Below, one piece after another: positions 1 to 60,755 of a stretch of 60,755 nucleotides of DNA. Source of the DNA: a virus; IMG/VR virus record IMGVR_UViG_3300024518_001962, positions 1 to 60,755 of that record; one strand, written 5' to 3'. Every line of letters begins with the position of its first letter. The stretch's first letter is position 1. A program made the translations under genes and the position numbers. The notes under the pieces were generated by a model. That model was not told the origin of the DNA. It made no database searches and saw only the letters and a list, made by a program, of their open reading frames with translations.

Positions 1-687
1 GGCTTGGGGCGCTCGGTTCCGCGCCAGCAGCTCCTCCTTCTCGCTAGCCACACTTGCCTCAGTAGAAACAAGGGGTTGTCCGTCTGCTTTGAGTTTTAGC
101 TGGTTAAGTTCAGCGAGCATTTCTTCCCTTGACATCTCGCTCACATCTTTTAGTGGGTCAGGCGGCTTTTCCTCTTTGCTAAGTCTGCCGACAGCTTTCA
201 TGCATATTTCATGTGCCCTAGTTGCGGCCCCTTCCTGCCCCAGTGCGTGAGCGGCATTTCGAATCTTCACCAACTCTACGAGAGCGAGGTCATCCACTTT
301 AAATTCACGGATAACATCTGCTCTTTCAAGCAGATGCTCTATATAGGCTCTAGCGAGTTCAGAGCGTGTGATAGTTGACTTGGAGGTGTAGTATTTCACC
401 CCAGCGTTCTCACAGGCCTGCTTGAGGCTCATTCCCCCCAGATACATGCCTTCCAGCACTTTTCGTGTACCTGTGTCCATTTGCGCGTAGACCATATCGA
501 TAAGATTCTGGTCAGGCGTGGTGTAATCGCCGGGTTTTTCCGATGAATTCTCCACCACATCGGCATCTGGCACCGGTGATTTCTTCTTGGCCGTGGAAGA
601 CTTCTTTGAACTCGACTTCTTGGAGTCTGGTGTTGAAACGATAGACAACTTTAACTTTTTTTCCGATGAGGGTTTTCCTCTTACCAT
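1..687 (-). CDS. terS: Terminase small subunit (runs off left edge)
   Basis: Probable DNA-recognition subunit of the packaging motor. The frame opens at an ATG preceded by GGAGG with 6-nt spacing and stays open to base 1. The first ~60 residues are a Lys/Ser/Thr/Pro-rich, probably disordered tail. A helix-turn-helix-like region follows (Met-Ser-Leu-Lys-Gln-Ala-Cys-Glu-Asn-Ala-Gly-Val), then long charged helices, as is usual for small terminases. If the window ends are joined, the frame continues Ser-stop at 60755-60751, giving about 230 residues. The first 176 bases overlap the zinc-ribbon gene 512-1087 in another frame. A later ATG at 495 lacks an SD and would avoid the overlap. TerS is an inference from architecture, not a search; the gene is far from terL. 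Confidence 0.6.
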   Translation of the reverse strand, partial: MVRGKPSSEKKLKLSIVSTPDSKKSSSKKSSTAKKKSPVPDADVVENSSEKPGDYTTPDQNLIDMVYAQMDTGTRKVLEGMYLGGMSLKQACENAGVKYYTSKSTITRSELARAYIEHLLERADVIREFKVDDLALVELVKIRNAAHALGQEGAATRAHEICMKAVGRLSKEEKPPDPLKDVSEMSREEMLAELNQLKLKADGQPLVSTEASVASEKEELLARNRAPQA

Positions 688-1087
688 TCCATACCTCCGC
701 TCCACATTTTTCACATCCGATAGATACGTCATCTTCTCCGTTTTGATTAACAAACACAGTTAATCGTAGAAAGGAATTTATATCTGAGTTAGCTGTGTCT
801 GCCAACGGGTCACTGTGCCTTGCGTCCAGATTTGCTCCACTTAATGTTGAATGTTTTATTACATCGCTTGGTGTCTTATCTGGCAATGCTTCCCAAGCGG
901 GGCAATCACGTTCGGGAATATTCTTAAAGATTTCATTGAATTGTCCTGGCGCATTATCGTCCTCGATTTTATTCAACAGCCATTGTGGGAGTGGGAATGT
1001 GCAATTACCCGAGTTCTCCCATCCGTGTGCCAATCTGAGTTTGTCAGTTTCCCATTGTGCGTGGCGACAGTTCAGGCAATCTCTCAT
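512..1087 (-). CDS. Zinc-ribbon/Cys-rich phage protein (191 aa)
   Basis: Start is the ATG at 1087 with AGAGGT seven bases upstream; it overlaps the 24-aa gene by ATGA. The N-terminus has C-x2-C-x2-A-x-W, then a Gly-Asn-Cys and a Cys-Pro-Ala-Trp, a pattern shared with the proteins at 5633-6028 and 6620-7048. A second cysteine set (GCEKCG near residue 125, RCRCGG near residue 177) suggests another zinc ribbon. Function is unknown; such small zinc-binding proteins are common in phage accessory regions. The last ~58 codons are also read in another frame as the N-terminus of the small terminase. Confidence 0.7.
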   Translation of the reverse strand: MRDCLNCRHAQWETDKLRLAHGWENSGNCTFPLPQWLLNKIEDDNAPGQFNEIFKNIPERDCPAWEALPDKTPSDVIKHSTLSGANLDARHSDPLADTANSDINSFLRLTVFVNQNGEDDVSIGCEKCGAEVWNGKRKTLIGKKVKVVYRFNTRLQEVEFKEVFHGQEEITGARCRCGGEFIGKTRRLHHA

Positions 1088-1158
1088 TCGCAACCTCTAT
1101 TAACCACGAGACTAAAGAAAGCGACTGCCATTATCACGATTAGAAATATACGTATCAT
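1084..1158 (-). CDS. 24-aa hydrophobic micro-protein
   Basis: A 24-residue peptide, almost wholly hydrophobic (begins MIRIFLIVIMAVAFF) with a Cys-Glu end, able to form one membrane helix. Its ATG has a textbook SD (AGGAGGTG, 7-nt spacing) embedded in the end of the upstream gene. It overlaps both neighbours by ATGA. The precise overlaps and SD argue that it is translated; function is unknown. Confidence 0.65.
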   Translation of the reverse strand: MIRIFLIVIMAVAFFSLVVNRGCE

Positions 1159-1394
1159 CGCTTACACCTCCTATGTGCGAGCCACTCGGCGGTTTTGATA
1201 TCTTTTTTTTCTTTTGTCACCAGCTTGTATGATATTTCTTCAAAGCATTCACTAAATGCCTTCCCTATATCTTTTTCGGCCCAGTAGACGTAAACCAGCG
1301 ATAACATCATGAATCCCATGATTACCATCATAAGATTACGGGCGTATTTATCCCAACGCACTGGAGTATCCATGAATTTCTTCCAAGTAATCAT
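1155..1394 (-). CDS. Small single-pass membrane protein (79 aa)
   Basis: Residues ~20-39 form one hydrophobic helix rich in Met, Leu and Val, ending in a Trp, so the protein should sit in the inner membrane. The C-terminus is basic. Start and stop overlap both neighbours by four bases, placing it in a translationally coupled run with the coiled-coil proteins upstream. No family recognised. Confidence 0.7.
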   Translation of the reverse strand: MITWKKFMDTPVRWDKYARNLMMVIMGFMMLSLVYVYWAEKDIGKAFSECFEEISYKLVTKEKKDIKTAEWLAHRRCKR

Positions 1395-1723
1395 GTGAGT
1401 TCCTCTCCGGTAGGCCCTAACAGTCGTGGCCGTGTTGGCCCTTTCAGTGCTGCCACCTCGGTGACGAGTTTGTTGTGTGCCTCGGCCATCATCTTGAGCA
1501 TACGCAGGAGTCCGGCGACATCATCTTTGAGGTCTACTAATTGGGGTGTGATGGCACCCAGTTGCGTTATCACACCTGCATGGTCACGCCTTGCGTTATT
1601 CAGGGAGAAGACGATTTCATTGAGCTTCTGTATATTTTCCTTTACATCCTTATCGATACCATCTTCATCTTCGTGTAGGTCAGGTGGTATCTCGAAAGGT
1701 TCTATGTGGTATGCCTCGTTCAT
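1391..1723 (-). CDS. Coiled-coil hypothetical protein (110 aa)
   Basis: Acidic N-terminus (HEDEDG near residue 18) followed by heptad-like helices from ~28 to 95, ending in a Pro/Gly-rich tail. Four-base ATGA overlaps with both neighbours indicate coupled translation. No domain recognised; likely an oligomeric helical protein. Confidence 0.7.
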   Translation of the reverse strand: MNEAYHIEPFEIPPDLHEDEDGIDKDVKENIQKLNEIVFSLNNARRDHAGVITQLGAITPQLVDLKDDVAGLLRMLKMMAEAHNKLVTEVAALKGPTRPRLLGPTGEELT

Positions 1724-2286
1724 GATTTATCTCCCCAGATGAGTTTGATAATTTCCTTAGCCTCACCCTTGATGTGGAATGAAGTACCATCAGCCATTTT
1801 CACCTTGCATCTTCCGTACTCTCTTTTGCCGTTCACTTTTATTACATCACTCACTGCCATGACATATTTTACTTTGATGGTGATATCCTGAAACTCCCGC
1901 ATGGACTCGTTACCAACCCAGAGGAGGATTTCCCGTAGCGTGACGAGTTTGTCATCTGCGATACCGGCCGCTGGACTTTTCTCAATACTATCCAGTCTAT
2001 TTTCTATTTCCTTGACATTGCCAGCCATCGAGAGGATGAATTTATCGTTGAGTTTATAGAACTCATCCTTGACGGATGGTTTTTCCTCCAGCATTTGCAC
2101 CCGGCCGTACAGTTGTTGCAGGCCATCCACTTTGGGTTCGATGTCATTTACGCGCTCGAAAAGCGAACCAGTTTGTGTGTAGAGTTTTTTGACATCGTGT
2201 ACCACGGCATTCACCCAGCTAACCAGATTATTGATATGCCGCACGATTGAATTTGTATCTGTCTCTCTCAGTTCATCGATGCTCAT
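1720..2286 (-). CDS. Coiled-coil hypothetical protein (188 aa)
   Basis: Residues ~10-110 are helical with heptad spacing. The last ~60 residues look like a small beta domain (a Lys-Val-Lys-Met-Ala-Asp-Gly-Thr-Ser-Phe turn). It overlaps the next coiled-coil gene by ATGA and may pair with it. No enzymatic motif is seen. Confidence 0.7.
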   Translation of the reverse strand: MSIDELRETDTNSIVRHINNLVSWVNAVVHDVKKLYTQTGSLFERVNDIEPKVDGLQQLYGRVQMLEEKPSVKDEFYKLNDKFILSMAGNVKEIENRLDSIEKSPAAGIADDKLVTLREILLWVGNESMREFQDITIKVKYVMAVSDVIKVNGKREYGRCKVKMADGTSFHIKGEAKEIIKLIWGDKS

Positions 2287-2462
2287 CTCTCATCTCCTTG
2301 GGCGTTCTCTTGTGGCATCCCTTCCTGAAGCGGAACTTTATTCCAGTCAATATTTTCCAGTAAGACGTTATGCCAATTCACCTGTTTGACGATTTCGTTA
2401 ATTTTCTTTCGCACTGCAGGGCTAGCATCTGCTTGCCAACTTAAATCTTCAATTTTATCCAT
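2283..2462 (-). CDS. Hypothetical protein (59 aa)
   Basis: ATG start at 2462 overlaps the upstream stop as TGATG; GGAGAGAAG lies just upstream. The peptide is helical and charged with a repeated Trp-His-Asn / Asp-Trp-Asn pattern. Stop overlaps the next start. No family recognised. Confidence 0.65.
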   Translation of the reverse strand: MDKIEDLSWQADASPAVRKKINEIVKQVNWHNVLLENIDWNKVPLQEGMPQENAQGDER

Positions 2463-3295
2463 CACTTCTCTCCTTTTGGTTTCGTCTTGAATCCCTTGAA
2501 CGGATTAGTTCGATGGTCAGGCACGTAGCCTGGTGTGATGTTTCCCTCTCTGATTGCTTTAGCACGAGTGGCGTAGATGATAATTGTCTGGTCGAAGATA
2601 TCCTCGGCCAGTCCCATGAAGATGGCCTTCATTTCTTTGTACATTTCGATAGTGACTGTACCGTCAGACAGCATCGTGATGGCTCGCGCTCTCTCGCCCT
2701 CGGTATATTTCCTTTTACGGCGAGCCATTCTTTGTTGGACTTTACGTTGGTGTTTCCTTTTGGATTCCCGGCCCTCTCGGCTTTCCTTCTCGGAGTAGAG
2801 GAAGGATTCGTAGAGTGAATAGAACTGGGCGGCGCCATCCCACCAACCGGCAACCCCATCGACCTCGACACGCAGGGCATCTAAACCGCGGCGATGCTGG
2901 CGGAACATAATTGGCAGGTGGTCTGGATTAGTGCAGTGAGAATATCCGCAAAGGTTATAAACCTGAATTCCCACTGGATCCTCGCGCTGCGTGAAAGGCG
3001 CTGCGAAGAGCTCCATGAGTTTAGAGCGATGTTCTTTCATGGCCACGTATCTCGGCAGTGACTGAAATCTGCCAGCTACCTTGATACGTGGTGAGCCATT
3101 CTTGATGTACTCGGTAGTCCAGATGCATGGTGATGCGAGTGCGGCGGTACGGGGTTCCCATATGCCGTCACAGTCAGATGTCCCGGCCCAGTATTCTGGC
3201 CATGGCATGGTGGGCACCACCTCGACCTTTCCGCCCACCTCGCCTACCACATTCATCAGTTCATTTGCGTTTGGCGCGTCTTCCCAGTCAGGCAT
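2462..3295 (-). CDS. HNH_3-like endonuclease-type protein (277 aa)
   Basis: Contains the compact motif C-G-Y-S-H-C-T-N-P-D-H-L (Cys116, Cys121, Asn123, His126), typical of the second half of His-Me-finger (HNH_3-type) nucleases found in mobile phage genes. A preceding Arg-Tyr-Val-x5-His fits the usual start of that fold. The canonical first catalytic His is not obvious, so activity is uncertain. A long Lys/Arg-rich segment (~180-205) could bind DNA. AGGAG lies 7 nt before the ATG. Confidence 0.55.
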   Translation of the reverse strand: MPDWEDAPNANELMNVVGEVGGKVEVVPTMPWPEYWAGTSDCDGIWEPRTAALASPCIWTTEYIKNGSPRIKVAGRFQSLPRYVAMKEHRSKLMELFAAPFTQREDPVGIQVYNLCGYSHCTNPDHLPIMFRQHRRGLDALRVEVDGVAGWWDGAAQFYSLYESFLYSEKESREGRESKRKHQRKVQQRMARRKRKYTEGERARAITMLSDGTVTIEMYKEMKAIFMGLAEDIFDQTIIIYATRAKAIREGNITPGYVPDHRTNPFKGFKTKPKGEK

Positions 3296-3359
3296 TTCCA
3301 GCTCCTCTTGGTGGTAGACCTGTCAGTAGGCCATTAAAATCGCTTCTACCCCCCTTAAA

Positions 3360-3878
3360 TCAATTCTGAGGGATTTTTTGGGCATACTCACTAAGTCGAA
3401 GTTTCACGAATTTAGTCATATACCAGTAACTTCCTAATTGTTTAATTTCCACATGGTCGCAAATTTTCTCCAGAGTGGGAAATTTTCCATGCTCCAGAAA
3501 GTATTCGACTGCGAAGATAGCTATCCTTGGGCCGACATTAAAATTCTTTTTTCCTTCTGATTCTCCGTGGCATGCCCTGCAGAGCAATTTAAGGTTTTCG
3601 GTAGCGTGGTCGGTTGAATCTCCATTAACATGATGGAATTGAATACCTACCTGAGAACCACACGCACATCTGAATTTAGCTTTCTTCATCAACTCCCACA
3701 GCACGTTAGTTTCTGGGGCGGAATTTCCGAAATTAGAATTCGCTCTCCAATTCGCTGTTGTGGCCCCTGGTGAACCTGGGCTAATCATTGTAAGTACGGC
3801 CATCATTGCTTCATGTTCTGTAACCTGAAAAATTTCCAGAAAATCCTTCAACTCGATTTCACCTGTCACATAATTCAT
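3360..3878 (-). CDS. HNH endonuclease (172 aa)
   Basis: Start ATG at 3878 follows GGAAGGAGG. The core shows C-x-C (71, 73), His82-His83-x-Asn85, His91, Asn95-Leu and C-x2-C-His (100, 103, 104), a complete zinc-bound HNH signature. It should nick or cut DNA; such free-standing genes are usually homing or packaging-associated. It is the first gene after the 650-bp intergenic region, so its promoter is probably there. Its N-terminal ~60 residues are unrecognised. Confidence 0.8.
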   Translation of the reverse strand: MNYVTGEIELKDFLEIFQVTEHEAMMAVLTMISPGSPGATTANWRANSNFGNSAPETNVLWELMKKAKFRCACGSQVGIQFHHVNGDSTDHATENLKLLCRACHGESEGKKNFNVGPRIAIFAVEYFLEHGKFPTLEKICDHVEIKQLGSYWYMTKFVKLRLSEYAQKIPQN

Positions 3879-3898
3879 AATTTCCTCCTTCCCAGAAA

Positions 3899-3925
3899 TG
3901 TATACTTCTAATACACTTACTACAA
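3899..3925 (-). promoter_or_regulatory. Candidate sigma70-like promoter for the left operon
   Basis: On the minus strand a TATACA -10-like box (3899-3904) lies 15 nt from TTGTAG (3920-3925), or 16 nt from an overlapping GTTGTA. It is placed about 20 bases before the HNH start codon. The spacing is short and the -35 is weak, so this is only a candidate. Confidence 0.35.
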
Positions 3926-3973
3926 CCATACACTCAGTACGCACCGTCTTTTCCTAAAACCTCGACAATGGGC

Positions 3974-4017
3974 GGCGGCCAAAAAACCGCCACCCCTTAT
4001 TATTATTAATAATAATA
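3974..4017. other. Hairpin plus 20-bp AT palindrome
   Basis: GGCGG/CCGCC (3974-3978 with 3987-3991) forms a short hairpin with an A/T loop, directly followed by a perfect 20-bp palindrome of TAT/ATA repeats (3998-4017). The AT-rich palindrome could extrude as a cruciform or act as an unwinding element. No long U-tract marks it as a terminator on the minus strand. Confidence 0.55.
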
Positions 4018-4032
4018 GCCGAAAATGCAGTT

Positions 4033-4393
4033 CCGTTATGTCCGTACGCTTCCAAATTATAGCTCGTTGAATTTAATGGCGTTGTCCTCTGCGAGCATAT
4101 GGACATGACGGTAATACCTTTCCTCGAAACTACTTAAATAAACGGGCACTTTTTGAAGCCTATGTTGCCTTTCAGGGGCCGTGACATTACAATGTATTTT
4201 TCAAATCCGCCGGGACTTGCTTCTCCGTTATGTCCGTGCGCCTCCCACCTGTAACCCATTGATAGTTTCTACTGTTACGCCTCCGGAGTCTACGGACACA
4301 ACGGGGGGTGCTAATCGGGATGTCCGTGGGCTTTTCACCTATAACTACCTGATAAATGCCATGTTACAGCATAAAAGCTTACGGACATAACGA
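4033..4393. repeat. Six-copy repeat array in the main intergenic region
   Basis: Six copies of a core close to CGTTATGTCCGTRNGCTT alternate in orientation. Plus copies lie at 4033-4048, 4225-4240 and 4314-4330. Minus copies lie at 4095-4111, 4291-4305 and 4379-4393. Several extend to ~32 bp with a distal TRTAAC, making an imperfect dyad with the proximal GTTAY. Cores at 4033, 4225 and 4379 are best conserved; the one at 4095 is weakest. The array fills the longest gene-free stretch (3879-4532) and lies next to a helix-turn-helix gene. It could be a replication origin (iterons) or an operator array. No protein-coding potential is convincing here. Confidence 0.75.
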
Positions 4394-4532
4394 CATTACA
4401 ATTCAAAAAAAGTGCGCACATGCGTACAGCTTGTCTTGTCATGATTTCAACCACTTACAGAACATCCTACTTTTAGTCATGTTTAAGCTTTTCTAGTGCC
4501 TGGAACTCCCCCGGCATACCACATGTTGTGGT
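4394..4532. other. Remainder of the intergenic region
   Basis: Holds a run of seven T on the minus strand (4405-4411) after a weak GC palindrome, and a small hairpin (ACCACA/TGTGGT) near 4521-4535 at the end of the helix-turn-helix gene. Either could be a weak terminator. Nothing else is recognised. Confidence 0.4.
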
Positions 4533-5039
4533 TTATTCCTCTTCATTTTGATGCAATCCCAGCGGTTCATAAATGATAATGAGGCAGTCCGGGCACAATG
4601 TCATGTCGGCAATCGAGGCCGAACGGTCATTTTGCTGCGCGGCCTCGGTGTTCTCCTCACGTAGAAATGGGTAGATACGCAGGGTCACCCAGCCCATGGG
4701 AATCGGCTCATCTGCCGGGCAGGTCATCGTTTTATCGCACTCGAAATGGTCACACTTGAACTCCAACAGTTTGGCTACGCTCATTTGCTTCTCCTGATTA
4801 AGGGTTCGTGATTCAAGCCATTTAATGACACCCCCCACACGATAACGGACGCATCGGGGGGAAAGTTTTATCCATGGGGGGCCTTCATCGTCCTTGCACC
4901 GGGAAATTTCCCACAACTGGACACTCGTGCCAGTCCATTCAGCCAACTGTTTAGTGGAGATCAGTTGATCTGTTTCAAGTTGAAGCCGTCCGATTGAAAC
5001 GATATCAGGTGCGCGTTTATCTAGGTGAAATCGTTTCAT
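4533..5039 (-). CDS. AlpA/MerR-like helix-turn-helix protein (168 aa)
   Basis: Residues ~28-78 read as a winged helix-turn-helix of the excisionase/AlpA type: ISTKQLAEWTG, then P-W-I-K-L, R-C-V-R-Y-R and I-K-W-L-E-S-R. A C-terminal zinc-like part has Cys residues in CDHFEC, CDKTMTC and CPDC. It is the last gene before the six-copy repeat array, so it is a good candidate for the protein that binds those sites; that link is inference. Its start overlaps the upstream zinc-ribbon gene by ATGA. Confidence 0.7.
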   Translation of the reverse strand: MKRFHLDKRAPDIVSIGRLQLETDQLISTKQLAEWTGTSVQLWEISRCKDDEGPPWIKLSPRCVRYRVGGVIKWLESRTLNQEKQMSVAKLLEFKCDHFECDKTMTCPADEPIPMGWVTLRIYPFLREENTEAAQQNDRSASIADMTLCPDCLIIIYEPLGLHQNEEE

Positions 5040-5215
5040 TGTCCTCTCCCTTTCGGTGTCTGTTTTTCGTACCCGGGCGGCGTGAATTCATGCTTACAAT
5101 CGGCACATCTCAGAAATGCCTCCGGGTAATATGTCGGCCCCTCACCCAGATCCTTCAGGCTGGTTTTACAACTGGCATACTCACATCCACATTTCGGACA
5201 AGCTATAAATTTCAT
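5036..5215 (-). CDS. Small zinc-ribbon protein (59 aa)
   Basis: Reads ACPKCGCEYA near the N-terminus and LRCADCKHEF near residue 40, a two-knuckle zinc ribbon. Start ATG at 5215 follows AGGGGGGAAC. The stop overlaps the next ATG. Zinc ribbons of this size often mediate nucleic-acid or protein contacts; no specific role can be given. Confidence 0.7.
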   Translation of the reverse strand: MKFIACPKCGCEYASCKTSLKDLGEGPTYYPEAFLRCADCKHEFTPPGYEKQTPKGRGQ

Positions 5216-5223
5216 GTTCCCCC

Positions 5224-5418
5224 CTAATTCATGTTCTCGAAATATGCCCAGAATTCGTCCGAATCAGGCGGCAATCCCAGCTTCTCCACCACCCACTCAT
5301 GCCGCTTCATCACCTTTTCTGTGGCCTCGATATTCGTGCCGAACCATGGATTTTCAGCCGCCCACATGAGAGCGCGGCGGTGATGCCACTCGCCCTCGTA
5401 GAGTGGTGGATAGTTCAT
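5224..5418 (-). CDS. NPWFG-motif small protein, copy 2 (64 aa)
   Basis: Contains ENPWFGTN, a Met-Lys-Arg-His, then PPDSDEFWAYF. The same arrangement occurs in the 54-aa protein at 7045-7209, so the two are paralogues. The family appears in other phages as far as I can recall, but I know no function. Start overlaps the upstream stop by ATGA. Confidence 0.7.
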   Translation of the reverse strand: MNYPPLYEGEWHHRRALMWAAENPWFGTNIEATEKVMKRHEWVVEKLGLPPDSDEFWAYFENMN

Positions 5419-5636
5419 TTCCAGGCCCTCACCAGCTCTTTTTTCAGGCGCCCATTCGATGCACGAAGGTCATTTATCTCGCTCACATCCTCGTTCCGTT
5501 GGCGAGTTTTATTCACCTCTTCCTTCTCAAGGGCAACCAACAGCTTCTCTATATACTGTCGGCACTCATGGCAGGAGATGCCGCAGATATCCAGATGATC
5601 CTTTGCCTCTTTTTTAAGTTCCTCATTCCACCTCAT
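5415..5636 (-). CDS. Coiled-coil protein with CxxC (73 aa)
   Basis: The ATG at 5636 overlaps the upstream stop (ATGA), with AAGGAG nine bases before. An HLDICGISCHEC stretch near residues 15-26 could bind a metal; the remainder is a charged helix. No family recognised. Confidence 0.65.
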   Translation of the reverse strand: MRWNEELKKEAKDHLDICGISCHECRQYIEKLLVALEKEEVNKTRQRNEDVSEINDLRASNGRLKKELVRAWK

Positions 5637-6028
5637 CCCCACACGCTCCTTACGGCGTTCACGGCCGCATCGAGGTCGTTAATAAAGGTTGCACCCACTT
5701 GCTCGACAGCCGGGGTGCCCGGTGTGCGCTTTCGCGTATCCTCAATCACACGAGTAGCCGTGCGTGTCAGCGCGTCCACCACCTTATCCCGCTGGTCCAA
5801 ATCAAAGGACTCACGGCTTCTCGTGCTTTTGATTTGATCGTCAGTCGGCCGCCAGCAGGGACACTCTAGCCACGGTTGCTGCCACACGAGGTCATTTCTT
5901 GCTGGGCATTGATATACATTCCCGTGCGTTGCGTATGGCTGTGGTGCGTTGCAATGGCCGAACGTGGGGAAGATTGGCTTTTCATTAAAGGCCCAATCAG
6001 CCCAACCGCAGTTCTGACAGTTATCCAT
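5633..6028 (-). CDS. CGWA-type Cys-rich protein, copy 2 (131 aa)
   Basis: Begins MDNCQNCGWADW; a Gly-His-Cys-Asn-Ala-Pro-Gln and a PWLECPCWRPTDDQ follow. The pattern matches 6620-7048 throughout its first half and 512-1087 in part. Four cysteines probably bind zinc. Start ATG at 6028 has AGGAGGTG upstream. The C-terminal half is helical and different from its paralogue. Unknown function. Confidence 0.7.
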   Translation of the reverse strand: MDNCQNCGWADWAFNEKPIFPTFGHCNAPQPYATHGNVYQCPARNDLVWQQPWLECPCWRPTDDQIKSTRSRESFDLDQRDKVVDALTRTATRVIEDTRKRTPGTPAVEQVGATFINDLDAAVNAVRSVWG

Positions 6029-6396
6029 CAATCACACCTCCTATGGGTTTCACGGGGCATCTCCTTTGCCATGGCGTGTACCTTATCGAAGAGTTTTTGA
6101 TATGGCCCCACTTCGCTCTCGGCCATATGACCACCAGACTGCTCGTGCATGATTAACTTCGTACCCAAGGCGCGTGTCAGGTAGAACAACTCGTCCCTCG
6201 TGAACACCTGCCCACCCACCTTCATGGGCGGGGGTGATCTATCAATCACTCGCCTGTCCTTCCGGCGCCGCATGAACCCATCCTGTGTGGATTTTACCCG
6301 CCGCTCACCACCTTCCCGGCGATCCATGTCCGGCCACGCTTCTATTAATTGCTCATTGCTTATCCTGTCCCAGAACCAATGCTTCATCTCACTCAT
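6028..6396 (-). CDS. Hypothetical protein (122 aa)
   Basis: GAGGAG precedes the ATG by 7 nt. Residues ~25-50 are very Arg-rich (RREGGERRVK, RRRKDRRVIDR), suggesting nucleic-acid contact; the C-terminal half is helical. It sits in the coupled run of small genes. No domain recognised. Confidence 0.65.
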   Translation of the reverse strand: MSEMKHWFWDRISNEQLIEAWPDMDRREGGERRVKSTQDGFMRRRKDRRVIDRSPPPMKVGGQVFTRDELFYLTRALGTKLIMHEQSGGHMAESEVGPYQKLFDKVHAMAKEMPRETHRRCD

Positions 6397-6620
6397 TTCT
6401 TGCTCCTCTCTCTGTCTAACGGCTCCTCGGTTAGCGGTGCAATTTTCCCGGCAATCTCGACAATATTGTCTCCCAGCTTTATGGCCCCTTCATGAGATCC
6501 GTCAATATGTTTCAGGTGTTCAAGGATGCAGTAGCGAATAATTCGCCATTCACCCATGCTGAGTTGATTCTCGATGCGCCACTTCTCCTTGACTGTGTCG
6601 AAATTAATATCCTCGCTCAT
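6393..6620 (-). CDS. Hypothetical helical protein (75 aa)
   Basis: ATG at 6620 overlaps the upstream stop as TGATG. The protein is amphipathic and helical with a WRIIRYCILEHLKHI segment. Unknown function. Confidence 0.6.
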   Translation of the reverse strand: MSEDINFDTVKEKWRIENQLSMGEWRIIRYCILEHLKHIDGSHEGAIKLGDNIVEIAGKIAPLTEEPLDRERSKK

Positions 6621-7048
6621 CACACCCTCCCCATGCCTGGGTTGTCGTGAATCACATCTTTTGCCGCTTCCTCGATGTCCTCCACCTGCCTTTGGTGAGT
6701 GACACGAACTGTCTTTCCTTGCGAACCGCCTTGATCCTGGCAGAGGTCTTTCACTAACGACATGAATTCCTTAAGGTTACTCATCTTGTTGGAGTATTTC
6801 ATGTCAGCCCGTTGTAGGTCCTTGGCATGTTCCTCGTCAGTGAGTCGCCACAAAGGACACTCCAGCCACGGCGCATTCCAGTTGAGCTCTTTATAGTATC
6901 CACCTCCATGGGTAATCGTAGGTGTGCAGTGTGCTTGTGGTGCGTGACATTTCCCGGCAGTGCGGAATGGTCGAGGTGTGTTCAGGTCTGTCTCGTCTAG
7001 TGATTGGGTAGGCCATGCGGCCCACCCACAATCCCGGCAACTGTTCAT
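6620..7048 (-). CDS. CGWA-type Cys-rich protein, copy 1 (142 aa)
   Basis: Begins MNSCRDCGWAAW, later GKCHAPQ and PWLECPLWRLTDEE, matching 5633-6028. The four cysteines form a likely zinc site. It is preceded by the NPWFG gene 7045-7209, and copy 2 of this family is followed by the other NPWFG gene, pointing to duplication of a small gene set. Helical Gln/Asp-rich C-terminus. Confidence 0.7.
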   Translation of the reverse strand: MNSCRDCGWAAWPTQSLDETDLNTPRPFRTAGKCHAPQAHCTPTITHGGGYYKELNWNAPWLECPLWRLTDEEHAKDLQRADMKYSNKMSNLKEFMSLVKDLCQDQGGSQGKTVRVTHQRQVEDIEEAAKDVIHDNPGMGRV

Positions 7049-7209
7049 CTAAACGCCTCCCAGTATTCATCTGATTCAGGCACAACGCCTCTCTCTATAA
7101 GTGCGAAGTGTTTCTTCATTGCTCGATCTGTGGCCACCTTGTTCCTGCCGAACCATGGATTTTTGACAACCCAGTCTCGGCATTTTTCTGATACTTCAAC
7201 GTATAACAT
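7045..7209 (-). CDS. NPWFG-motif small protein, copy 1 (54 aa)
   Basis: Reads VKNPWFGRNKVATDRAMKKH then PESDEYWEAF, clearly related to 5224-5418. The ATG at 7209 lies inside the end of the upstream gene with AAGGTG before it. The stop overlaps the next start by ATGA. Function unknown. Confidence 0.65.
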   Translation of the reverse strand: MLYVEVSEKCRDWVVKNPWFGRNKVATDRAMKKHFALIERGVVPESDEYWEAFR

Positions 7210-8245
7210 TCAGCACCTTTTTCTTGAAAGGTTTATCATCGGGGCCTTTCACGTACGGATCGATCCACACGATCTCGTGGTGCCCATCTGATGGAAAATA
7301 TTGGTTTCGTGGGTGGCCACGGACGAACCAGCGATGGCTGTATTCCATATCAGATTCACCATCACCTTTCCCCTTGGGGCCTCGTTCGAACTCACGCAGG
7401 TCGATGATGGATACCTCTTCCTCGCATGGTTTGGTCTTTCCTTCCCTCTCTATCTGCCGCCTCATTGCCCTTGGTATCTTAAATTTATTTATCCTGAAGA
7501 TCTTCTCATTCAGGAAGAGGGCCAAGGAGTCTGTTTTTGTCTGAACCACCTGATCGGTTACAACCCACCGCTCACCCCAATTAAAATAAAGAGCCTGAGT
7601 GAACGTCATTCCAGATCCGGGCGGGGAAACTGACATGAGAAGGGTGCCGTCAATGTGAACCTTTTCCTGATGGTCTGCATTCTTCGTGTATGCGGTGTAC
7701 TCCTCTCCCGTTTCGGTTGTGAAATAAAAAGATTGGTACGGGAGAGGCTTGGGCTTTGGCCTATTCTCCTCTGGGGCCTCGATATAGGCCTTGGTTACCT
7801 TCAAGGTCATTTCCCTCAGGAGCATGTACGGGTCTTTCTTTATGAACACGACAGGACAGTTCATCATGACACTTGCTATATAAATCTTCTCGGAGGCTGT
7901 GAAACTTCGATCTCTCCACTGCCAGAAATTCGGCTTACCAACCATCATTGATGCGAATAATCGCTTCTCTCCAATGGCTTCAGTTGGCGTCTGTATTTTA
8001 CCTCCCGTAACTTGCAGGGTTTCACAGTACGACAGTATGGTTGGATCTCTATGCAGAAGCTCCATCATCCATTCTTTGTCGGATCCCTGGAACTCTGGAA
8101 CCTTTGGCATGTTTTCTTCTATAATGCCTTGATCGGTTTCAATGAAGTCATTCATCTTCGAAAAGTCCATCACGGCATTACTGTTAAGAAGAGTCTTCAC
8201 CTCGTCCGTTGAAAGTCCTTCTCCCACCACCATAGGGTTAGCCAT
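7196..8245 (-). CDS. Conserved phage/plasmid-type protein with HRWxVRGH motif (349 aa)
   Basis: The C-terminal ~60 residues carry HRWFVRGHPRNQYFPSDGHH and WIDPYVKGPDDKPF, an arrangement I recognise from proteins in phages and actinobacterial mobile elements, without a firm function. The first ~290 residues are mixed alpha/beta with no clear catalytic motif. SD GGGGGTAG precedes the ATG. Confidence 0.65.
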   Translation of the reverse strand: MANPMVVGEGLSTDEVKTLLNSNAVMDFSKMNDFIETDQGIIEENMPKVPEFQGSDKEWMMELLHRDPTILSYCETLQVTGGKIQTPTEAIGEKRLFASMMVGKPNFWQWRDRSFTASEKIYIASVMMNCPVVFIKKDPYMLLREMTLKVTKAYIEAPEENRPKPKPLPYQSFYFTTETGEEYTAYTKNADHQEKVHIDGTLLMSVSPPGSGMTFTQALYFNWGERWVVTDQVVQTKTDSLALFLNEKIFRINKFKIPRAMRRQIEREGKTKPCEEEVSIIDLREFERGPKGKGDGESDMEYSHRWFVRGHPRNQYFPSDGHHEIVWIDPYVKGPDDKPFKKKVLNVIR

Positions 8246-8528
8246 TATCTACCCCCGTAGAGAAATTTTCGATCAGGGTATCTATCTTCTTTTTGGTTTC
8301 CTCAATCAGGCCGATTGGTGGGCCATCGGGATCGGGCCGCATCTTGGCCGCATCTCGGTACACGGCAAGCACGTAGCCGATGGCGCGGAAATTCTCTCGA
8401 TCCAGGGCTACCTTAATTGGTTTCTTCTCGGGTTCCCCAGCCCCGCCATTAGAATCGGCCGCTTTTGATGCCATAAACTCAGCCTCGCCCTTGATGGGCG
8501 GCCGTGGGTGTTTCGCTTCATCGTTCAT
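8238..8528 (-). CDS. Hypothetical protein (96 aa)
   Basis: Pro/Lys-rich, probably disordered first ~38 residues, then a helical segment (FRAIGYVLAVYRDAAKM). ATGA overlap with the 29-aa gene upstream. No family recognised. Confidence 0.6.
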   Translation of the reverse strand: MNDEAKHPRPPIKGEAEFMASKAADSNGGAGEPEKKPIKVALDRENFRAIGYVLAVYRDAAKMRPDPDGPPIGLIEETKKKIDTLIENFSTGVDNG

Positions 8529-8614
8529 CTCATCCCCGCTTTCCGCATTCTTGCGTTGAATGAATCATCGATCTCTTTCTGAGAAGGCTTTATCTCCGTG
8601 TAGTTTTTGGCCAT
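8525..8614 (-). CDS. 29-aa micro-protein
   Basis: A 29-residue basic peptide starting MAKNYTEIKPSQKEIDDSFN. AGGA lies close to the ATG and the stop overlaps the next start by ATGA. Coding is supported by the coupling and by natural composition, but the SD is weak. Confidence 0.5.
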   Translation of the reverse strand: MAKNYTEIKPSQKEIDDSFNARMRKAGMR

Positions 8615-8626
8615 GTTCCTGAAGCG

Positions 8627-9223
8627 CTAGGCCTCTAGCGCCCCTTGCAGTGTTTTAGTCCTGACTTCGGCCCCAGACTCTTCCGGTGCCGGAGGTGCTT
8701 CGGTTTGCTCCGGCGGCGTGGCTTCGTCTTCTTCTGGTACGTCCCGCTCGACTGCTGCTGTGCCATCAAATACTCCTTCCTCTATCCATTGTTGAATGAG
8801 AGACTCAACGAATATTGGTGCTGAATTGAGCCATCGAGTTAAAATACGATCACGTTCCTGTTGTTCAGTCTCTCCCCCAATCACCCTGATCTCACCCGGT
8901 TTCATGTTGGTGAGGTCAACCTTTGGTTCGTTACGCCGCCTCCATGCGTTCAGGAATTCTTCCTTGAAGGGTTCCCTCAACTCCTCGGGCAACGCTTCCA
9001 GACAATGCACATAAATTCCATCGTCCTCGGACTCGGTGGCCGCCTTAACCAGCGGCCCGTTACCCAAGAACTTCTCGAAACATTCGATCACTGTCTCTTG
9101 CCGCTTGATGACATCCAGTGCGGCCTCCAGCGATTCGAATAGCTTATTCATTCGCACTTCGTACTTCTCGTCCCTGTCCTGCTGATCATCTATGAACCTG
9201 CTGATAATTCCTTCCCAATCCAT
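8627..9223 (-). CDS. Acidic hypothetical protein (198 aa)
   Basis: Helical N-terminal ~90 residues, a middle part with NMKPGEIRVIGG, and a disordered Glu/Pro-rich tail from ~155. GGGAGAGAG precedes the ATG. No enzymatic motif seen. Confidence 0.65.
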   Translation of the reverse strand: MDWEGIISRFIDDQQDRDEKYEVRMNKLFESLEAALDVIKRQETVIECFEKFLGNGPLVKAATESEDDGIYVHCLEALPEELREPFKEEFLNAWRRRNEPKVDLTNMKPGEIRVIGGETEQQERDRILTRWLNSAPIFVESLIQQWIEEGVFDGTAAVERDVPEEDEATPPEQTEAPPAPEESGAEVRTKTLQGALEA

Positions 9224-9240
9224 AGCTTCTCTCTCCCTCT

Positions 9241-9618
9241 CTAGTGAATGATGTGGTCTTCAAACCCTTCCCTGTAGCCGATTGGCATTGCTCGTCTGCC
9301 TTCTAAAATAAATGACTCAAGAAACGTAGGATTCTTGAGGTTCTTCACTGCCAGAGCGCGTTGTTGTCCTGCCTTAATGACGTTAGAGCAAAGTAATTGA
9401 AAATTTGCTGTACCTGGAATCTTTGTGCGAAGAGATACCTCTATCGGCACATCAATCATCTGTTGGATGATGGGGTCAGCGTATTTTCGAATAACCTCCT
9501 CAATCTCGCTGATAGATTTTGTTCCGCCATCGTGGAGCTCTTTAGCGGCATACCACTGCCACGCTTTTTGTCCCACGAGTGGGACGGTACCTTCATCAAC
9601 TCTCTTTGGTGCTTCCAT
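9241..9618 (-). CDS. Hypothetical protein (125 aa)
   Basis: AAGGAG is 7 nt before the ATG. Predominantly helical, with an IEVIRKYADPIIQQMID segment at the middle. Its start lies 23 bases inside the upstream gene. Unrecognised. Confidence 0.65.
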   Translation of the reverse strand: MEAPKRVDEGTVPLVGQKAWQWYAAKELHDGGTKSISEIEEVIRKYADPIIQQMIDVPIEVSLRTKIPGTANFQLLCSNVIKAGQQRALAVKNLKNPTFLESFILEGRRAMPIGYREGFEDHIIH

Positions 9619-9931
9619 TTGTTTCTCCTTGCTTGGGTAAAAATTCCGGGCAATTCCATCCCTGTCTGTTCGGGTTTGCGATGAATCCCATTCTCACGGC
9701 AATATCCATCGTGACAGCATCGCTGTCGTAAATAGCTTTCTGGATGTTGCACTGCCATCCATCCTTACAGAATTCACTAGAGCATTTGCTGGTGCAGTTC
9801 CACCACTCCCACTCGTCCCGCTGCGCGGAATTCTTGAACGGTTTTGTTCGTGGTGTGTTGACTGTTGGTATTTTGGTTTCGAAGATATCCTCCACCTCAC
9901 TCACCTCATCATCACTAAAAGCCGTTGACAT
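9596..9931 (-). CDS. Cys-rich hypothetical protein (111 aa)
   Basis: A middle block has Trp-Trp-Asn-Cys, KCSSEFCKDGWQC and a later WNCPEF, giving five cysteines that could bind zinc. Acidic N-terminus. It overlaps the end of the cytosine methyltransferase gene by 17 bases with GGAGG upstream. Unknown function. Confidence 0.65.
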   Translation of the reverse strand: MSTAFSDDEVSEVEDIFETKIPTVNTPRTKPFKNSAQRDEWEWWNCTSKCSSEFCKDGWQCNIQKAIYDSDAVTMDIAVRMGFIANPNRQGWNCPEFLPKQGETNGSTKES

Positions 9932-11444
9932 TGATCACATCCTCCACTTCCTGGATCCGCTGGCCAATCCACTCCATCACGTTCACGGCCATCGAGTTTC
10001 CTATTGCTCTATATCTTGGCCCGTCTGGGCAATCCTCTTCTTTTTTCCCACGCCATGGAATTCTGGTGTAACCGTCAGGGAACCCCTGAAGGCGTTCGCA
10101 CTCGGTGGGTGTCAACCTGCGTACGAGGCCTGAAACCATCTGACAGCCCTGCAGGGAGCCGTTCATGTATGACCCCGGCCCTTTACCATCCCGCTGGTTC
10201 AGCGTCTGCGATACCTCGTCAGTGGCCATCGCATGGCCGTAATCTTCTTTACCCATCGGCGGTGATACCTCTTCCTGAACATCGGGATCCTGCCTCGCCG
10301 ACATGATAAAGGTCTGCTGAGTCATCCCCTTGATTGCCGGGAGGGCACCTGCCACCTTCCCCTCATCACCTATCACCCGAACCTCATGACGGCTGTTCTG
10401 AGTGAAGGCCACTGCCGGGGGGGCACCGCCGCTGATGTGCGACTTGTCATGGTTAGCCGCTCGCACTGTGGGTGAAACCTCCTCGGCCGCATCCTGACCG
10501 CTATCTTTAGAGGAGAAGGCCACCACTGGTGCGCTGCCGCCCTTGCCCGTATCTCCTGATTGCGACTTCAAGGGAGGCACGACATCTGAGGGTGCGCCTC
10601 GGCCGTTCCGAACATACCGTGTTTCGAATACCACTGGATCCTGATCGCCCTTGTCAGCATCGGCCGACAAGGGAGGCGTCACCTGGTTTGGCTGGCCGTC
10701 TTTGCCCCTCGTGTAGTGCGAGGGCTTGAAGGCGTACGACTCTGCCGTGTGGTCGTGTTTGGCCACATCCTCTTCCGTTATGCAGAACTCGGCTTCGGTT
10801 CGCTCGTTCCCTGTGCGACTTGGGCCAACACCTGACGCAGGAATGGTGGGAGCAACTTTCCCCTTTTGTCTGCTCGGCGCAGGATTCCCGCGCAAGCCTT
10901 CTGACTCAAAGAGTACCGCTCCGGCACATTCTGCACCTCCAAGATATCCGACAACGAAGACACGCCTTCGTCTTTGGGGAACTGCTCGGGCATGACCGTG
11001 TGTTCGGACATATTGAGCGTCAAGCACCCGGTAGGCCCACCCATACCCGCACTCCTCCAACGCTTGAAGGAACTCTGCGAAGGTGCGTCCTTTGTCGATG
11101 GAAAGAACACCGGGTACGTTTTCCCAGACAATCCAGCGCGGCTTAAGTCTTTTTGCAAGTCGGACAAATTCAAGGGTGAGGTTTCCCCTCGGATCATCGA
11201 GGCCAGCCCGTTTCCCTGCCACGGAAAAAGATTGGCACGGGGTTCCTCCAACGAGAAGGTCAACTGTTCCGTCTTTTGCGGTGATTTTGGTGAAGTCGCC
11301 AAGGTTCTTTACCTCCGGGTGATGGTGCGCGAGAATCTCCGATGGGAATTTCTCGATCTCTGCAAACCACTGTGGCTCCCAGCCCAACGATGACCATGCC
11401 GTGGTGGCCGCTTCTATTCCACTGCACACTGAGCCGTATTTCAT
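9915..11444 (-). CDS. DNA (cytosine-5) methyltransferase (509 aa)
   Basis: Transfers a methyl group from SAM to C5 of cytosine in DNA. Motif I (SGIEAATTAW, residue 8), motif IV GGTPCQSF with catalytic Cys70, motif VI WENVPG (107-112), motif VIII QRRRRVFVVG, motif IX LTPTECERLQGFP and motif X YRAIGNSMAVNV are all present, so it should be active. Between VIII and IX lies a long region of degenerate repeats (V-x-P-x-L/V ... D-K-G ... PVVAF), likely a disordered or target-recognition insert. It probably protects phage DNA from host restriction. Residues ~48-222 are overlapped by another coding frame (10778-11302). Confidence 0.93.
   Translation of the reverse strand: MKYGSVCSGIEAATTAWSSLGWEPQWFAEIEKFPSEILAHHHPEVKNLGDFTKITAKDGTVDLLVGGTPCQSFSVAGKRAGLDDPRGNLTLEFVRLAKRLKPRWIVWENVPGVLSIDKGRTFAEFLQALEECGYGWAYRVLDAQYVRTHGHARAVPQRRRRVFVVGYLGGAECAGAVLFESEGLRGNPAPSRQKGKVAPTIPASGVGPSRTGNERTEAEFCITEEDVAKHDHTAESYAFKPSHYTRGKDGQPNQVTPPLSADADKGDQDPVVFETRYVRNGRGAPSDVVPPLKSQSGDTGKGGSAPVVAFSSKDSGQDAAEEVSPTVRAANHDKSHISGGAPPAVAFTQNSRHEVRVIGDEGKVAGALPAIKGMTQQTFIMSARQDPDVQEEVSPPMGKEDYGHAMATDEVSQTLNQRDGKGPGSYMNGSLQGCQMVSGLVRRLTPTECERLQGFPDGYTRIPWRGKKEEDCPDGPRYRAIGNSMAVNVMEWIGQRIQEVEDVINVNGF
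10778..11302 (-). CDS. Nested phage protein overlapping the methyltransferase (up to 174 aa)
   Basis: An open frame fully inside the methyltransferase gene encodes a protein with natural composition: LTFSLEEP near the start, GGPTGCLTLNMSEH in the middle, then SSLSDILE, VPERYSLSQKACAGILRRA and RGKLLPPFLRQVLAQVA. I recognise this motif series from a hypothetical protein seen beside or inside phage cytosine methyltransferase genes (from memory, not searched). The first start codon is TTG at 11302; the true start may be internal. Function unknown. It looks like genuine dual coding. Confidence 0.55.
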   Translation of the reverse strand: MATSPKSPQKTEQLTFSLEEPRANLFPWQGNGLASMIRGETSPLNLSDLQKDLSRAGLSGKTYPVFFPSTKDAPSQSSFKRWRSAGMGGPTGCLTLNMSEHTVMPEQFPKDEGVSSLSDILEVQNVPERYSLSQKACAGILRRADKRGKLLPPFLRQVLAQVAQGTSEPKPSSA

Positions 11445-11638
11445 CTATCAATGGCCTCCATGAATTGTGTGAAGGTGATACCTACATCATCCTTCATTCT
11501 TCTCTTTTTACTTTTGCAACGTGGGCATGGAAGCATCGTTGCTTCGGATAAAATCTCTCCCCACCTTTTACCTCTACAGAATGTTTCAATAACCTGAGGA
11601 ACTAATTTGTATCCATGACATATCGGACAGAAGCTCAT
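11441..11638 (-). CDS. Zinc-ribbon protein (65 aa)
   Basis: MSFCPICHGYK at the N-terminus and LPCPRCKSKKRR at ~37-48 form a four-cysteine zinc knuckle. It overlaps the methyltransferase start and the upstream micro-gene by ATGA. Function unknown. Confidence 0.7.
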   Translation of the reverse strand: MSFCPICHGYKLVPQVIETFCRGKRWGEILSEATMLPCPRCKSKKRRMKDDVGITFTQFMEAIDR

Positions 11639-11718
11639 TTAGGCATCCTCTCAGGTGAGAATAACCAGATCATGGCAAGGACGAAAGCTATTATCGAAAC
11701 TACTATTTCCCATGTCAT
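11635..11718 (-). CDS. 27-aa membrane micro-protein
   Basis: A 27-residue peptide with a membrane helix (VVSIIAFVLAMIWLF) ending SPERMPK. Both ends overlap neighbours by ATGA. Its last seven codons repeat the last codons of the upstream gene because a 20-bp direct repeat brackets it. Function unknown. Confidence 0.6.
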   Translation of the reverse strand: MTWEIVVSIIAFVLAMIWLFSPERMPK

Positions 11719-11735
11719 TTAGGCATCCTCTCAGG
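11636..11735. repeat. 20-bp direct repeats bracketing a micro-gene
   Basis: CATTTAGGCATCCTCTCAGG occurs at 11636-11655 and again at 11716-11735, an exact copy 80 bases apart. Each copy spans the end of a gene (ERMPK-stop) and the start of the next. The intervening 80 bp carry a complete micro-gene, as if a cassette entered or was duplicated by recombination. Confidence 0.85.
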
Positions 11736-11921
11736 AACGCACTTAATGCGAATGATTTCTTTTTTATTAAAATGCTTCCTCAGTGAGTGCGCCATGTTAA
11801 TACACTTATCGAAGCTGGCTTTGCCGTGAGCCTCCATTGAGAAATAAGATCCTCGGTGAGGCGCATCTACTATATTGATCGATGCACCACCTAACCAAAA
11901 GACTACCAGTAAATACGTCAT
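11715..11921 (-). CDS. Small exported or membrane-anchored protein (68 aa)
   Basis: Start ATG at 11921 overlaps the upstream stop as TAATG with GGGAGAA before it. The N-terminus (MTYLLVVFWLGGAS) is a signal or anchor helix; the rest is polar with two cysteines (Cys39 and Cys61) that may form a disulfide in the periplasm. Function unknown. Confidence 0.6.
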   Translation of the reverse strand: MTYLLVVFWLGGASINIVDAPHRGSYFSMEAHGKASFDKCINMAHSLRKHFNKKEIIRIKCVPERMPK

Positions 11922-12490
11922 TAATTTCTCCCGTCTATGGTGGCTCCTGTGAAACCAACTGGCCACCTGTGTCCCTTCGTGGGCCTTCTCAAGATTGCTA
12001 CAACATTACATGCCGGCGGCGACTTCACCGGCTTACCATTTAATAGGAATGGCACACGCCCAATCACGCGAACCATCTCTGCCTTGTAGACAATGAACTC
12101 ATGCCAGCTTGCCCACCTGCCCCACGGCAGGAGCATGCAGATGGTGTCGATGTTGGAGGTGAGTTTTCGGTAATACGCCTTATGATTCTTGAAAAACATT
12201 CTTTCCTTAAGAGATGGAATATGTATCTCCCGTACCGCTTTCCGCACCCACGGGAAGACCGGATCTTTCGGCCCCCACGGTGGGTTGAGATATACTTTAT
12301 TGATCACCTCGGGGTTGGTGAAGCGACTCGGCCATGACGGGTTCCAGTCGAGTGCGTTGTCTTGCTTATTAAGATAGTGGAAGCATTTCTTTGTTCGAAT
12401 GTCAGCGGCCGCATCGAGGTCGAACGGGCCATACGCTTCGTTCAGGCGGTCATATAAATACTGTGGTGTTTCGTAGGTCGTTTCGCCCAT
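11921..12490 (-). CDS. Phage DNA N6-adenine methyltransferase, Dam family (189 aa)
   Basis: Matches the phage Dam family: TPQYLYDRLNEAYGPFDLDAAAD near the start (binding of SAM) and VYLNPPWG (catalytic NPPW at residues 69-72), followed by a Trp-rich half. It should methylate adenine in DNA. ATG at 12490 was chosen because the conserved region starts directly after it; an in-frame ATG at 12514 is possible. With the cytosine methyltransferase downstream it forms a DNA-modification pair. Confidence 0.85.
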   Translation of the reverse strand: MGETTYETPQYLYDRLNEAYGPFDLDAAADIRTKKCFHYLNKQDNALDWNPSWPSRFTNPEVINKVYLNPPWGPKDPVFPWVRKAVREIHIPSLKERMFFKNHKAYYRKLTSNIDTICMLLPWGRWASWHEFIVYKAEMVRVIGRVPFLLNGKPVKSPPACNVVAILRRPTKGHRWPVGFTGATIDGRN

Positions 12491-12541
12491 TATAATCCAC
12501 AGCCTCCATCGCATTCGAATAAAAATCCTGAACTGGCATCG

Positions 12542-12781
12542 TTATCCATTGTCAAGCGCCCTCTCGTAATCAGCGTTTTCTTTTGGTGTCATGTTCAGTA
12601 TGCACCCCGCAAGTTCATCGCTTGCATTTTCCATAGCGCGAGTCAGGTTTTCCGCCTCAACTTCCATTCGCCTCAACTGATCTTGAAGCCTTAATGCCTT
12701 TCTAACCACGCGCTTTTTAGGTTGAATACCCTCATTGAGGTCGTACGAATCAAGGTAACTGAGACTTATCTTTAATGCCAT
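12542..12781 (-). CDS. Helical hypothetical protein (79 aa)
   Basis: ATG at 12781 has GGGAGG six bases upstream; an earlier in-frame ATG lies within that SD. Residues 25-60 are a charged coiled coil. No family recognised. Confidence 0.65.
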   Translation of the reverse strand: MALKISLSYLDSYDLNEGIQPKKRVVRKALRLQDQLRRMEVEAENLTRAMENASDELAGCILNMTPKENADYERALDNG

Positions 12782-12812
12782 TTTGTACCTCCCTTTCATT
12801 TAATGTAGTACA

Positions 12813-13238
12813 TCAGGAGGCTGGCGTCAACCCCTTTAATTTAGCTTGTCCCGGCGCAAGATACGGAAAAGACTCACCCAAGGACTCCTCTACTTCCTCG
12901 CAATCCGCCACGGTCATTATTTTGGAGCTTATCCCCTGCTTCAGGCCAAATTCCACCTCTCGATCCGCACCCGGCGAGGCACCGGGTATCCTGATTATCT
13001 CGTCCCATGTGAACATCCGGCGGATAACCTCTGAATCGATGTGGAGAATATCTTCGTAGGGTGTGCCGTAATAATCCTCCCATCTCACGTTCAGGTGCGG
13101 GATGTGGATCGGGAATCCTTGTCGATAATAAAACTCGCCTACCATGATGGCGCGACTCACGTTCTCGTGTCGATCGCCGATAGTGAGTGGGCCGGAAATA
13201 TACTTAAGACTTTTTTGCCATGGACTATGCCGCATCAT
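12813..13238 (-). CDS. Nucleoside 2-deoxyribosyltransferase-like protein (141 aa)
   Basis: Reads LKYISGPLTIGDRHENVSRA near the start and IIRIPGASPGADREVEFG near residue 95, the two ends of the DUF4406/deoxyribosyltransferase fold. Such proteins cleave or transfer N-glycosidic bonds of nucleosides or nucleotides. The catalytic Glu is plausibly the Glu of REVEFG. Start overlaps the primase stop (ATGA) with AAGGAG before it. Role: nucleotide pool or base modification, by inference. Confidence 0.65.
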   Translation of the reverse strand: MMRHSPWQKSLKYISGPLTIGDRHENVSRAIMVGEFYYRQGFPIHIPHLNVRWEDYYGTPYEDILHIDSEVIRRMFTWDEIIRIPGASPGADREVEFGLKQGISSKIMTVADCEEVEESLGESFPYLAPGQAKLKGLTPAS

Positions 13239-15373
13239 TCTGACTCCTTGGTTAATAAGTAGGCTTTGATATCTCCAGTTTCTTTCCATTGATTGTACAT
13301 GGCGCCACCCTTAACATCGATGACGTACGTTCCAATCTTTTTAACAATCTCATCTCGATCCACAAGATCGCCAATGATGTCGTATATGGTTTTTCCGTGC
13401 AGCATGCCTCTGTAGTCTTTGTTGATATCCATTACCGTTATCTGGTTCGGGCCAGCATTTGTCTGGAATGGTTTTCCTGCCAAGCCCCTCTCCTTCACGA
13501 CCCTTAATATCTCCATCTCCACTGTTCGTGAATCACCTCTTTGTAATTCTTTTGTCGATACATCAAAATTATCATCAATGCAGGTGAGTACACCTGTGAC
13601 AGGATCTCTTCTTAATATTTTAATTCCACTGTCTGTCAGGTAATTTGATTTAACGGTAGCACCCATGTAAATAAGATTCCGCTCCCACTCAATCGATTTC
13701 TCCTCGCATATTTTCTTGCCCTGAGATTCGGTGGTCTTCCATACGCAAAATGTATTTCTGGCAGAGTCCACCAGGGCAGTCGTACCACGAACGTGCTGTC
13801 TCGCCTGTTCTGGTGTTGTGATATCGATATCATAATTGCCCTTGGAGAAATGGTGAGATATTAGAACGGCGGATCCAGTTTCCACGGCCAGCCGATTAAA
13901 CTCAGCGCACACCATCGAACCCATGGCCGGATCAGCGTTCACATCCGCATGCACGAGCATGGAAAGCGGATCCAGGATAATTAACTTCACATCGTTCATC
14001 TCGAGAATTGCCTCACGTATGCGCGTCCAGTTATCACTCTCGGTGAGTTGCCCATCCTTCATATAGAAGAGTGGGAATGTCACCCCAAGTGATGGCATGG
14101 GTATGATTCGTAGTTCGTATTTCGAATCCTTAAACCTCCGTGGCGGCTGTGCTACGTCCACCATATTGATTCTTTCGTGGATGTCTGGGCGGCCATCCTC
14201 CGCTGAGAGGAAAACCACATTCCCGTTCTGGGCCACCATCCCACCAAAGGCCTGATCGAACATCGCAGTGCCGTAGGCCACCTTGACCGCTAGATCAAGG
14301 AACATAAAACTTTTTCCGGTACCGCCCTCGGCCGCCAGAATGGAGCATGAATTCATACCGAAGCTGCCCTGGATCAGATACTCTCTTTTTGGCGGATGCT
14401 CATCATAGCTCTTGGCAGAGAATTCCTCGGCCATAATGTCGATTGGCCTGTGAACAACACCTGCCGCATCGAGAAGTTTCTTGACCTGCTTTGGCTCGCA
14501 GTCAGCAGCGTCCCACTTCTCGTCAGCGTCCCTTGGTGGTTTGACCATTAATATCTTGGGGATGTTCATCTTTACGAGATGATCGTAAATCCGCTTCATG
14601 TGCTTCATGCCAGCATCATCGTTGTCCGGCCAGAGAATAATTACCTTTCCTTCAAGAGGTGACCAATCAGTCTTCTCGGGCGGAACGGCGGCCCCGCCAA
14701 TGCTCGTGGTGGGAATCAGGTTGAGTGACATGAGGTAATCAACGCACTTTTCTCCCTCCACGATGACAACGGTGTCGGCACCATTGATGCCTGGCAGGTT
14801 ATAAAGCGGCCGAAGGTAACCTTCTGGAATTGTTTGCGAACCGTCAGGGAACTCAGGGTAGAATTCCTTTTTCCCGTTTGAGTGGGCCACCTTCTTGATG
14901 GTGAGAATGGTATTTAGATCGTAGTCTTGATAATTATAAAGCGTTACTTCCGATGTCGGAACCTGACTGAGATCCACCCCGGCCGGAATGAGAGATGAAG
15001 TGATGATAGTGGGATTATCAACTGCCTCTTTTATCGTAGGCACTCCAGCCCATCCTTCAAGCTCTGGGAGCGCCTCCTTGAAACTTTTTCCCGTAGCCTT
15101 ACAGTAGACATCAATCAGGTCGCCAGTGAAGTCTCCTGTAGCGAAATCACCACCAACACCCTCCTTGCCGGGCGTGATATTAAAACTCGCAGATTTGCCG
15201 TCACCGCCCTCAACGGTGCCAACTTGAAACTCATGTCCCTTTAGCTTTCCCTCAGGAAAGAGCCATTGCAAGAACTCAAGCGCACTTCTGTTCAGGTTTG
15301 CTTTTAAATCTGCTATTCGGTGCGGGTTGACCTCTTTTCGCTCCTCGTCAAAGGGATTAAAGTTCAAGCCCAT
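13235..15373 (-). CDS. Primase-helicase: TOPRIM plus RecA-fold ATPase (712 aa)
   Basis: Likely the replicative primase/helicase. A TOPRIM domain is visible at ~200-255 (VVIVEGEKC with Glu207; ILWPDNDDAG with Asp250 and Asp252). A RecA-like ATPase follows: Walker A AAEGGTGKS (347-355), Walker B-like LIILDPLSML and an ISHHFSKG motif. The N-terminal 110 residues have the usual GDFATGDFTGDLIDVY and SFKEALPELEGW of phage primases, without a zinc finger. No DNA polymerase is encoded, so host polymerase is presumably recruited. The ATG at 15373 overlaps the upstream nuclease gene by 10 bases; an earlier in-frame start exists at 15427. Confidence 0.88.
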   Translation of the reverse strand: MGLNFNPFDEERKEVNPHRIADLKANLNRSALEFLQWLFPEGKLKGHEFQVGTVEGGDGKSASFNITPGKEGVGGDFATGDFTGDLIDVYCKATGKSFKEALPELEGWAGVPTIKEAVDNPTIITSSLIPAGVDLSQVPTSEVTLYNYQDYDLNTILTIKKVAHSNGKKEFYPEFPDGSQTIPEGYLRPLYNLPGINGADTVVIVEGEKCVDYLMSLNLIPTTSIGGAAVPPEKTDWSPLEGKVIILWPDNDDAGMKHMKRIYDHLVKMNIPKILMVKPPRDADEKWDAADCEPKQVKKLLDAAGVVHRPIDIMAEEFSAKSYDEHPPKREYLIQGSFGMNSCSILAAEGGTGKSFMFLDLAVKVAYGTAMFDQAFGGMVAQNGNVVFLSAEDGRPDIHERINMVDVAQPPRRFKDSKYELRIIPMPSLGVTFPLFYMKDGQLTESDNWTRIREAILEMNDVKLIILDPLSMLVHADVNADPAMGSMVCAEFNRLAVETGSAVLISHHFSKGNYDIDITTPEQARQHVRGTTALVDSARNTFCVWKTTESQGKKICEEKSIEWERNLIYMGATVKSNYLTDSGIKILRRDPVTGVLTCIDDNFDVSTKELQRGDSRTVEMEILRVVKERGLAGKPFQTNAGPNQITVMDINKDYRGMLHGKTIYDIIGDLVDRDEIVKKIGTYVIDVKGGAMYNQWKETGDIKAYLLTKESE

Positions 15374-16113
15374 TCCGGTGTACCCGCCTCTTCTTCCTTT
15401 TTCCAGCAGATTGCATTGAAGTCGCAATATTTGCAGTGGAAGTTATTTTTGTCGGTATATCCACGAGGTATCACCTGGCCAGCATCGGTTGCCTCCAGGA
15501 TTCTGGATGCCTTGGCAACGAGCGAGTCGGCGAAGGCTGGGTGATGCTCGACCAGTTCAATATAGAGTTCGGAGTTGTCCTTGTTCATCATCACGAACAG
15601 TGCCGGGTTAAGCAACTTCATACATTTCTGGTAAAACTGAAGTTGCGCGTAGTACGTTGGGTTGGCCGTAGCTACGCCAGTATCAACAAATTTCTTGAAG
15701 TTTGAATGCTTGATAGACTTGGCCTCAAAAAGGGCCGGGTATGCCATGATCTTCGGCCCGGCATCCACAATGCCATCCACATGGCCTTGCACACGGCCGC
15801 CGCCCATCTCGAAACCATACTGCTTCCCGCCTGGTTGAACAGTGTGAATATTGAACCCGGCATCGCACAGGAGCTCTTCAATGTAATCCTCTACCTTGTC
15901 GCCAAGGCCCCAGATACGAACCATCCGCATTTCTGGGATTGCCTTCGCCTTGGGGGCCAAGAGGTTGTATTGAATCTTCCTCTCGCACTCGTCACCAAGG
16001 CCGGAGCCGCCAATGTAATCTCTTGGCTTTTGCTTCTTGAATTTCCTGAGCTGCCCCTTCTCGATGGCCTTGAGGATAGGAACATTATTGTTGTTCATAA
16101 TCGGGACTGGCAT
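15364..16113 (-). CDS. Cas4/RecB-like Fe-S PD-(D/E)XK nuclease (249 aa)
   Basis: Nuclease core: GHVDGIV (Asp), LFEAKS (Glu-x-Lys) and YYAQLQFYQ (Gln-x3-Tyr). A Cys near residue 43 (GDECERKIQY) and a C-terminal CKYCDFNAIC give the four-cysteine arrangement that binds a 4Fe-4S cluster in Cas4 and AddB nucleases. Probably a 5' or end-processing exonuclease for recombination. SD AAGGAG precedes the ATG. It lies between an HNH gene and the primase. Confidence 0.82.
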   Translation of the reverse strand: MPVPIMNNNNVPILKAIEKGQLRKFKKQKPRDYIGGSGLGDECERKIQYNLLAPKAKAIPEMRMVRIWGLGDKVEDYIEELLCDAGFNIHTVQPGGKQYGFEMGGGRVQGHVDGIVDAGPKIMAYPALFEAKSIKHSNFKKFVDTGVATANPTYYAQLQFYQKCMKLLNPALFVMMNKDNSELYIELVEHHPAFADSLVAKASRILEATDAGQVIPRGYTDKNNFHCKYCDFNAICWKKEEEAGTPEWA

Positions 16114-16568
16114 GTCTTCTCCTTATGTCTTTTGCTATGGCATTTTGGGCAAAGCCAAATAACAACCAGTGGTTTATTGTAATCTTCGTGGTGACCATGC
16201 GCGCTTACAGTAGAATCGCATTCCACACATGAAGTCTTGATTAAACGGCCATCTCTAACCGCATTCCCTACGATGGCATTGGCTTGTCTTTTCTCTGGGT
16301 TATTTTCTTTCCATTTATTGTTAGCCTTTCTTTTTGAGTTCCTTCCATTAACGGTTTGAACGTATTGTCGTGACTTTTCTATTCTGTGTGGAAGTTTGTT
16401 TCTTGCTCTATCTCTTGCCTTGAATCTTTTAATATTTTCAAGTCGGTACAGCCGCATATATTCCCTTGTGCATTTCCCGCACTTACCTAAACGCCCATCC
16501 GCCATCGTAGGATGTTTATAGAATTCAGTCAGAGGCAAGGTCTTTTCACACACAAAACAAGTTTTCAT
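16095..16568 (-). CDS. HNH endonuclease (157 aa)
   Basis: N-terminal C-x2-C (MKTCFVCEK), DGR and C-x2-C pairs, then a basic helix, and a C-terminal HGHHEDYNKPL with CPKCHSKRH: a complete HNH site with zinc ligands. The family is common as free-standing phage homing-type nucleases. ATG at 16568 follows GAGGTGG. It overlaps the nuclease gene by 19 bases, suggesting it was inserted into the replication block. Confidence 0.8.
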   Translation of the reverse strand: MKTCFVCEKTLPLTEFYKHPTMADGRLGKCGKCTREYMRLYRLENIKRFKARDRARNKLPHRIEKSRQYVQTVNGRNSKRKANNKWKENNPEKRQANAIVGNAVRDGRLIKTSCVECDSTVSAHGHHEDYNKPLVVIWLCPKCHSKRHKEKTCQSRL

Positions 16569-16575
16569 AGCCACC

Positions 16576-17103
16576 TCAGAAGGGAATATCCGAATCATCA
16601 ATAGGGCCTGGAATCGCCGGATCTGTTGGGTTGGGCCACGGCATATCGGCATCTGTTACTGGCCCCGTGCGCGGCGGATCCGGCATGGGCGCAAGGCTAG
16701 TGCCGTCTGGGATGAGGCCACCACCAAATACGTTTGGCGGTGGAATAACATTGTCCTTAGCCTTATTGATCGCCTGTTGCGCCTTCTCAGCATCGCCGTC
16801 AGGGATTGGGGTGCTTACCTTGATATCAAAAAACAGGGGGTTGTCTCCATCTGGAATTTGCTCCAGCTTCATATTCTTTTCGAATTCAAGAATAGTGGTA
16901 ATGATAAGCCTTTTGATTTTATCTTCCGTGAGGTCAGACAACCTCAAACCCCAACCGAATTCACCCATCAGTTTTCCCATAGCAGGAAGACAGGCGCCCA
17001 GCGCGTGGTTTTCCTTTTCACCAAAGATGTCGAGAGCGGAGGTGTAGACCGTTTCCTCTCCCTTATTGAATTCCCACTTATCTACCATCTTAGAATTGGC
17101 CAC
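16576..17103 (-). CDS. Protein with SSB-type acidic C-terminal tail (175 aa)
   Basis: Ends PIDDSDIPF, almost identical to the tail by which bacterial SSB recruits replication proteins. The last ~60 residues are Pro/Gly/Asp-rich and disordered, as in SSB. The first ~100 residues look helical rather than an OB fold. Its neighbours are replication genes. It may interact with host proteins that bind SSB tails, or be a divergent ssDNA-binding protein. GTG at 17103 with GAGG upstream is preferred; ATG at 17088 is the alternative. Confidence 0.6.
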   Translation of the reverse strand: MANSKMVDKWEFNKGEETVYTSALDIFGEKENHALGACLPAMGKLMGEFGWGLRLSDLTEDKIKRLIITTILEFEKNMKLEQIPDGDNPLFFDIKVSTPIPDGDAEKAQQAINKAKDNVIPPPNVFGGGLIPDGTSLAPMPDPPRTGPVTDADMPWPNPTDPAIPGPIDDSDIPF

Positions 17104-17548
17104 GATTATACCTCGCCACACACACCTTCCTGAGGAGGGTGATGTTCTTTAAGGAGCAATACCGAATAAACATTGCGTCCAGGGGCGAGGGTTTGCAGTT
17201 TTCCAGCATCCAGGCGGCCAGCCTCGTGATTACTACGTTGTAAGCTTTACTGTCATCTATCGAGGCAATAAGACTGGTCATGTGCGTAGAAACCTCCTGT
17301 AGCGTTGACCCGTACTTGCCACCCCGAATTTTGTGCGCAATCACCTTGCCGAATTTGTGGTAAATCTCCGGTGCTTTCACATCCATCTTGGATGTCACAT
17401 CACCACCAAGAGATAGATTCCCTCTGGCCACATGTGCGTGAGCTCTTTGTCGCCGCCAGCCCACTGACGAGGCGGCAGCCGTAACGCTATCCCCCTTATT
17501 CAGTCTGGATTGAATCTTTTTAAGCGTTGACTTCGTTTCTTTGTCCAT
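17090..17548 (-). CDS. Hypothetical protein of replication block (152 aa)
   Basis: N-terminal ~45 residues are basic and helix-turn-helix-like (SVTAAASSVGWRRQRAHAHV). The remainder is helical. ATG at 17548 follows GAGAGGAA and lies 29 bases inside the helicase gene end. Function unknown; DNA binding is plausible. Confidence 0.6.
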   Translation of the reverse strand: MDKETKSTLKKIQSRLNKGDSVTAAASSVGWRRQRAHAHVARGNLSLGGDVTSKMDVKAPEIYHKFGKVIAHKIRGGKYGSTLQEVSTHMTSLIASIDDSKAYNVVITRLAAWMLENCKPSPLDAMFIRYCSLKNITLLRKVCVARYNRGQF

Positions 17549-19328
17549 TTCCTCTCCTCTCCATTTCACTTTCTATGACGGTACCGAATTTCCGGTATCC
17601 TTTTGTAAACGAGATCATGCATGACGCTTCGTATGAGCTTTCAGGGTTCCCATCCCCGGCCTCCGGGTTCCACTGCATTTTCTTGAGCATCTCAAATTGC
17701 TTATTAGATGGTGGCTTGTGATGCCAGTGGGCCGACTTTTTCGATGAGGTATCATCCTCGTGGGTAGACATGTAATTATTGCAATGAGCAAAGGCTACTG
17801 CCTGTTTACCCACTCCCAGAATTTGCGCTTCCTTTTGCTTTTGCGGGATCCCGATGGCCATCCAGAGGTCTTTGGATATCTCGCCGATGGCTACCATATG
17901 CTCAAATCCATTTGCCACCATCGTGGTTATCGGGCATCCAGACATAAGTTTTGTGACCTCTACCCACCTGAATGGCGAGTTGCTTGTCAGGTTGACGGCC
18001 ACCATCTCGAAATTCTTTATCCTCACCTTTCCAGTTTCGGCATCCCCGCGCATATCCTTCTTGCTGGCCTCCTCTATGGCCTCGAAAATATGGGCACCAC
18101 AGCTAGGGCAATATTCGTCATTATCATGGACGATGACGATCTTCTCGCACTCAGGGCACCGAACATATACTGCGCTCTCGCCCTCTCCGCGCAGCGCCTT
18201 GATCTTTTCGAGGTTCACATCTGACCGGAGGGTGCCATGTGTTTTGATGCTGTCGCCGAAATCCAGCACCATGCAATCAACCTTGTCCATCCACATGTCT
18301 TTCTCTTCCACGATAGGCCGAAGGCCTCGGCCGATCATCTGGATCATCGTGGACTTGGCCGAACAGGAGCGCATGAGCATCACACAGTTGACGGTGGGGC
18401 AGTCGAACCCTTCAGTGAGGATCCCTACATTAAATAAAACCTGATGCTCACCCCTCTCAAACTGATCGGTGATGGCCGCATTCACCTTGTCTGGCAGGTG
18501 CGAGTGGATGAAGTGCGCCTTGTGACCTCTCTCATTAAAGAGGTCAGACATATCCACCGCCTCTTCAATGGTGGTGCAGAAGCAGATGGTGTGCCTCTTG
18601 GAGGCCATGCGCTCCCACTCCTCGGCGATGCGGTACCGCATAGGCTCATAAATGCCGGCCAGCTTCTCGTTCCGCGCTTTCTCGGACATCCTCTCATCGC
18701 GCAATCCATCTATTTCCTTGTCGAGGCCCATGCTAACCACGTAGCTATCGGGCGGCACGAGGTAGCCCATCTCGATCAAGAAATCGGTTTCAATCTTGTA
18801 GGCCACGTTCGTGAACACATCGCCAAGGCCTTTGCCGTCAGCCCTATCTGCCGTGGCCGTGAGGCCAATCACTTTCAGGTTGGGATTAACTTCCCGGTAA
18901 TGCTCGATGGTTTCCGTGTATGTATCTGCGGCGGCGTGGTGCGCCTCATCTATAATAAGATAGTCAATGACTGGGATGAGTTCGAAGTTGCCATCACCTG
19001 AGAGTGTCTGGACTGTAGCGAATATCACCTGCCCATTAACATTCTTCTCGTTACCTGTCAGGGTTCCGGTATTCAACAGGAAATCCGGCGCCACGCGCAA
19101 GAATTTCTCGGAGTTTTGCTTCACGAGGTTTAATCGATGCTGAAGAACTACGGCTATCCCTGACGAGAAGAGCGTGTCTTCGTTGTCACCTATTAAGCGT
19201 CTTATGATTTCGGATAAAATTATGGTCTTGCCAGCACCCGTGGGTGCGATGATTAGCGTATCGAAGAATTTAGCGATCGCCTTCAGTGCTTCCTTAACGC
19301 AGTCTTCTTGGTATTGACGTAAAATCAT
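17520..19328 (-). CDS. SF2 DNA helicase, DEAH type (602 aa)
   Basis: Motif I APTGAGKT (28-35), motif II DEAH (127-130), a LTATADRADGKG motif III, and IQMIGRGLRP motif VI in the second RecA domain. A CPECEKI ... CPSCGAH zinc knuckle lies near residues 390-415. It resembles UvsW/RecG-like phage helicases that remodel recombination intermediates. The last ~130 residues are unrecognised. The mRNA leader before the start holds strong hairpins. Confidence 0.9.
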   Translation of the reverse strand: MILRQYQEDCVKEALKAIAKFFDTLIIAPTGAGKTIILSEIIRRLIGDNEDTLFSSGIAVVLQHRLNLVKQNSEKFLRVAPDFLLNTGTLTGNEKNVNGQVIFATVQTLSGDGNFELIPVIDYLIIDEAHHAAADTYTETIEHYREVNPNLKVIGLTATADRADGKGLGDVFTNVAYKIETDFLIEMGYLVPPDSYVVSMGLDKEIDGLRDERMSEKARNEKLAGIYEPMRYRIAEEWERMASKRHTICFCTTIEEAVDMSDLFNERGHKAHFIHSHLPDKVNAAITDQFERGEHQVLFNVGILTEGFDCPTVNCVMLMRSCSAKSTMIQMIGRGLRPIVEEKDMWMDKVDCMVLDFGDSIKTHGTLRSDVNLEKIKALRGEGESAVYVRCPECEKIVIVHDNDEYCPSCGAHIFEAIEEASKKDMRGDAETGKVRIKNFEMVAVNLTSNSPFRWVEVTKLMSGCPITTMVANGFEHMVAIGEISKDLWMAIGIPQKQKEAQILGVGKQAVAFAHCNNYMSTHEDDTSSKKSAHWHHKPPSNKQFEMLKKMQWNPEAGDGNPESSYEASCMISFTKGYRKFGTVIESEMERRGNGQRNEVNA

Positions 19329-19342
19329 ACTGACCCCAGTGG

Positions 19343-19417
19343 GGCCAGCCCGGAGCGTGAAAGCCGTTTTTTACAGTATCGCAAAAGGAAGCCGATCCCT
19401 TATGCTCCGGGCTGGCC
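19343..19417 (-). promoter_or_regulatory. 14-bp-stem hairpin in the helicase leader
   Basis: A perfect 14-bp inverted repeat, GGCCAGCCCGGAGC at 19343-19356 with GCTCCGGGCTGGCC at 19404-19417, encloses 47 bases. It ends about 15 bases before the helicase start codon. No U-tract follows, so it is not an ordinary terminator. It may control translation or processing of the helicase message. Confidence 0.7.
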
Positions 19418-19422
19418 GTGCG

Positions 19423-19477
19423 GTCATGATTGCCTTTATATAGAAACAGAGCCGCGGATACGCCCAGCAATCATGAC
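19423..19477 (-). promoter_or_regulatory. 11-bp inverted repeat upstream of the helicase leader
   Basis: GTCATGATTGC (19423-19433) and GCAATCATGAC (19467-19477) pair perfectly around 33 bases that include TATATAA. An 18-codon reading frame (ATG in GCAATCATGACC, AAAGG before it) runs into the next hairpin. This gene-free stretch (19329-19488) therefore looks like a structured leader, not empty sequence. Confidence 0.6.
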
Positions 19478-19488
19478 ACGATTAAAGT

Positions 19489-20199
19489 TTACCCAGCCCA
19501 GTCAGGGCGGGTGCCATCCGGGGCACCCGCAGGTGCGCCGGCCGGAGCCGCAGGTGGCGGCGTGAAGCCCATACCACCAGCCGCATTCGCTGGAGCGGCG
19601 CCCGGAGGTGCGGCGGCAGTTCCAATCGCTGGGGCTTGTGTGGCAGGAGCGCCCGGAGGCGCGGCCTGTGGTGGCCCGTTGTGCCAGTCAAACCAGTCTT
19701 TGTGATCGGGCGGGATGCCAGCTACGAGTTTGTTTTTGGCCCCATAGCCACCGCTGGCATCTTCCACGCCAACCTTTCCAAGGAAAACGATGCCATCCAA
19801 ATCCGCCCAGTCGTTTTGAAGGATGCGAGCCGCTGCGCTGTTTTGATCGTTCGCATCAGAGCGAATGCCACGCGCAGATTCGATAATCTGCCTTGTCAGG
19901 CGGCCAGTAACAACTGCGCCTTTCGATTGACCTTTGCCGTTCTGGGTTCCACCCTGGACGGTCTGGTTATTTCTGAACCAAGAATCTTTGTGATCCCCGT
20001 TCACAACAACGAACTTCCATTTCATGAAATACACGTTGGAGTTCGGCTGAGAGGAAGGGAAAAACAAATTACTAGCAGGATTTGCGTTCGCGGCATCTCT
20101 CTCAATTTCGAGCCTGAGAGTAAGTACCGTGTCTTTTGGAATAACTTCATGCTCACCAGAACCTGCATAATCTTCACCACCAAAATCTAATGGACTCAT
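19489..20199 (-). CDS. Putative ssDNA-binding protein (236 aa)
   Basis: The first ~165 residues look beta-rich (FMKWKFVVVNGDHKDSWF, VVTGRLTRQIIESARGI, IVFLGKVGVE) and are followed by an Ala/Pro/Gly-rich disordered tail. That order is typical of phage ssDNA-binding proteins next to Sak4-like ATPases (DUF669-like). It starts inside the ATPase stop codon. Assignment rests on fold impression and context. Confidence 0.55.
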   Translation of the reverse strand: MSPLDFGGEDYAGSGEHEVIPKDTVLTLRLEIERDAANANPASNLFFPSSQPNSNVYFMKWKFVVVNGDHKDSWFRNNQTVQGGTQNGKGQSKGAVVTGRLTRQIIESARGIRSDANDQNSAAARILQNDWADLDGIVFLGKVGVEDASGGYGAKNKLVAGIPPDHKDWFDWHNGPPQAAPPGAPATQAPAIGTAAAPPGAAPANAAGGMGFTPPPAAPAGAPAGAPDGTRPDWAG

Positions 20200-21080
20200 G
20201 ATACCTGCTCCTTTTCAGGGGGGGTAGACTCTTCCGATTCGGCAATCTCTGCCGGTGCGGGAAGGTCAAAGTTTAAAGACTTAAAGAGATCGGCTGATCT
20301 TGGCGCTTGTAGCTTCTTGATGAGGGCACCTAAATCCGGCTTCTCAACCACCTCCAGTTTTCCTGCCCTATCTTTTGCCGGTAAACCCCAAGGGTTTATT
20401 TTCCGGCAAACAAATGCGCGATAAGGATTCGGGGTGAATTCGTCCATGAGTGTCATCGTGATCAATTCATCCACGATGCCCGGAAGTTCATCTCCGGTTT
20501 TTGAACCCTCGATCTGGAGGTTGTAACTCTGGAAGCCATTGTCATCAGTTCGCTTGTTCAAGATCGACAAAAAGATGACATGCATGTGCCTGGCTTGCTG
20601 AAGCTGGGTAAGCCATTTCATCATATTTTGGCCGTGCGTTCCGTAGGCCTTTCGACCATCCTTCATGCCTTCAGCCGTGTTAGAGGTTTCCTGAAAAGAA
20701 AGACGGCCCGTGTGTGTCAGGCTGTCAACGAACAGGTATTCAAATAACCCTCCCTCAATCTTCTCGTAGAGGGCTTTGTATTTCTTTTTGCAATGCTCGA
20801 AATGCACTCCGCTGTACTGCGTTTTAATCTTGGCCAGTGCCGGGTTGACGCCACCAATCATTACAGCCAAATCCGTGCATTCTTCCCACGTTTTAGGCCG
20901 AACCGTAGTGCCTTCCCATTCATCCACCGCCAGATCGCCAGCTTCAAGATCGACAAAAAGCGTACTTTTGGGCGGAAGAGAAAAGAGTTGAGTTGTTTTC
21001 CCAATCCCATGAGAGCCAACAAGGGCAATCTTTTGCCCTCGCTTCTCCTTTTTTCTTTCCGTCTTGGTCACCATGTCCAT
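20196..21080 (-). CDS. Sak4-like (AAA_24) recombination ATPase (294 aa)
   Basis: Walker A GSHGIGKTT (22-30), followed by LFVDLEAGD, and a Walker B-like YLFVDSLTHT at ~118. These mark the AAA_24/Sak4 single-strand annealing or RecA-like ATPase family of phages. It probably acts with the adjacent ssDNA-binding protein and the nuclease genes in phage recombination. GAGGAG precedes the ATG. Confidence 0.85.
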   Translation of the reverse strand: MDMVTKTERKKEKRGQKIALVGSHGIGKTTQLFSLPPKSTLFVDLEAGDLAVDEWEGTTVRPKTWEECTDLAVMIGGVNPALAKIKTQYSGVHFEHCKKKYKALYEKIEGGLFEYLFVDSLTHTGRLSFQETSNTAEGMKDGRKAYGTHGQNMMKWLTQLQQARHMHVIFLSILNKRTDDNGFQSYNLQIEGSKTGDELPGIVDELITMTLMDEFTPNPYRAFVCRKINPWGLPAKDRAGKLEVVEKPDLGALIKKLQAPRSADLFKSLNFDLPAPAEIAESEESTPPEKEQVS

Positions 21081-21083
21081 AGC

Positions 21084-21557
21084 TTATCGCTCCTCTATTG
21101 AGAAGGTAGGCTCGGACGCTGTGACCGTACGGCCGCCATCCAGTTTATCCTTCACCATGGGCGCGGCCTTGTCGTACTCGGTTTCCTTGATGCTGAATTT
21201 CGCGTTGATGTAAGGTGCGGCTTCTGGATCGATCTTTTGCAGGTTTTCGAGATGCCCCTGATCCCACTCCACCTTCTTTTTGATGTTTATTTTGAGGGTG
21301 TGAAGTGGCCCGAAGTGCTGACTCACCGTTCCGGTGTCCTTGCCTTCAAGGGCAAAGAGATGTTTGGTTGTTGCGTGGTGATGTTTTGCTAGAAGGGATT
21401 GAACTCTTTTCTTTGCAGATTGGCCCAGCTTGATTGTTGCCTCGGCCAGTTCCATTACTTCTTTGCCGAATGCTGGATTGTAATCCTCGTCCGGCCCTAG
21501 TGTCTTCAGTATTTCTTCCAGTTCTTCCATGGAAGTCTGAAGCTTCGTCTTTGCCAT
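21084..21557 (-). CDS. Recombination-block hypothetical protein (157 aa)
   Basis: Helical N-terminus, then a KKKVEWDQGHLENLQKI and VKDKLDGGRTV pattern seen in phage proteins coded beside Sak4 ATPases. AGGAG is 7 nt before the ATG. No function can be assigned. Confidence 0.65.
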   Translation of the reverse strand: MAKTKLQTSMEELEEILKTLGPDEDYNPAFGKEVMELAEATIKLGQSAKKRVQSLLAKHHHATTKHLFALEGKDTGTVSQHFGPLHTLKINIKKKVEWDQGHLENLQKIDPEAAPYINAKFSIKETEYDKAAPMVKDKLDGGRTVTASEPTFSIEER

Positions 21558-21675
21558 GTTTCTACTCCTCGCAGGGCGTAAATTTTGATCAGCTTGGCCT
21601 CGCCGCGCTTCTCGTTTTGCCGTGCATTTGGGAAATTAGAATTTACTGCGCTGCCGGAATTACCCGGCGATTCAT
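21506..21675 (-). pseudogene. Possible frameshifted small gene or leader peptide
   Basis: An ATG at 21675 behind a perfect SD (AAAGGAGGAAACATC) opens a frame of only 10 codons (stop 21643-21645). In the -1 frame the sequence stays open for ~55 codons and reads as natural protein (NSNFPNARQNEKRGEAKLIK) but has no start codon. Either a base was lost (decay or sequencing error), or a -1 shift joins them, or the short frame is a leader peptide. A small hairpin (GCCGG/CCGGC) lies inside the short frame. Confidence 0.45.
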
Positions 21676-21690
21676 GATGTTTCCTCCTTT

Positions 21691-21760
21691 AGTAAGTCCA
21701 TGGAACTAAATGTAAATTCAAGTGACATTAAACGTACACTCAAATAACAGGACAGTCAAC
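21691..21760 (-). promoter_or_regulatory. AT-rich upstream region of the recombination operon
   Basis: On the minus strand TTGACT (near 21755-21750) stands in AT-rich DNA with several TACRTTT-like blocks but no good -10 at 16-18 bases. It precedes the strong SD at 21683. A promoter or operator is likely by position, not by a clean match. Confidence 0.35.
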
Positions 21761-22096
21761 CTATTTTACTTCAGTTATAAACACATCATATAGTGCCTCG
21801 ACAAGTTTTTTCTTCAACCTGTAGACTGGATTTTTTGCAGTATAATCAGATTTCACATCCTCAACGATGGTTTTCCCTTTAGAATCAACGTAAACGAAGT
21901 CTGCCAGGTAGTAACAAATCTTCGCGTCATTGACGATGCAATCAAATTTAACCTGCAATCTTAATTCGGTTATTTTGCCCTTATTAAGATCCTCTTTTAG
22001 TTGAAGGTAACGAATCGCTTCCTTTTGGGAATCGAAAGTGATACCGTCAGTGACCGTTTTCTTCGCACGGAATTTACTGTGAAACCTTCGTACCAT
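21761..22096 (-). CDS. DUF1064-type PD-(D/E)XK endonuclease (111 aa)
   Basis: Starts MVRRFHSKFRAKKTV at 22096 with GGAG upstream. FDSQKEAIRYLQL (Glu), YYLADFVYVD (Asp) and TIVEDVKS (Glu-x-Val-Lys) form the usual active-site series of small phage nucleases of this family, thought to act on branched DNA or as resolvases. The in-frame extension to 22249 is Ser-rich shadow sequence of the plus-strand gene. Its start codon overlaps the region just before that divergent gene. Confidence 0.8.
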   Translation of the reverse strand: MVRRFHSKFRAKKTVTDGITFDSQKEAIRYLQLKEDLNKGKITELRLQVKFDCIVNDAKICYYLADFVYVDSKGKTIVEDVKSDYTAKNPVYRLKKKLVEALYDVFITEVK

Positions 22097-22112
22097 GAGA
22101 GAGAGGCTCCAA

Positions 22113-22391
22113 ATGGATAGAAAAGAAGTTCTCCATATGACATCTGAGAAGATAAATGAACTGGCAGAAAGTGTACGCGATGAACTGGAAGTGTCAAAGC
22201 CGGAAGAAATTTTCGGAACGATCCTGATTTGCCTGACCAGGCAATTCAAGGCGGCGATTTCAGTGAGAGAGTTGGCCTACGGTTTGAATTCCGTTGCCGC
22301 CATGATTCTCGAGAACTCATCCGATGAAGATAAATTGTTCAGACAAATGTTTCCGCGCATGCCGGATGGGTTTAAGCCTACTGATAATTAA
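22113..22391 (+). CDS. Lone plus-strand gene, helical protein (92 aa)
   Basis: The only convincing gene on this strand. ATG at 22113 has GAGAGG six bases upstream. The protein is charged and helical (TSEKINELAESVRDELEV, RELAYGLNSVAAMILENSS) with natural composition. It fills exactly the space between the nuclease start and the end of the 1061-aa gene, overlapping the latter's stop by four bases. A second, SD-less ATG lies at 22095. Position at the junction of the replication and virion blocks suggests a regulator or host-interaction protein; no family recognised. Confidence 0.65.
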   Translation: MDRKEVLHMTSEKINELAESVRDELEVSKPEEIFGTILICLTRQFKAAISVRELAYGLNSVAAMILENSSDEDKLFRQMFPRMPDGFKPTDN

Positions 22392-25300
22392 TAATTTCCA
22401 CCAGCAGATGCTTTAATGCGCTCGAAAATTTTCTGCGTTCTGGTGTTTCTTCCCGCTATACCTAAATCGATTTCCTTCTCGACCTGCGGCGCCGCCTGTG
22501 GTGCGGCCTGCGGCGGTGCGGCCTGCGGTGCCGCCTGTGGTGGCGTTGGGTCTGCGATAGGATCGCCACCAGGTTCAACGCCAACAGGAGCTTCTCCTGC
22601 ACCTGCTCTTCTCGCTGACTCTTTGGTGATTTCCTGTAAAGAATTAAAATCTGCGCCTGTCTGGCCTTGTTCCGTAACAGTTGGATCTAACCCGATTTTT
22701 TCCAAAAGCTGGTTCAATGCATCCGGCTCGTTTGCTAACTCTGTTTTTATTTTGTCAAGAATTGGGCCTGCGTGGATAGTCGATCTACCCACCCCCCGCC
22801 AAGGCGGAACAGTCACTCCACCCATAAGCCATTTCTTTCCCCAACCTACTTGCATTAAAAGGTTGACGACCTTCATTTTACCAACAGTCGAAAGCCCTTT
22901 TATTAATTCGCCGCTCATTAATTGATGGATCACCATTCCGGCTTGAAGGCCACCAGCCGCACCAGCGGCTTGGTCTGCCCTTTGCCTTGACGCTGAAACG
23001 ATTGCAATATCTTTTAATTGGCTTATTCTTTCCGGGCCTATGATGGCATTTAACCTTACCTCGGAACTAGCGAAATCTTTACCGTATCCAGTTTGGAGTA
23101 GCTCTAGAAACTTATCTCCCTGTGCCATGGTGGCTGGCTTTCCTTCGCTTAACGCTTTAGCCACTTCCATTGCGGTTGGTTTTCGATAGGAATCCTGAAG
23201 AATCGTCTGGACGGCCTTATCCTGAATCGCACTGCGTAATTCTGGGGAAAATAACTCCATCACTTCTCGTATCTGCGCTGGGTTCCCGCTCTCCATCATG
23301 TGCCTGACGAACGCATCTGGCTGTATGGAAGACTCTCCAGTCTCACCTTTAACAAACTTCTTGAGAATTACATTTTGAAATAATTCTCTTTCTTTCGCTT
23401 CTATTTGAGCCGCTTTCTTTAGTCCACCTACAAGATTGTTCGGGTAATCCCTGACAACGCTAAGGGGAAGGTTTCCATGTTTCGCTTCTAATGCCTTGGT
23501 TAATTTCAGAATTTGCTTTCCATCATCGCCAAATACTATCTTGCGCATTTCAGGCCCCAACCCCCTGACCATCCTATATAAAGTCTTCGGATCGAAAGCA
23601 TCGTAGGCCATATTGTTTTGGGCCTTTTCGAGCATATCGTCAAAAATCCCTCTTCTGATTTGGCCCCATTCATCCGGCTTTAACATGGTTCTTAATTGCC
23701 GGGCCAGCTTTACGCTTCCCCTACCATTCGACAGTTTCTCGATAAGTCCAAGAGCATCAATTTGACCTGCCTGAGATGCCTCCCTAAAGAACCCTGCGAT
23801 TTCAGGTGTCTGGAATTGACCTGCGTTTTCCTTGTAAAACGAAGACGCATCATCCAGTGCTGAACCCAACAAACCTTTCTTGCCACCCGGAGCAAGGGCG
23901 ATACCAGCGTCCAGATCTTTTGTGAGAGCTTCACCTATTTTTTTTAAATATCTCGTGCTGATACCAGGCAGGCCCTCGCCTTTTTGGATAGCATCGTAAA
24001 CGATTTTTCGAGCTGAAATAATCGCCTCGAAAGTTTGCGTTTCACCCAGTTTTTCATGTCCCTGTAGAAATCGCCTAACTTCAGGCGGCATGTAAGCAGA
24101 TGAGGGTTTTCCTGGCGTGACCTGCTGAGTTGTAATGGGCCTACCGAATTGGTCAAGAATGCCAGTCGGAATATCCTCAACAACATCCTTTTCCTTCATC
24201 AGGTCTTTTATTATGTTCCTTGCCTCACCCTTGGTGTTTGACGTTGGGATGAAACTCCCGCCTTCTGGTACTTCAGTTTTGATAAGGGATCTAACCTGAT
24301 TATAGTATTTTTCAGCGGTATTCTTAAACCAATCCCTTTTCGCCAAGACGGCTTTCACACCCACATTACCAGCAGCCTCCGCTCCTTCAATAATTGGAAC
24401 GGCAGTGGTAGATGGAAGAAGCGTGGCCTCTTCTGGATCAAAAGATTTGCGGGGGGTGACCATGCCTTCCCTGACAGACTCCACTCCCTCGTGAACGGCT
24501 TTTTCTGTTTCGCCTCTTGCGGCAGTTGCTTGTGCTTGTGATGCTTTCACAGCACCATCTACTTGGTTGAGGATATCTTCCCCAACTTCCATGGCTGACA
24601 CCTGCCGTCCAGAGACATTCCCTTGCGCATTATTGAGCGCAGTCTCTTGCGCCTCCATGATTTTAGCCATATCGCCACTAGGGCCTGGAACCTTTGCGCC
24701 AGCCGACTCCTGCCGAAGAAGTATTGGTGAACCTAACTGCTGTCCAGGCGTTAATTCGATCTTTGAATTGGCTCTCGGGCCAATGCCTGCGTACGGAATT
24801 TCGCCGACTCTCTTTGCGGCATCTCTTATGGCAATATTTGCCGGGGCGTTCGCATCTCCGGCAAGCGGAGAAACGATAGTTTGCGCTCCACCCCTAAATA
24901 CCTTAAATAACCCACCAAAAAATGTCCCAAGGGCTGCGTCCCATGCGGTACCCCAAGCTCTTCTGATCGCTGTCTTCTCGAGATCGATAGGCACATCTCT
25001 TGCGTATTTGGCGGCAACCTCAACAGAACCAGCGGCTGCCTGACCACCAAAAGCGGTCAGAATAGACAGCCCGACAATCCCGCTCCATGTGAGAGCCGCT
25101 GCCGCTGCTGTTACGGTGGCAGGTGCGAAAATTGCCGCGGCGATTCCAACCCCAATGGCTCCAGCAGTCTCTATGGCAGAACCGGTAAAATCAGCGAGAT
25201 CTTTCCACTGAAGCCCTCTTTCATCGAAAAGTATTTCCTCTCCGTTGGGAGCCTTGAAAATATAATCGCCAGTTGAATTCTTTCTCCAATTCGGCCTACC

Positions 25301-25573
25301 TTCAGAGTCGTTCCCGAATATTTTTTGCATAATGGCGTCTTTTTCGGTTGGATGAAGTCCAACCTCGGCCCTTTGTGCGTACGAGGCTCCTTTTGTTAAA
25401 TTCACACCAGGATTTGCCGCCTCGTACGCTTTGAGTTCTTTTCTTTCCTTATGCTTCCAATAATCGCTTTGCTTGGGGCCAAGATCCATGCGATTCATTT
25501 CTTGCGCGCGAGATGGTGGCTTCTGTCCCGTGACCTTCGATGTAATACCTAAAAGAGTGTCAAAATCTGCCAT
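22388..25573 (-). CDS. Large internal virion/ejection-type protein (1061 aa)
   Basis: Size, position at the end of the virion operon and composition suggest a protein ejected with the DNA. A hydrophobic Ala/Gly stretch at ~130-185 could insert in a membrane. The middle is long and helical. The C-terminus has Pro-Gln-Ala repeats (APQAAPPQAAPQ) followed by a basic end, possibly a flexible linker. No lytic motif was found. TAATG overlap with the upstream gene. Confidence 0.7.
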   Translation of the reverse strand: MADFDTLLGITSKVTGQKPPSRAQEMNRMDLGPKQSDYWKHKERKELKAYEAANPGVNLTKGASYAQRAEVGLHPTEKDAIMQKIFGNDSEGRPNWRKNSTGDYIFKAPNGEEILFDERGLQWKDLADFTGSAIETAGAIGVGIAAAIFAPATVTAAAAALTWSGIVGLSILTAFGGQAAAGSVEVAAKYARDVPIDLEKTAIRRAWGTAWDAALGTFFGGLFKVFRGGAQTIVSPLAGDANAPANIAIRDAAKRVGEIPYAGIGPRANSKIELTPGQQLGSPILLRQESAGAKVPGPSGDMAKIMEAQETALNNAQGNVSGRQVSAMEVGEDILNQVDGAVKASQAQATAARGETEKAVHEGVESVREGMVTPRKSFDPEEATLLPSTTAVPIIEGAEAAGNVGVKAVLAKRDWFKNTAEKYYNQVRSLIKTEVPEGGSFIPTSNTKGEARNIIKDLMKEKDVVEDIPTGILDQFGRPITTQQVTPGKPSSAYMPPEVRRFLQGHEKLGETQTFEAIISARKIVYDAIQKGEGLPGISTRYLKKIGEALTKDLDAGIALAPGGKKGLLGSALDDASSFYKENAGQFQTPEIAGFFREASQAGQIDALGLIEKLSNGRGSVKLARQLRTMLKPDEWGQIRRGIFDDMLEKAQNNMAYDAFDPKTLYRMVRGLGPEMRKIVFGDDGKQILKLTKALEAKHGNLPLSVVRDYPNNLVGGLKKAAQIEAKERELFQNVILKKFVKGETGESSIQPDAFVRHMMESGNPAQIREVMELFSPELRSAIQDKAVQTILQDSYRKPTAMEVAKALSEGKPATMAQGDKFLELLQTGYGKDFASSEVRLNAIIGPERISQLKDIAIVSASRQRADQAAGAAGGLQAGMVIHQLMSGELIKGLSTVGKMKVVNLLMQVGWGKKWLMGGVTVPPWRGVGRSTIHAGPILDKIKTELANEPDALNQLLEKIGLDPTVTEQGQTGADFNSLQEITKESARRAGAGEAPVGVEPGGDPIADPTPPQAAPQAAPPQAAPQAAPQVEKEIDLGIAGRNTRTQKIFERIKASAGGNY

Positions 25574-27246
25574 TATTTTTCACCCTTGGCTGTGTGCGCG
25601 TTAAGTTGATTAGTGAATTCCTCTGTAGTCATGTTTGGATAAAGAGAATTCATCAATGACTTACCAAGCTCGTAATTCAATCCTTTGTTCAATACGGCTA
25701 TATGTATTTCAGGAGCCGTCCAGTCGATATACGGTTTCCGGCCAAGCTGTTGTGCGCCTCCACGGATCGTATCCTTGATGAATGGAAGCAATGCTTTCAT
25801 CTTTGCCACGGCTGAGGGAATACTTTCACCAACCCCAAGTCCAGCGAACATCGGAAGCATTCTCCTGGTATCACTTTCCTTCAATCTATTCTTGAGTTCA
25901 GTTTGCATGAACCTCAATCCGCGATTTGCAATTTGACGAAGTTCAGTTCTTCTCTTGACAACACCGGGCCACGCAAGTGCGCTAGTCCACTGACCGGCAT
26001 ACTTTGTGAGGCCTTCGTATATATTTCCCCTGAAGCCAACGTCCATTTGTGTCAATTCATTTATTGATTTCGATATCTGATTAATTAACTGTGTCCCGGT
26101 TCTTTCTATGACAGCAAAGTCTGTCTGTGTTCCTCTTGTCGGAGGTGGCGTACCAGTGCCCATCATGGCGACTCCGGTGTTCATATCAACCTGTGCCCAG
26201 TAGTTTTTGGCCTCCTCGCCATAACGGCGCCGCTTCAACTGGGCCATCAACCCCTTTATCTTCTCATTTTTATTTGGGTCTTTGCCTTGATTTATGAGTT
26301 TCTTGGATCGATATTCGATTTGCCTAAGGAGTTTATTGCCAAGTTCGTTCTCGCCACGCATTTCCGCTTCTTCTTTTCTCACAGAAGATTCAGCGATAGC
26401 ATCCTCTATCTCCTCAAGGACACTTGGAGTAATTTTATCGATGCCTCCTGAAAACTTCACAATATCTTTCCATTTCTTATGTAGAGCTTTGTCGCCCGAC
26501 TTGAGGACGATTTTTTTGGCCTCTTTAACATTTGCCTTATGCTCTTTATGTAATGAAACCTCCCCAAGAAGATCGTTTAATGGGGCTTGTGGAATTTTAC
26601 CTGCGCCATACTCTTTCCTGAGTGCTTTAAACTTTTTTTGGTGAACAGAATTCCCGTCAGTCATAATTGACCTTGCCTGAGAATTATAGATAGTCCTTTC
26701 CTTATCAGCCGCTTCTCTCTCTGTCTTCTTCTTTTCTTCTCTTTCTTTTGTAGCTGCCTCTCCCAACTTAGCAGTCCGGTAAATTTCCTCTAATTCAGAT
26801 AATGATGTTTCTTTACCCACAGACCCGTTCACGTAATCGGTTTCTTCTAGGGCATTATTCGCCACAATATCCGCAGTGTCGGCGATACCTTTCCTTAATT
26901 TCCTTTTTTCTGTACGTTTTTCTTTTGCAAGAGTTCTAAATTCACCTGCTAATCTTGCATTTGCGGAGTAAACAGCCCTTGCGTCAGCCGACTGGCGTTT
27001 AAGGCGAGATTCTCGAGCTGCGGCATTCGTGGCGGCTTCCTTCATACCGGCCGCATTTCCGGCCTCAAGGGCCGCTCCGATGTCCCTGAAGGTGCCAGAG
27101 GTGGTATTTGAGGGATTACGCCCCCCTTTCATCAAAGAGGCCCCCATGGCCATTAATTCGGCTCTGGATGGCATTTGGAAGCCTGTTTCGGCCTCTGGCT
27201 CGCTCATACTGTTTTTAATGGCCTGCAAAGAGGCTAATCCTGCCAT
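25573..27246 (-). CDS. Coiled-coil internal virion-type protein (557 aa)
   Basis: Residues ~60-330 are highly charged coiled coil (ERKTEREAADKERTI and similar), after a disordered N-terminus; the C-terminal 200 residues are mixed. In short-tailed phages such proteins beside a giant protein make the ejection complex; this is inference from order and shape. Start and stop overlap both neighbours. Confidence 0.65.
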   Translation of the reverse strand: MAGLASLQAIKNSMSEPEAETGFQMPSRAELMAMGASLMKGGRNPSNTTSGTFRDIGAALEAGNAAGMKEAATNAAARESRLKRQSADARAVYSANARLAGEFRTLAKEKRTEKRKLRKGIADTADIVANNALEETDYVNGSVGKETSLSELEEIYRTAKLGEAATKEREEKKKTEREAADKERTIYNSQARSIMTDGNSVHQKKFKALRKEYGAGKIPQAPLNDLLGEVSLHKEHKANVKEAKKIVLKSGDKALHKKWKDIVKFSGGIDKITPSVLEEIEDAIAESSVRKEEAEMRGENELGNKLLRQIEYRSKKLINQGKDPNKNEKIKGLMAQLKRRRYGEEAKNYWAQVDMNTGVAMMGTGTPPPTRGTQTDFAVIERTGTQLINQISKSINELTQMDVGFRGNIYEGLTKYAGQWTSALAWPGVVKRRTELRQIANRGLRFMQTELKNRLKESDTRRMLPMFAGLGVGESIPSAVAKMKALLPFIKDTIRGGAQQLGRKPYIDWTAPEIHIAVLNKGLNYELGKSLMNSLYPNMTTEEFTNQLNAHTAKGEK

Positions 27247-27776
27247 TACGAACCCTCCAACTCAGTTTCGAGGTATTTCCAGTTGGTGCCATTCTTGATG
27301 TGATATATAGCGGTTGCACTTACGTCAAAATCTTTCGATATTGATCGATTTGATTCACTACCAGAAATCCTGCGTCTTATTTCAATGACATTTTTCTCCG
27401 TCAATTTTGACATATGATTACTTGATCCACGGCGATACAATTCGTTAGATGCGGCATGCTGTGCATTTTCCTTTTGTGTTACATATTCAAGATTACTAAT
27501 ATTGTTATTTAATTTATTAGTGTCCTTATGGTTAACATTAAATCCTTTTGGACGAGGGCCTAAAAACGCCTCTGCGACAAGGGAATGTACCATCCGAATC
27601 TTAATGCCTAATTTACCAAGACCAAGACGCACATGATAATACCTACCATCACACTGTGGTTTCAATACCTTCCCGACAGTAGCCCTCATTCCGGGTTTTA
27701 TGCGTTTTACCTTGCCCGTATTAGAGACAGCATAACATCCATCAGGCGTATCTACCCACTTCTCAAGTTCCACCAC
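27246..27776 (-). CDS. NUMOD4-HNH homing endonuclease (176 aa)
   Basis: Starts at GTG 27776 inside the end of the upstream gene. NUMOD4 block at 1-45 (WVDTPDGCYAVSNTGKVKRI), HNH core VNHKDTNKLNNNISNLEYVT, and a C-terminal helix-turn-helix (NRSISKDFDVSATAIYHIKN). It is a free-standing homing nuclease inserted in the virion operon without disrupting its neighbours. It probably cuts a related phage lacking it. Confidence 0.88.
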   Translation of the reverse strand: MVELEKWVDTPDGCYAVSNTGKVKRIKPGMRATVGKVLKPQCDGRYYHVRLGLGKLGIKIRMVHSLVAEAFLGPRPKGFNVNHKDTNKLNNNISNLEYVTQKENAQHAASNELYRRGSSNHMSKLTEKNVIEIRRRISGSESNRSISKDFDVSATAIYHIKNGTNWKYLETELEGS

Positions 27777-28137
27777 CGCCCCCTTTAACCAAAGCCGTAG
27801 AGCCAGAATTATTATTCAAACTGGCATTACTTGAGCCTGCCCCGGCATCAATGGTGCCATCAACGATTAGAAGTAGGCCGCCGGCCGCCAGAACAATCCC
27901 GGCATCCGTCTGACCATCCAGGCGAATCGTTACCGCCTGACTCGGCTTCACCAGCATGTTTTTGATTGTGGCAAGTTGCGCCATCGGAATAACAGAGAAG
28001 GTAGTGCCATCTCCATCGTCAGCTTCCTCGTAGGAGAAAACCTGAGACTCATCGATAGACACTTCTCTCCGGTACGGCGTTCCCGGTACCGGCACTCCAT
28101 CAATTTCACACGTAACAGTCGTTACCATTTTTGGCAT
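27763..28137 (-). CDS. Virion-associated hypothetical protein (124 aa)
   Basis: Beta-rich, with an IRLDGQTDAGIVLAAGGLLLIVDGTI segment and a Gly/Ser/Asn-rich tail, like small decoration or tail proteins. It follows 28140-29162 directly. The NUMOD4-HNH gene begins inside its last codons. Role inferred from position. Confidence 0.6.
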   Translation of the reverse strand: MPKMVTTVTCEIDGVPVPGTPYRREVSIDESQVFSYEEADDGDGTTFSVIPMAQLATIKNMLVKPSQAVTIRLDGQTDAGIVLAAGGLLLIVDGTIDAGAGSSNASLNNNSGSTALVKGGGGGT

Positions 28138-28139
28138 GA

Positions 28140-29162
28140 TTAAGCCGCCTTCTTTGGCGCGAATAAACCGGCTGTCGCTAATCCGGTACCCAAAGCCTGA
28201 GAGAATGGATTCGGGAGAGGCGCAGCGGAAACCGATAACGTCTGGCCACCGGATGGCGTTCCCCTGAGAATATCCGAAACAAAGCTCGTGCGCTGATACG
28301 GCTCGTAGGCCTTCTGCAAGGAAGACTGATACGAAGCGTCTAGGCCGGCCTGCTCGGCCGCTCTTTGCACTCCACCCGTAGCAGAAAGGGTGTTCACATC
28401 CTGCGTGTTCAAGGAGGTGCCCATCTGACCCAGAGAACCAAGGCCCTGCGCGAGGTTTCCTTGTCCCTGCGCTACGTTTCCGTAGCCACTGCCAATCGAG
28501 GCCATCTGGCCACCAATCTTTCCGTATTGCTGTCCGGACTGGTTGTACCCCTGAGATGCCTGCAGGGCCGTATTTTGCGCCTGATTATAATTCGCGTTAT
28601 TCAACTGAGCGACAACCTGATTGCGCTTGTCGGCCGTGTTACGAAGATGCTCGGCCTCGGCAATACCAAACCTTGAACCACCGAACGCGCCAGCCTGAAT
28701 ACCCGCCGCGGCGATGCCTTGCTGATCGATATCTGACTGACGGTTGATCTCCGCAAGCGATGTATCGATGACATCTTGCGTGTAGGGGTTCTGGTAAGCC
28801 TGACTGCCAGTTTTCATTCCTTCAATGGCTGCCAATCCCTGATTGGTTGGATCCACCCCACGGCGAGTGAGATCCAGCCCTTCACCAATCGCGCCAGTCT
28901 GCCCGGCGTACTGTCCGGCCGCATCGTCATAAAGACCACTAGCCTGGTTGAGATATGGTTGGTAAGAACCAACACCGCTATTTGCCAGACCGAATGCGCG
29001 TTCTTGATCGGGATTAAATCCAGCTACCTGCTGAGTTGGAATATCAACTCGGTTAGCCGCAACACCACGCGCTTCTTCCATCAACTTAATGGTCTGCTCT
29101 TTGGTGAACGGATCTAAAAACTGAACTGATTGTTGAACTGTTTCTGGGAAACCCTGAGCCAT
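28140..29162 (-). CDS. Gln/Ala/Gly-rich virion protein (340 aa)
   Basis: Low-complexity, helical protein rich in Gln, Ala, Gly and Asn with quasi-repeats (LGNVAQGQGNLAQGLGSLGQ-like). I associate this type with the tail or ejection region of podovirus-like phages known mainly from environmental sequences. No catalytic motif seen. Confidence 0.6.
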   Translation of the reverse strand: MAQGFPETVQQSVQFLDPFTKEQTIKLMEEARGVAANRVDIPTQQVAGFNPDQERAFGLANSGVGSYQPYLNQASGLYDDAAGQYAGQTGAIGEGLDLTRRGVDPTNQGLAAIEGMKTGSQAYQNPYTQDVIDTSLAEINRQSDIDQQGIAAAGIQAGAFGGSRFGIAEAEHLRNTADKRNQVVAQLNNANYNQAQNTALQASQGYNQSGQQYGKIGGQMASIGSGYGNVAQGQGNLAQGLGSLGQMGTSLNTQDVNTLSATGGVQRAAEQAGLDASYQSSLQKAYEPYQRTSFVSDILRGTPSGGQTLSVSAAPLPNPFSQALGTGLATAGLFAPKKAA

Positions 29163-29164
29163 GA

Positions 29165-30358
29165 CTAAGCCCTCCCCTCAAGTTGATGCATCATTTCGTA
29201 TAGGGGTTGAGGCCCACCTGCGCCGTCCACCGCATCTTTTGTGAAAACAAATTCCCCCTCACTCAACATGGCGGGAATGTCATCCTGCTTTGGAAGCGGC
29301 GATCCGCCATGAGCGTAGCCGCCACCAGCATAGCCTTCTGGATCTTCCATTGGCATATTCTCTTTGATCGCTCGCGTGTGCATCTCATGTCGCCTGGCCT
29401 GATCCTTTGGCAACTTGATGCCCCATTCTCTTTTCTTGGCGATGATAGCCTCTTCAGTGGGAACGCCACCATTCATCTGGATCCACATGGCAATCTGCCC
29501 ATCGATATCTTCCGATGGATTTCCGCCACCAGGCTCTACTGCTTGACCAACAGACCGTGGCGTCATTGTCTGACCTACCGAACCCAGCCCGACATCCCCA
29601 CCATCAGCATATCCCTCGATATATCCGCCATCGGCATATTTTCCGATATATCCACCATCGGCCACTTTCGCGTAGCCAACAAGATCCCTGTCCTGAAGTT
29701 CCTTTTCGCCAAACCCATACCAAACACGAAGGTCTGCCAGTTCCTTGTACTTGGCTCGCATGTTCGGATCGCCTGCTTTCCAGAGGCGCTCGGCCTGCTT
29801 ATAGGTGGCGTAATCTTCTGGTTGGCGACCCTTAATACCTTCCCCTTGAGCTATCGCTTTGTCGAGATCTCCTTCATAAGATCCTTCTAGTTCTTCTTTG
29901 CTCAGGACATACGCAGCGATACCAAGCGGAACGCCCGGATTGCTTTTCATGAAGCTCATGATAGAACCAGAACCTTTGTTGGCCCCGGCGCCCTTAATGG
30001 AGCTATTAAGCCTACCAAGGTCGAATTTAGATCGATCTCCCGGCAACATCCCAGCCCGAAGTGCTGTTTGATCGTTCTCGAGTGCCGCCAAGCCACTTGG
30101 GGGGTCTTTGGGACTGAAGAAGCTCTTTCCCCCTCGGTAAAGAGCTCCACCACCGTATCCGCTCGCGCCAGCCTTAATGGCCTCGCTTGCGCCGAATTTA
30201 CTTCCCTTTTTCTTGGCAAGATATCCAGCCGCAAGTCCGGCCGCAGGAGCCGCATAATCCCCCCAAGCTCCAGCATCCTTAGGAACGAAGTGTTGCGCTG
30301 CTCCACCCGCGATCGCTGGAATTATATATTGTCGGCCATAATCTTTCCAAAAACTCAC
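29165..30358 (-). CDS. Gly-rich virion protein with YADGG repeats (397 aa)
   Basis: The middle has three YADGG-type repeats (residues ~237-260) and a further GYAGGGYAHGG near 350, followed by IPAMLSEGEFVFTKDAV, a C-terminal motif common in phage virion proteins. The N-terminal 130 residues are Gly/Ala-rich and perhaps membrane-active. Same short motif occurs in 49241-50938 and 50935-53235. Structural role by inference. Confidence 0.6.
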   Translation of the reverse strand: MSFWKDYGRQYIIPAIAGGAAQHFVPKDAGAWGDYAAPAAGLAAGYLAKKKGSKFGASEAIKAGASGYGGGALYRGGKSFFSPKDPPSGLAALENDQTALRAGMLPGDRSKFDLGRLNSSIKGAGANKGSGSIMSFMKSNPGVPLGIAAYVLSKEELEGSYEGDLDKAIAQGEGIKGRQPEDYATYKQAERLWKAGDPNMRAKYKELADLRVWYGFGEKELQDRDLVGYAKVADGGYIGKYADGGYIEGYADGGDVGLGSVGQTMTPRSVGQAVEPGGGNPSEDIDGQIAMWIQMNGGVPTEEAIIAKKREWGIKLPKDQARRHEMHTRAIKENMPMEDPEGYAGGGYAHGGSPLPKQDDIPAMLSEGEFVFTKDAVDGAGGPQPLYEMMHQLEGRA

Positions 30359-30362
30359 GACA

Positions 30363-30698
30363 CTACCCTCCTTTGGTTATCTTATCGCCAAACAACTGAA
30401 ATGTCACCGCCGCTGTATTGCCATCCACCCTAATGACATCAGTTTCATCCAGCGTAATTCCCTCGCCAAGGACAACCAGTTGATTGGCTGTCAGAGATTT
30501 TGCTTTCACTAGATACTGCTTATCCGTTGCTGCCAATCCGGCCTTGGCGATCGATACAGAATATGTTGGTGTTCCGCCGGCCGTTTCACTTACATAAATG
30601 CCGCTCACGACAAACTGCGCCTCTGACGGAACGGCATAGAGATCGAACTCAGTTCCCGTTCCGACTGCCTGTGCGAACACTTCAAAAGAGTCAGACAT
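30363..30698 (-). CDS. Small beta-rich virion protein (110 aa)
   Basis: Alternating beta pattern (VVSGIYVSETAGGTPTYSVS, IRVDGNTAAVTFQLFGD) typical of decoration or fibre-type proteins. Four-base spacing to the next gene. Function inferred only. Confidence 0.6.
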   Translation of the reverse strand: MSDSFEVFAQAVGTGTEFDLYAVPSEAQFVVSGIYVSETAGGTPTYSVSIAKAGLAATDKQYLVKAKSLTANQLVVLGEGITLDETDVIRVDGNTAAVTFQLFGDKITKGG

Positions 30699-30898
30699 TA
30701 CTTGCTTCTCCTGAGCATGAACTGGAGCCTAAAGTTGGCGGCCGATCCAGTCCTTGTTTTAATGGCCTCAATATTGTCCATCCGGCTGTTTATGCCATTC
30801 AGAACAAGAGTCAGCGTCCTTCTGAACTGATCTTCTTCGTTCTTGCTGTATTCAGGTCGGGCGTTCCCTAACGATGAATGGGTGCTTGAATGTCCCAT
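30698..30898 (-). CDS. Hypothetical protein (66 aa)
   Basis: Polar, helical peptide (FRRTLTLVLNGINSRMDNI) ending in a basic tail. Start overlaps the stop of the connector gene and its stop overlaps the next start. No family recognised. Confidence 0.55.
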   Translation of the reverse strand: MGHSSTHSSLGNARPEYSKNEEDQFRRTLTLVLNGINSRMDNIEAIKTRTGSAANFRLQFMLRRSK

Positions 30899-32733
30899 TA
30901 CCTTTTCCCATCCGGCTTGATGTCAGCCCTTATGTGACCCAAACGCCATCCCACACCAAGCGTATTGCTTTCGAATTTAATCACAGCTTCTCTTGTTCTC
31001 ATTCTGGGGAAAATTTGCCTCGTACTCTCGGTGATAGCTTGCGTTTTGTGGGTATCAAGGCTGTCTTGTGGATACCTTCTCTTTTTCGTGATCAGGTTTC
31101 CGGTTTTGGTGACTCCAGTTGTTCCTCTGAACTTAATGTCTGGCACCAGGCGATGCATGAAAATAAAGCTATCCCCATCCTCTAATTCGATGCCTGGAGA
31201 CTCGATGTAAGAATTCAACGCAGAACCATCATCATCAACACCACTCTCATGTTTGTATAGAATCCCGCCAGACACGGATGTGGATATTGGATTTTCGGAA
31301 TCCTTATAATCCATCCAGGCGGTTCGGGCCAAGGTGCCGAAATACCAAAGGCCTTCTTCGTAATTATATGTAACGTACCGGTCAATCGTTGAACTGTCGG
31401 CAGAACAGTAGTGCCATGATATTTCACTGAAATGCTCATTAGGCGCGACAAATATCTGTCCGTATTCGCCTTTGTTGATGTCATCAAAAACATAATCGAG
31501 AAGATCACACTTGAGTGCCTGAACCGTTCCATCGTAAACATAAAAATTATTCCCGCTCATCCAGTAGGTTTTTCCGCCATTCACGCTTCCCACAAAAGCC
31601 GCAGCATTTGTGCTGACGATATCAATATCACCGGCAATAAAGTTGAATCCATATGTAAATGGCGGCCCGATGTACTGCTGTGAGTACAGGGCCTCATCCG
31701 TCCAGACGAGCGTTTCGCCTTTCGCTAGATTTAGCGCAGCTACGATACTAGATCCGATACTTAACCTTTGACTGCCGGATGTATTCACTGCCGTTGGATC
31801 GAAATCAAAAAGACTCTCCTGATCTGACCATCTAATAAGAAGCGGATCCATTGTCGATGTGCCTAACTCATTACACCCATACGTAACAAGGTGTCTGTCT
31901 ATCTGGGACACGAGTGCCTGAAGGGCAAGAACGGGCACGTTATCCGCACCAGACTCTGCCGACAAAAGAGTACCCCTTACGCCAGTACCGCCAGAGGCGT
32001 CCCAGAAGTAAAGTGGGCCACCCTTGATATTGAAGACTAGATCTTCACCCCAATGATCCTGATGCCAGATCCTAAGCGTGTCCGATGTTGTAATGGTGGC
32101 CGCGCTACCCCACGTTCCTCGACTCCACGTTCCAGCACCCCAGCCAGGGCCTCCAATTCCAGTAGTAATACCGGTGTTTATTTGGTACGTAGCGGTTATG
32201 GGGGTTGTGCCACCGCCAGACCCAGTTGAAGAGGCTGTGGTGGTTACTGTGACGCTGTATGAGTTGGCATCAATGTATGTGAGCTGATGCTCTGCATTTA
32301 ACTCGTCAGCCGGAATCCCGTTCGTGGCATCCGCAGCGGCAAGGGTCACAAAGTCATTATTTGTTGCGCCATGCGCGGTATGATTCACAACCACCACAGC
32401 AGATCCGCTAGTGGTATCGAGTGGATTGTTTCCAAGGTTATCCGGCCCACTCCTGATTGGCGTGATGTCTTTGAAAGAGTTTCCCGACAGGATGTAATAC
32501 TTCAGGTTAGTGCCAACCGTGATGTACCGAACTCCAGTAAGGGTGTGCCAATGAAAAAGAGATCGGCATACTCCCTGGAAAGTCTCTGCAGTGTATTTCT
32601 CCCACCCACCGATAGACTCTGGCAGGCCCTTCCGAAAGCGCACCTTGTCACCGTCATACCATTTTCCGTTACTGGTATATTGGGTACCTTCTCGGTTCAT
32701 ACCTGGAGCTATGTTGAGCTTTTTGAGAACCAT
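30898..32733 (-). CDS. P22 gp10-like tail hub/stabilisation protein (611 aa)
   Basis: Begins LNIAPGMNREGTQYTSNGKW and continues with many beta strands in repeated Asp-Trp blocks, as in head-stabilising tail-hub proteins of P22-like phages. An inserted ~90-residue module (about residues 100-190; NHTAHGATNNDFVTLAAAD, then YSVTV and a Gly/Ser/Thr stretch) matches a module in 37682-38674. AGGAG precedes the ATG. Family assignment is by order and look, not a search. Confidence 0.55.
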   Translation of the reverse strand: MVLKKLNIAPGMNREGTQYTSNGKWYDGDKVRFRKGLPESIGGWEKYTAETFQGVCRSLFHWHTLTGVRYITVGTNLKYYILSGNSFKDITPIRSGPDNLGNNPLDTTSGSAVVVVNHTAHGATNNDFVTLAAADATNGIPADELNAEHQLTYIDANSYSVTVTTTASSTGSGGGTTPITATYQINTGITTGIGGPGWGAGTWSRGTWGSAATITTSDTLRIWHQDHWGEDLVFNIKGGPLYFWDASGGTGVRGTLLSAESGADNVPVLALQALVSQIDRHLVTYGCNELGTSTMDPLLIRWSDQESLFDFDPTAVNTSGSQRLSIGSSIVAALNLAKGETLVWTDEALYSQQYIGPPFTYGFNFIAGDIDIVSTNAAAFVGSVNGGKTYWMSGNNFYVYDGTVQALKCDLLDYVFDDINKGEYGQIFVAPNEHFSEISWHYCSADSSTIDRYVTYNYEEGLWYFGTLARTAWMDYKDSENPISTSVSGGILYKHESGVDDDGSALNSYIESPGIELEDGDSFIFMHRLVPDIKFRGTTGVTKTGNLITKKRRYPQDSLDTHKTQAITESTRQIFPRMRTREAVIKFESNTLGVGWRLGHIRADIKPDGKR

Positions 32734-32741
32734 TTCCGCTC

Positions 32742-33257
32742 CTACTTCTTTGCTAAAAGTTCATTCTTCTTTGCCGATGAATCCGAAGATCCAAAGTAAT
32801 ACGAGATCACCTGATCGGCCTTCGCTGATGCGTAGCCAACGAGCGTTCCTACTAGAACCGCATTTGTTGGATTTAATTTAGCCCATCCACCAAGGACGTA
32901 GGCGATAATCACAAAGAACCCCAAGACCACTACCGTGGCCAGAACAGGGTGTGTCCATCCCTTCAGGGATATACCCATCTTCCTTGCAGAGTCTCGATCA
33001 CCCGCATGAACTTCTATCTCTTTGATGTCGAGCTCTTTCATCTTGGCCTTAAAGTCAAACTCGGCCTTTTTGATAGCGGCCACATCCTCTGGCGTTAAAT
33101 TCTTAATCTTTGCCAGAAGTTTGTCTTCGTTGGGGGCCGCAATTCCAAGAGCCTGGCCAAGCATGTCAATGCCAGCAGACACAAGAGGGCCTCCGGGGAT
33201 TAGGCTCTTTACGAGCGCGGGGGCAAGTTTTCCAACAACTCTCAGGATTTCATCCAT
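32742..33257 (-). CDS. Holin, 3TM gene-transfer-agent type (171 aa)
   Basis: Start ATG at 33257 overlaps the endolysin stop by 8 bases. KSLIPGGPLVSAGIDMLGQA near the start, a charged helix, then HPVLATVVVLGFFVIIAYV and NPTNAVLVGTLVGYA membrane segments match the holin family first described in gene transfer agents (PF11351 type). It should make lesions in the inner membrane at lysis. Gene next to it is the endolysin. Confidence 0.75.
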   Translation of the reverse strand: MDEILRVVGKLAPALVKSLIPGGPLVSAGIDMLGQALGIAAPNEDKLLAKIKNLTPEDVAAIKKAEFDFKAKMKELDIKEIEVHAGDRDSARKMGISLKGWTHPVLATVVVLGFFVIIAYVLGGWAKLNPTNAVLVGTLVGYASAKADQVISYYFGSSDSSAKKNELLAKK

Positions 33258-33720
33258 GATCTGCCATCCTCTGGTAGTTTTCGATAAACTCATTCACCGT
33301 TCCGGCGCCAAGCGGCGTGTTGTAGTAGCTCTTCCAGTACGATGCCAGGCCAAGAATATCCAAAGCATCTGGCAAAGCTTCGCTCACGCGAAGGTAATGC
33401 ACTCGGCACATTGCCGTGGCGTAGGTAAGGTTCCAGACAAGCTCGCTGTCATCACCCTTCCATGTGGCTTGAAATTTACTCACAATAGACCTGAGTTCAC
33501 TTCTATGGTGAAGGTAGTTATCCCAGATATCTCCACATGTCGCTGGCTCCATCTGGTAGACACCAAGAGCAGGCCCACCGCCAAGTTGTTTCAGGTACGT
33601 CAGGTGACTCTCTTGCATGGCCGTTCCCATCAGGAGATTTTCTGCGGCCTCGCTCCACGCATCCATTGACTGGAGTGTGGGCCGAACAATTAGCTCCCTG
33701 AACTGAACTGGATTGATCAT
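33250..33720 (-). CDS. Transglycosylase/lysozyme-like endolysin (156 aa)
   Basis: GTAMQESHLTYL places a catalytic-type Glu at residue 37, followed by GVYQMEP at ~53-59, the signature of lytic transglycosylase-like phage lysozymes. No signal peptide is evident, so export probably depends on the holin. It sits directly upstream of the holin in the lysis cassette. Confidence 0.7.
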   Translation of the reverse strand: MINPVQFRELIVRPTLQSMDAWSEAAENLLMGTAMQESHLTYLKQLGGGPALGVYQMEPATCGDIWDNYLHHRSELRSIVSKFQATWKGDDSELVWNLTYATAMCRVHYLRVSEALPDALDILGLASYWKSYYNTPLGAGTVNEFIENYQRMADHG

Positions 33721-33980
33721 GATGGGGTTCCTCTCTTAAAGAATCCTTGCTCAAGCAAGTCCTTGGTGATTAAGCCCCTGAGCTTTTTCTTACATCCCTT
33801 GATCGGCCATCTGAAGTGGACAACCTCGTCAGATGTGGCGACCCACACGCCCTTACAGGTAGCGTAGCCCGATGCGACCACATATACCTTCTCTGTTGAT
33901 GGCACACCATATGCAGACCAACTCAACGATGCGACCAGAAGAAAAAGCAAGAACACCATTATATACTTGGGAGGTATCAT
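33717..33980 (-). CDS. Small exported protein (87 aa)
   Basis: ATG at 33980 overlaps the upstream stop (ATGA). Signal peptide or anchor (YIMVFLLFLLVASLSWSAYG), then a small beta domain with two Cys (ATCKGVW, IKGCKKK). No lipobox is seen. Its place among lysis genes suggests an envelope role, perhaps spanin-like, but this is inference. Confidence 0.6.
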   Translation of the reverse strand: MIPPKYIMVFLLFLLVASLSWSAYGVPSTEKVYVVASGYATCKGVWVATSDEVVHFRWPIKGCKKKLRGLITKDLLEQGFFKRGTPS

Positions 33981-34279
33981 TTGCTTTTCAGACGGTTGAC
34001 CTCGGCTATCAAGGCGTCCATCTTCCTTTGCTGTTTGGCGGCCTTCACTCTCTCCGCATGGAGTTCCCACTTATGATCGGCTTCCGCCTGATTCGCATCT
34101 ACCTTTTTGGCGATAGACCGGAGCGTCTTGGTCGATTCGATCACAGCCTTCTGTAGATTCTTTACATCTTGCGCTACAGCCTTGGGGGCAGAATAAAGCG
34201 CAATCATCATCGCCGTGACACTAAGGATGGCGATCATCATGCCGACAGCGGAGTTGAGGAACTCAGATAGCCTGTTCAT
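33977..34279 (-). CDS. Membrane-anchored coiled-coil protein (100 aa)
   Basis: One N-terminal membrane helix (MMIAILSVTAMMIALY) followed by a charged periplasmic-type coiled coil. This is the topology of an inner-membrane spanin (Rz-like). Next gene upstream has the same plan. Coupled by ATGA overlaps. Confidence 0.6.
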   Translation of the reverse strand: MNRLSEFLNSAVGMMIAILSVTAMMIALYSAPKAVAQDVKNLQKAVIESTKTLRSIAKKVDANQAEADHKWELHAERVKAAKQQRKMDALIAEVNRLKSK

Positions 34280-34581
34280 GGTTTAGCCTCCAGCTTAGTG
34301 ATTTTATCGTGCATCTTGTCTCTCTCTTCCCAGAGTTTCACGATGCTTGTTTCGTTCCTGGTGATCGAAGACTTAAGATCGGATACCCTCTCCGCTCGAC
34401 TGACTTCGATATCCTTAAACTCTTGCCTGTTCGCCTTGCCCATGCCATCAAGTCTCTCTTTGGTATGTTTTTGTTCGGCGCACAACTTCGTGAGTGTGAT
34501 GTTCAGTTTCACCCAAACACCGATAGCTGGCACGATAGCCATTACCACCCCAACAAAAATACCAAAATCTATATCCGGCAT
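34276..34581 (-). CDS. Membrane-anchored coiled-coil protein (101 aa)
   Basis: N-terminal helix (FVGVVMAIVPAIGVWV) then a long Lys/Glu-rich coiled coil. Parallel in plan to 33977-34279, so the two may be a pair or duplicates. Inferred lysis or envelope role. Confidence 0.6.
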   Translation of the reverse strand: MPDIDFGIFVGVVMAIVPAIGVWVKLNITLTKLCAEQKHTKERLDGMGKANRQEFKDIEVSRAERVSDLKSSITRNETSIVKLWEERDKMHDKITKLEAKP

Positions 34582-34593
34582 GACAATTCCTTC

Positions 34594-34932
34594 CTAGCTC
34601 TTTGGATACTTAACTTTTATCGCCTGTCTTTTTGTTGCCAGGACATCAAGGGCGTCTTGGCCGCCATCAAACCAGGCATGCATGAACTCTTCGTGAGTCG
34701 GGTACTCTTTTTGCCTATCTTCTGCGTAATTTTCTGCGCGAAGCTCGGTTGCGGTAGCGTCACGCAATCCGTCCTCTGTGTCGTTAAGCCGCTTCCCCGT
34801 GAACTCAATCACGCCATTGAGATTTCTGGCCTCAAGAACTGCGTGAAGTGCAGGGTCGAAGTCGGAAGGTAAATCGCCACGAGTCTGCCCTTTCCACTTC
34901 TTTGTTGATTTTGTGAATAAAATTCTAAGCAT
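34594..34932 (-). CDS. Hypothetical protein, possible fibre assembly factor (112 aa)
   Basis: Mixed alpha/beta, acidic, with TGKRLNDTEDGLRDATATEL and HAWFDGGQDALDVL. It follows the fibre-like gene directly (TAATG-type overlap). Small proteins in that place often help tail-fibre folding; here this is only positional. Confidence 0.5.
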   Translation of the reverse strand: MLRILFTKSTKKWKGQTRGDLPSDFDPALHAVLEARNLNGVIEFTGKRLNDTEDGLRDATATELRAENYAEDRQKEYPTHEEFMHAWFDGGQDALDVLATKRQAIKVKYPKS

Positions 34933-36413
34933 TAGGAATTCCTCCCCCTATCGTCATAATACCCAATACACGTAGCGTAGCCGTCCATCGAGGCGTTCGT
35001 GTCCATCCTGAACCCTATCTGGCTTGAAGTGTTAGTCCAAACATTAATCCTTGCCGCGCTCTGTGAATTTGCCGTATTATTGGCTGCATCTGTCATATTG
35101 TTGCCAGCGCCACTAGCGGTAATATCGTCCATCTCCAGGGAGGTAAGAACTCCCTTGTTCGCCGCGCCACCTTGGGCCTGGAATGTCGCACGAACTATCG
35201 CCTCTAGTTTTATGCCTGCGGGCGAAGTTAGAGTTACCGTTTCTCTTGCGCTTGTGCTAAGGGCGGTGTTTGCGAAGTCGAGTCCGTCCTCTCCACCGTA
35301 ATCGTACATAACCTTACCATCAGCAAACATGGTGAAACCTTTATTCCCATTTGACGAAACGCGCCTCCACACAGAACCAATCCGGCGATAAAGAGTGCCG
35401 CCAGTGTCGGAAAGTAGGTTCGATGCAGTTAGGCTCGTATCGAATCCGGCATCAAAGGTGGCGTCACCCGTCTTGGAGACAATGAAAAAGTGATACCAAG
35501 TCTCGTCAGTGAGAGTTAGTCCAGAAGGAAAGCCGCCGTTACCTGTGCCTGTTGCCCAATTAGCATCAATCTGTTTCACGAATGCGGCGAGGGTCATATC
35601 GGTAGTGTCAGCGGCATCACGGCACTCGATAGCTGTTGAGTTAATGTCGTTCGCGGCGTCTGTACCCGGAACTAAAATGCCACCAAAGATATGTCCCTTC
35701 GGCATTGAGGCGGCAGCGTCAACATACGCTTTAACACTCTGCTGGCTCGCCGCCGCGATTGCGCTATCTGAAGACATGTCATCTTGATCGAGGAATGCCG
35801 TGCCGCTCAATGTTCCATTAAGGACAGGGGATGTCATTGTCTTGGCTGCCAGTGTTTGCGTGTCGGTTGTTCCGACAACCGCGCCAGTCGGCGCGGCTAC
35901 TGCGCTCGATGTTCCGCCAGTTATTTTAAGAAGACCACTAAATGCGGATGCATCAATTTCAAGACCGCCCTGCTCGTGTTTCAGGGTGCCCGTCCCGATA
36001 GAGTCAGCGTTCAGGATAACCTGGTGAACTTCGTCTGACCCATCGCAATACACGAGGGCCAGATCGCCGTTGGCAATCGTGACAGTAGCGGCGCCGGAGC
36101 CTTGCTTAATAATAATAGACTGACCGGTGGAATTCTTCATGACCCACATTTGCTGGGCATCCGTGGCCGCAACCGTAAGCGTTCTCGTGGTGGTTAGTGT
36201 TCCGGTAAACAGAACCACCTTGTGCCGAATGCCAGCACTTGCGCCATCAGTCATCGTAAGGGTGGCATCAGCATCAGCAAGCGCAATAGTGGCTACACCA
36301 CTGGCCATTTCTTCGATTAACTCGAAATCGGTGTTAGCCGTATCGCCCCACGCACCTGATTGTTCGCCGGTAGTTGGCTTTTCGATTCCGTTTGGTGTGT
36401 ACGTGGAAGCCAT
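34932..36413 (-). CDS. Tail fibre/receptor-binding-like protein (493 aa)
   Basis: N-terminus TYTPNGIEKPTTGEQSGAWG, then repeated beta segments (LTMTDGASAGIRHKVVLFTG) and a C-terminal beta domain ending in RDRGRNS-like basic residues. This start is common in phage fibre proteins of environmental podoviruses. AAGGAG precedes the ATG. Likely host-binding; terminal domain not identified. Confidence 0.65.
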   Translation of the reverse strand: MASTYTPNGIEKPTTGEQSGAWGDTANTDFELIEEMASGVATIALADADATLTMTDGASAGIRHKVVLFTGTLTTTRTLTVAATDAQQMWVMKNSTGQSIIIKQGSGAATVTIANGDLALVYCDGSDEVHQVILNADSIGTGTLKHEQGGLEIDASAFSGLLKITGGTSSAVAAPTGAVVGTTDTQTLAAKTMTSPVLNGTLSGTAFLDQDDMSSDSAIAAASQQSVKAYVDAAASMPKGHIFGGILVPGTDAANDINSTAIECRDAADTTDMTLAAFVKQIDANWATGTGNGGFPSGLTLTDETWYHFFIVSKTGDATFDAGFDTSLTASNLLSDTGGTLYRRIGSVWRRVSSNGNKGFTMFADGKVMYDYGGEDGLDFANTALSTSARETVTLTSPAGIKLEAIVRATFQAQGGAANKGVLTSLEMDDITASGAGNNMTDAANNTANSQSAARINVWTNTSSQIGFRMDTNASMDGYATCIGYYDDRGRNS

Positions 36414-36416
36414 AGT

Positions 36417-36554
36417 TTACTCCTTTTCTTCCGGTGCGCGTGGGCCGCTCGTGGATTTTTCTTCCTCGGTCACGACCACTTGAACGCTACCAACCTGAAT
36501 GTCAGTGCTATACCCTTCCATACTCGCTGGCTTTGGAGCCTCTTTTTCGCTCAT
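36417..36554 (-). CDS. Small acidic protein (45 aa)
   Basis: ATG at 36554 one base after the upstream stop. Disordered acidic/Pro ends around a short beta stretch (TDIQVGSVQVVVTEEE) that resembles the VGSVxVDI unit of the repeat protein just upstream. Probably a structural accessory. Confidence 0.5.
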   Translation of the reverse strand: MSEKEAPKPASMEGYSTDIQVGSVQVVVTEEEKSTSGPRAPEEKE

Positions 36555-36555
36555 T

Positions 36556-37197
36556 TCATTCTCCAGTCCATGTTGCTGTTTGTGCGCCCGGAACATCTGT
36601 CCAGGCATTCGCAACGCCTTCGTCCTCATCTAACCAAATAGTTTCTGGCTGCTCTGAAACATCGCCCCACCCAGGGCCAAATACCAGAAGGGAACCAACA
36701 CTCATTGTCCCTTCAACACCCAGAACACTAAAACTTCCAGTGCCTGATGGTGTTCCTATCGCGCCAGTTCCAATAGCCGGTACCACCGAAGTGGTTGCAT
36801 CTACTTCCTCTTCAACACTTCCTATCGATCCCGTTCCCTCGGAACCCGGAACACTGAAACTTCCAACGTCCGGTGATGGCGTTCCTACCGCCGCCGTTCC
36901 AACTGCCGGGACAACCGCTGTCGTTGCCCCGATATTGACCGTGACGCTTCCTACTGCCCCAGTTCCTTCCACGCCAACGATTGATGTGGTAGCTACGACA
37001 TCATGTGATGTGCTACCAACTGCCGCCGTCCCTACTGCCGGAATTACCGCTGTTGTGGCCGATATATCGACTACAACAGATCCGACACTTACCGTTCCAA
37101 CCGCTGCAACAACGTCATCACTCTGCGAGTTGCCCCAGGTGTTGTTGCCCCATGTCCCGGCACTCCAACCCGTTCCACCTATCTGGAGGTCGGCCAT
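36556..37197 (-). CDS. Tandem-repeat virion protein (213 aa)
   Basis: Built of about seven ~20-residue units of the form VGTxxVGSVxxDIxATTxVV (for example GTGAVGSVTVNIGATTAVV), with a Trp/Gly-rich start (GWSAGTWGNNTWGN) and end. The DNA shows the same periodicity. The regular beta repeat suggests a fibrous or surface-exposed spike; it lies between decoration and fibre genes. Confidence 0.65.
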   Translation of the reverse strand: MADLQIGGTGWSAGTWGNNTWGNSQSDDVVAAVGTVSVGSVVVDISATTAVIPAVGTAAVGSTSHDVVATTSIVGVEGTGAVGSVTVNIGATTAVVPAVGTAAVGTPSPDVGSFSVPGSEGTGSIGSVEEEVDATTSVVPAIGTGAIGTPSGTGSFSVLGVEGTMSVGSLLVFGPGWGDVSEQPETIWLDEDEGVANAWTDVPGAQTATWTGE

Positions 37198-37207
37198 GAC
37201 TCACCCC

Positions 37208-37669
37208 CTACGCGATACGAATAATAGCGTTGCTCGCATCTGCAGTAGGAAATACGATGGTTAGCGTTCCGCCAGTCACCGTTTGGGTGCCGCCAAAGTC
37301 GATGATGCACACCGCTGCGTTCGACAGCGATGTGTTGTAGATCATCGCTCCACCCGTGCTTAGTGTGGTGGAGATCGTCCAGGCCGCATCAGCGAAATCG
37401 ACATACGCTGTAGTGCCAGAGTTAGCTACAACCTGACTCAATAGCGTGTATCCACCGGCCGAATAGCCAGTCCCGCTCGACTCGGCCGAGTCTCCGGTGA
37501 TGTCTGAGTAGTTCGTTGATGCCGCATCGAACGTAGCAGACGGAATTGAGGCTTCAGGGAGAATCAGCGCGATCTTAAACGTGTTACCAGAGGTGTCCAG
37601 ATCGTGACTGCCGCCAAGAAGCTCATCCTTGAAAGAAGTACACATTGCACTCGTAATTGTTCCAGCCAT
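37208..37669 (-). CDS. Beta-rich virion protein (153 aa)
   Basis: Starts AGTITSAMCTSFKDELLGG, then Thr/Ser/Gly-rich strands (FKIALILPEAS, SGTGYSAGGYTL). I recognise this start from head or tail decoration proteins of environmental phages. AAGGAG before ATG. Exact role unknown. Confidence 0.65.
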   Translation of the reverse strand: MAGTITSAMCTSFKDELLGGSHDLDTSGNTFKIALILPEASIPSATFDAASTNYSDITGDSAESSGTGYSAGGYTLLSQVVANSGTTAYVDFADAAWTISTTLSTGGAMIYNTSLSNAAVCIIDFGGTQTVTGGTLTIVFPTADASNAIIRIA

Positions 37670-37681
37670 CGTCTTACTCCT

Positions 37682-38674
37682 TTAGTCTGGCTCTACTCTG
37701 GCGTTGTCATATCGCCGCTCTTCCATTCGACCCCGGCCTTGGTACCGAACCTTTAGCCTGGCCATTACTTTTTCAAATCGCTCATCCATCTTGTCGAGGA
37801 GTGTGTTTTCCCCGGCATCTTCCTTCATAAATATATACGCCTCGCACATGCACCCATAGAAGATGGCTGTTTCTGCATTGTCGCCAATCCATGAGGTGCC
37901 GCCGTTTGTGTATTTCGCGGTGACTGCGCTTCCGCCACCGGCCGTGGCACCCGTGGTGGCGCCAGACTGAACGGCTGGATCATTTGACTTCACAACAATG
38001 TCGTACGTGTTGGTGGTCACGTTCTGAATATTATGCGGCAAGGTCGTATTGATGACCGCGGCCGCAATGCCATCCACTGCCTCGGCGGCCGCCAGCGTAA
38101 CCAATGTTTGCTCGTTCGCTCCATGGGCCGTATCAGTCACCGTGATGGTCGAGGATCCGGCCGATCCGGTAAGAAGTGGGCTTGCGCCAAGCGTCACGGA
38201 ACGGAAAGTAGTTACTTCCGTTAGCGAGGCAGGTTGGTAATAATAACCAAGCCGACAGGCGTATGCCTTATCAGGAACCGGCCCCACTTGGATCGTACTT
38301 CCCACTGAGGTCGAAGTAGAGAGCTCCGCATCGTAATCAGCATAATATTTTGGAACATCTCGGCTCCCAACGTCCGTAGGATTTCTGGTGTAGTCATCCA
38401 CAAATGTTGCGTGTTTCTTCTTGAGTGGTACCTCTCTTCCATCATCCAATGTCACCATAAGGAAAATGGAGTTCAGATACTTCTCTGGGAGCGTCAGGAA
38501 CTTGTTCCCGATAGTGAGCGCGGATGTCTCGGTCTTCTTGAACAGGTTTAATTCAAGTTGTTCGAAAATTCGCTCCTCAGTCGCTCGGATAAAATCATCT
38601 ATCTCGGCCACGAAAGTGGATTCGGTGTTCTCGGTGTAGTCTTGAATTCTCTGTTTTAGCTCAAAATAATTCAT
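37682..38674 (-). CDS. Head-tail adaptor-like protein with inserted domain (330 aa)
   Basis: N-terminus NYFELKQRIQDYTENTESTF and a helical first half resemble the adaptor (ring) proteins next to the portal in podoviruses. Residues ~160-245 are an inserted module (TVTDTAHGANEQTLVTLAAAE, TYDIVV, Gly/Ala/Thr-rich) that matches the module in 30898-32733. C-terminus is helical and basic. Confidence 0.6.
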   Translation of the reverse strand: MNYFELKQRIQDYTENTESTFVAEIDDFIRATEERIFEQLELNLFKKTETSALTIGNKFLTLPEKYLNSIFLMVTLDDGREVPLKKKHATFVDDYTRNPTDVGSRDVPKYYADYDAELSTSTSVGSTIQVGPVPDKAYACRLGYYYQPASLTEVTTFRSVTLGASPLLTGSAGSSTITVTDTAHGANEQTLVTLAAAEAVDGIAAAVINTTLPHNIQNVTTNTYDIVVKSNDPAVQSGATTGATAGGGSAVTAKYTNGGTSWIGDNAETAIFYGCMCEAYIFMKEDAGENTLLDKMDERFEKVMARLKVRYQGRGRMEERRYDNARVEPD

Positions 38675-38985
38675 GATGTTGTCACCGTCACTCGGCCTAT
38701 GATCCCAAACCCGTAAATCTTTTTACGTGGCAAAAGATCCGAACCAATACTGCCCAGATATATCTCGTAAGGTTCCACGCGATCCGGGCGAGCGTCTTTA
38801 AGAGCTTCTGGATCAGTCGTAAGGTGGATCGGAAAAAGTTGTGGATGCTTGACTTCATAACATTCCTCCAAACAGACCATCAGGCCGTTCCACTCTTTTT
38901 TTAAAGTGCTGAGTGGATACCAAAAGCCACATCGGTCGCAAACACCACGAGCGAATTTTCCTGTAGCAAATGCCTTGATAGCCAT
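38671..38985 (-). CDS. Zinc-binding virion-region protein (104 aa)
   Basis: GVCDRCGFWYPLSTLKKEW and VCLEECYEVKHPQ give a four-Cys zinc ribbon of a type seen in head-completion regions of podovirus-like phages. Overlaps both neighbours. Function unknown. Confidence 0.65.
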   Translation of the reverse strand: MAIKAFATGKFARGVCDRCGFWYPLSTLKKEWNGLMVCLEECYEVKHPQLFPIHLTTDPEALKDARPDRVEPYEIYLGSIGSDLLPRKKIYGFGIIGRVTVTTS

Positions 38986-39659
38986 TACCTGAATACCCTG
39001 TAATAAATAGCCGTATCGGCTGTAATTTGAAATGCGGCCCTATCTCTATCCTCTGCGGCCGCTTCGTCCCAAGACACAGTTGACTTCGACTCAAGAACGG
39101 CAGTCCTGTCCGGGGCTTTCTTGTACGAAAGTCTGGCCGCCAGGTCAGCACAAAAGGCATCATAAAACCTGAATGGAATCGCAACGGAATCCCTCGGGCT
39201 TACGATATCCTCGATCCTGGTCAGACAGTCGTACCTGAATACGTCAGTTGAATTTTCTGGCGTTGGATATAATTTCAAATTTGGAATTATCTGACGATCA
39301 AGATACCACTGGCTGGGCCGGCCTGCGGTGGTCTTCACGGGAATGGTTTGCCACTCTTCCCGGCTAATCCGCTCCATACTCAGGTCTGAGGTTGACCGAA
39401 CGATGACCGCAGAAATGATGTCAACGATATCATTCTCGAGAATGTATTCGTTTGTGGTGGCTTCTGTTGTTAGCTCGCGCTGCTTGACAGTCCAGAGGTT
39501 AATTCCCTTGTTGGCCCACGAAGAGAACATGAGATTCATCGACCTCATGGAGCTCTCTAAGTCATAACCAACTCGGGACTCTCTTCCGCATCTTTCGTAA
39601 GCCTCTTCAACTGCCTCCGCGGCATCGAACGTAAATACTTTCGTTCCGCTAGTGGCCAT
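38985..39659 (-). CDS. P22 gp4-like head-completion protein (224 aa)
   Basis: Helical N-terminus (EAVEEAYERCGRES, YDLESSMRSMNLMFSSWANK) with the following ILENDIVDIISAVI match the adaptor/tail accessory proteins (gp4 type) that bind below the portal. It lies in the same operon as capsid and portal. Assignment by order and motif impression. Confidence 0.65.
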   Translation of the reverse strand: MATSGTKVFTFDAAEAVEEAYERCGRESRVGYDLESSMRSMNLMFSSWANKGINLWTVKQRELTTEATTNEYILENDIVDIISAVIVRSTSDLSMERISREEWQTIPVKTTAGRPSQWYLDRQIIPNLKLYPTPENSTDVFRYDCLTRIEDIVSPRDSVAIPFRFYDAFCADLAARLSYKKAPDRTAVLESKSTVSWDEAAAEDRDRAAFQITADTAIYYRVFR

Positions 39660-39670
39660 TGTCTTTTACC

Positions 39671-40108
39671 TTATGAACCGGCGTATTTCTTTTCCATCAC
39701 CAAAGTAACGGAGTAAGAATCACCAGCATCCGCAGCGGCAGCCAAAACCAAGAAGTCAATGTCGCCGTCCCATCCGGTGGCCTTAGGATTCTTTAGACCG
39801 CCGATGTCTGAATAATCGAGTACGCCAGAGTCGGAACCACCATTAACCCCAAGAGTAACCATGGGTTCATTGGTGGTCGCACTCCAAAGGATACGAACAG
39901 GCATACCGCTAGTGGCGAATATGATTTTCATGACACGAACTTCATCACAGACTTGCTCGCCTCCGATACCTTGGAGTGGGGCAAGAGCGGAAACGTCCAC
40001 CTTTTTTACGGCGGTTCCCTCGCCAGTTCCGTCACTGATGCTAGTGAAATGCATGATAGCCTTTTTAGGGCCATCCTGAATCGTTTGAGAAGTTACTGTA
40101 TCGGTCAT
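39671..40108 (-). CDS. Head decoration-type protein (145 aa)
   Basis: Beta-rich with no catalytic motif (MKIIFATSGMPVRILWSATT, YSVTLVMEKKYAGS). It follows a hairpin (GGGGCG/CGCCCC) in the 51-base spacer. Positional inference of virion role. Confidence 0.6.
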   Translation of the reverse strand: MTDTVTSQTIQDGPKKAIMHFTSISDGTGEGTAVKKVDVSALAPLQGIGGEQVCDEVRVMKIIFATSGMPVRILWSATTNEPMVTLGVNGGSDSGVLDYSDIGGLKNPKATGWDGDIDFLVLAAAADAGDSYSVTLVMEKKYAGS

Positions 40109-40113
40109 GCCTT

Positions 40114-40152
40114 AATCCCCCCTTCCTGGGTGGGGCGACCCGAAGGCCGCCC
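40114..40152 (-). other. GC-rich hairpin between virion genes
   Basis: GGGGCG and CGCCCC pair around a GCCTTCGGGT-like loop near 40132-40153, just before the SD (AGGAAGGGGGG) of 39671-40108. There is no U-tract, so it is more likely a processing or stability element than a terminator. Confidence 0.4.
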
Positions 40153-40159
40153 CTCAGGA

Positions 40160-41101
40160 TTAAGCTTCGTCAACAGTGGCGGTGATGTTGGTGTTGAGGC
40201 CAACCTCGCCGTCAGCGTTACAAATCGGAAGAGGCTGAAAGAACTGCATATCAGCACCCACGAGAGCTTCAGTGACGTTAGCTGCGTTGTCGGCCACACG
40301 AATGTTGATGTTCGGGCCGATATTACCAGTCGAAGTCGCAACCATCGTGACAGCCACATCCGCGGCGTTGCGTGTGCGAATGTAGTTCTGACCTGGGCCA
40401 CCACCAATCGTGGTATTGACCGAAGCAGTGGTGACATTCTCGATGGCCGCTGTACCGAAGTTCCCATCAATCCAGAAATCCTCGATAGTGGCGTTATCAC
40501 CACCGACAAGCTGAAGCGCAGACTCTGCGCCGGCAGCCGCCGCGCCTTCGTGACGCCAGCCAGAGATGACGAGATCGTCAGCGTTGGCATCAGCCACAAT
40601 AAAGTCAGTTGCCTGCCCGGTCACATCCTTGGTCAGAATGTCGATCAACTTACAACCAGCGGCGTTGATGTCGATAGGCCCGGTAAGGGCATCGAATCCA
40701 CCAGTAAACTGGAAGTTCACCATCACCGTGTTGGCGGCATCAACGTCCATGTCAGCACCGACAGCCGTGGTGAAGTTGACCTTTGGCTTTAATGAACCGT
40801 AACCAAGGCCAATCCAGGTGACGCCTGCCACGCTATGAACGAAGCCAGCGGCAGCGATCACCGTTTCAACGTGACCCGGCAGAACGATAACCATGTCACC
40901 CTGACTGGCTTTCATTCTGGCGGCCGCATACACCATCGTAGACCATGCGTGATCGGGATCTTGACCGTTATTGCTATTCGATGCGCCTGCGCGAGTCGAA
41001 CTAACAAAACGGACGTTACCTGTGGTGGATGGAATAGACCCACCACCAAGTTGAAGGATTCCAAAGCTAGTGACACCGTTTGGATAATTTGTTGGAGGCA
41101 T
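40160..41101 (-). CDS. Beta-helix-like virion protein (313 aa)
   Basis: Repeated short strands with Asn/Gly/Asp turns (VDAANTVMVNFQFTGG, GCKLIDILTKD, DNATIEDFWIDGNFG) look like a right-handed beta helix. Located next to the major capsid gene and probably abundant in the virion; fibre or decoration role. GGAG precedes the ATG. Confidence 0.65.
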   Translation of the reverse strand: MPPTNYPNGVTSFGILQLGGGSIPSTTGNVRFVSSTRAGASNSNNGQDPDHAWSTMVYAAARMKASQGDMVIVLPGHVETVIAAAGFVHSVAGVTWIGLGYGSLKPKVNFTTAVGADMDVDAANTVMVNFQFTGGFDALTGPIDINAAGCKLIDILTKDVTGQATDFIVADANADDLVISGWRHEGAAAAGAESALQLVGGDNATIEDFWIDGNFGTAAIENVTTASVNTTIGGGPGQNYIRTRNAADVAVTMVATSTGNIGPNINIRVADNAANVTEALVGADMQFFQPLPICNADGEVGLNTNITATVDEA

Positions 41102-41177
41102 TACTATTTCTCCTATCTCAGGAACGTCAAGGCCTCTTCACCAAGCCGCCAAGGGGAATCAAACCCCAACTTACCCT

Positions 41178-41205
41178 AAGAAAGAGGCCGGGGTTTCCCC
41201 CGGCC
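41178..41205 (-). terminator. Rho-independent terminator after the capsid gene
   Basis: On the minus strand GGCCGGGG-GAAA-CCCCGGCC (41186-41205) is an 8-bp perfect stem with a GNRA loop, followed by TCTTTCTT. It lies 8 bases after the capsid stop, and may lower expression of downstream genes relative to capsid. Confidence 0.85.
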
Positions 41206-41213
41206 CCAGATAC

Positions 41214-42122
41214 TTACGCGCCCGGAGAACCGTAGATCCCGCGAGGGTCAGACCAACCGAAGACATAACGCTCACGACACTTGTATCGCATGTTGCCGGT
41301 GTCGAAATCGCCTTCCATCTTCGTGCTGAGTTTGGTGCGCTCGAAACACTTCATGGCGTTCGGAGCATCGGTCTTCAAGAACCAAGCATCCGTATCCGTC
41401 AAGAAGTGGTTGACCGCGAAGCCGCCAGGAACCACGTTCTGGTTCTTGATCGAGTTCAGGTCGTTGTTCGCAGTCTCAACGCGCAGGTTGGTATTCAAAA
41501 GCCTGTCCACCACGAACATAAGCTGTGGCGGGACAACCAGTTTCTGCGCCTTGAGGGCTGTGGTTAATCCGCGCTCGTCCGTGAACAGCGAGATGTCGAT
41601 CACGGCGTTCTCAAGCGAGGTTTCATTGAGGTCTGCGGCAGTAGTCGGCTCGTTGGCCCACGTTCCGCCAGCAGTCAGTGGATGAAGAGCGGAGATCATT
41701 TCGAGGCCATCTCCACCCAGATAGGAGGCGTTGAATGCGCGGTTGAATACCGCGGCGCCCTTGACGTTTTTCGTGTACGCCATCGACCTGGCCATGGCCT
41801 TGGTATAACGCTTGGAAATCGAGTCGTAGAGGTTGTCCTCGACAGCTTCCTCGGTGAGAGCAAAGGCCAGCGAGATGGTTTCGTGAGTGTAACGTGCAGT
41901 CCACGCCTCACGGGCATCATCGTACTGGGTTCCCTGTCCCTCAGCCTTGACAGGAGCGTTGCCGAAACCAACCATCATGACTTCTTCCTCAAAAGCACGA
42001 ACGGATGTCTCTTTGTCGAAGAGTTCCTCATGCTCCTGATCGTAACGGTTGTACTCCAGACCAAAGAGAACATTAAGACCAGGCTCAAGCTCTTTAGCCA
42101 GTTGCGCTCTATTAATAGCCAT
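41214..42122 (-). CDS. Major capsid protein (302 aa)
   Basis: Lies downstream of scaffold and decoration genes and is followed by a terminator, the usual place of an abundant capsid. Sequence has an N-terminal helix (RAQLAKELEPGLNVLFG), the SLAFALTEEAVEDNLYD spine-type helix and a P-domain-like C-terminal half, consistent with HK97 fold. No protease gene is seen in the window, so maturation cleavage is not predicted. Confidence 0.8.
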   Translation of the reverse strand: MAINRAQLAKELEPGLNVLFGLEYNRYDQEHEELFDKETSVRAFEEEVMMVGFGNAPVKAEGQGTQYDDAREAWTARYTHETISLAFALTEEAVEDNLYDSISKRYTKAMARSMAYTKNVKGAAVFNRAFNASYLGGDGLEMISALHPLTAGGTWANEPTTAADLNETSLENAVIDISLFTDERGLTTALKAQKLVVPPQLMFVVDRLLNTNLRVETANNDLNSIKNQNVVPGGFAVNHFLTDTDAWFLKTDAPNAMKCFERTKLSTKMEGDFDTGNMRYKCRERYVFGWSDPRGIYGSPGA

Positions 42123-42150
42123 GTTTCAAATTCCTTTCTTTTCAGTTGAC

Positions 42151-42744
42151 TTAGATGCCGTCAACACCAACGCTTTTCAATGTGTGGTTATTAATCACGA
42201 CATAGGCGTTGCCATTGACAACAGTCTGATCCCTATTTTCATCGTCCGTGGAAAGCCCGATGATTTTGAGAGGATCAGTCGAGGTAGTAGCCACCTCGGA
42301 ATGATCAAGCTCGAAACGAGAGGTTCCGCTGTTCGTGTCACCATCGGTAATCGTGATGGTGGCGTTGCTGAACACATCCGCGATTGTCAGGATCCCATCA
42401 CACTGAACCTCAAACACAACCATCGGATCATCGCAAATCAAAGCCTCGATAATGCCAACAGTGATGTTCGTGGAGTCAGGATAATAGGCCTTCCATGTCG
42501 GAGTGCCGGAGCCGGGGTCAACGTAATTGCACCCCATGAACACGCCAAGCGTGTCAACAGTCGGAGCTGCCTCGCCAAGCCGGATATATCCGGTGGCCAG
42601 GGGTTGAACGGTATCTCCAGTGAAAATACCGCTATTCGCTGAGTTGTAGTTGTCAGCGATCTGATACGGGTTCACCGCGCCAGTGTAAACGCCACCAAGC
42701 GTCCTGACGGGTTTGAGTCCAAAAGGTCTATCTTTATTCGCCAT
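42151..42744 (-). CDS. Capsid decoration/head fibre protein (197 aa)
   Basis: Beta-rich protein beginning NKDRPFGLKPVRTLGG, a start I recognise from proteins adjacent to capsids in many podovirus-like phages. It likely binds the capsid exterior. SD AAGGAAAAG before ATG. Confidence 0.7.
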   Translation of the reverse strand: MANKDRPFGLKPVRTLGGVYTGAVNPYQIADNYNSANSGIFTGDTVQPLATGYIRLGEAAPTVDTLGVFMGCNYVDPGSGTPTWKAYYPDSTNITVGIIEALICDDPMVVFEVQCDGILTIADVFSNATITITDGDTNSGTSRFELDHSEVATTSTDPLKIIGLSTDDENRDQTVVNGNAYVVINNHTLKSVGVDGI

Positions 42745-42780
42745 GATATTCTTTTCCTTAGGTTAGGTTATAAGTGTTCC

Positions 42781-43359
42781 CTATTGACGGCCGCCGCCAA
42801 ACGTCACTTGCGAATGGCGTTGCGAATTGTCAAAAGGCATCCTTGGGTCATTGGCCTTCAAGAGGTCATTATCCACTGCGCGATCGGCATCATCGCTTCT
42901 CGCGTTGAAGTACGCTTCTCGTTGCTTCACGATTTCCACCGGAATCCGACAAAGAATCAAACCGCCAGTCGTAAAGGTACCGGCGTGTTTTCCGTGCGTA
43001 CCGTCAAGAACGGTACACTCAAAGTCGGGATAGGCATCTTGTGGAACGGGTTCGTAGCCTTCCCTGAATCTCGCGGCAAGGTTTTTGTGATCAACGGTGC
43101 CGTTGACTTCATACCGGATCCACCTGTGGTGATATCCCATCTCTGGGGTTGGGGCATCTAGGAGTTGAGGTGGCTTCCAGGAAGCCACTCGTTTCTCTGA
43201 ATCCCTTGTCTCCGATACCCTAGAGGCTCGTTCCGATTCCTCTGGATCCTGCGTTGGTGCGGGGGTGAGAACTTCAGTCGCTCCAGCAGCGAGTTGCGCC
43301 GTAGGATTATCGTCTTGGTTCTCGTCCAACCCGAAGGTCACTTCTCCATCATTAGGCAT
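42781..43359 (-). CDS. Capsid-region protein (192 aa)
   Basis: Disordered acidic N-terminal ~60 residues, then a compact part (MGYHHRWIRYEVNGTVD, FECTVLDGTHGKHAGTF). It overlaps the scaffold gene end and lies between scaffold and capsid. Likely a head assembly or minor head protein. Confidence 0.6.
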   Translation of the reverse strand: MPNDGEVTFGLDENQDDNPTAQLAAGATEVLTPAPTQDPEESERASRVSETRDSEKRVASWKPPQLLDAPTPEMGYHHRWIRYEVNGTVDHKNLAARFREGYEPVPQDAYPDFECTVLDGTHGKHAGTFTTGGLILCRIPVEIVKQREAYFNARSDDADRAVDNDLLKANDPRMPFDNSQRHSQVTFGGGRQ

Positions 43360-44359
43360 TAGCAGCCCTTTCCCTAGCTAGACGAGCCTTCTCGCGCGCA
43401 TATGCCTCGTTGGGAATCCCAAGAGACTCTGCGACCGTTTGCTCGCTAGTAGTGACAACAGTTTTCGTGCGTTTAGTTGCAGACCCGGATGCATTACCAG
43501 CAGGAGCCACGGTCTGTCTTGGCTTTGGCCTGCCTACTTCTTCAGGTGCGCCAGGTTCGGCGGATGATGCGGGTGCGCGTTTCTTGAACATGTGTGGAAA
43601 CATGCCCTGAACACGTTTTTCAACTTCAATATAGTATTCATCGCTCTTTGGGTCAAATCCTTCTTTGTTGACCATATTGAAATGCTGTTGCATTGCATAG
43701 TCGGTCATTCCCTCGTGGGCACCGAACCATTCAGTTTTTTCAGCCCATGCAACAGCTTTTTGGTCGAGTTCTTCGGCAGGCGCCGCTGCGGCGGCCGCTG
43801 GGGCGGCTGGCGCATCTTCCTCTAGCACATCTTCTTCTTTTTTCGCCGCGGCATTCCTTTTGGCCCTCATGATTGCATTTTTATCTGCTGATAATTGGCC
43901 AATAAGTTCATTGGCATCAGCCATGCCATCTGCGTCTTCGTCTTCATAGGCATTTTTGTAAGCCGTCTTGGCCTCAGCCATCTGGCTTTTATTTCTCTCC
44001 TCGGCCTCTGTCAGGGTGTGATCCTCTTGCCCCGCCAGCCTTTTCTTTAGGATTTCGTTCTCCTGATGGACGGTTTTGGCGTAATTCAACGCCTCATCAG
44101 CGACTCGCCCACTTTCCTTCTTTTCGTAGGTTAGTTGGTTGATTCTTTTTCGAACCCTCTCACCAGTACCAACCAATTCGTCCGTAACGTCATCATCCGC
44201 TGCGGCAGGTGCCTCTTCGTCTACCTGGGTGGCCTCATCCTTTTCCTCATCAACCTCAAAAATAATATCCTTTTCTGGTTCTGATTCCGAATTGGCGGAA
44301 AAAACCTCTACCTCTTCCCCTTGTTCCACCTGTCCCACAACTTCATCTTCGCCTGGCAT
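43352..44359 (-). CDS. Scaffolding protein (335 aa)
   Basis: Highly acidic N-terminus, long charged helices (ERVRKRINQLTYEKKESGRV), Ala/Pro linker and basic C-terminal end typical of phage scaffolds that dock capsid through a basic C-terminus. Position between co-chaperonin/portal and capsid fits. AAGGAG before ATG. Confidence 0.75.
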   Translation of the reverse strand: MPGEDEVVGQVEQGEEVEVFSANSESEPEKDIIFEVDEEKDEATQVDEEAPAAADDDVTDELVGTGERVRKRINQLTYEKKESGRVADEALNYAKTVHQENEILKKRLAGQEDHTLTEAEERNKSQMAEAKTAYKNAYEDEDADGMADANELIGQLSADKNAIMRAKRNAAAKKEEDVLEEDAPAAPAAAAAAPAEELDQKAVAWAEKTEWFGAHEGMTDYAMQQHFNMVNKEGFDPKSDEYYIEVEKRVQGMFPHMFKKRAPASSAEPGAPEEVGRPKPRQTVAPAGNASGSATKRTKTVVTTSEQTVAESLGIPNEAYAREKARLARERAANA

Positions 44360-44370
44360 GGCGTTTCTCC

Positions 44371-44847
44371 TTATAGCGTCCTGACATCATCAGGATCGAG
44401 AACTTTTGCGATGACCTCATCATCGTTGATAATGCGAACCTCAGGATTTTCTCCCGTGTCGAAATAAAGCCTGAACCTTGCACCGGCATACTTGCCGATA
44501 ACTACCCAATCACCCTCTTCGCACCACGGCTTAATGGTGCCATCGGGTTCCGGGTCGAATTTGCGAGGATTTTTGTAACAAACAGAACCCATCTTCATGA
44601 CCTTCCCGATAACCGTGGCCAAGGCCTCCTTTGCGGTACCCGAATCCGCCAAGTGAAGTCCACCTTTTGATACCTTCGCTCCAACATACGGACGGATGAG
44701 TATTCTCCATCCAACCGGATCTGGGATGTGCGCCCACATTTCAGTGTCGGCCGGATCGAGGTCTACTTCCGGTTCTGGCGGAACAAATGCGGTTCCGAAT
44801 CGCTTTTCCATCTCCTCGGTACTTAATAGTTCAGGTGTATTAGCCAT
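44371..44847 (-). CDS. GroES-like co-chaperonin (158 aa)
   Basis: From residue ~43 the sequence follows the GroES/Cpn10 fold: PVGWRILIRPYVGAKVSKGG, LADSGTAKEALATVIGKVM, EEGDWVVIGKYAGARF and DDEVIAKVLDPDD. It should form a heptameric lid on host GroEL and help fold large virion proteins, as T4 gp31 does. It sits just before the scaffold and capsid genes. The mobile-loop region (VSKGGLHLADSGTAK) is present. Confidence 0.85.
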   Translation of the reverse strand: MANTPELLSTEEMEKRFGTAFVPPEPEVDLDPADTEMWAHIPDPVGWRILIRPYVGAKVSKGGLHLADSGTAKEALATVIGKVMKMGSVCYKNPRKFDPEPDGTIKPWCEEGDWVVIGKYAGARFRLYFDTGENPEVRIINDDEVIAKVLDPDDVRTL

Positions 44848-45043
44848 CTTCTTCCCTCTCCTTGTTAGCCTCTCGGATTCTCTCCTCGAGATCTGCGATA
44901 AACTTCAATTCGCCCATAAGGCCACGATATTCTTCCATGGACTGAAGTTGATCGGTCATAAGCAGCGTGGCGATATCCTCTTTGCGTTCACTCATTTTTT
45001 CATTAACGATATGAACGTATGTACCGAAATCATCTATCGACAT
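44840..45043 (-). CDS. Small helical protein (67 aa)
   Basis: Helical and charged, with SERKEDIATLLM and LEERIREANKEREED. ATG at 45043 overlaps the micro-gene stop (TGATG). Unknown function; a similar small gene in this position is usual between portal and scaffold in related phages, as far as I recall. Confidence 0.6.
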   Translation of the reverse strand: MSIDDFGTYVHIVNEKMSERKEDIATLLMTDQLQSMEEYRGLMGELKFIADLEERIREANKEREEDG

Positions 45044-45156
45044 CACGGTTTCCTTGCGCGAAGTTTGTGGTCTTTGTTGTAGACCTTATTCACGGGCTTC
45101 TTTGGCTTTGGCTTTTCACCTTTCCCTTTCGGGCTTTTGGTTATCTGTTTTGACAT
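45043..45156 (-). CDS. 37-aa Lys/Pro-rich micro-protein
   Basis: Very basic peptide (SKQITKSPKGKGEKPKPKKP then basic end) between portal and the 67-aa gene, seven bases after the portal stop. SD is weak, but the stop overlaps the next start. Could bind DNA or the portal. Confidence 0.5.
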   Translation of the reverse strand: MSKQITKSPKGKGEKPKPKKPVNKVYNKDHKLRARKP

Positions 45157-45163
45157 CGAGCTT

Positions 45164-47599
45164 CTATTCACCACCACCTCCAGTCGGCCTCATTGCGGCG
45201 ATCTTCTCCGAACTATCAAGGCGATCCTCCGTCTGATCTTCGCTTGAAGCTATACGCTCTCTCGCAACTTCAGTTCTCTGGTCAGAGGCATGACGAGAGG
45301 TATCATCACGCCTGAATCCAAGGATGTCGGCCGCCTGACCGCGCTGACGATCAAAATCAAGTCTGGCCGCTTTATCTTTCTGGTCATTCACTAATTTTGT
45401 GGATTGAAGCGCGAGTTCCTGTTTGCGAATAGTAACGAGCGGATCTTCCTCATTTCCGGCCCCAGCCTCCTCCCTTACCTTGGCGTATTCCTGAATATAC
45501 TTGGACACTCTATTGCAAATGGCATCCTGTTTTTTCTGGTTCAATTCGATTGCGGCCGGATCTTGCAGTTCAGGATCCATCTCCCCGATAAGTTCAGTTT
45601 GATCCTTGAATTCTTCTTCAGTTTCCTCGGTAGCCCTCATGGAGATGTGTTCGAATATATGAGATTCAAATCCAAGCTGAACTACCGGGTTGACCATGGA
45701 CGGAAGTGACATCGTGGCAATATGCGTGTCGATATGAAGGGCATGATTCTGCCCCTTAAATGCCTGCATCGGTTCGCCGGTAAGGGCCTCAGAAGCTTCC
45801 GTAGCAGGATCCTTTGGTTGCGGCTCTTCCATGGGAGGCAGGATGGAATCGATATCCTGAACACCAAGCGCAGCGTACATTCGCCTGAGGGCCTCATACA
45901 TGCCCTTCTTGCCATGGAGTTCTGGTGCTGACGTTACAATCTGGAGTTGTGTTTGCGCCCTTGAGATGCGCTGCGTCATCGAGAAGATATTCGGATCGCT
46001 GACAGGAAGGATGTCTACCCTGGCATCAAAATCCTCGACCAATATATCTCTGCGTTTACCCGGAACATCATAGGGATATTCGGTTTGGTTTTCTTGGATG
46101 ATACGAGCGAGAATTCGAAGGTCATTTTTCTGGGCACGATGAAGTCTCTTGTGAACACCAGACATTACCTTCATGCCCTGCTCGATCAGTGCAACTGTGG
46201 TGCCCACGGGCGCCTGCTGATTCGAATCGGCGATCTTCTCGTTCGTGGTGGCAGCAAATTCATTCCCAGAATCAACAATCATCCCAAGGAGGGCCACCAA
46301 AGTGTTTGACGGTTCTTTAAATGGAAGGGGAATGATCTGATCTCTCAGGTTTCCGCCAGGGACATCGACATCCCTGAACTCACCTGGCTTGAGAGGTTCA
46401 TTGTCGCCCCGAATGCGCATTCCCTTGGCTTTAAATCCAGCAGGTAAATTATGAAACACACCTGCATCAATTAGCATCCTGAGAAGCGCAGTTGCGGTGA
46501 TCGAGAGGTTCCCGATCATGTGCGTTAAACCAAAGCCATAAAATCCGGTACCCGGCAGGAATTTGTAATGCGCGAAATAATCCTTCCTTCGCTTTCTCTC
46601 GTCATTCTCGTTCCAGTTTCGGCGAATCGCTAAAACCTTTTCGGTTTCCTCTTCGATTGACACGATATAAGGAACGCCAACACCCATGGACTCTTCTTCG
46701 AATCCATCGAGTTCCATGGTGACATGAACTTCGAAGACGATATATTCATCTCGTTCTTGTGAATTCGCCTCGACTCCCTCTATCTTGGCCTGCTTTACCT
46801 CAAGTTCGGATTCTGTTTTCTCGCCAGGTTCACCCAGATCGACATCACGATAGAACCCAGAGAGCATCATTTGCTTCATGTTATTTGTTTTTACTGGAAC
46901 GGCATGCGCAAACCTTGGCGTGGTGTTCAGATCGCCTGCCGTGTAGGGAGCGATAATATCCTTGGCAGCAACAAATTTAGATGCTGGCCGGCCAAGGAGT
47001 TCGTCCCAGTAGGTTTTCTTGAATGCGGAACCATCGATGGGAAGCTTGAAAAGAAGATTATCGAACTCTTCCTCGTACTCTTCCATGTCTTCTGTTACTT
47101 CGTAATTCATGTGCTTCTTGACGCGCTCTGCTTGTTGAATAACTTCTACCGATGCATCTCCGGCTACCTGATACTTTACTGGCCCACCCGCGGGAAAGAG
47201 CTCGCCATAGGCTTGAGCCTGGAACTGAACTACCGCTTTGGCGAGGAGGGGATGAACAACACCGGACGCACCCTCGAAAAGATCGCTACTTTCCTGATAC
47301 TTGGTACCAAGAAGCTCAAGCCCCTTTTCGAGGATCTGCTCCCAATCCTTACGTGATGTTTTGTCATCCTTGATGGATTTACAGAGGTCTACGGCTAAGG
47401 ATGTAAGTGCATCCTCGTCCATATGTTCGGCGAGATTTGCGTCATGCTCCTGGGAGGCCATGGCCGCCATGAGAGCTTCTTCGTCTATTTCTTCTTCAAG
47501 AGGCTCCTCTCCCTCGATCTCAAATTCAAGATCGCCTTCAGGAAGGATCTCTTCTTCGGTGTAGCCTCCGGGGAGGGATAGACCTGACTCAATCGCCAC
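45164..47599 (-). CDS. Portal protein (811 aa)
   Basis: GTG at 47599 with AAGGAG six bases upstream. A Glu-rich N-terminus is followed by WEQILEKGLELLGTKYQES, EGASGVVHPLLAKAVVQFQA and AYGELFPAGGPVKYQ, the usual first part of large podovirus portals. A helical C-terminus (~650-811) is Gln/Glu-rich like the P22 barrel. It forms the dodecameric DNA port with the packaging motor and connector proteins. Confidence 0.85.
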   Translation of the reverse strand: MAIESGLSLPGGYTEEEILPEGDLEFEIEGEEPLEEEIDEEALMAAMASQEHDANLAEHMDEDALTSLAVDLCKSIKDDKTSRKDWEQILEKGLELLGTKYQESSDLFEGASGVVHPLLAKAVVQFQAQAYGELFPAGGPVKYQVAGDASVEVIQQAERVKKHMNYEVTEDMEEYEEEFDNLLFKLPIDGSAFKKTYWDELLGRPASKFVAAKDIIAPYTAGDLNTTPRFAHAVPVKTNNMKQMMLSGFYRDVDLGEPGEKTESELEVKQAKIEGVEANSQERDEYIVFEVHVTMELDGFEEESMGVGVPYIVSIEEETEKVLAIRRNWNENDERKRRKDYFAHYKFLPGTGFYGFGLTHMIGNLSITATALLRMLIDAGVFHNLPAGFKAKGMRIRGDNEPLKPGEFRDVDVPGGNLRDQIIPLPFKEPSNTLVALLGMIVDSGNEFAATTNEKIADSNQQAPVGTTVALIEQGMKVMSGVHKRLHRAQKNDLRILARIIQENQTEYPYDVPGKRRDILVEDFDARVDILPVSDPNIFSMTQRISRAQTQLQIVTSAPELHGKKGMYEALRRMYAALGVQDIDSILPPMEEPQPKDPATEASEALTGEPMQAFKGQNHALHIDTHIATMSLPSMVNPVVQLGFESHIFEHISMRATEETEEEFKDQTELIGEMDPELQDPAAIELNQKKQDAICNRVSKYIQEYAKVREEAGAGNEEDPLVTIRKQELALQSTKLVNDQKDKAARLDFDRQRGQAADILGFRRDDTSRHASDQRTEVARERIASSEDQTEDRLDSSEKIAAMRPTGGGGE

Positions 47600-47672
47600 G
47601 GTCAACTCCTTTGAAAGCTACCCCAGTTCTAGCTTTCTATATGTAAAATTAGTTTTCTCCTCAGCTTCTCTC

Positions 47673-49208
47673 TTAGCCGTAATAGGCCTTTCTACGCTTC
47701 CTTATAAACTTTTCTTCCTCATCTTCATAGTCGCTCGGATTAACAATAAACCCGCCTTCCCTGAATCTGAGCATAGCCTGTGTCACGCTGTCAACATAGT
47801 CATCATGATCACCATTCGGAAAGTCAGCACATTCCTCGATCACCTCGGTAGCAAAATTCTTATCCGGCGCCCACACCAACCCTGATTCAAATGTAGGTGA
47901 TACGCCATTTGCTCGCGCGATTTTATCTCTTCCGGTGGATGGATTGAATTTCACGACAGGAATTCCCATCGCGCGAAGCTCTTGAATGAGCGGCCCACCC
48001 GTAGCCTTGTTTTCAATGATCGTCATATCTGGATCCCACTTATTGTGTTCCCTGAGCGCAATTCGCTTCAATTCAGGGAAGTCCCAGCGGCCTTTCAGAG
48101 CATCCAGTAGGATAATATGCTCGGCTTTGTCGGTTTTCTCTCTTATTTCCCTTTTAAAGATTCCCCAGGTGGTAATTGCGCTGTAGTCGGCCGTTTCTTT
48201 GGCATCAAAGGCTGTATCGTAGGACTGGAGGATGTATTCCACCTTTGGTGGGTCGGGTTTTTCCCATTTTCGCCAATATTCGCGCTTTATGATGGCACCT
48301 TCCTCGGCCGTGGGGTTCTGCATGTACTCTGCAAGCCATTTTGAGGTACCAACGGAAGCTTTTGTCGCCAGAAGTTGATCGAGAGGCCAGTATGCCGGCC
48401 ACAACGAGCGTCCGGACTCCAAAATTGCCGGAAATTCGACTACTTCCCAAACATCTGCGTTCTCCTCGCCCATCGCTTCAAGCACACGAGCGGTCAAATC
48501 CTTCTTTGACCACCTCGTCATGACCAAAACGATAGCACCACCAGGCTGGAGCCTCTGACGAGGGCCACCTCGGTACCATTCGTAATGAGAGTCCATAACC
48601 GTAGGCGACATAGCGTGTTGCTCGGAGTGCGGATCGTCAACGATGAACAGATCGGCGCCGTGCCCGGCAATACTTGTGCCAACTCCCGCGGCGTAATACT
48701 CGCCACCCTGCGCAGTTGCCCAGACACCACGCGCCGTTCGGTCTGGAGAGAGGAATGTGTTCGGAAATAGGTTCAGATATTCTGGTTTTTTCACCAAATC
48801 ACGAACTTTACCACCAAATTTCAAGGAGAGCTCAGATGAGTGAGTGGCCTGCATGATGTAGCCACCCGGATTTTTCCCCAAAAAGAACGATGGAAGATAA
48901 ATCGAGGCAAATTCAGATTTGGTATGTCGCGGTGGCATATTGATGATCAGTCGTTTCAGGTCACCTGAGATAATCCTATCGAATTTCTCTGCTACGATTT
49001 CGTGGTGTGCGCCTGGAACGAACCCAGATCGAATACTTCCATCTTCATTATACATTGTTGGCCAGAGGTGCCTGACATAGGGAAGGAATTTATTTCTGGC
49101 AAGATCTAGCTTGTCTTCATGTTGAAGTTTTTCTGTAATATCCTGAACACGTTTGATTTCCACGTTCGACAGGAGATCTGGATTGTCAATAACAACATGA
49201 TCGGTCAT
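47673..49208 (-). CDS. terL: Terminase large subunit (511 aa)
   Basis: ATP-driven DNA packaging motor and headful or site-specific nuclease. Walker A-like NMPPRHTKSEF (90-100), Walker B LFIVDDPH (187-194, with the catalytic acidic residue) and nuclease residues Asp331 (QSYDTAFD), Glu399 (IIENKATGG) and Asp470/Asp473 (DDYVDSVTQ). ATG at 49208 precedes MTDHVVID. Far from terS in the gene order. Confidence 0.93.
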   Translation of the reverse strand: MTDHVVIDNPDLLSNVEIKRVQDITEKLQHEDKLDLARNKFLPYVRHLWPTMYNEDGSIRSGFVPGAHHEIVAEKFDRIISGDLKRLIINMPPRHTKSEFASIYLPSFFLGKNPGGYIMQATHSSELSLKFGGKVRDLVKKPEYLNLFPNTFLSPDRTARGVWATAQGGEYYAAGVGTSIAGHGADLFIVDDPHSEQHAMSPTVMDSHYEWYRGGPRQRLQPGGAIVLVMTRWSKKDLTARVLEAMGEENADVWEVVEFPAILESGRSLWPAYWPLDQLLATKASVGTSKWLAEYMQNPTAEEGAIIKREYWRKWEKPDPPKVEYILQSYDTAFDAKETADYSAITTWGIFKREIREKTDKAEHIILLDALKGRWDFPELKRIALREHNKWDPDMTIIENKATGGPLIQELRAMGIPVVKFNPSTGRDKIARANGVSPTFESGLVWAPDKNFATEVIEECADFPNGDHDDYVDSVTQAMLRFREGGFIVNPSDYEDEEEKFIRKRRKAYYG

Positions 49209-49220
49209 CAAAGATCTTCT

Positions 49221-49240
49221 GATGCCGCAAAGGCGGCATC
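49221..49240. other. Perfect 8-bp hairpin before terL
   Basis: GATGCCGC-AAAG-GCGGCATC sits between the stop of 49241-50938 and the terL start. On the minus strand no U-tract follows at once; on the plus strand TTATT follows. It may be a weak terminator or a processing site. Confidence 0.5.
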
Positions 49241-50938
49241 TTATTCAGAAAAGTCAGCCTCAGATCCAGCACCACTGTCATTATATCCGCCACCGCCACC
49301 TGGATAATTACTGTAAATCCAAGACAACTCCGAACCGTCTTCGTCATCGATTTCTGGAGTCCATCCTATTGGTGGAGCGTTGAATACCAATTCGCCAGTG
49401 ACATCATCTTCGTGTACTTTGTAGTAAGGATCGTCCTTAAGTCCAGGCACGGTCAGACGGCCATAACCGTTTTTCCTCTTTATAAAGTCCCTACCTGCAT
49501 CTTTATCTTCACCAAAGTTTGTGTCTCGATTCCATTCCCAATTCTCTTTTCCGACTCCGTACTTCGAATCAAGAACATTATTTACTCTGGTTGTCATTGA
49601 AATGAGATCGCTTTCGTCGTAACCAGACCCGCCATACTTACTAGAAAGTTCATTGAAGTCTTTCACCAGTTCAGGCTGATCCTCAAAGTCAGATCTGAAT
49701 ACACCCATGTCATTTACTGTCTCACGCCAGTTAAGGTGCGCTGGCGAAGTTGTGCTTTTCTCTTTGTTGGTCATCAGGTTGTGAGCAAGCAAGAGCGCAG
49801 CGGGAATTAGACCAACACCAGTTGACGCCATTGCGCCCATCCCACCCGCGGCGGCCATACCGGACGTTAAAGCACCAAGGCCGGAGGCACCGATATTCGC
49901 CATTGAACCTTTACCTGGCCCATTAATTAACTCAGAACCGATCGCCGCAACCGGGCCAGCATAAGCACCAAGGCCTAACCCCTGCCCGGCCGCCTGCATT
50001 GCGGTATTTGTCGCAACGCCCTCAAGAACATCCTTTTCATCACCACCGGCAAGCAGGCCAAGTCCTGCACTTAATCCGGCGCCTGATGCCAGACCACCAA
50101 AGTTAATGTTATCAAATGAAGGTGAACTGGTTCCCATCCACGCTTCGTTCCACGAGGAACCACCTGGCTCTACGTCAACGGCAGGATCTGCCGCTTCCCA
50201 GAGTTCATTCGGGTAGTCAATCCCCGGAGTGCCATACAAATCTTCTGTGCTTAAATTTTCAGGATCGCCAATTCCCGGCAATGCCCTCTCTTCGTATGCG
50301 ATAGACGGATCTACTTCATCAAAATAACCAGCATCCTCGTAATCAAATCCACTGCCAATACTTGATTCTTCAGTATCGATAGAAATATTCTTGGTTTCAG
50401 GTGGCCCGGTTAATTCATTCCACTGATCTTTAGCCCAATCGGCTGCCTCACCAAGACCTTCCGCTCCCACCTCTCCAGCGTAATTGAGAATCTCGTTGGG
50501 GCCACTTCCCCATCTCGTGTACTTGTCAGGGTTGAAGTCACCCACGAGATCGCCACCCGGAAGTGGAATGCCGCCAATAGATGCGTCTGGTGGCTCGTAA
50601 TTCTGAGCAAATGGCTGACCCACAATACCATTTCCATTGTCTTCTGGATTTTGGTTGTCATGAAGGAACATGTTGCCGCTCGGGACATTCACTCCAGTTG
50701 GATTGACGTTTCGGATGTTGGCCATATCAACGGTTGGCGTGTATCCACCAAGGGTGCCAAGATCACCTATCGACTCAAGGCCAACGGCACCGCCAGCGGC
50801 GTAGCCTTTCGGTTCGGCCGGGCCGTTGCCGCTCATTAAATCAAAAAACCGCTTCCTCGCTGTCATCGGAGGCGCAGGTAGGGGCTTCATTTCTTCCTGT
50901 TGCCCTTGCTGTCCCTGTTGTTGTGTTGGTTCCGTCAT
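49241..50938 (-). CDS. Large virion-type protein, Gly/Ala hydrophobic core (565 aa)
   Basis: Gln-rich N-terminus and a GYAAGGAVGL motif (~45-55), a disordered Asp/Gly/Pro region to ~270, then a long Gly/Ala/Met hydrophobic stretch (~285-385) that could insert in a membrane, and a polar C-terminus. This resembles ejection-type proteins. It is placed before terL, unlike usual. No family recognised. Confidence 0.6.
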   Translation of the reverse strand: MTEPTQQQGQQGQQEEMKPLPAPPMTARKRFFDLMSGNGPAEPKGYAAGGAVGLESIGDLGTLGGYTPTVDMANIRNVNPTGVNVPSGNMFLHDNQNPEDNGNGIVGQPFAQNYEPPDASIGGIPLPGGDLVGDFNPDKYTRWGSGPNEILNYAGEVGAEGLGEAADWAKDQWNELTGPPETKNISIDTEESSIGSGFDYEDAGYFDEVDPSIAYEERALPGIGDPENLSTEDLYGTPGIDYPNELWEAADPAVDVEPGGSSWNEAWMGTSSPSFDNINFGGLASGAGLSAGLGLLAGGDEKDVLEGVATNTAMQAAGQGLGLGAYAGPVAAIGSELINGPGKGSMANIGASGLGALTSGMAAAGGMGAMASTGVGLIPAALLLAHNLMTNKEKSTTSPAHLNWRETVNDMGVFRSDFEDQPELVKDFNELSSKYGGSGYDESDLISMTTRVNNVLDSKYGVGKENWEWNRDTNFGEDKDAGRDFIKRKNGYGRLTVPGLKDDPYYKVHEDDVTGELVFNAPPIGWTPEIDDEDGSELSWIYSNYPGGGGGYNDSGAGSEADFSE

Positions 50939-53235
50939 GCTGACATCCTCGATCTAAATGCAGATACCAGGCCGCCATTAGCAAACCTGAATGATTGATT
51001 TTTGCCTGTTGTGGTTCTCTTGCCAAATAACTCTTTCGTATCAGGCATCTTTTCTTTTAGCATATCCATCAGCGCCCTGAGTACACCTTGAGAATATATC
51101 ATTTTACCAGACTTGCCGGGTGCCCATGGAGAATTGAGATTTTCAAAGTCGCCAATATCAATTTCAATCTTCCCATTTCCTTTTCGGCGAAGGTCAAACC
51201 TGACATTAGTTTCGGGATCGTGTAGTCGTATTTCAGGATACTCACGATCACCCTTCATGAACTGCTGGAGTTCATATCCAAAACTTTCATCTTCGTTTTG
51301 TGGCTTGTAGTTTTCCTCAACCCTTCCAAGTAATGCCTCTGCTTTCATTCGATCTTTGTATTCCAGACTACCAAGGCCCTGCTCGGCAGGCTCGTTTCCG
51401 GTGACTGAGCGAATCGTGGGGTGGTTATTGAAACTTTTTAATATCTGAGCCTCTCTATGGAAACTTTCCTTGCCATCTATCTGTCGCACATAAAGCTCTT
51501 CGGGAGTGTAGATACCTTTTTCTTTATCCCACGTAAGGAATCCCTCAACATCCGCCTCATCCTCACCCTGCATTGGGATAGGTAGGCCAGAACCAAGTTC
51601 GGCCCTGCTGGGAAGTGTTCTACCCGCGGCAATTCTCGAGATGTCCTCGTGGATGGAATCTGAATGAGCGATAAAGATATCCCCTGATTGCGTCATGATA
51701 ACGCGCAAGTCATCCTGATTTTCGGATCCACGAAGGTGAGTTAGTTTCTTTCTGACAGTCTGGAGATCTACATTCTGCATCAGGAATGTTGGCTGCTCCG
51801 AATTATCCCTCGGGAACATTTTGGCCGTTCGACTGATTTGATTTAACGGGATGTCATGTACGCCAGACTCGCCTGGCTTAATTTTCAGGCCATCAAACTT
51901 CGATGGTCGAGGCGCCACAGGCCCGTGATCATATCCCGGCACAGGCCGATTTCCCGGTTCTGGTATTTCCCTGCCATTCCAGCCAGTAGCCTGAAGAGCT
52001 CCAAGACCGGCCGATGGCGTAGGCACGGGCATGGTTTCTCCCGTAGGCGTCATGGCTTGCGTTTGAGGTGTGAGTTTATCCTTGAAGGCATCAATAAGGC
52101 CACGGCCAGCCTGATATGCGCTGGGCACATTCTTGAACCTGTTAGCGCCCTCAAGGATGAATCGTGAGAGTGCCTCTGGCAAGCCCGGTGCATTGCCTGT
52201 GGCCCGGTTAATATTTGCCTGCACCTTCGTTCTCGTGGTGGATTGCAGATTCGGATTTACCTTTGGCTGCCCATCCTCGTACAGGACGCGAGGATCGGAG
52301 AACAGCGGATCCGGCTCAATGTCATCCTCCACCAGGCCGCCACTGGCGTAGCCCATGGACTCATCACCACCACTGACGGCTGGCAGGCCTCCTGTCCGGT
52401 CATCGATTTTTTGTCTGGCCATGTCGAATATGATCGAGGCCTTGCCTACCAATTCGTCAACCCGATCCTTAAATTTCTGATCCTCTTTCGTCCACTCTTC
52501 AGGGTGAAGCTCGTCAGCGTGATAACTCGTGCTTGCATCGAATTTCCACTTATCCTTCAGGAAACTTAAAACTTCCTCTTCAACCGCCTCGTCACCCGGT
52601 TGGGCCATTAATTCCATTACACGGATGAGTTCTTCGTTTTTCTTGCTTACATAAGAGGGCCTGTAACTCACATCAAAATCGTTATTGATTCTTTCCCACT
52701 TACCCTCCACCTCATCTGAATTGGCGAAGTCGCTGTAGTTAGGAACAAGGCTATCGATATATTCCGTGATGCCTGGATCATTTCCGGCGCCCATGTGCGC
52801 ATGCTCGTGCCCTGTGGTTGATCTCGCTAGATTGAAGTCAGGGCGATAGTCAGGATCGTCTAATCGCTGAAACTCAGTCCTATCAACCCACTTACCTGTC
52901 TTGGGATGTTTTGTGTACCTTTTCGTGGGCACGTTACTTTCGTCTGAAACGTCAGGGATTTTTTCCCGTTCATCGAAAACGGCCGTGTACTCGTTCATAC
53001 TTTCGGACTTGAAGAGCTCAGGGTTTTCCTTCAGCAATTTTCGATACATCTTCTGGCGGATGCCGCCACGCTTTGCGCCCTTTTTAATGTCTTTCGGAGT
53101 TGTAACCATACCAGCGTAATTGGTGTTCTTGAATCCATAGTTGTGGCGTTTGGGATTCCAGCCAAGTCTGGCCAGGGGGTGTTCGGCGAGGTAAGAACCC
53201 ATCTTCTTGTTCAGCAAAACTTCAGGAGAGGGCAT
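50935..53235 (-). CDS. Large virion-type protein with HExxH motif (766 aa)
   Basis: TGHEHAHMG at residues 142-150 gives an HExxH zinc-metallopeptidase-like motif, preceded by a basic N-terminus. GYASGGLVEDD (~300) and a C-terminal FRFANGGLV repeat the motif seen in 29165-30358 and 49241-50938. A later beta segment (DLRRKGNGKIEIDIGDFENL) is unassigned. Whether it cleaves host or phage proteins is untested; a Glu/His third ligand downstream is not clear. Confidence 0.55.
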   Translation of the reverse strand: MPSPEVLLNKKMGSYLAEHPLARLGWNPKRHNYGFKNTNYAGMVTTPKDIKKGAKRGGIRQKMYRKLLKENPELFKSESMNEYTAVFDEREKIPDVSDESNVPTKRYTKHPKTGKWVDRTEFQRLDDPDYRPDFNLARSTTGHEHAHMGAGNDPGITEYIDSLVPNYSDFANSDEVEGKWERINNDFDVSYRPSYVSKKNEELIRVMELMAQPGDEAVEEEVLSFLKDKWKFDASTSYHADELHPEEWTKEDQKFKDRVDELVGKASIIFDMARQKIDDRTGGLPAVSGGDESMGYASGGLVEDDIEPDPLFSDPRVLYEDGQPKVNPNLQSTTRTKVQANINRATGNAPGLPEALSRFILEGANRFKNVPSAYQAGRGLIDAFKDKLTPQTQAMTPTGETMPVPTPSAGLGALQATGWNGREIPEPGNRPVPGYDHGPVAPRPSKFDGLKIKPGESGVHDIPLNQISRTAKMFPRDNSEQPTFLMQNVDLQTVRKKLTHLRGSENQDDLRVIMTQSGDIFIAHSDSIHEDISRIAAGRTLPSRAELGSGLPIPMQGEDEADVEGFLTWDKEKGIYTPEELYVRQIDGKESFHREAQILKSFNNHPTIRSVTGNEPAEQGLGSLEYKDRMKAEALLGRVEENYKPQNEDESFGYELQQFMKGDREYPEIRLHDPETNVRFDLRRKGNGKIEIDIGDFENLNSPWAPGKSGKMIYSQGVLRALMDMLKEKMPDTKELFGKRTTTGKNQSFRFANGGLVSAFRSRMSA

Positions 53236-53238
53236 AGG

Positions 53239-53388
53239 TCACCTAAAAGTAGCAGGCCCCCGGATATCCCCTACGAGGTGAAGGGTTTCTCCGGGGGCCT
53301 TGATATCAGGAACCGAATTAATAGACATTCCGGCAGCTACGCAACCGCCTGTCCAAAATTCGATGTGGAGTTCCTGATATATTTTCAT
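53239..53388 (-). CDS. Small hypothetical protein (49 aa)
   Basis: MKIYQELHIEFWTGGCVAAG followed by VPDIKAPGETLHLVGDI. ATG at 53388 behind AAGGGAATGAC. A hairpin lies within its 3' half. It follows tRNA-Pro. Natural composition but short; could be non-coding. Confidence 0.45.
   Translation of the reverse strand: MKIYQELHIEFWTGGCVAAGMSINSVPDIKAPGETLHLVGDIRGPATFR
53254..53300 (-). terminator. 11-bp stem, terminator-like
   Basis: AGGCCCCCGGA (53254-53264) pairs exactly with TCCGGGGGCCT (53290-53300) around a 25-base loop. On the minus strand GCTACTTTTAGG follows, so a partial terminator is possible between the tRNA unit and the big virion genes. Confidence 0.5.
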
Positions 53389-53400
53389 GTCATTCCCTTT

Positions 53401-53478
53401 TGGTCGGAATGGCAGGATTCGAACCTGCGATTTCACGCTCCCAAAGCGTGTGCCTTGGCCAGACTAGGCTACACTCCG
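53401..53478 (-). tRNA. tRNA-Pro (UGG)
   Basis: Seven-base acceptor stem CGGAGTG/CATTCCG, anticodon stem CACGC/GCGTG with loop TTTGGGA giving anticodon TGG, T-stem GCAGG/CCTGC, discriminator A and encoded CCA at 53403-53401. D stem is GCC/GGC. Complete bacterial type. Confidence 0.93.
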
Positions 53479-53494
53479 ATGGTGCGTTCGGCTG

Positions 53495-53564
53495 ATTGTG
53501 ATGCTGGAGTCGAACCAGCTACCGGGGCTTGCATGCCCCTGCTCTGCCGTTGAGCTAATCACGC
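53495..53564 (-). tRNA. tRNA-Cys (GCA)-like, atypical
   Basis: D stem GCTC/GAGC with AACGGCA loop and T stem GCTGG/CCAGC are canonical. The anticodon stem GGGGC/GCCCC closes a six-base loop (ATGCAA), one short, with GCA after T. The discriminator is U, as for Cys. The acceptor pairs only five bases (positions 1-72 and 2-71 mismatch) and no CCA is encoded. Possibly degenerate, or needing editing. Confidence 0.6.
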
Positions 53565-53631
53565 CCCATGCTTCCGCTGCCGCTTTCACATGGTTAATCC
53601 CTCTCGGGACTCACAGCCTACTAACATGGAA

Positions 53632-53661
53632 AATATAGGTCGAAAGGCTGATATACGTCAA
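53632..53661 (-). promoter_or_regulatory. Sigma70-like promoter for tRNAs and the virion operon
   Basis: TTGACG (-35, 53656-53661) and TATATT (-10, 53632-53637) are 18 bases apart on the minus strand. It lies after a terminator and before the tRNA-Cys-like gene, so it probably drives the tRNAs and perhaps the late genes. Confidence 0.75.
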
Positions 53662-53666
53662 GACGC

Positions 53667-53733
53667 AAAAATGGCCGGGAGAGTTATTTTCATCACACGC
53701 CCCCACGGCGGTTTCAGAAAGTTCTCCCGACCA
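53667..53733 (-). terminator. Rho-independent terminator after the 61-aa gene
   Basis: TGGTCGGGAGA and TCTCCCGGCCA (53723-53733 with 53672-53682, one G-U pair) form an 11-bp stem with a 40-base loop and are followed on the minus strand by TTTTT (53671-53667). It ends the accessory operon just before the promoter. Confidence 0.7.
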
Positions 53734-53737
53734 AATT

Positions 53738-53923
53738 CTACTTACGCCCCTTTTTCTTCACCTTTTTCGCCCCGCCCACATAAGGCTTCATATTGTAGCC
53801 CACTGCGTGGTCGAGTCGCCCTTTGACGGCAGCCAGTGAGGCATACCGCTCAGGGGGTGCTGGTGGAGCGTTTACTGGTTTTGGAGGTGGCCCTCCTTGG
53901 GTCTTCGTTGCGCCTTTTCCCAT
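53738..53923 (-). CDS. Small Pro/Lys-rich basic protein (61 aa)
   Basis: Disordered Pro/Ala start (GPPPKPVNAPPAPPERY), then AAVKGRLDHAVGYN and a strongly basic C-terminus (KKVKKKGRK), perhaps nucleic-acid binding. The SD (CAGGAG, 6 nt to ATG) is part of the 3' arm of a nested hairpin. A terminator follows. Confidence 0.6.
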   Translation of the reverse strand: MGKGATKTQGGPPPKPVNAPPAPPERYASLAAVKGRLDHAVGYNMKPYVGGAKKVKKKGRK

Positions 53924-53931
53924 TTACTACT

Positions 53932-53980
53932 CCTGATCGGATCTTGGCGCGGGACATCCGCGCTAAAGCATCCGATCAGG
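53932..53980 (-). promoter_or_regulatory. Nested hairpin overlapping an SD
   Basis: Perfect outer stem CCTGATCGGAT/ATCCGATCAGG (53932-53942 with 53970-53980) encloses an inner stem GCGCGG/CCGCGC (53947-53952 with 53958-53963). On the minus strand the 3' arm ends in CAGG, the start of the SD of 53738-53923, so folding should partly block ribosome binding. Confidence 0.7.
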
Positions 53981-54007
53981 GTCAAAATAACGCATGTCCC
54001 TTCCTCC

Positions 54008-54871
54008 CTATTTCAGGTTAATAAGAGGCCTCACCCCGTTTCCACCAAGAACAACAAGCTGGGTGCCAGCCTTAGAGTATAAGATTTTCTCATTCTCTTT
54101 TTGCCGGAAGGCCAAGTATTTCGGCGTCATGCTATCGCCAAGTATTTTGAAGGCTACCGATTCCGCCTGAGCCTCGGCCGCGCGAACCTGCTTCATCTTT
54201 TGAGCGATCTTCATTCGATTGTCAATTCTCAAAAGAGCGACAGCCTGCTTGGCTTTTTCCTCGCCGATTTCAATTTCCCGCTTGCGCTTCTTCTCAACAG
54301 CCTTCGTAATAATTTCAGGGTAATCGAAATTAGAGGAAACTACCGACACGATTTCCATGGGGGTGTCTGCCACAGAGGCAACAAGTATCTTGAATATCTT
54401 CGCCTCAATCTCAGCGCGAGCCGCCCTCATCTGGGTAGTTTCGTATGTGCTGACAACGGCGCGAGATTTTGCTCTGGCCAGGGGCTGAACGTAGGTTCCA
54501 TACAGAACACTAAAAGGCAACACCCTACCTACCGTTGCATTCACTATTTGAGATCCCTTGCGATTAAGCAAGGCCTTGATGCCTTTACCGTCAGACACCC
54601 TGAGGCGTGTTCGGATTTTCACATCGAATTTAAAGTTCAATTCATCCTTCATGAGAACCGACAGCTTCTCGGTAACAGTATCTTCACGATTCTCAACAAG
54701 GATCATCGTGTCCCGGCCCCACGAGGAGTGATTGCCGGGTGCAAGAGTAATCCCAGTCAGGCCATCAGGAGTTTGATTCATCCCGACAAATCCCACCGGC
54801 ACCCTCTCGGTGCAACCGACCATCACGAACAGCAACAATACGACCCACAATGCACTTTTCCACTTTCTCAT
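54008..54871 (-). CDS. SPFH/band-7 (prohibitin-like) lipoprotein (287 aa)
   Basis: Signal peptide with lipobox VMVGC (Cys20), then a band-7 domain: VPVGFVGMNQTPDGLTGITLAPG at the start, VLMKDELNFKFDVKIRTRLRV, and a helical tail (EKKRKREIEIGEEKAKQAV, AEAQAESVAFKIL) that would oligomerise. SPFH proteins scaffold membrane domains and can control proteases such as FtsH; a phage-borne lipoprotein form is uncommon. Possible superinfection exclusion or membrane protection. Co-transcribed with a 2-TM protein by ATGA overlap. Confidence 0.75.
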   Translation of the reverse strand: MRKWKSALWVVLLLFVMVGCTERVPVGFVGMNQTPDGLTGITLAPGNHSSWGRDTMILVENREDTVTEKLSVLMKDELNFKFDVKIRTRLRVSDGKGIKALLNRKGSQIVNATVGRVLPFSVLYGTYVQPLARAKSRAVVSTYETTQMRAARAEIEAKIFKILVASVADTPMEIVSVVSSNFDYPEIITKAVEKKRKREIEIGEEKAKQAVALLRIDNRMKIAQKMKQVRAAEAQAESVAFKILGDSMTPKYLAFRQKENEKILYSKAGTQLVVLGGNGVRPLINLK

Positions 54872-55290
54872 TTCTTCTCTCCCTTAAGAATTTCCCTTAT
54901 GACACGATCTGCCTCAGCGCGTTCCACTTCAGCACCTGGCCGCGCCTGAATAGCCAAATGCCTAATTTCTTCCTTCACTGCTTTTGATACTTTCGGTGGT
55001 GCTGTTACAACAACCTTCTTGGGCGGCGTGAATGGTTGATCCGCTACCTGCTTGCCTGGCGTGAAGGCGAAGAAGTTTAAGGTAATGAATCCAACAAAAA
55101 AAGCCGTCAAAATTGCCATCGTGTAATTGAGATGGAGATTCTTCCCCTTTTGGTATCTGAAGCTTCCACGCCTCGGGCCGCTTCTCACTTGGTGTGTCCT
55201 GAAAAATCGATAGGCCGTAATGCCTATCAAAATAAGAAGGCTATAAGTGATAATCAGCCTTCCAAGATCAAACCAGGTGGTGGGGTTCAT
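54868..55290 (-). CDS. Two-helix membrane protein (140 aa)
   Basis: Membrane helices near 12-28 (IITYSLLILIGITAYRFF) and 58-77 (MAILTAFFVGFITLNFFAF), then a Pro/Lys linker and a charged helix. ATGA overlaps with the SPFH gene and the upstream zinc gene suggest that the three act together. No family recognised. Confidence 0.65.
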   Translation of the reverse strand: MNPTTWFDLGRLIITYSLLILIGITAYRFFRTHQVRSGPRRGSFRYQKGKNLHLNYTMAILTAFFVGFITLNFFAFTPGKQVADQPFTPPKKVVVTAPPKVSKAVKEEIRHLAIQARPGAEVERAEADRVIREILKGEKK

Positions 55291-55625
55291 GCCGTGGCCT
55301 CCTTCGCGTCATAGATTTGCTTCCGGCGATCGTGACTGACACTCCTGCGCTCGTGCGCTTGCGCTACGGACTCGACATCTCGGTTGATGATGTCCCGGTA
55401 GCCTTTACCACCACAGCTTTTACAGGAGCGTTTCGATTCCTTCATCTCCATGTTGGCCGGCTTCTCGATCACAAAATTGCCACGCTTACTTTCCCGGCCA
55501 AAGACGGCCAGCGGATATGGCGTTACGATTTTGATTTCGTACTGAGTTCCCTCGCCGTCACACTGCGAGCAAGTGACTCGCCTCTTACCGATTGGTGCCG
55601 TCATATTGCCTTCGTTCTTGTGCAT
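55287..55625 (-). CDS. DnaJ-type zinc-finger protein (112 aa)
   Basis: Two CxxCxGxG repeats: CSQCDGEGTQ (~19-28) and CKSCGGKGYR (~68-77), as in the DnaJ cysteine-rich zinc domain, without a J-domain. AGGAGG precedes the ATG. Such proteins bind unfolded polypeptide or act as redox or assembly factors. Coupled to the membrane-protein gene. Confidence 0.7.
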   Translation of the reverse strand: MHKNEGNMTAPIGKRRVTCSQCDGEGTQYEIKIVTPYPLAVFGRESKRGNFVIEKPANMEMKESKRSCKSCGGKGYRDIINRDVESVAQAHERRSVSHDRRKQIYDAKEATA

Positions 55626-55647
55626 TGTTCCCTCCTTTCGGGAGATT

Positions 55648-55721
55648 TGGGAGCCAGAGCAGGATTCGAACCTGCGTTCCCAGATCCAAAGTCTGGTGTC
55701 CTGCCGCTAGACGATCCGGCT
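55648..55721 (-). tRNA. tRNA-Gln (UUG)
   Basis: Acceptor AGCCGGA/TCTGGCT (one G-U), anticodon loop CTTTGGA (TTG) between CCAGA and TCTGG, T arm GCAGG/CCTGC, discriminator C and encoded CCA (55650-55648). The first two bases overlap the preceding gene's stop codon. Confidence 0.9.
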
Positions 55722-55893
55722 ACGATTTTAAATATCTACCCCAGATATCATCAAGCCATTCACCCTGATCCTCAGTCAGATTTCGGCCTTTATCCAGAAT
55801 GCCTTCTATAAACTCGATATCTTTTACCTTGGCGCCATCGAACTCTTCTTCAAGTTCCTTGGCCCGTTCCATGTCTTCCTTGTGGTCGCGCAT
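55720..55893 (-). CDS. Acidic helical protein (57 aa)
   Basis: ATG at 55893 overlaps the upstream stop (TAATG). Highly acidic helix (EDMERAKELEEEFD) then GEWLDDIWGRY. Function unknown. Confidence 0.6.
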   Translation of the reverse strand: MRDHKEDMERAKELEEEFDGAKVKDIEFIEGILDKGRNLTEDQGEWLDDIWGRYLKS

Positions 55894-56078
55894 TACTTCC
55901 ACCACTTCTTCTTGCGCTTCGACCAATAGACATCCCGCATGATTTGCTTGGCCATGCCAAGCTGAAAGCCAACCCGGTAAGCTGGTGTGATACTGAGGTG
56001 CGCTCTCTCCGGCACCTCCAGCCCCGCAGCGTGGTTCTCGCCATCATGAAAGCCTTTAATTCGCATTGCCTTGCTCAT
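55893..56078 (-). CDS. Hypothetical protein (61 aa)
   Basis: GAGGAG precedes the ATG by 7 nt. Polar start (FHDGENHAAGLEVPERAHLS), then a YRVGFQLGMAKQI helix and a basic Trp-Trp-Lys end. Coupled to both neighbours. Unrecognised. Confidence 0.6.
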   Translation of the reverse strand: MSKAMRIKGFHDGENHAAGLEVPERAHLSITPAYRVGFQLGMAKQIMRDVYWSKRKKKWWK

Positions 56079-56254
56079 GACGCACTCCTCGGGTCTTTCG
56101 TTAAGGTGGTACCGTCAGCTTCGAACTTGAAACGGAAACTTTGATCGGAATTCCTGACAACCTGCTTTTCTCCGTTGTCAGTCTGAACCCAGACCAAACC
56201 TCTCGCGTATTCCGTAACCTCATGTTCCTTGCTGTCAATTATTATCGTTTCCAA
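56075..56254 (-). CDS. Hypothetical protein, TTG start (59 aa)
   Basis: Opens at TTG 56254 with AAGGAG seven bases upstream; reads ETIIIDSKEHEVTEYARGLV, then a beta-like VVRNSDQSFRFKFEADG. Ends with ATGA overlap into the next gene. Natural beta-rich composition; function unknown. Confidence 0.6.
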   Translation of the reverse strand: METIIIDSKEHEVTEYARGLVWVQTDNGEKQVVRNSDQSFRFKFEADGTTLTKDPRSAS

Positions 56255-56405
56255 CTGGAATCTCCTTCTCTAAGGTTTTCAGCATGGCGTCACGCGCCTT
56301 GCCAGCATCGAAGTATTGCCACCCACTCTTCTTGTCTCTGCTCGTGGCCGAACAGGCGGCCTGCGCTAATTTAAAAGCCAGCGAGCGGAGCTCTTTTCTT
56401 GTCAT
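56235..56405 (-). CDS. Hypothetical helical protein (56 aa)
   Basis: ATG at 56405 overlaps the upstream zinc-finger stop. Helical: TRKELRSLAFKLAQAACSAT, then KKSGWQYFDAGKARDAMLK. No family recognised. Confidence 0.6.
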   Translation of the reverse strand: MTRKELRSLAFKLAQAACSATSRDKKSGWQYFDAGKARDAMLKTLEKEIPVGNDNN

Positions 56406-56575
56406 CCCAGTCCCGCCTCTTTTGCCAGCTTCGCTAATCGGTAAACTTCCGTCATCTGTGCTTTGTTGTATATCCGATGACAAGTAGTGGAGCAAAACCG
56501 TTGCTTTATCGCGCCATAATCCTTGACGGGAAAATGAACCTCACATCCATCTCGGGCGCACTGTTTATATCCCAC
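56402..56575 (-). CDS. Small zinc-finger protein (57 aa)
   Basis: GTG start at 56575 overlaps the stop of the next upstream gene (TAGTG). CARDGCEVHFPVKDY then FCSTTCHRIYN gives two Cys pairs of an FCS/MYM-like finger, followed by a helix. Related in pattern to 56575-56829. Confidence 0.6.
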   Translation of the reverse strand: MGYKQCARDGCEVHFPVKDYGAIKQRFCSTTCHRIYNKAQMTEVYRLAKLAKEAGLG

Positions 56576-56829
56576 TACTTTGCTCTAGCTGCCTGTGTGG
56601 ATGCCCGGTTATTGCACCACGGCGAGCAATACTTCTGGCTCTTTTTTTCCGGGGTGAATTTCTTCCCGCACGGAACGCCACGGTTCGGCACGATGCAGGT
56701 GCGCTGTGGAAGAAGTTTCTGGATGCGAATTGTCTGGCCCTCGTCCATCGCCTGAATGAGGTTCAGTAGATTCTTCTTTGTCACATGATTCTTTTTGAAA
56801 GGCTTCACGCCTATTCCGATCTTAAACAT
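56575..56829 (-). CDS. Basic zinc-finger protein (84 aa)
   Basis: ATG at 56829 with AGGAGG upstream. Basic N-terminus; CIVPNRGVPCGKKFTPEKKS then KYCSPWCNNRAS form the zinc site. The finger layout is like that of the downstream neighbour, so a tandem duplication is possible. Confidence 0.65.
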   Translation of the reverse strand: MFKIGIGVKPFKKNHVTKKNLLNLIQAMDEGQTIRIQKLLPQRTCIVPNRGVPCGKKFTPEKKSQKYCSPWCNNRASTQAARAK

Positions 56830-56845
56830 ATCGGTCTTCCTCCTT

Positions 56846-57184
56846 TTAATTATTCTCTGGCGTACTGGAACCTGGATTGTCTCTCGTTTCTTTGTGCCAA
56901 GGAGAGTAGTGAGATTTGCTTTTAAATTCCTTGGTAATCCTTTCCGCTTTTTCTTTCGAGATCTCCTCGGCCGCAACCATGTAAAACTTATCTCCGTACT
57001 TTCCGATTATCGGCGTTTTTTTCGGATCATTTATTAATGCCTCTGCGGCAAGCATGAAGATATGCGTTCGATATAGTGGACTGAGTGATGCCCACCACGC
57101 ATCGATGGCTATTGACTCGGCCACCCTTTCGGGGTCTGCTTCATTGAACGGAATTCTTTCACCAGAATTAAATGGATTTACCAT
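56846..57184 (-). CDS. Hypothetical protein (112 aa)
   Basis: Helical (VAESIAIDAWWASLSPLY, FMLAAEALINDPKK) with a polar tail. AAGGAG is 11 nt before ATG. It overlaps the upstream gene's end by 17 bases. Unrecognised. Confidence 0.6.
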   Translation of the reverse strand: MVNPFNSGERIPFNEADPERVAESIAIDAWWASLSPLYRTHIFMLAAEALINDPKKTPIIGKYGDKFYMVAAEEISKEKAERITKEFKSKSHYSPWHKETRDNPGSSTPENN

Positions 57185-57503
57185 GATTAATTGTTCTCCT
57201 TAAATAAGATGAAGGCCCCCGTTCTATAACTGGCAATCTGGAAAGAACGCCGTAGGCTCGCGCTTGGCGATCATGTTTGTCTTGTTCATGATGACGCTCA
57301 TGCGTAGGCGCTCTCGGCGAGCGCAACTGAACCCCTTCTCTCCCTGTTCCGTTGCAGTAAGGGCAATCACCGGGTCTAGGTGGTCCTCGATGAATTATCG
57401 GTCCTTCAATATTATCCCACCGCTTGCGTATATCTTTCATGAACTCATCAGCTAGATGGGTTTTATATTCCTCTTGTTTGATATACTCAGCTATTATCCC
57501 CAT
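57168..57503 (-). CDS. Hypothetical protein with CxxC-GTG motif (111 aa)
   Basis: ATG at 57503, AGGAG upstream. Helical N-terminus, then CPYCNGTGREGVQLRS, half of a zinc ribbon, then a basic tail. Function unknown. Confidence 0.6.
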   Translation of the reverse strand: MGIIAEYIKQEEYKTHLADEFMKDIRKRWDNIEGPIIHRGPPRPGDCPYCNGTGREGVQLRSPRAPTHERHHEQDKHDRQARAYGVLSRLPVIERGPSSYLRRTINHGKSI

Positions 57504-57796
57504 CACTCATCTCCTTTCAATGCGGCGAGGGCTTCATGCACATCTAGTCTCGCCTGATTGTAATTATCGGGTTTGTTTGGCGCACATCGAGGACATACGA
57601 CAGGGACATTTAAATCCTCATAGCCTTGCAGTTTCTCTAACGTCTTAATCAACGCCGCCACATCCTTGCGGAAGGGGGTGAGTTCGGTAGTACAAGTTTC
57701 TCTTAGTTGACTTCGGGCAATCATGTCGTAACTATTTTCTTGGTGGTATCTATGGGTATCAACTATCTTCTCAATCGCATCATCAAGTTGTCTCAT
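57503..57796 (-). CDS. Hypothetical protein (97 aa)
   Basis: GGAGG six bases before the ATG at 57796. Helical with an N-terminal His-rich segment (IVDTHRYHQENSYDM), LTPFRKDVAALIKTLEKLQG and VVCPRCAPNKPDN. The plan (helices, FRKDVxAL, CxxC, then a helix) recalls 60323-60595. Unknown. Confidence 0.6.
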   Translation of the reverse strand: MRQLDDAIEKIVDTHRYHQENSYDMIARSQLRETCTTELTPFRKDVAALIKTLEKLQGYEDLNVPVVCPRCAPNKPDNYNQARLDVHEALAALKGDE

Positions 57797-57908
57797 CGTT
57801 GGCCTCCAATTCCTCGGCACAATCAACATGGCGTTCAATATTCTCTTGAGCGGTATTCTTTCGATAATTCCAAATACTAATGCGCCAATCGTGATATTTA
57901 ATCCACAT
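57783..57908 (-). CDS. 41-aa micro-protein
   Basis: Trp-rich peptide (MWIKYHDWRISIWNYRKN then an acidic helix). ATG at 57908 lies in the end of 57898-58152; the end overlaps the next gene by 14 bases. SD is weak, so this is a probable rather than certain gene. Confidence 0.5.
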   Translation of the reverse strand: MWIKYHDWRISIWNYRKNTAQENIERHVDCAEELEANDETT

Positions 57909-58152
57909 TCTTTTCCACATCATCCACCTCCGTTTCTTTCAGCTTGGCTTTGAGGGCTTCGATTAAATCCTTAATGTGCAATAGGTCAGACCACCTACTT
58001 AAATCTCTTAACTTGTCCTCGGATGCAATCTCTTTCGCCAACTCCACCAACCCTCCCGGCTTCGCTTCGTAGAGGGCTAGGTGTTTGGTGAGTTTGTCTT
58101 GTATGGCGTACAATTCTTTGCGGTGTTCGTCACTGTATAACTCAACCTTCAA
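57898..58152 (-). CDS. Helical hypothetical protein (84 aa)
   Basis: TTG at 58152 is the first start after a stop in frame; no SD is obvious, so the start is uncertain. Helical throughout (LTKHLALYEAKPGGLVELAK). No family recognised. Confidence 0.5.
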   Translation of the reverse strand: MKVELYSDEHRKELYAIQDKLTKHLALYEAKPGGLVELAKEIASEDKLRDLSRWSDLLHIKDLIEALKAKLKETEVDDVEKNVD

Positions 58153-58158
58153 CGAGTT

Positions 58159-58971
58159 CTATGCTCGGTCAAGTATTTCCCTCAACGCCGCATTGTCGGC
58201 CTCGGCTTTCTCGGCGCGTTCAAATTGTTTGGCAGACTCTTTAGAGGTCTGTATCTGAGAGCGCATCCATGTGTCACGGCTCTCTTCTGATTTCTCGGCG
58301 CGTTCTCTTGTTTCAATTAACTCTTTTACAAGTTCCATGTGTGAATCTATATTCTGCTTTTCAACCATTTCCACAGCAAGTTTTATGGAAGACTTCTCCG
58401 CTTTCTCAAGGGCGGTGGCGAGTTCACCCATCACCCTTTTTGATATAGGGAAATTGATTAATAATTCAGCTTGCTTTTTCCCCTCCGCAATCAGGGCCGC
58501 TGAGTCGCCGGATGGTTCAGGTTTCTTGAAGTCTCTAGGATTTTTCTCTCCTGACTCGATGCGCTGCCTTGCGTAATTTAATTTACCTAGCAGAGCATTC
58601 AGTGGGTTGCTTTCGGGAGATACCACCAGCATTTGATGAAAAGCTATTAAGCAAACGTCACATAGCTCCTCGTACTCCTCTTCCCAGGAAGAGCTTTCAT
58701 TGACTTCTTGTACTTCGGCATTTAAATGCTCAAGTCTGCTATCGTGATCTGAGCTAGGGTAGAAGTCTTGTGCGAATTTCAATATTTCCGCTGAGAGATC
58801 GCCGGATGGTTCCCCAAGCCGCGCCTTCAACTCTCGCGCTATCGTGGCGGCTAAAGGATAAATGGGTATTTCTAATTTCCCATCAATCACCTCACTCTCC
58901 GCGCTAAGGGTATCTTTGTCCCGCTTTATTACTTCATCACAAATATCATTCCATTCTTCGTTGGTCATCAT
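58159..58971 (-). CDS. MazG-like NTP pyrophosphohydrolase with coiled coil (270 aa)
   Basis: EHLNAEVQEV (Glu86/Glu89) and EELCDVCLI (Glu102/Asp105) form the metal-binding acidic pairs of MazG-like all-alpha NTP pyrophosphohydrolases, followed by a Lys/Arg segment. The last ~120 residues are coiled coil. It may hydrolyse dNTPs or the alarmone precursor pool. The coiled-coil fusion is unusual compared with ~100-residue phage MazG proteins. Confidence 0.6.
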   Translation of the reverse strand: MMTNEEWNDICDEVIKRDKDTLSAESEVIDGKLEIPIYPLAATIARELKARLGEPSGDLSAEILKFAQDFYPSSDHDSRLEHLNAEVQEVNESSSWEEEYEELCDVCLIAFHQMLVVSPESNPLNALLGKLNYARQRIESGEKNPRDFKKPEPSGDSAALIAEGKKQAELLINFPISKRVMGELATALEKAEKSSIKLAVEMVEKQNIDSHMELVKELIETRERAEKSEESRDTWMRSQIQTSKESAKQFERAEKAEADNAALREILDRA

Positions 58972-59354
58972 TTCTCCCCCTCATCGGTTTCAAGGAATTT
59001 TTTGTAATCATCATTGCAGTTAGGAAAGTGCGTGATAGTCGCGCCAACATCAGCGTTCGCACCGCAATGATTACATACCTTCATATCCGGCATGCCGTCT
59101 GGCATGTCATCGAGAATGGTTACCTCCTCGGCTTGTTTGACCGCCACCGCTACCTTTCCACCCTTGGGGTGAAGGCCGCCGTACTGGTCAATCACCCCAT
59201 CCTCCCTCACTGGACTCTTGCCGCCAGATAAATCGTACGTGTCATCCTCCGACCAGGCGCAGTTCGGGCAGCCCCATGGGCCGTAAATAACGCCCACACC
59301 GGTATCGGCCTCGTCACGGTGACATTCCACGTTTCCACATTTCGGACAATTCAT
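58968..59354 (-). CDS. Zinc-ribbon protein (128 aa)
   Basis: ATG at 59354 after AAGGAGAGAGAG. MNCPKCGNVECHRDEADTG and GCPNCAWSEDDTYDLSGG are a zinc ribbon of a type common in phages; a second KVCNHCGAN lies near residue 93. Function unknown. Confidence 0.65.
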   Translation of the reverse strand: MNCPKCGNVECHRDEADTGVGVIYGPWGCPNCAWSEDDTYDLSGGKSPVREDGVIDQYGGLHPKGGKVAVAVKQAEEVTILDDMPDGMPDMKVCNHCGANADVGATITHFPNCNDDYKKFLETDEGEK

Positions 59355-59364
59355 CTCTCTCTCC

Positions 59365-60171
59365 TTAAGCTTGAAATTCCCAGCCATCAATTTCATCATT
59401 TGGAATCTGCCGGGGCGCCACCTCGGGCGGGGGCCAGATGTCTACCCGTTCCTTGAACTCACCAACGTAATAAAACTTGGCACCATTCGAATCCTCCAAC
59501 ACCGTTACCTTTGCGGCCTCCTTGCGCTTGGCCGCATCATCCTTCCATACAAAACACTTTCCGCACCTCTCCTCATACGCCTCGCGCCGTGCATCTATCT
59601 CATCCAAGAACGCCTTGCCCTCATCATCCGGCTCCTTAACCGGCGGCGGTGCGCTCGCGCACGGGGCCAGCATCTCTTCCGGCAACGGCGCATCCAGCGC
59701 ATCACTCCAGTCGATGCTCGTGCGGATGTCCACCACAGCCTCACCGGGCATGTCCTCCACCTGCGATAACCAGTCCTCACCACACCACCGCTCATCCTGC
59801 AGTAAATGCGATACAGGCAATAAATTCTCGTCCACGTAGTCCGACCAGGTGGTCATCCATATGTCATTGTAGTTTGTTCGAAATGGGTCAGGCATGAATG
59901 TGCCGCTATGTATGTCTTCATCGTAATCAGTGTGCCAGCGCGATGCTACATTTTTGCCCATGCGGGATTTGGATGACCATGACTCTCGGCCACCAAATAA
60001 AAGCAAGGAACGTACGTTCTCACTCCCGAATTGCCTGACAACATAATGGTCAATTACCCAACTCTGAATACCCAGCTTCCCGGCCGCATCAATAACAGAA
60101 CGCGAGCTCTTCAGGGCCGCAACTATCTCACTCATGCGCGGGTACTTGGAAGGAAGAGGCAGGTAGGTCAT
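59365..60171 (-). CDS. Hypothetical protein with HTH-like start (268 aa)
   Basis: First 50 residues resemble a helix-turn-helix (MSEIVAALKSSRSVIDAAGK, then LGIQSWVIDHYVVRQFG). The middle is Trp/Asp-rich, with Pro-rich linker and a helical part (EIDARREAYEERCGKC). No known domain. Coupled to 60168-60323. Confidence 0.6.
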   Translation of the reverse strand: MTYLPLPSKYPRMSEIVAALKSSRSVIDAAGKLGIQSWVIDHYVVRQFGSENVRSLLLFGGRESWSSKSRMGKNVASRWHTDYDEDIHSGTFMPDPFRTNYNDIWMTTWSDYVDENLLPVSHLLQDERWCGEDWLSQVEDMPGEAVVDIRTSIDWSDALDAPLPEEMLAPCASAPPPVKEPDDEGKAFLDEIDARREAYEERCGKCFVWKDDAAKRKEAAKVTVLEDSNGAKFYYVGEFKERVDIWPPPEVAPRQIPNDEIDGWEFQA

Positions 60172-60323
60172 TCAATCACCAAAACATCTTTCCATGGAAT
60201 GTGCAGAGGCAACCGGGCATCCTTCGTGTTCATGTAACCAGTGCCGAATCGGAACGAGTCATCAAGGGCCTTCCACATCTCCTTTTGTACTAAATATTTA
60301 GCGATTATTCCGGTTGGCGTCAT
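60168..60323 (-). CDS. Hypothetical protein (51 aa)
   Basis: ATG at 60323 overlaps the upstream stop (TGATG); ATGA overlap downstream. Reads TPTGIIAKYLVQKEMWKALD, FRFGTGYMN, then LPLHIPWKDVLVI. The tight coupling supports it; function unknown. Confidence 0.6.
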   Translation of the reverse strand: MTPTGIIAKYLVQKEMWKALDDSFRFGTGYMNTKDARLPLHIPWKDVLVIE

Positions 60324-60595
60324 CACTTATACTCCTTCAACTTGGCGAGGGCACAATCATCCCGGTGCCCCTCCTCACGTTGCCGCTGACAAACAGCGCA
60401 ACCAATTACCTCCTGATAATCAAGGGTAAATTCCAATGACCACTCAATCTCATCGATAAGGGCCAACACATCCCGGTGATAGGGAGCGAGACAACGCCTG
60501 ATGCGTATCTCGGCCATCTCCCTCTGCGCATACTGCTCTGCCTGATTGGGGAAAATTAACCGGGCCGCCTTCTGAATGAATTGTGTGTAGGTCAT
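60323..60595 (-). CDS. Hypothetical protein with CxxC (90 aa)
   Basis: First gene after the right edge of the window. Helical, APYHRDVLALIDEIEWSLEF, CAVCQRQREEGHRDDCALAK. Resembles 57503-57796 in layout. No SD is evident before the ATG. Confidence 0.55.
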   Translation of the reverse strand: MTYTQFIQKAARLIFPNQAEQYAQREMAEIRIRRCLAPYHRDVLALIDEIEWSLEFTLDYQEVIGCAVCQRQREEGHRDDCALAKLKEYK

Positions 60596-60755
60596 GAGAC
60601 ATATGTACGTGTATATTTAAAGGATGTCAAGTGAAAAAATTATAAAAAAATTCTACTCACATTTTTGTGTGCGCTGTGTCTGCGACTCACTTAGGTTTAG
60701 GTCGGCCTCCGGCGCGCTCGATTTGGGGGGTGCGCGCCATCTCGGCAGCTCACGA
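60596..60755 (-). promoter_or_regulatory. AT-rich upstream region with candidate promoter; right edge
   Basis: Perfect TTGACA (60625-60630) with TACATA 17 bases away (60602-60607) on the minus strand points toward 60323-60595, but would leave almost no leader. AT-rich DNA (60630-60660) lies upstream. A 17-codon frame (MARTPQIERAGG..., 60687-60740) and an edge-open frame (stop at 60653) exist but neither is convincing. Confidence 0.4.

Follow-up and report, generated by a model that had tools for sequence, protein, structure and literature searches.

A phage SPFH lipoprotein and an adjacent two-helix membrane hairpin protein form a linked gene pair in diverse phages and some bacteria

We show here that a protein of the SPFH fold class carrying a lipobox is encoded, in diverse phages and in bacteria, in linkage with a small two-transmembrane (2-TM) hairpin protein. 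The real unit is this pair: a hairpin gene lies beside the SPFH gene in almost every relative that we examined, and the pairing appears to be new. In open-access papers, a body of literature that leaves out most subscription journals, we found no description of the pairing, of the topology of the partner, of the mobile copies in bacteria or of the loss of the lipid anchor in one group. The statement of an earlier note, made from the sequence of the present locus, that no phage system of this composition had been described therefore holds for that literature, where no published SPFH–hairpin pairing was found.

The gene run and its SPFH lipoprotein

The window, by which we mean the whole 60,755-base virus record, contains a run of three minus-strand genes (Table 1). 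These open reading frames match exactly, in coordinates and in description, the three overlapping genes that the earlier note had read there. Adjacent genes overlap by 4 bp (ATGA), and a strong Shine-Dalgarno sequence precedes each of the three starts (AAAGGAGGGAACAATG, GAAGGAGGCCACGGCATGA and AAGGGAGAGAAGAAATGA). The tRNA-Gln gene on one side is the likely boundary of the run. Beyond the small Lys-rich ORF on the other side, ARAGORN reported an odd tRNA-like gene (53494-53564, minus strand) with an undefined two-base anticodon, "gc", which adjoins a tRNA-Pro gene.

Table 1. Features of the three-gene run and its flanks, with the parts of the two membrane-associated proteins and the Kuttervirus hairpin ORF
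Feature	Position	Strand	Basis or remark
Double-CxxCxGxG zinc protein, 112 aa, no J-domain	55287-55625	-	ORF
2-TM hairpin protein, 140 aa	54868-55290	-	ORF, hydropathy, AF2
2-TM protein: TM1	residues ~9-30
2-TM protein: cationic loop	between TM1 and TM2		7 K/R, net +7
2-TM protein: TM2	residues ~58-76
2-TM protein: Pro-rich stretch	after TM2
2-TM protein: C-terminal helix	residues 119-138
SPFH/Band-7 lipoprotein, 287 aa	54008-54871	-	ORF, Pfam, PHROG, AF2
SPFH protein: signal peptide	residues 1-19
SPFH protein: lipobox	Cys20		VMVGC
SPFH protein: SPFH domain	residues ~24-195
SPFH protein: coiled-coil long helix	residues 186-247
SPFH protein: further helix	residues 250-267		followed by short tail
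tRNA-Gln (TTG)	55648-55721	-	ARAGORN; directly upstream of the run
Small Lys-rich ORF	53738-53923		other flank of the run
Unannotated 69-aa hairpin ORF, Kuttervirus PhiSH19 (L066)	~2430-2640 of JN126049.1 72500-77500	-

The window protein is firmly assigned to SPFH. It matched Pfam Band_7 with an E value of 2.6e-8 (34.6 bits, cut-off 23.6), PHROG_200 "lipoprotein" matched it across residues 3-286 (1.4e-31), and in an AlphaFold (AF2) model built from a 31-sequence alignment (pLDDT 83.3, pTM 0.63) an SPFH fold leads into a coiled coil. Foldseek searches with this model gave nearly full-length matches, with human prohibitin (8rrh, 1.1e-14) and E. coli HflK/C (7vhq, 6.9e-13) at the top of the PDB list and with stomatin and QmcA also among them; profile matches were likewise to stomatin and prohibitin chains. 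Thus, the check by structure prediction and profiles that the earlier note had proposed recovers the fold. The lipobox was also read correctly: VMVGC follows the signal peptide and fits the pattern [LVI][ASTVI][GAS]C, so that lipidation is predicted, all 31 aligned sequences have its Cys, and a lipobox-like match is present at all phage loci checked.

By tblastn, the best phage relatives of the window protein are 24-32% identical and occur in 122 phage records, among them Nankokuvirus, the PS119XW/Psa21/RVTF4 jumbo phages, pf16, ACP17 and Vibrio phages. Scanning viral contigs with the SPFH protein of the window gave no relatives, and in a maximum-likelihood tree the sequence forms a long branch whose exact place is unsure. 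Phage SPFH lipoproteins as such are already catalogued (PHROG_200 "lipoprotein" and the phage records just mentioned) and are not new. The protein of KPP10 and PAK_P3 has been mentioned without explanation (PMC8540360), a phage SPFH lipoprotein has been noted with the comment "reason ... unclear" (PMC13239085), and a Kuttervirus SPFH lipoprotein was recovered from a phage preparation by mass spectrometry with three counts (PMC10892097).

CxxCxGxG occurs exactly twice in the zinc protein encoded by the first gene, at residues 19 and 68, and two motifs arose in 0 of 100,000 shuffles. The earlier description of a DnaJ-type zinc protein without a J-domain thus stands for the motifs but not for the family. 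The protein has two motifs where the DnaJ central zinc domain has four, and since its score against Pfam DnaJ_CXXCXGXG (26.9 bits, E 5.7e-6) misses the curated cut-off of 32.7, "DnaJ-type" is a description of the motif and no firm family assignment. A second small CxxCxGxG protein (CPYCNGTG) is encoded on the same strand ~1.5 kb upstream of the zinc gene (57168-57506). No double-CxxCxGxG protein was found near the other fetched SPFH loci, and tblastn of the zinc protein against 50,697 phage records gave no match. The idea that the three genes form one conserved unit was therefore rejected, the search for the triplet in other phages having shown the zinc gene to be absent from other SPFH loci. 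The zinc protein, probably cytoplasmic, is a local addition to the operon, coupled in this phage only. The IMG/VR relatives that share the terminase end before the region; a scan for near relatives with a neighboring gene product found none; and the named organisms counted in the SPFH search do not include the terminase-related phages HTVC027P, HTVC023P, 023Pt_psg01 and DSL-LC04. Given these three observations, the module looks accessory.

Linkage and predicted topology of the hairpin partner

The earlier proposal of a dedicated 2-TM partner for a lipid-anchored phage SPFH protein gains support from the linked hairpins found in diverse SPFH loci. An automatic rule (a co-directional 2-TM neighbor ≤130 bp away) flagged 47 of 55 SPFH loci, comprising the window, named-phage records and IMG/VR loci; L043, which is cut off, was excluded. 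The remaining eight were inspected by hand. Three had start-codon artefacts (L033, L034 and L035), and at four the partner lies one or two small genes away (L006, L054, L055 and L061). At the last, L037, the partner (~2515-2840) has an in-frame TGA in its first helix region, which may be a sequencing error, a pseudogene or recoding. Among the flagged loci, the hairpin at L062 is small and the true partner may differ, and at L011 the true partner lies one gene further downstream (5179-5490) rather than at the upstream hairpin picked automatically. A hairpin was also present in 7/7 further named phages (PhiSH19, XacN1, PT11-V22, AhSzq-1, KVP40, F86 and VspSw_1). By the same hydropathy rule only 6 of 103 other small annotated neighbors are hairpins (~6%), a background against which the linkage is to be read as a frequency among clusters that share ancestry and not as a count of independent events.

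Phages carrying the pair include Nankokuvirus, the PS119XW/Psa21 jumbo phages, pf16, KVP40-like and T5-like phages, Kuttervirus and XacN1, among others. The partner lies upstream of the SPFH gene in the window, PAK_P3, pf16 and Kuttervirus and downstream of it in ACP17, V45v66, KVP40, the T5-like phages and the bacterial loci. Because gene order differs between phages in this way, the linkage has outlived rearrangement. The annotation of the KVP40 partner as FxsA (PF04186) is not reproduced by current Pfam. As a separate observation, an RNA ligase gene lies a few genes from the pair at L003, L005, L006, L011 and L070; the unrelated phages with such a gene near the pair are PAK_P3, pf16, Boevelstad, vB_PseuGesM_254 and AhSzq-1.

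In the window, hydropathy and an AF2 model both place two hydrophobic helices in the 2-TM protein, as the earlier note had read it. The model consists of two long helices and a C-terminal helix; it has no strands and the protein has no Pfam NfeD match, and an identity with NfeD was rejected on these grounds. Searches with hmmsearch and hhalign detected no sequence homology between this protein and the other partners; the Kuttervirus, PAK_P3 and KVP40-type partners are likewise separate from one another by BLAST. Its identification as a partner like the others thus rests on position, size, hairpin architecture, topology and charge, and coupling, not on sequence, and, with homology undetectable, a function shared with them would follow from position and architecture. 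This divergence, together with the lack of conservation of the zinc protein, would be expected if the window SPFH gene merely adjoined an unrelated membrane gene and zinc gene. We consider such a chance arrangement quite unlikely, since the window genes have 4-bp overlaps and strong ribosome-binding sites, and since size, hairpin, charge pattern and adjacency are as in the relatives whereas the background is low.

The partners are predicted to share one topology. In all 43 non-redundant partner clusters, collapsed at 70% identity, the loop exceeds the N-terminus (0 or 1) in K/R residues. By the positive-inside rule, the cationic loop would therefore be cytoplasmic and both ends periplasmic, on the same side as the lipoprotein, and the window protein is accordingly predicted to be N-out/C-out. 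The tails are Pro-rich with a helical end and span ~45-84 residues, or 9 in Kuttervirus; those of subfamily B carry a motif like QPSYxPKGxxxRSxxPxFxxxxxxIEDRxxKP. Only one SPFH locus (L038) has Asp at position +2, so that by the enterobacterial +2 rule most of the SPFH lipoproteins would sort to the outer membrane. Such sorting fits an inner-membrane HflKC-like cage poorly, and the proteins could form outer-membrane-anchored rings instead.

Bacterial copies and genomic context

When GTDB genomes were scanned with subfamily B, 14 loci were recovered from Comamonas, Lampropedia, Acidovorax, Thiopseudomonas and Marinifaba; an earlier scan of genome contigs with subfamily A gave no match. In whole-genome searches the pair was present in 17/53 Comamonas genomes, in 1/301 drawn from the wider family and in 3/369 in the class, and its distribution in bacteria is thus patchy. 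The partner directly follows the SPFH gene in 20 of 21 distinct bacterial loci, the exception being L087, where the available stretch contains no partner and a transposase-like ORF lies downstream. The copies from Comamonadaceae make up a clade that lies within the phage sequences of the maximum-likelihood tree, and the one from Thiopseudomonas clusters with an IMG/VR phage, a pattern consistent with more than one transfer of the pair between phages and bacteria. At three Comamonas loci (L076-L078) the SPFH protein has no lipobox Cys and carries a hydrophobic N-terminal segment (LLALVLAGERVE), and the partner gene is kept. This N-terminal helix anchor suggests an inner-membrane, periplasm-facing site for the complex, like that of HflK/HflC (PMC12048511).

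The neighbors of the bacterial copies were named by reading their translations rather than by profile matches. Comamonas copies L074, L086 and L102 lie near prophage lysis genes (Rz/endolysin-like ORFs at L074 and L086) or an integrase-like ORF. Chromosomal copies at L076-L078 lie beside ResB/CcsB-like (cytochrome-c) genes and that at L085 beside a DsbD-like gene, and these lack lysis genes, which argues against an envelope or lysis module, such as a spanin-like or lysis-timing device linking the membranes. A lipoprotein combined with an inner-membrane protein that has a periplasmic tail does resemble a spanin pair; endolysin and spanin genes lie upstream of the Nankokuvirus region, and the Rz/endolysin-like ORFs near the two Comamonas loci also speak for such a module. 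The SPFH fold, however, is no spanin fold, and PAK_P3 already has annotated spanins. A lysis role is thus very improbable.

Among exclusion proteins, small 2-TM proteins and phage lipoproteins are typical (T4 Imm, Cor/Llp), and the pair combines both types. It might accordingly be a periplasmic and inner-membrane complex that keeps later phages from passing their DNA in or from using the receptor, in line with the conjectural anti-superinfection role that the earlier note had suggested. The location of the three Comamonas copies beside prophage lysis genes or an integrase-like ORF points in this direction, as does the gene order in Kuttervirus PhiSH19, in which PF17420 ("Superinfection exclusion gene product 17"), the unannotated hairpin ORF and the SPFH lipoprotein gene follow one another with start and stop codons overlapping on both sides. 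The PF17420 label is, however, a family name only, and the carriers are mostly lytic phages. We found no PADLOC match at E ≤ 0.1 and rejected a known defense system; a search of NCBIfam gave nothing useful. Moreover, exclusion proteins tend to act early, whereas the PAK_P3 pair, gp40-gp41, was not reported as over-expressed early: it lies in a structural, mostly late region and is not among the five early exceptions of that region (PMC4933390). Superinfection exclusion therefore seems to us rather unlikely.

Possible function and comparison with known systems

By analogy with HflKC and prohibitin, the pair may form a periplasm-facing SPFH scaffold with the hairpin as its anchor or adaptor, acting in the handling of membrane proteins, a proposal that we favor over the others and regard as about evenly balanced between right and wrong. 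In such a scaffold the SPFH protein would be held at the periplasmic side of the membrane by its lipid, or by a helix in the three bacterial relatives, and the hairpin protein would sit in the inner membrane with its loop in the cytoplasm and its tail in the periplasm, as its predicted topology implies. The SPFH subunits would most likely oligomerize, as HflK/HflC and prohibitin do, to form a ring or dome above the inner membrane, to which the hairpin protein would bind. The complex would then probably wall off or re-route the handling of membrane proteins in the infected cell, for instance by capping host HflKC-FtsH or competing with it. Phage membrane proteins might be stabilized as a result, or envelope permeability or DNA entry altered. 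A broader interpretation, possible but in our view short of probable, is that the pairs constitute a distinct mobile class of phage SPFH system, passed between phages and bacteria, in which a periplasm-facing SPFH lipoprotein and a hairpin replace the NfeD/FtsH operon partners and build a phage-made compartment over host inner-membrane machinery.

The constant partner gene and its constant predicted topology turn an orphan SPFH annotation into a testable two-component system, for which PAK_P3 on P. aeruginosa PAK, KVP40, Kuttervirus and the chromosomal copies in Comamonas are tractable carriers. The presence of the pair in many unrelated phages and some bacteria points to a little-noticed remodeling of the bacterial envelope by phages. 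If the pair re-tunes FtsH or envelope proteostasis, it would represent a novel type of envelope take-over by phages.

Among known proteins, the closest to the window lipoprotein are the other members of PHROG_200 (the SPFH/Band 7 proteins of PAK_P3, KPP10, PS119XW, Vi01 and others), with which it shares the lipobox, SPFH domain and coiled coil and from which it is very divergent, at 24-32% identity. HflK/HflC and the mitochondrial prohibitins have the same fold over their full length, and the SPFH domain of the window protein is predicted to be periplasmic, like that of HflK/HflC. HflK and HflC, however, are encoded by two paralogous SPFH genes and are anchored by an N-terminal transmembrane segment, whereas here a single SPFH gene (an SPFH query of the window record gave one match only) is joined to a hairpin gene and the anchor is a predicted lipid, with a helix anchor only in L076-L078. 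The pairing of an SPFH gene with one for a small membrane protein in an operon is a known theme from NfeD (PMC2636767), although the window partner is not an NfeD protein by Pfam or by its model. The SPFH–NfeD operons QmcA-YbbJ and YuaG-YuaF likewise consist of two genes, the second for a membrane protein of ~140 aa. NfeD proteins, however, combine roughly three hydrophobic segments with a soluble domain of beta-barrel fold (PMC2636767), and QmcA-YbbJ is oriented toward the cytoplasm (PMC13086221), whereas the window partner has two helices and a Pro-rich, helical tail that is predicted to be periplasmic. The PF17420 gene 17, hairpin and SPFH run of Kuttervirus differs from the window in its first gene, which is unrelated to the zinc protein, and in its almost tailless hairpin, but both are runs of three coupled genes that end in a hairpin and an SPFH lipoprotein.
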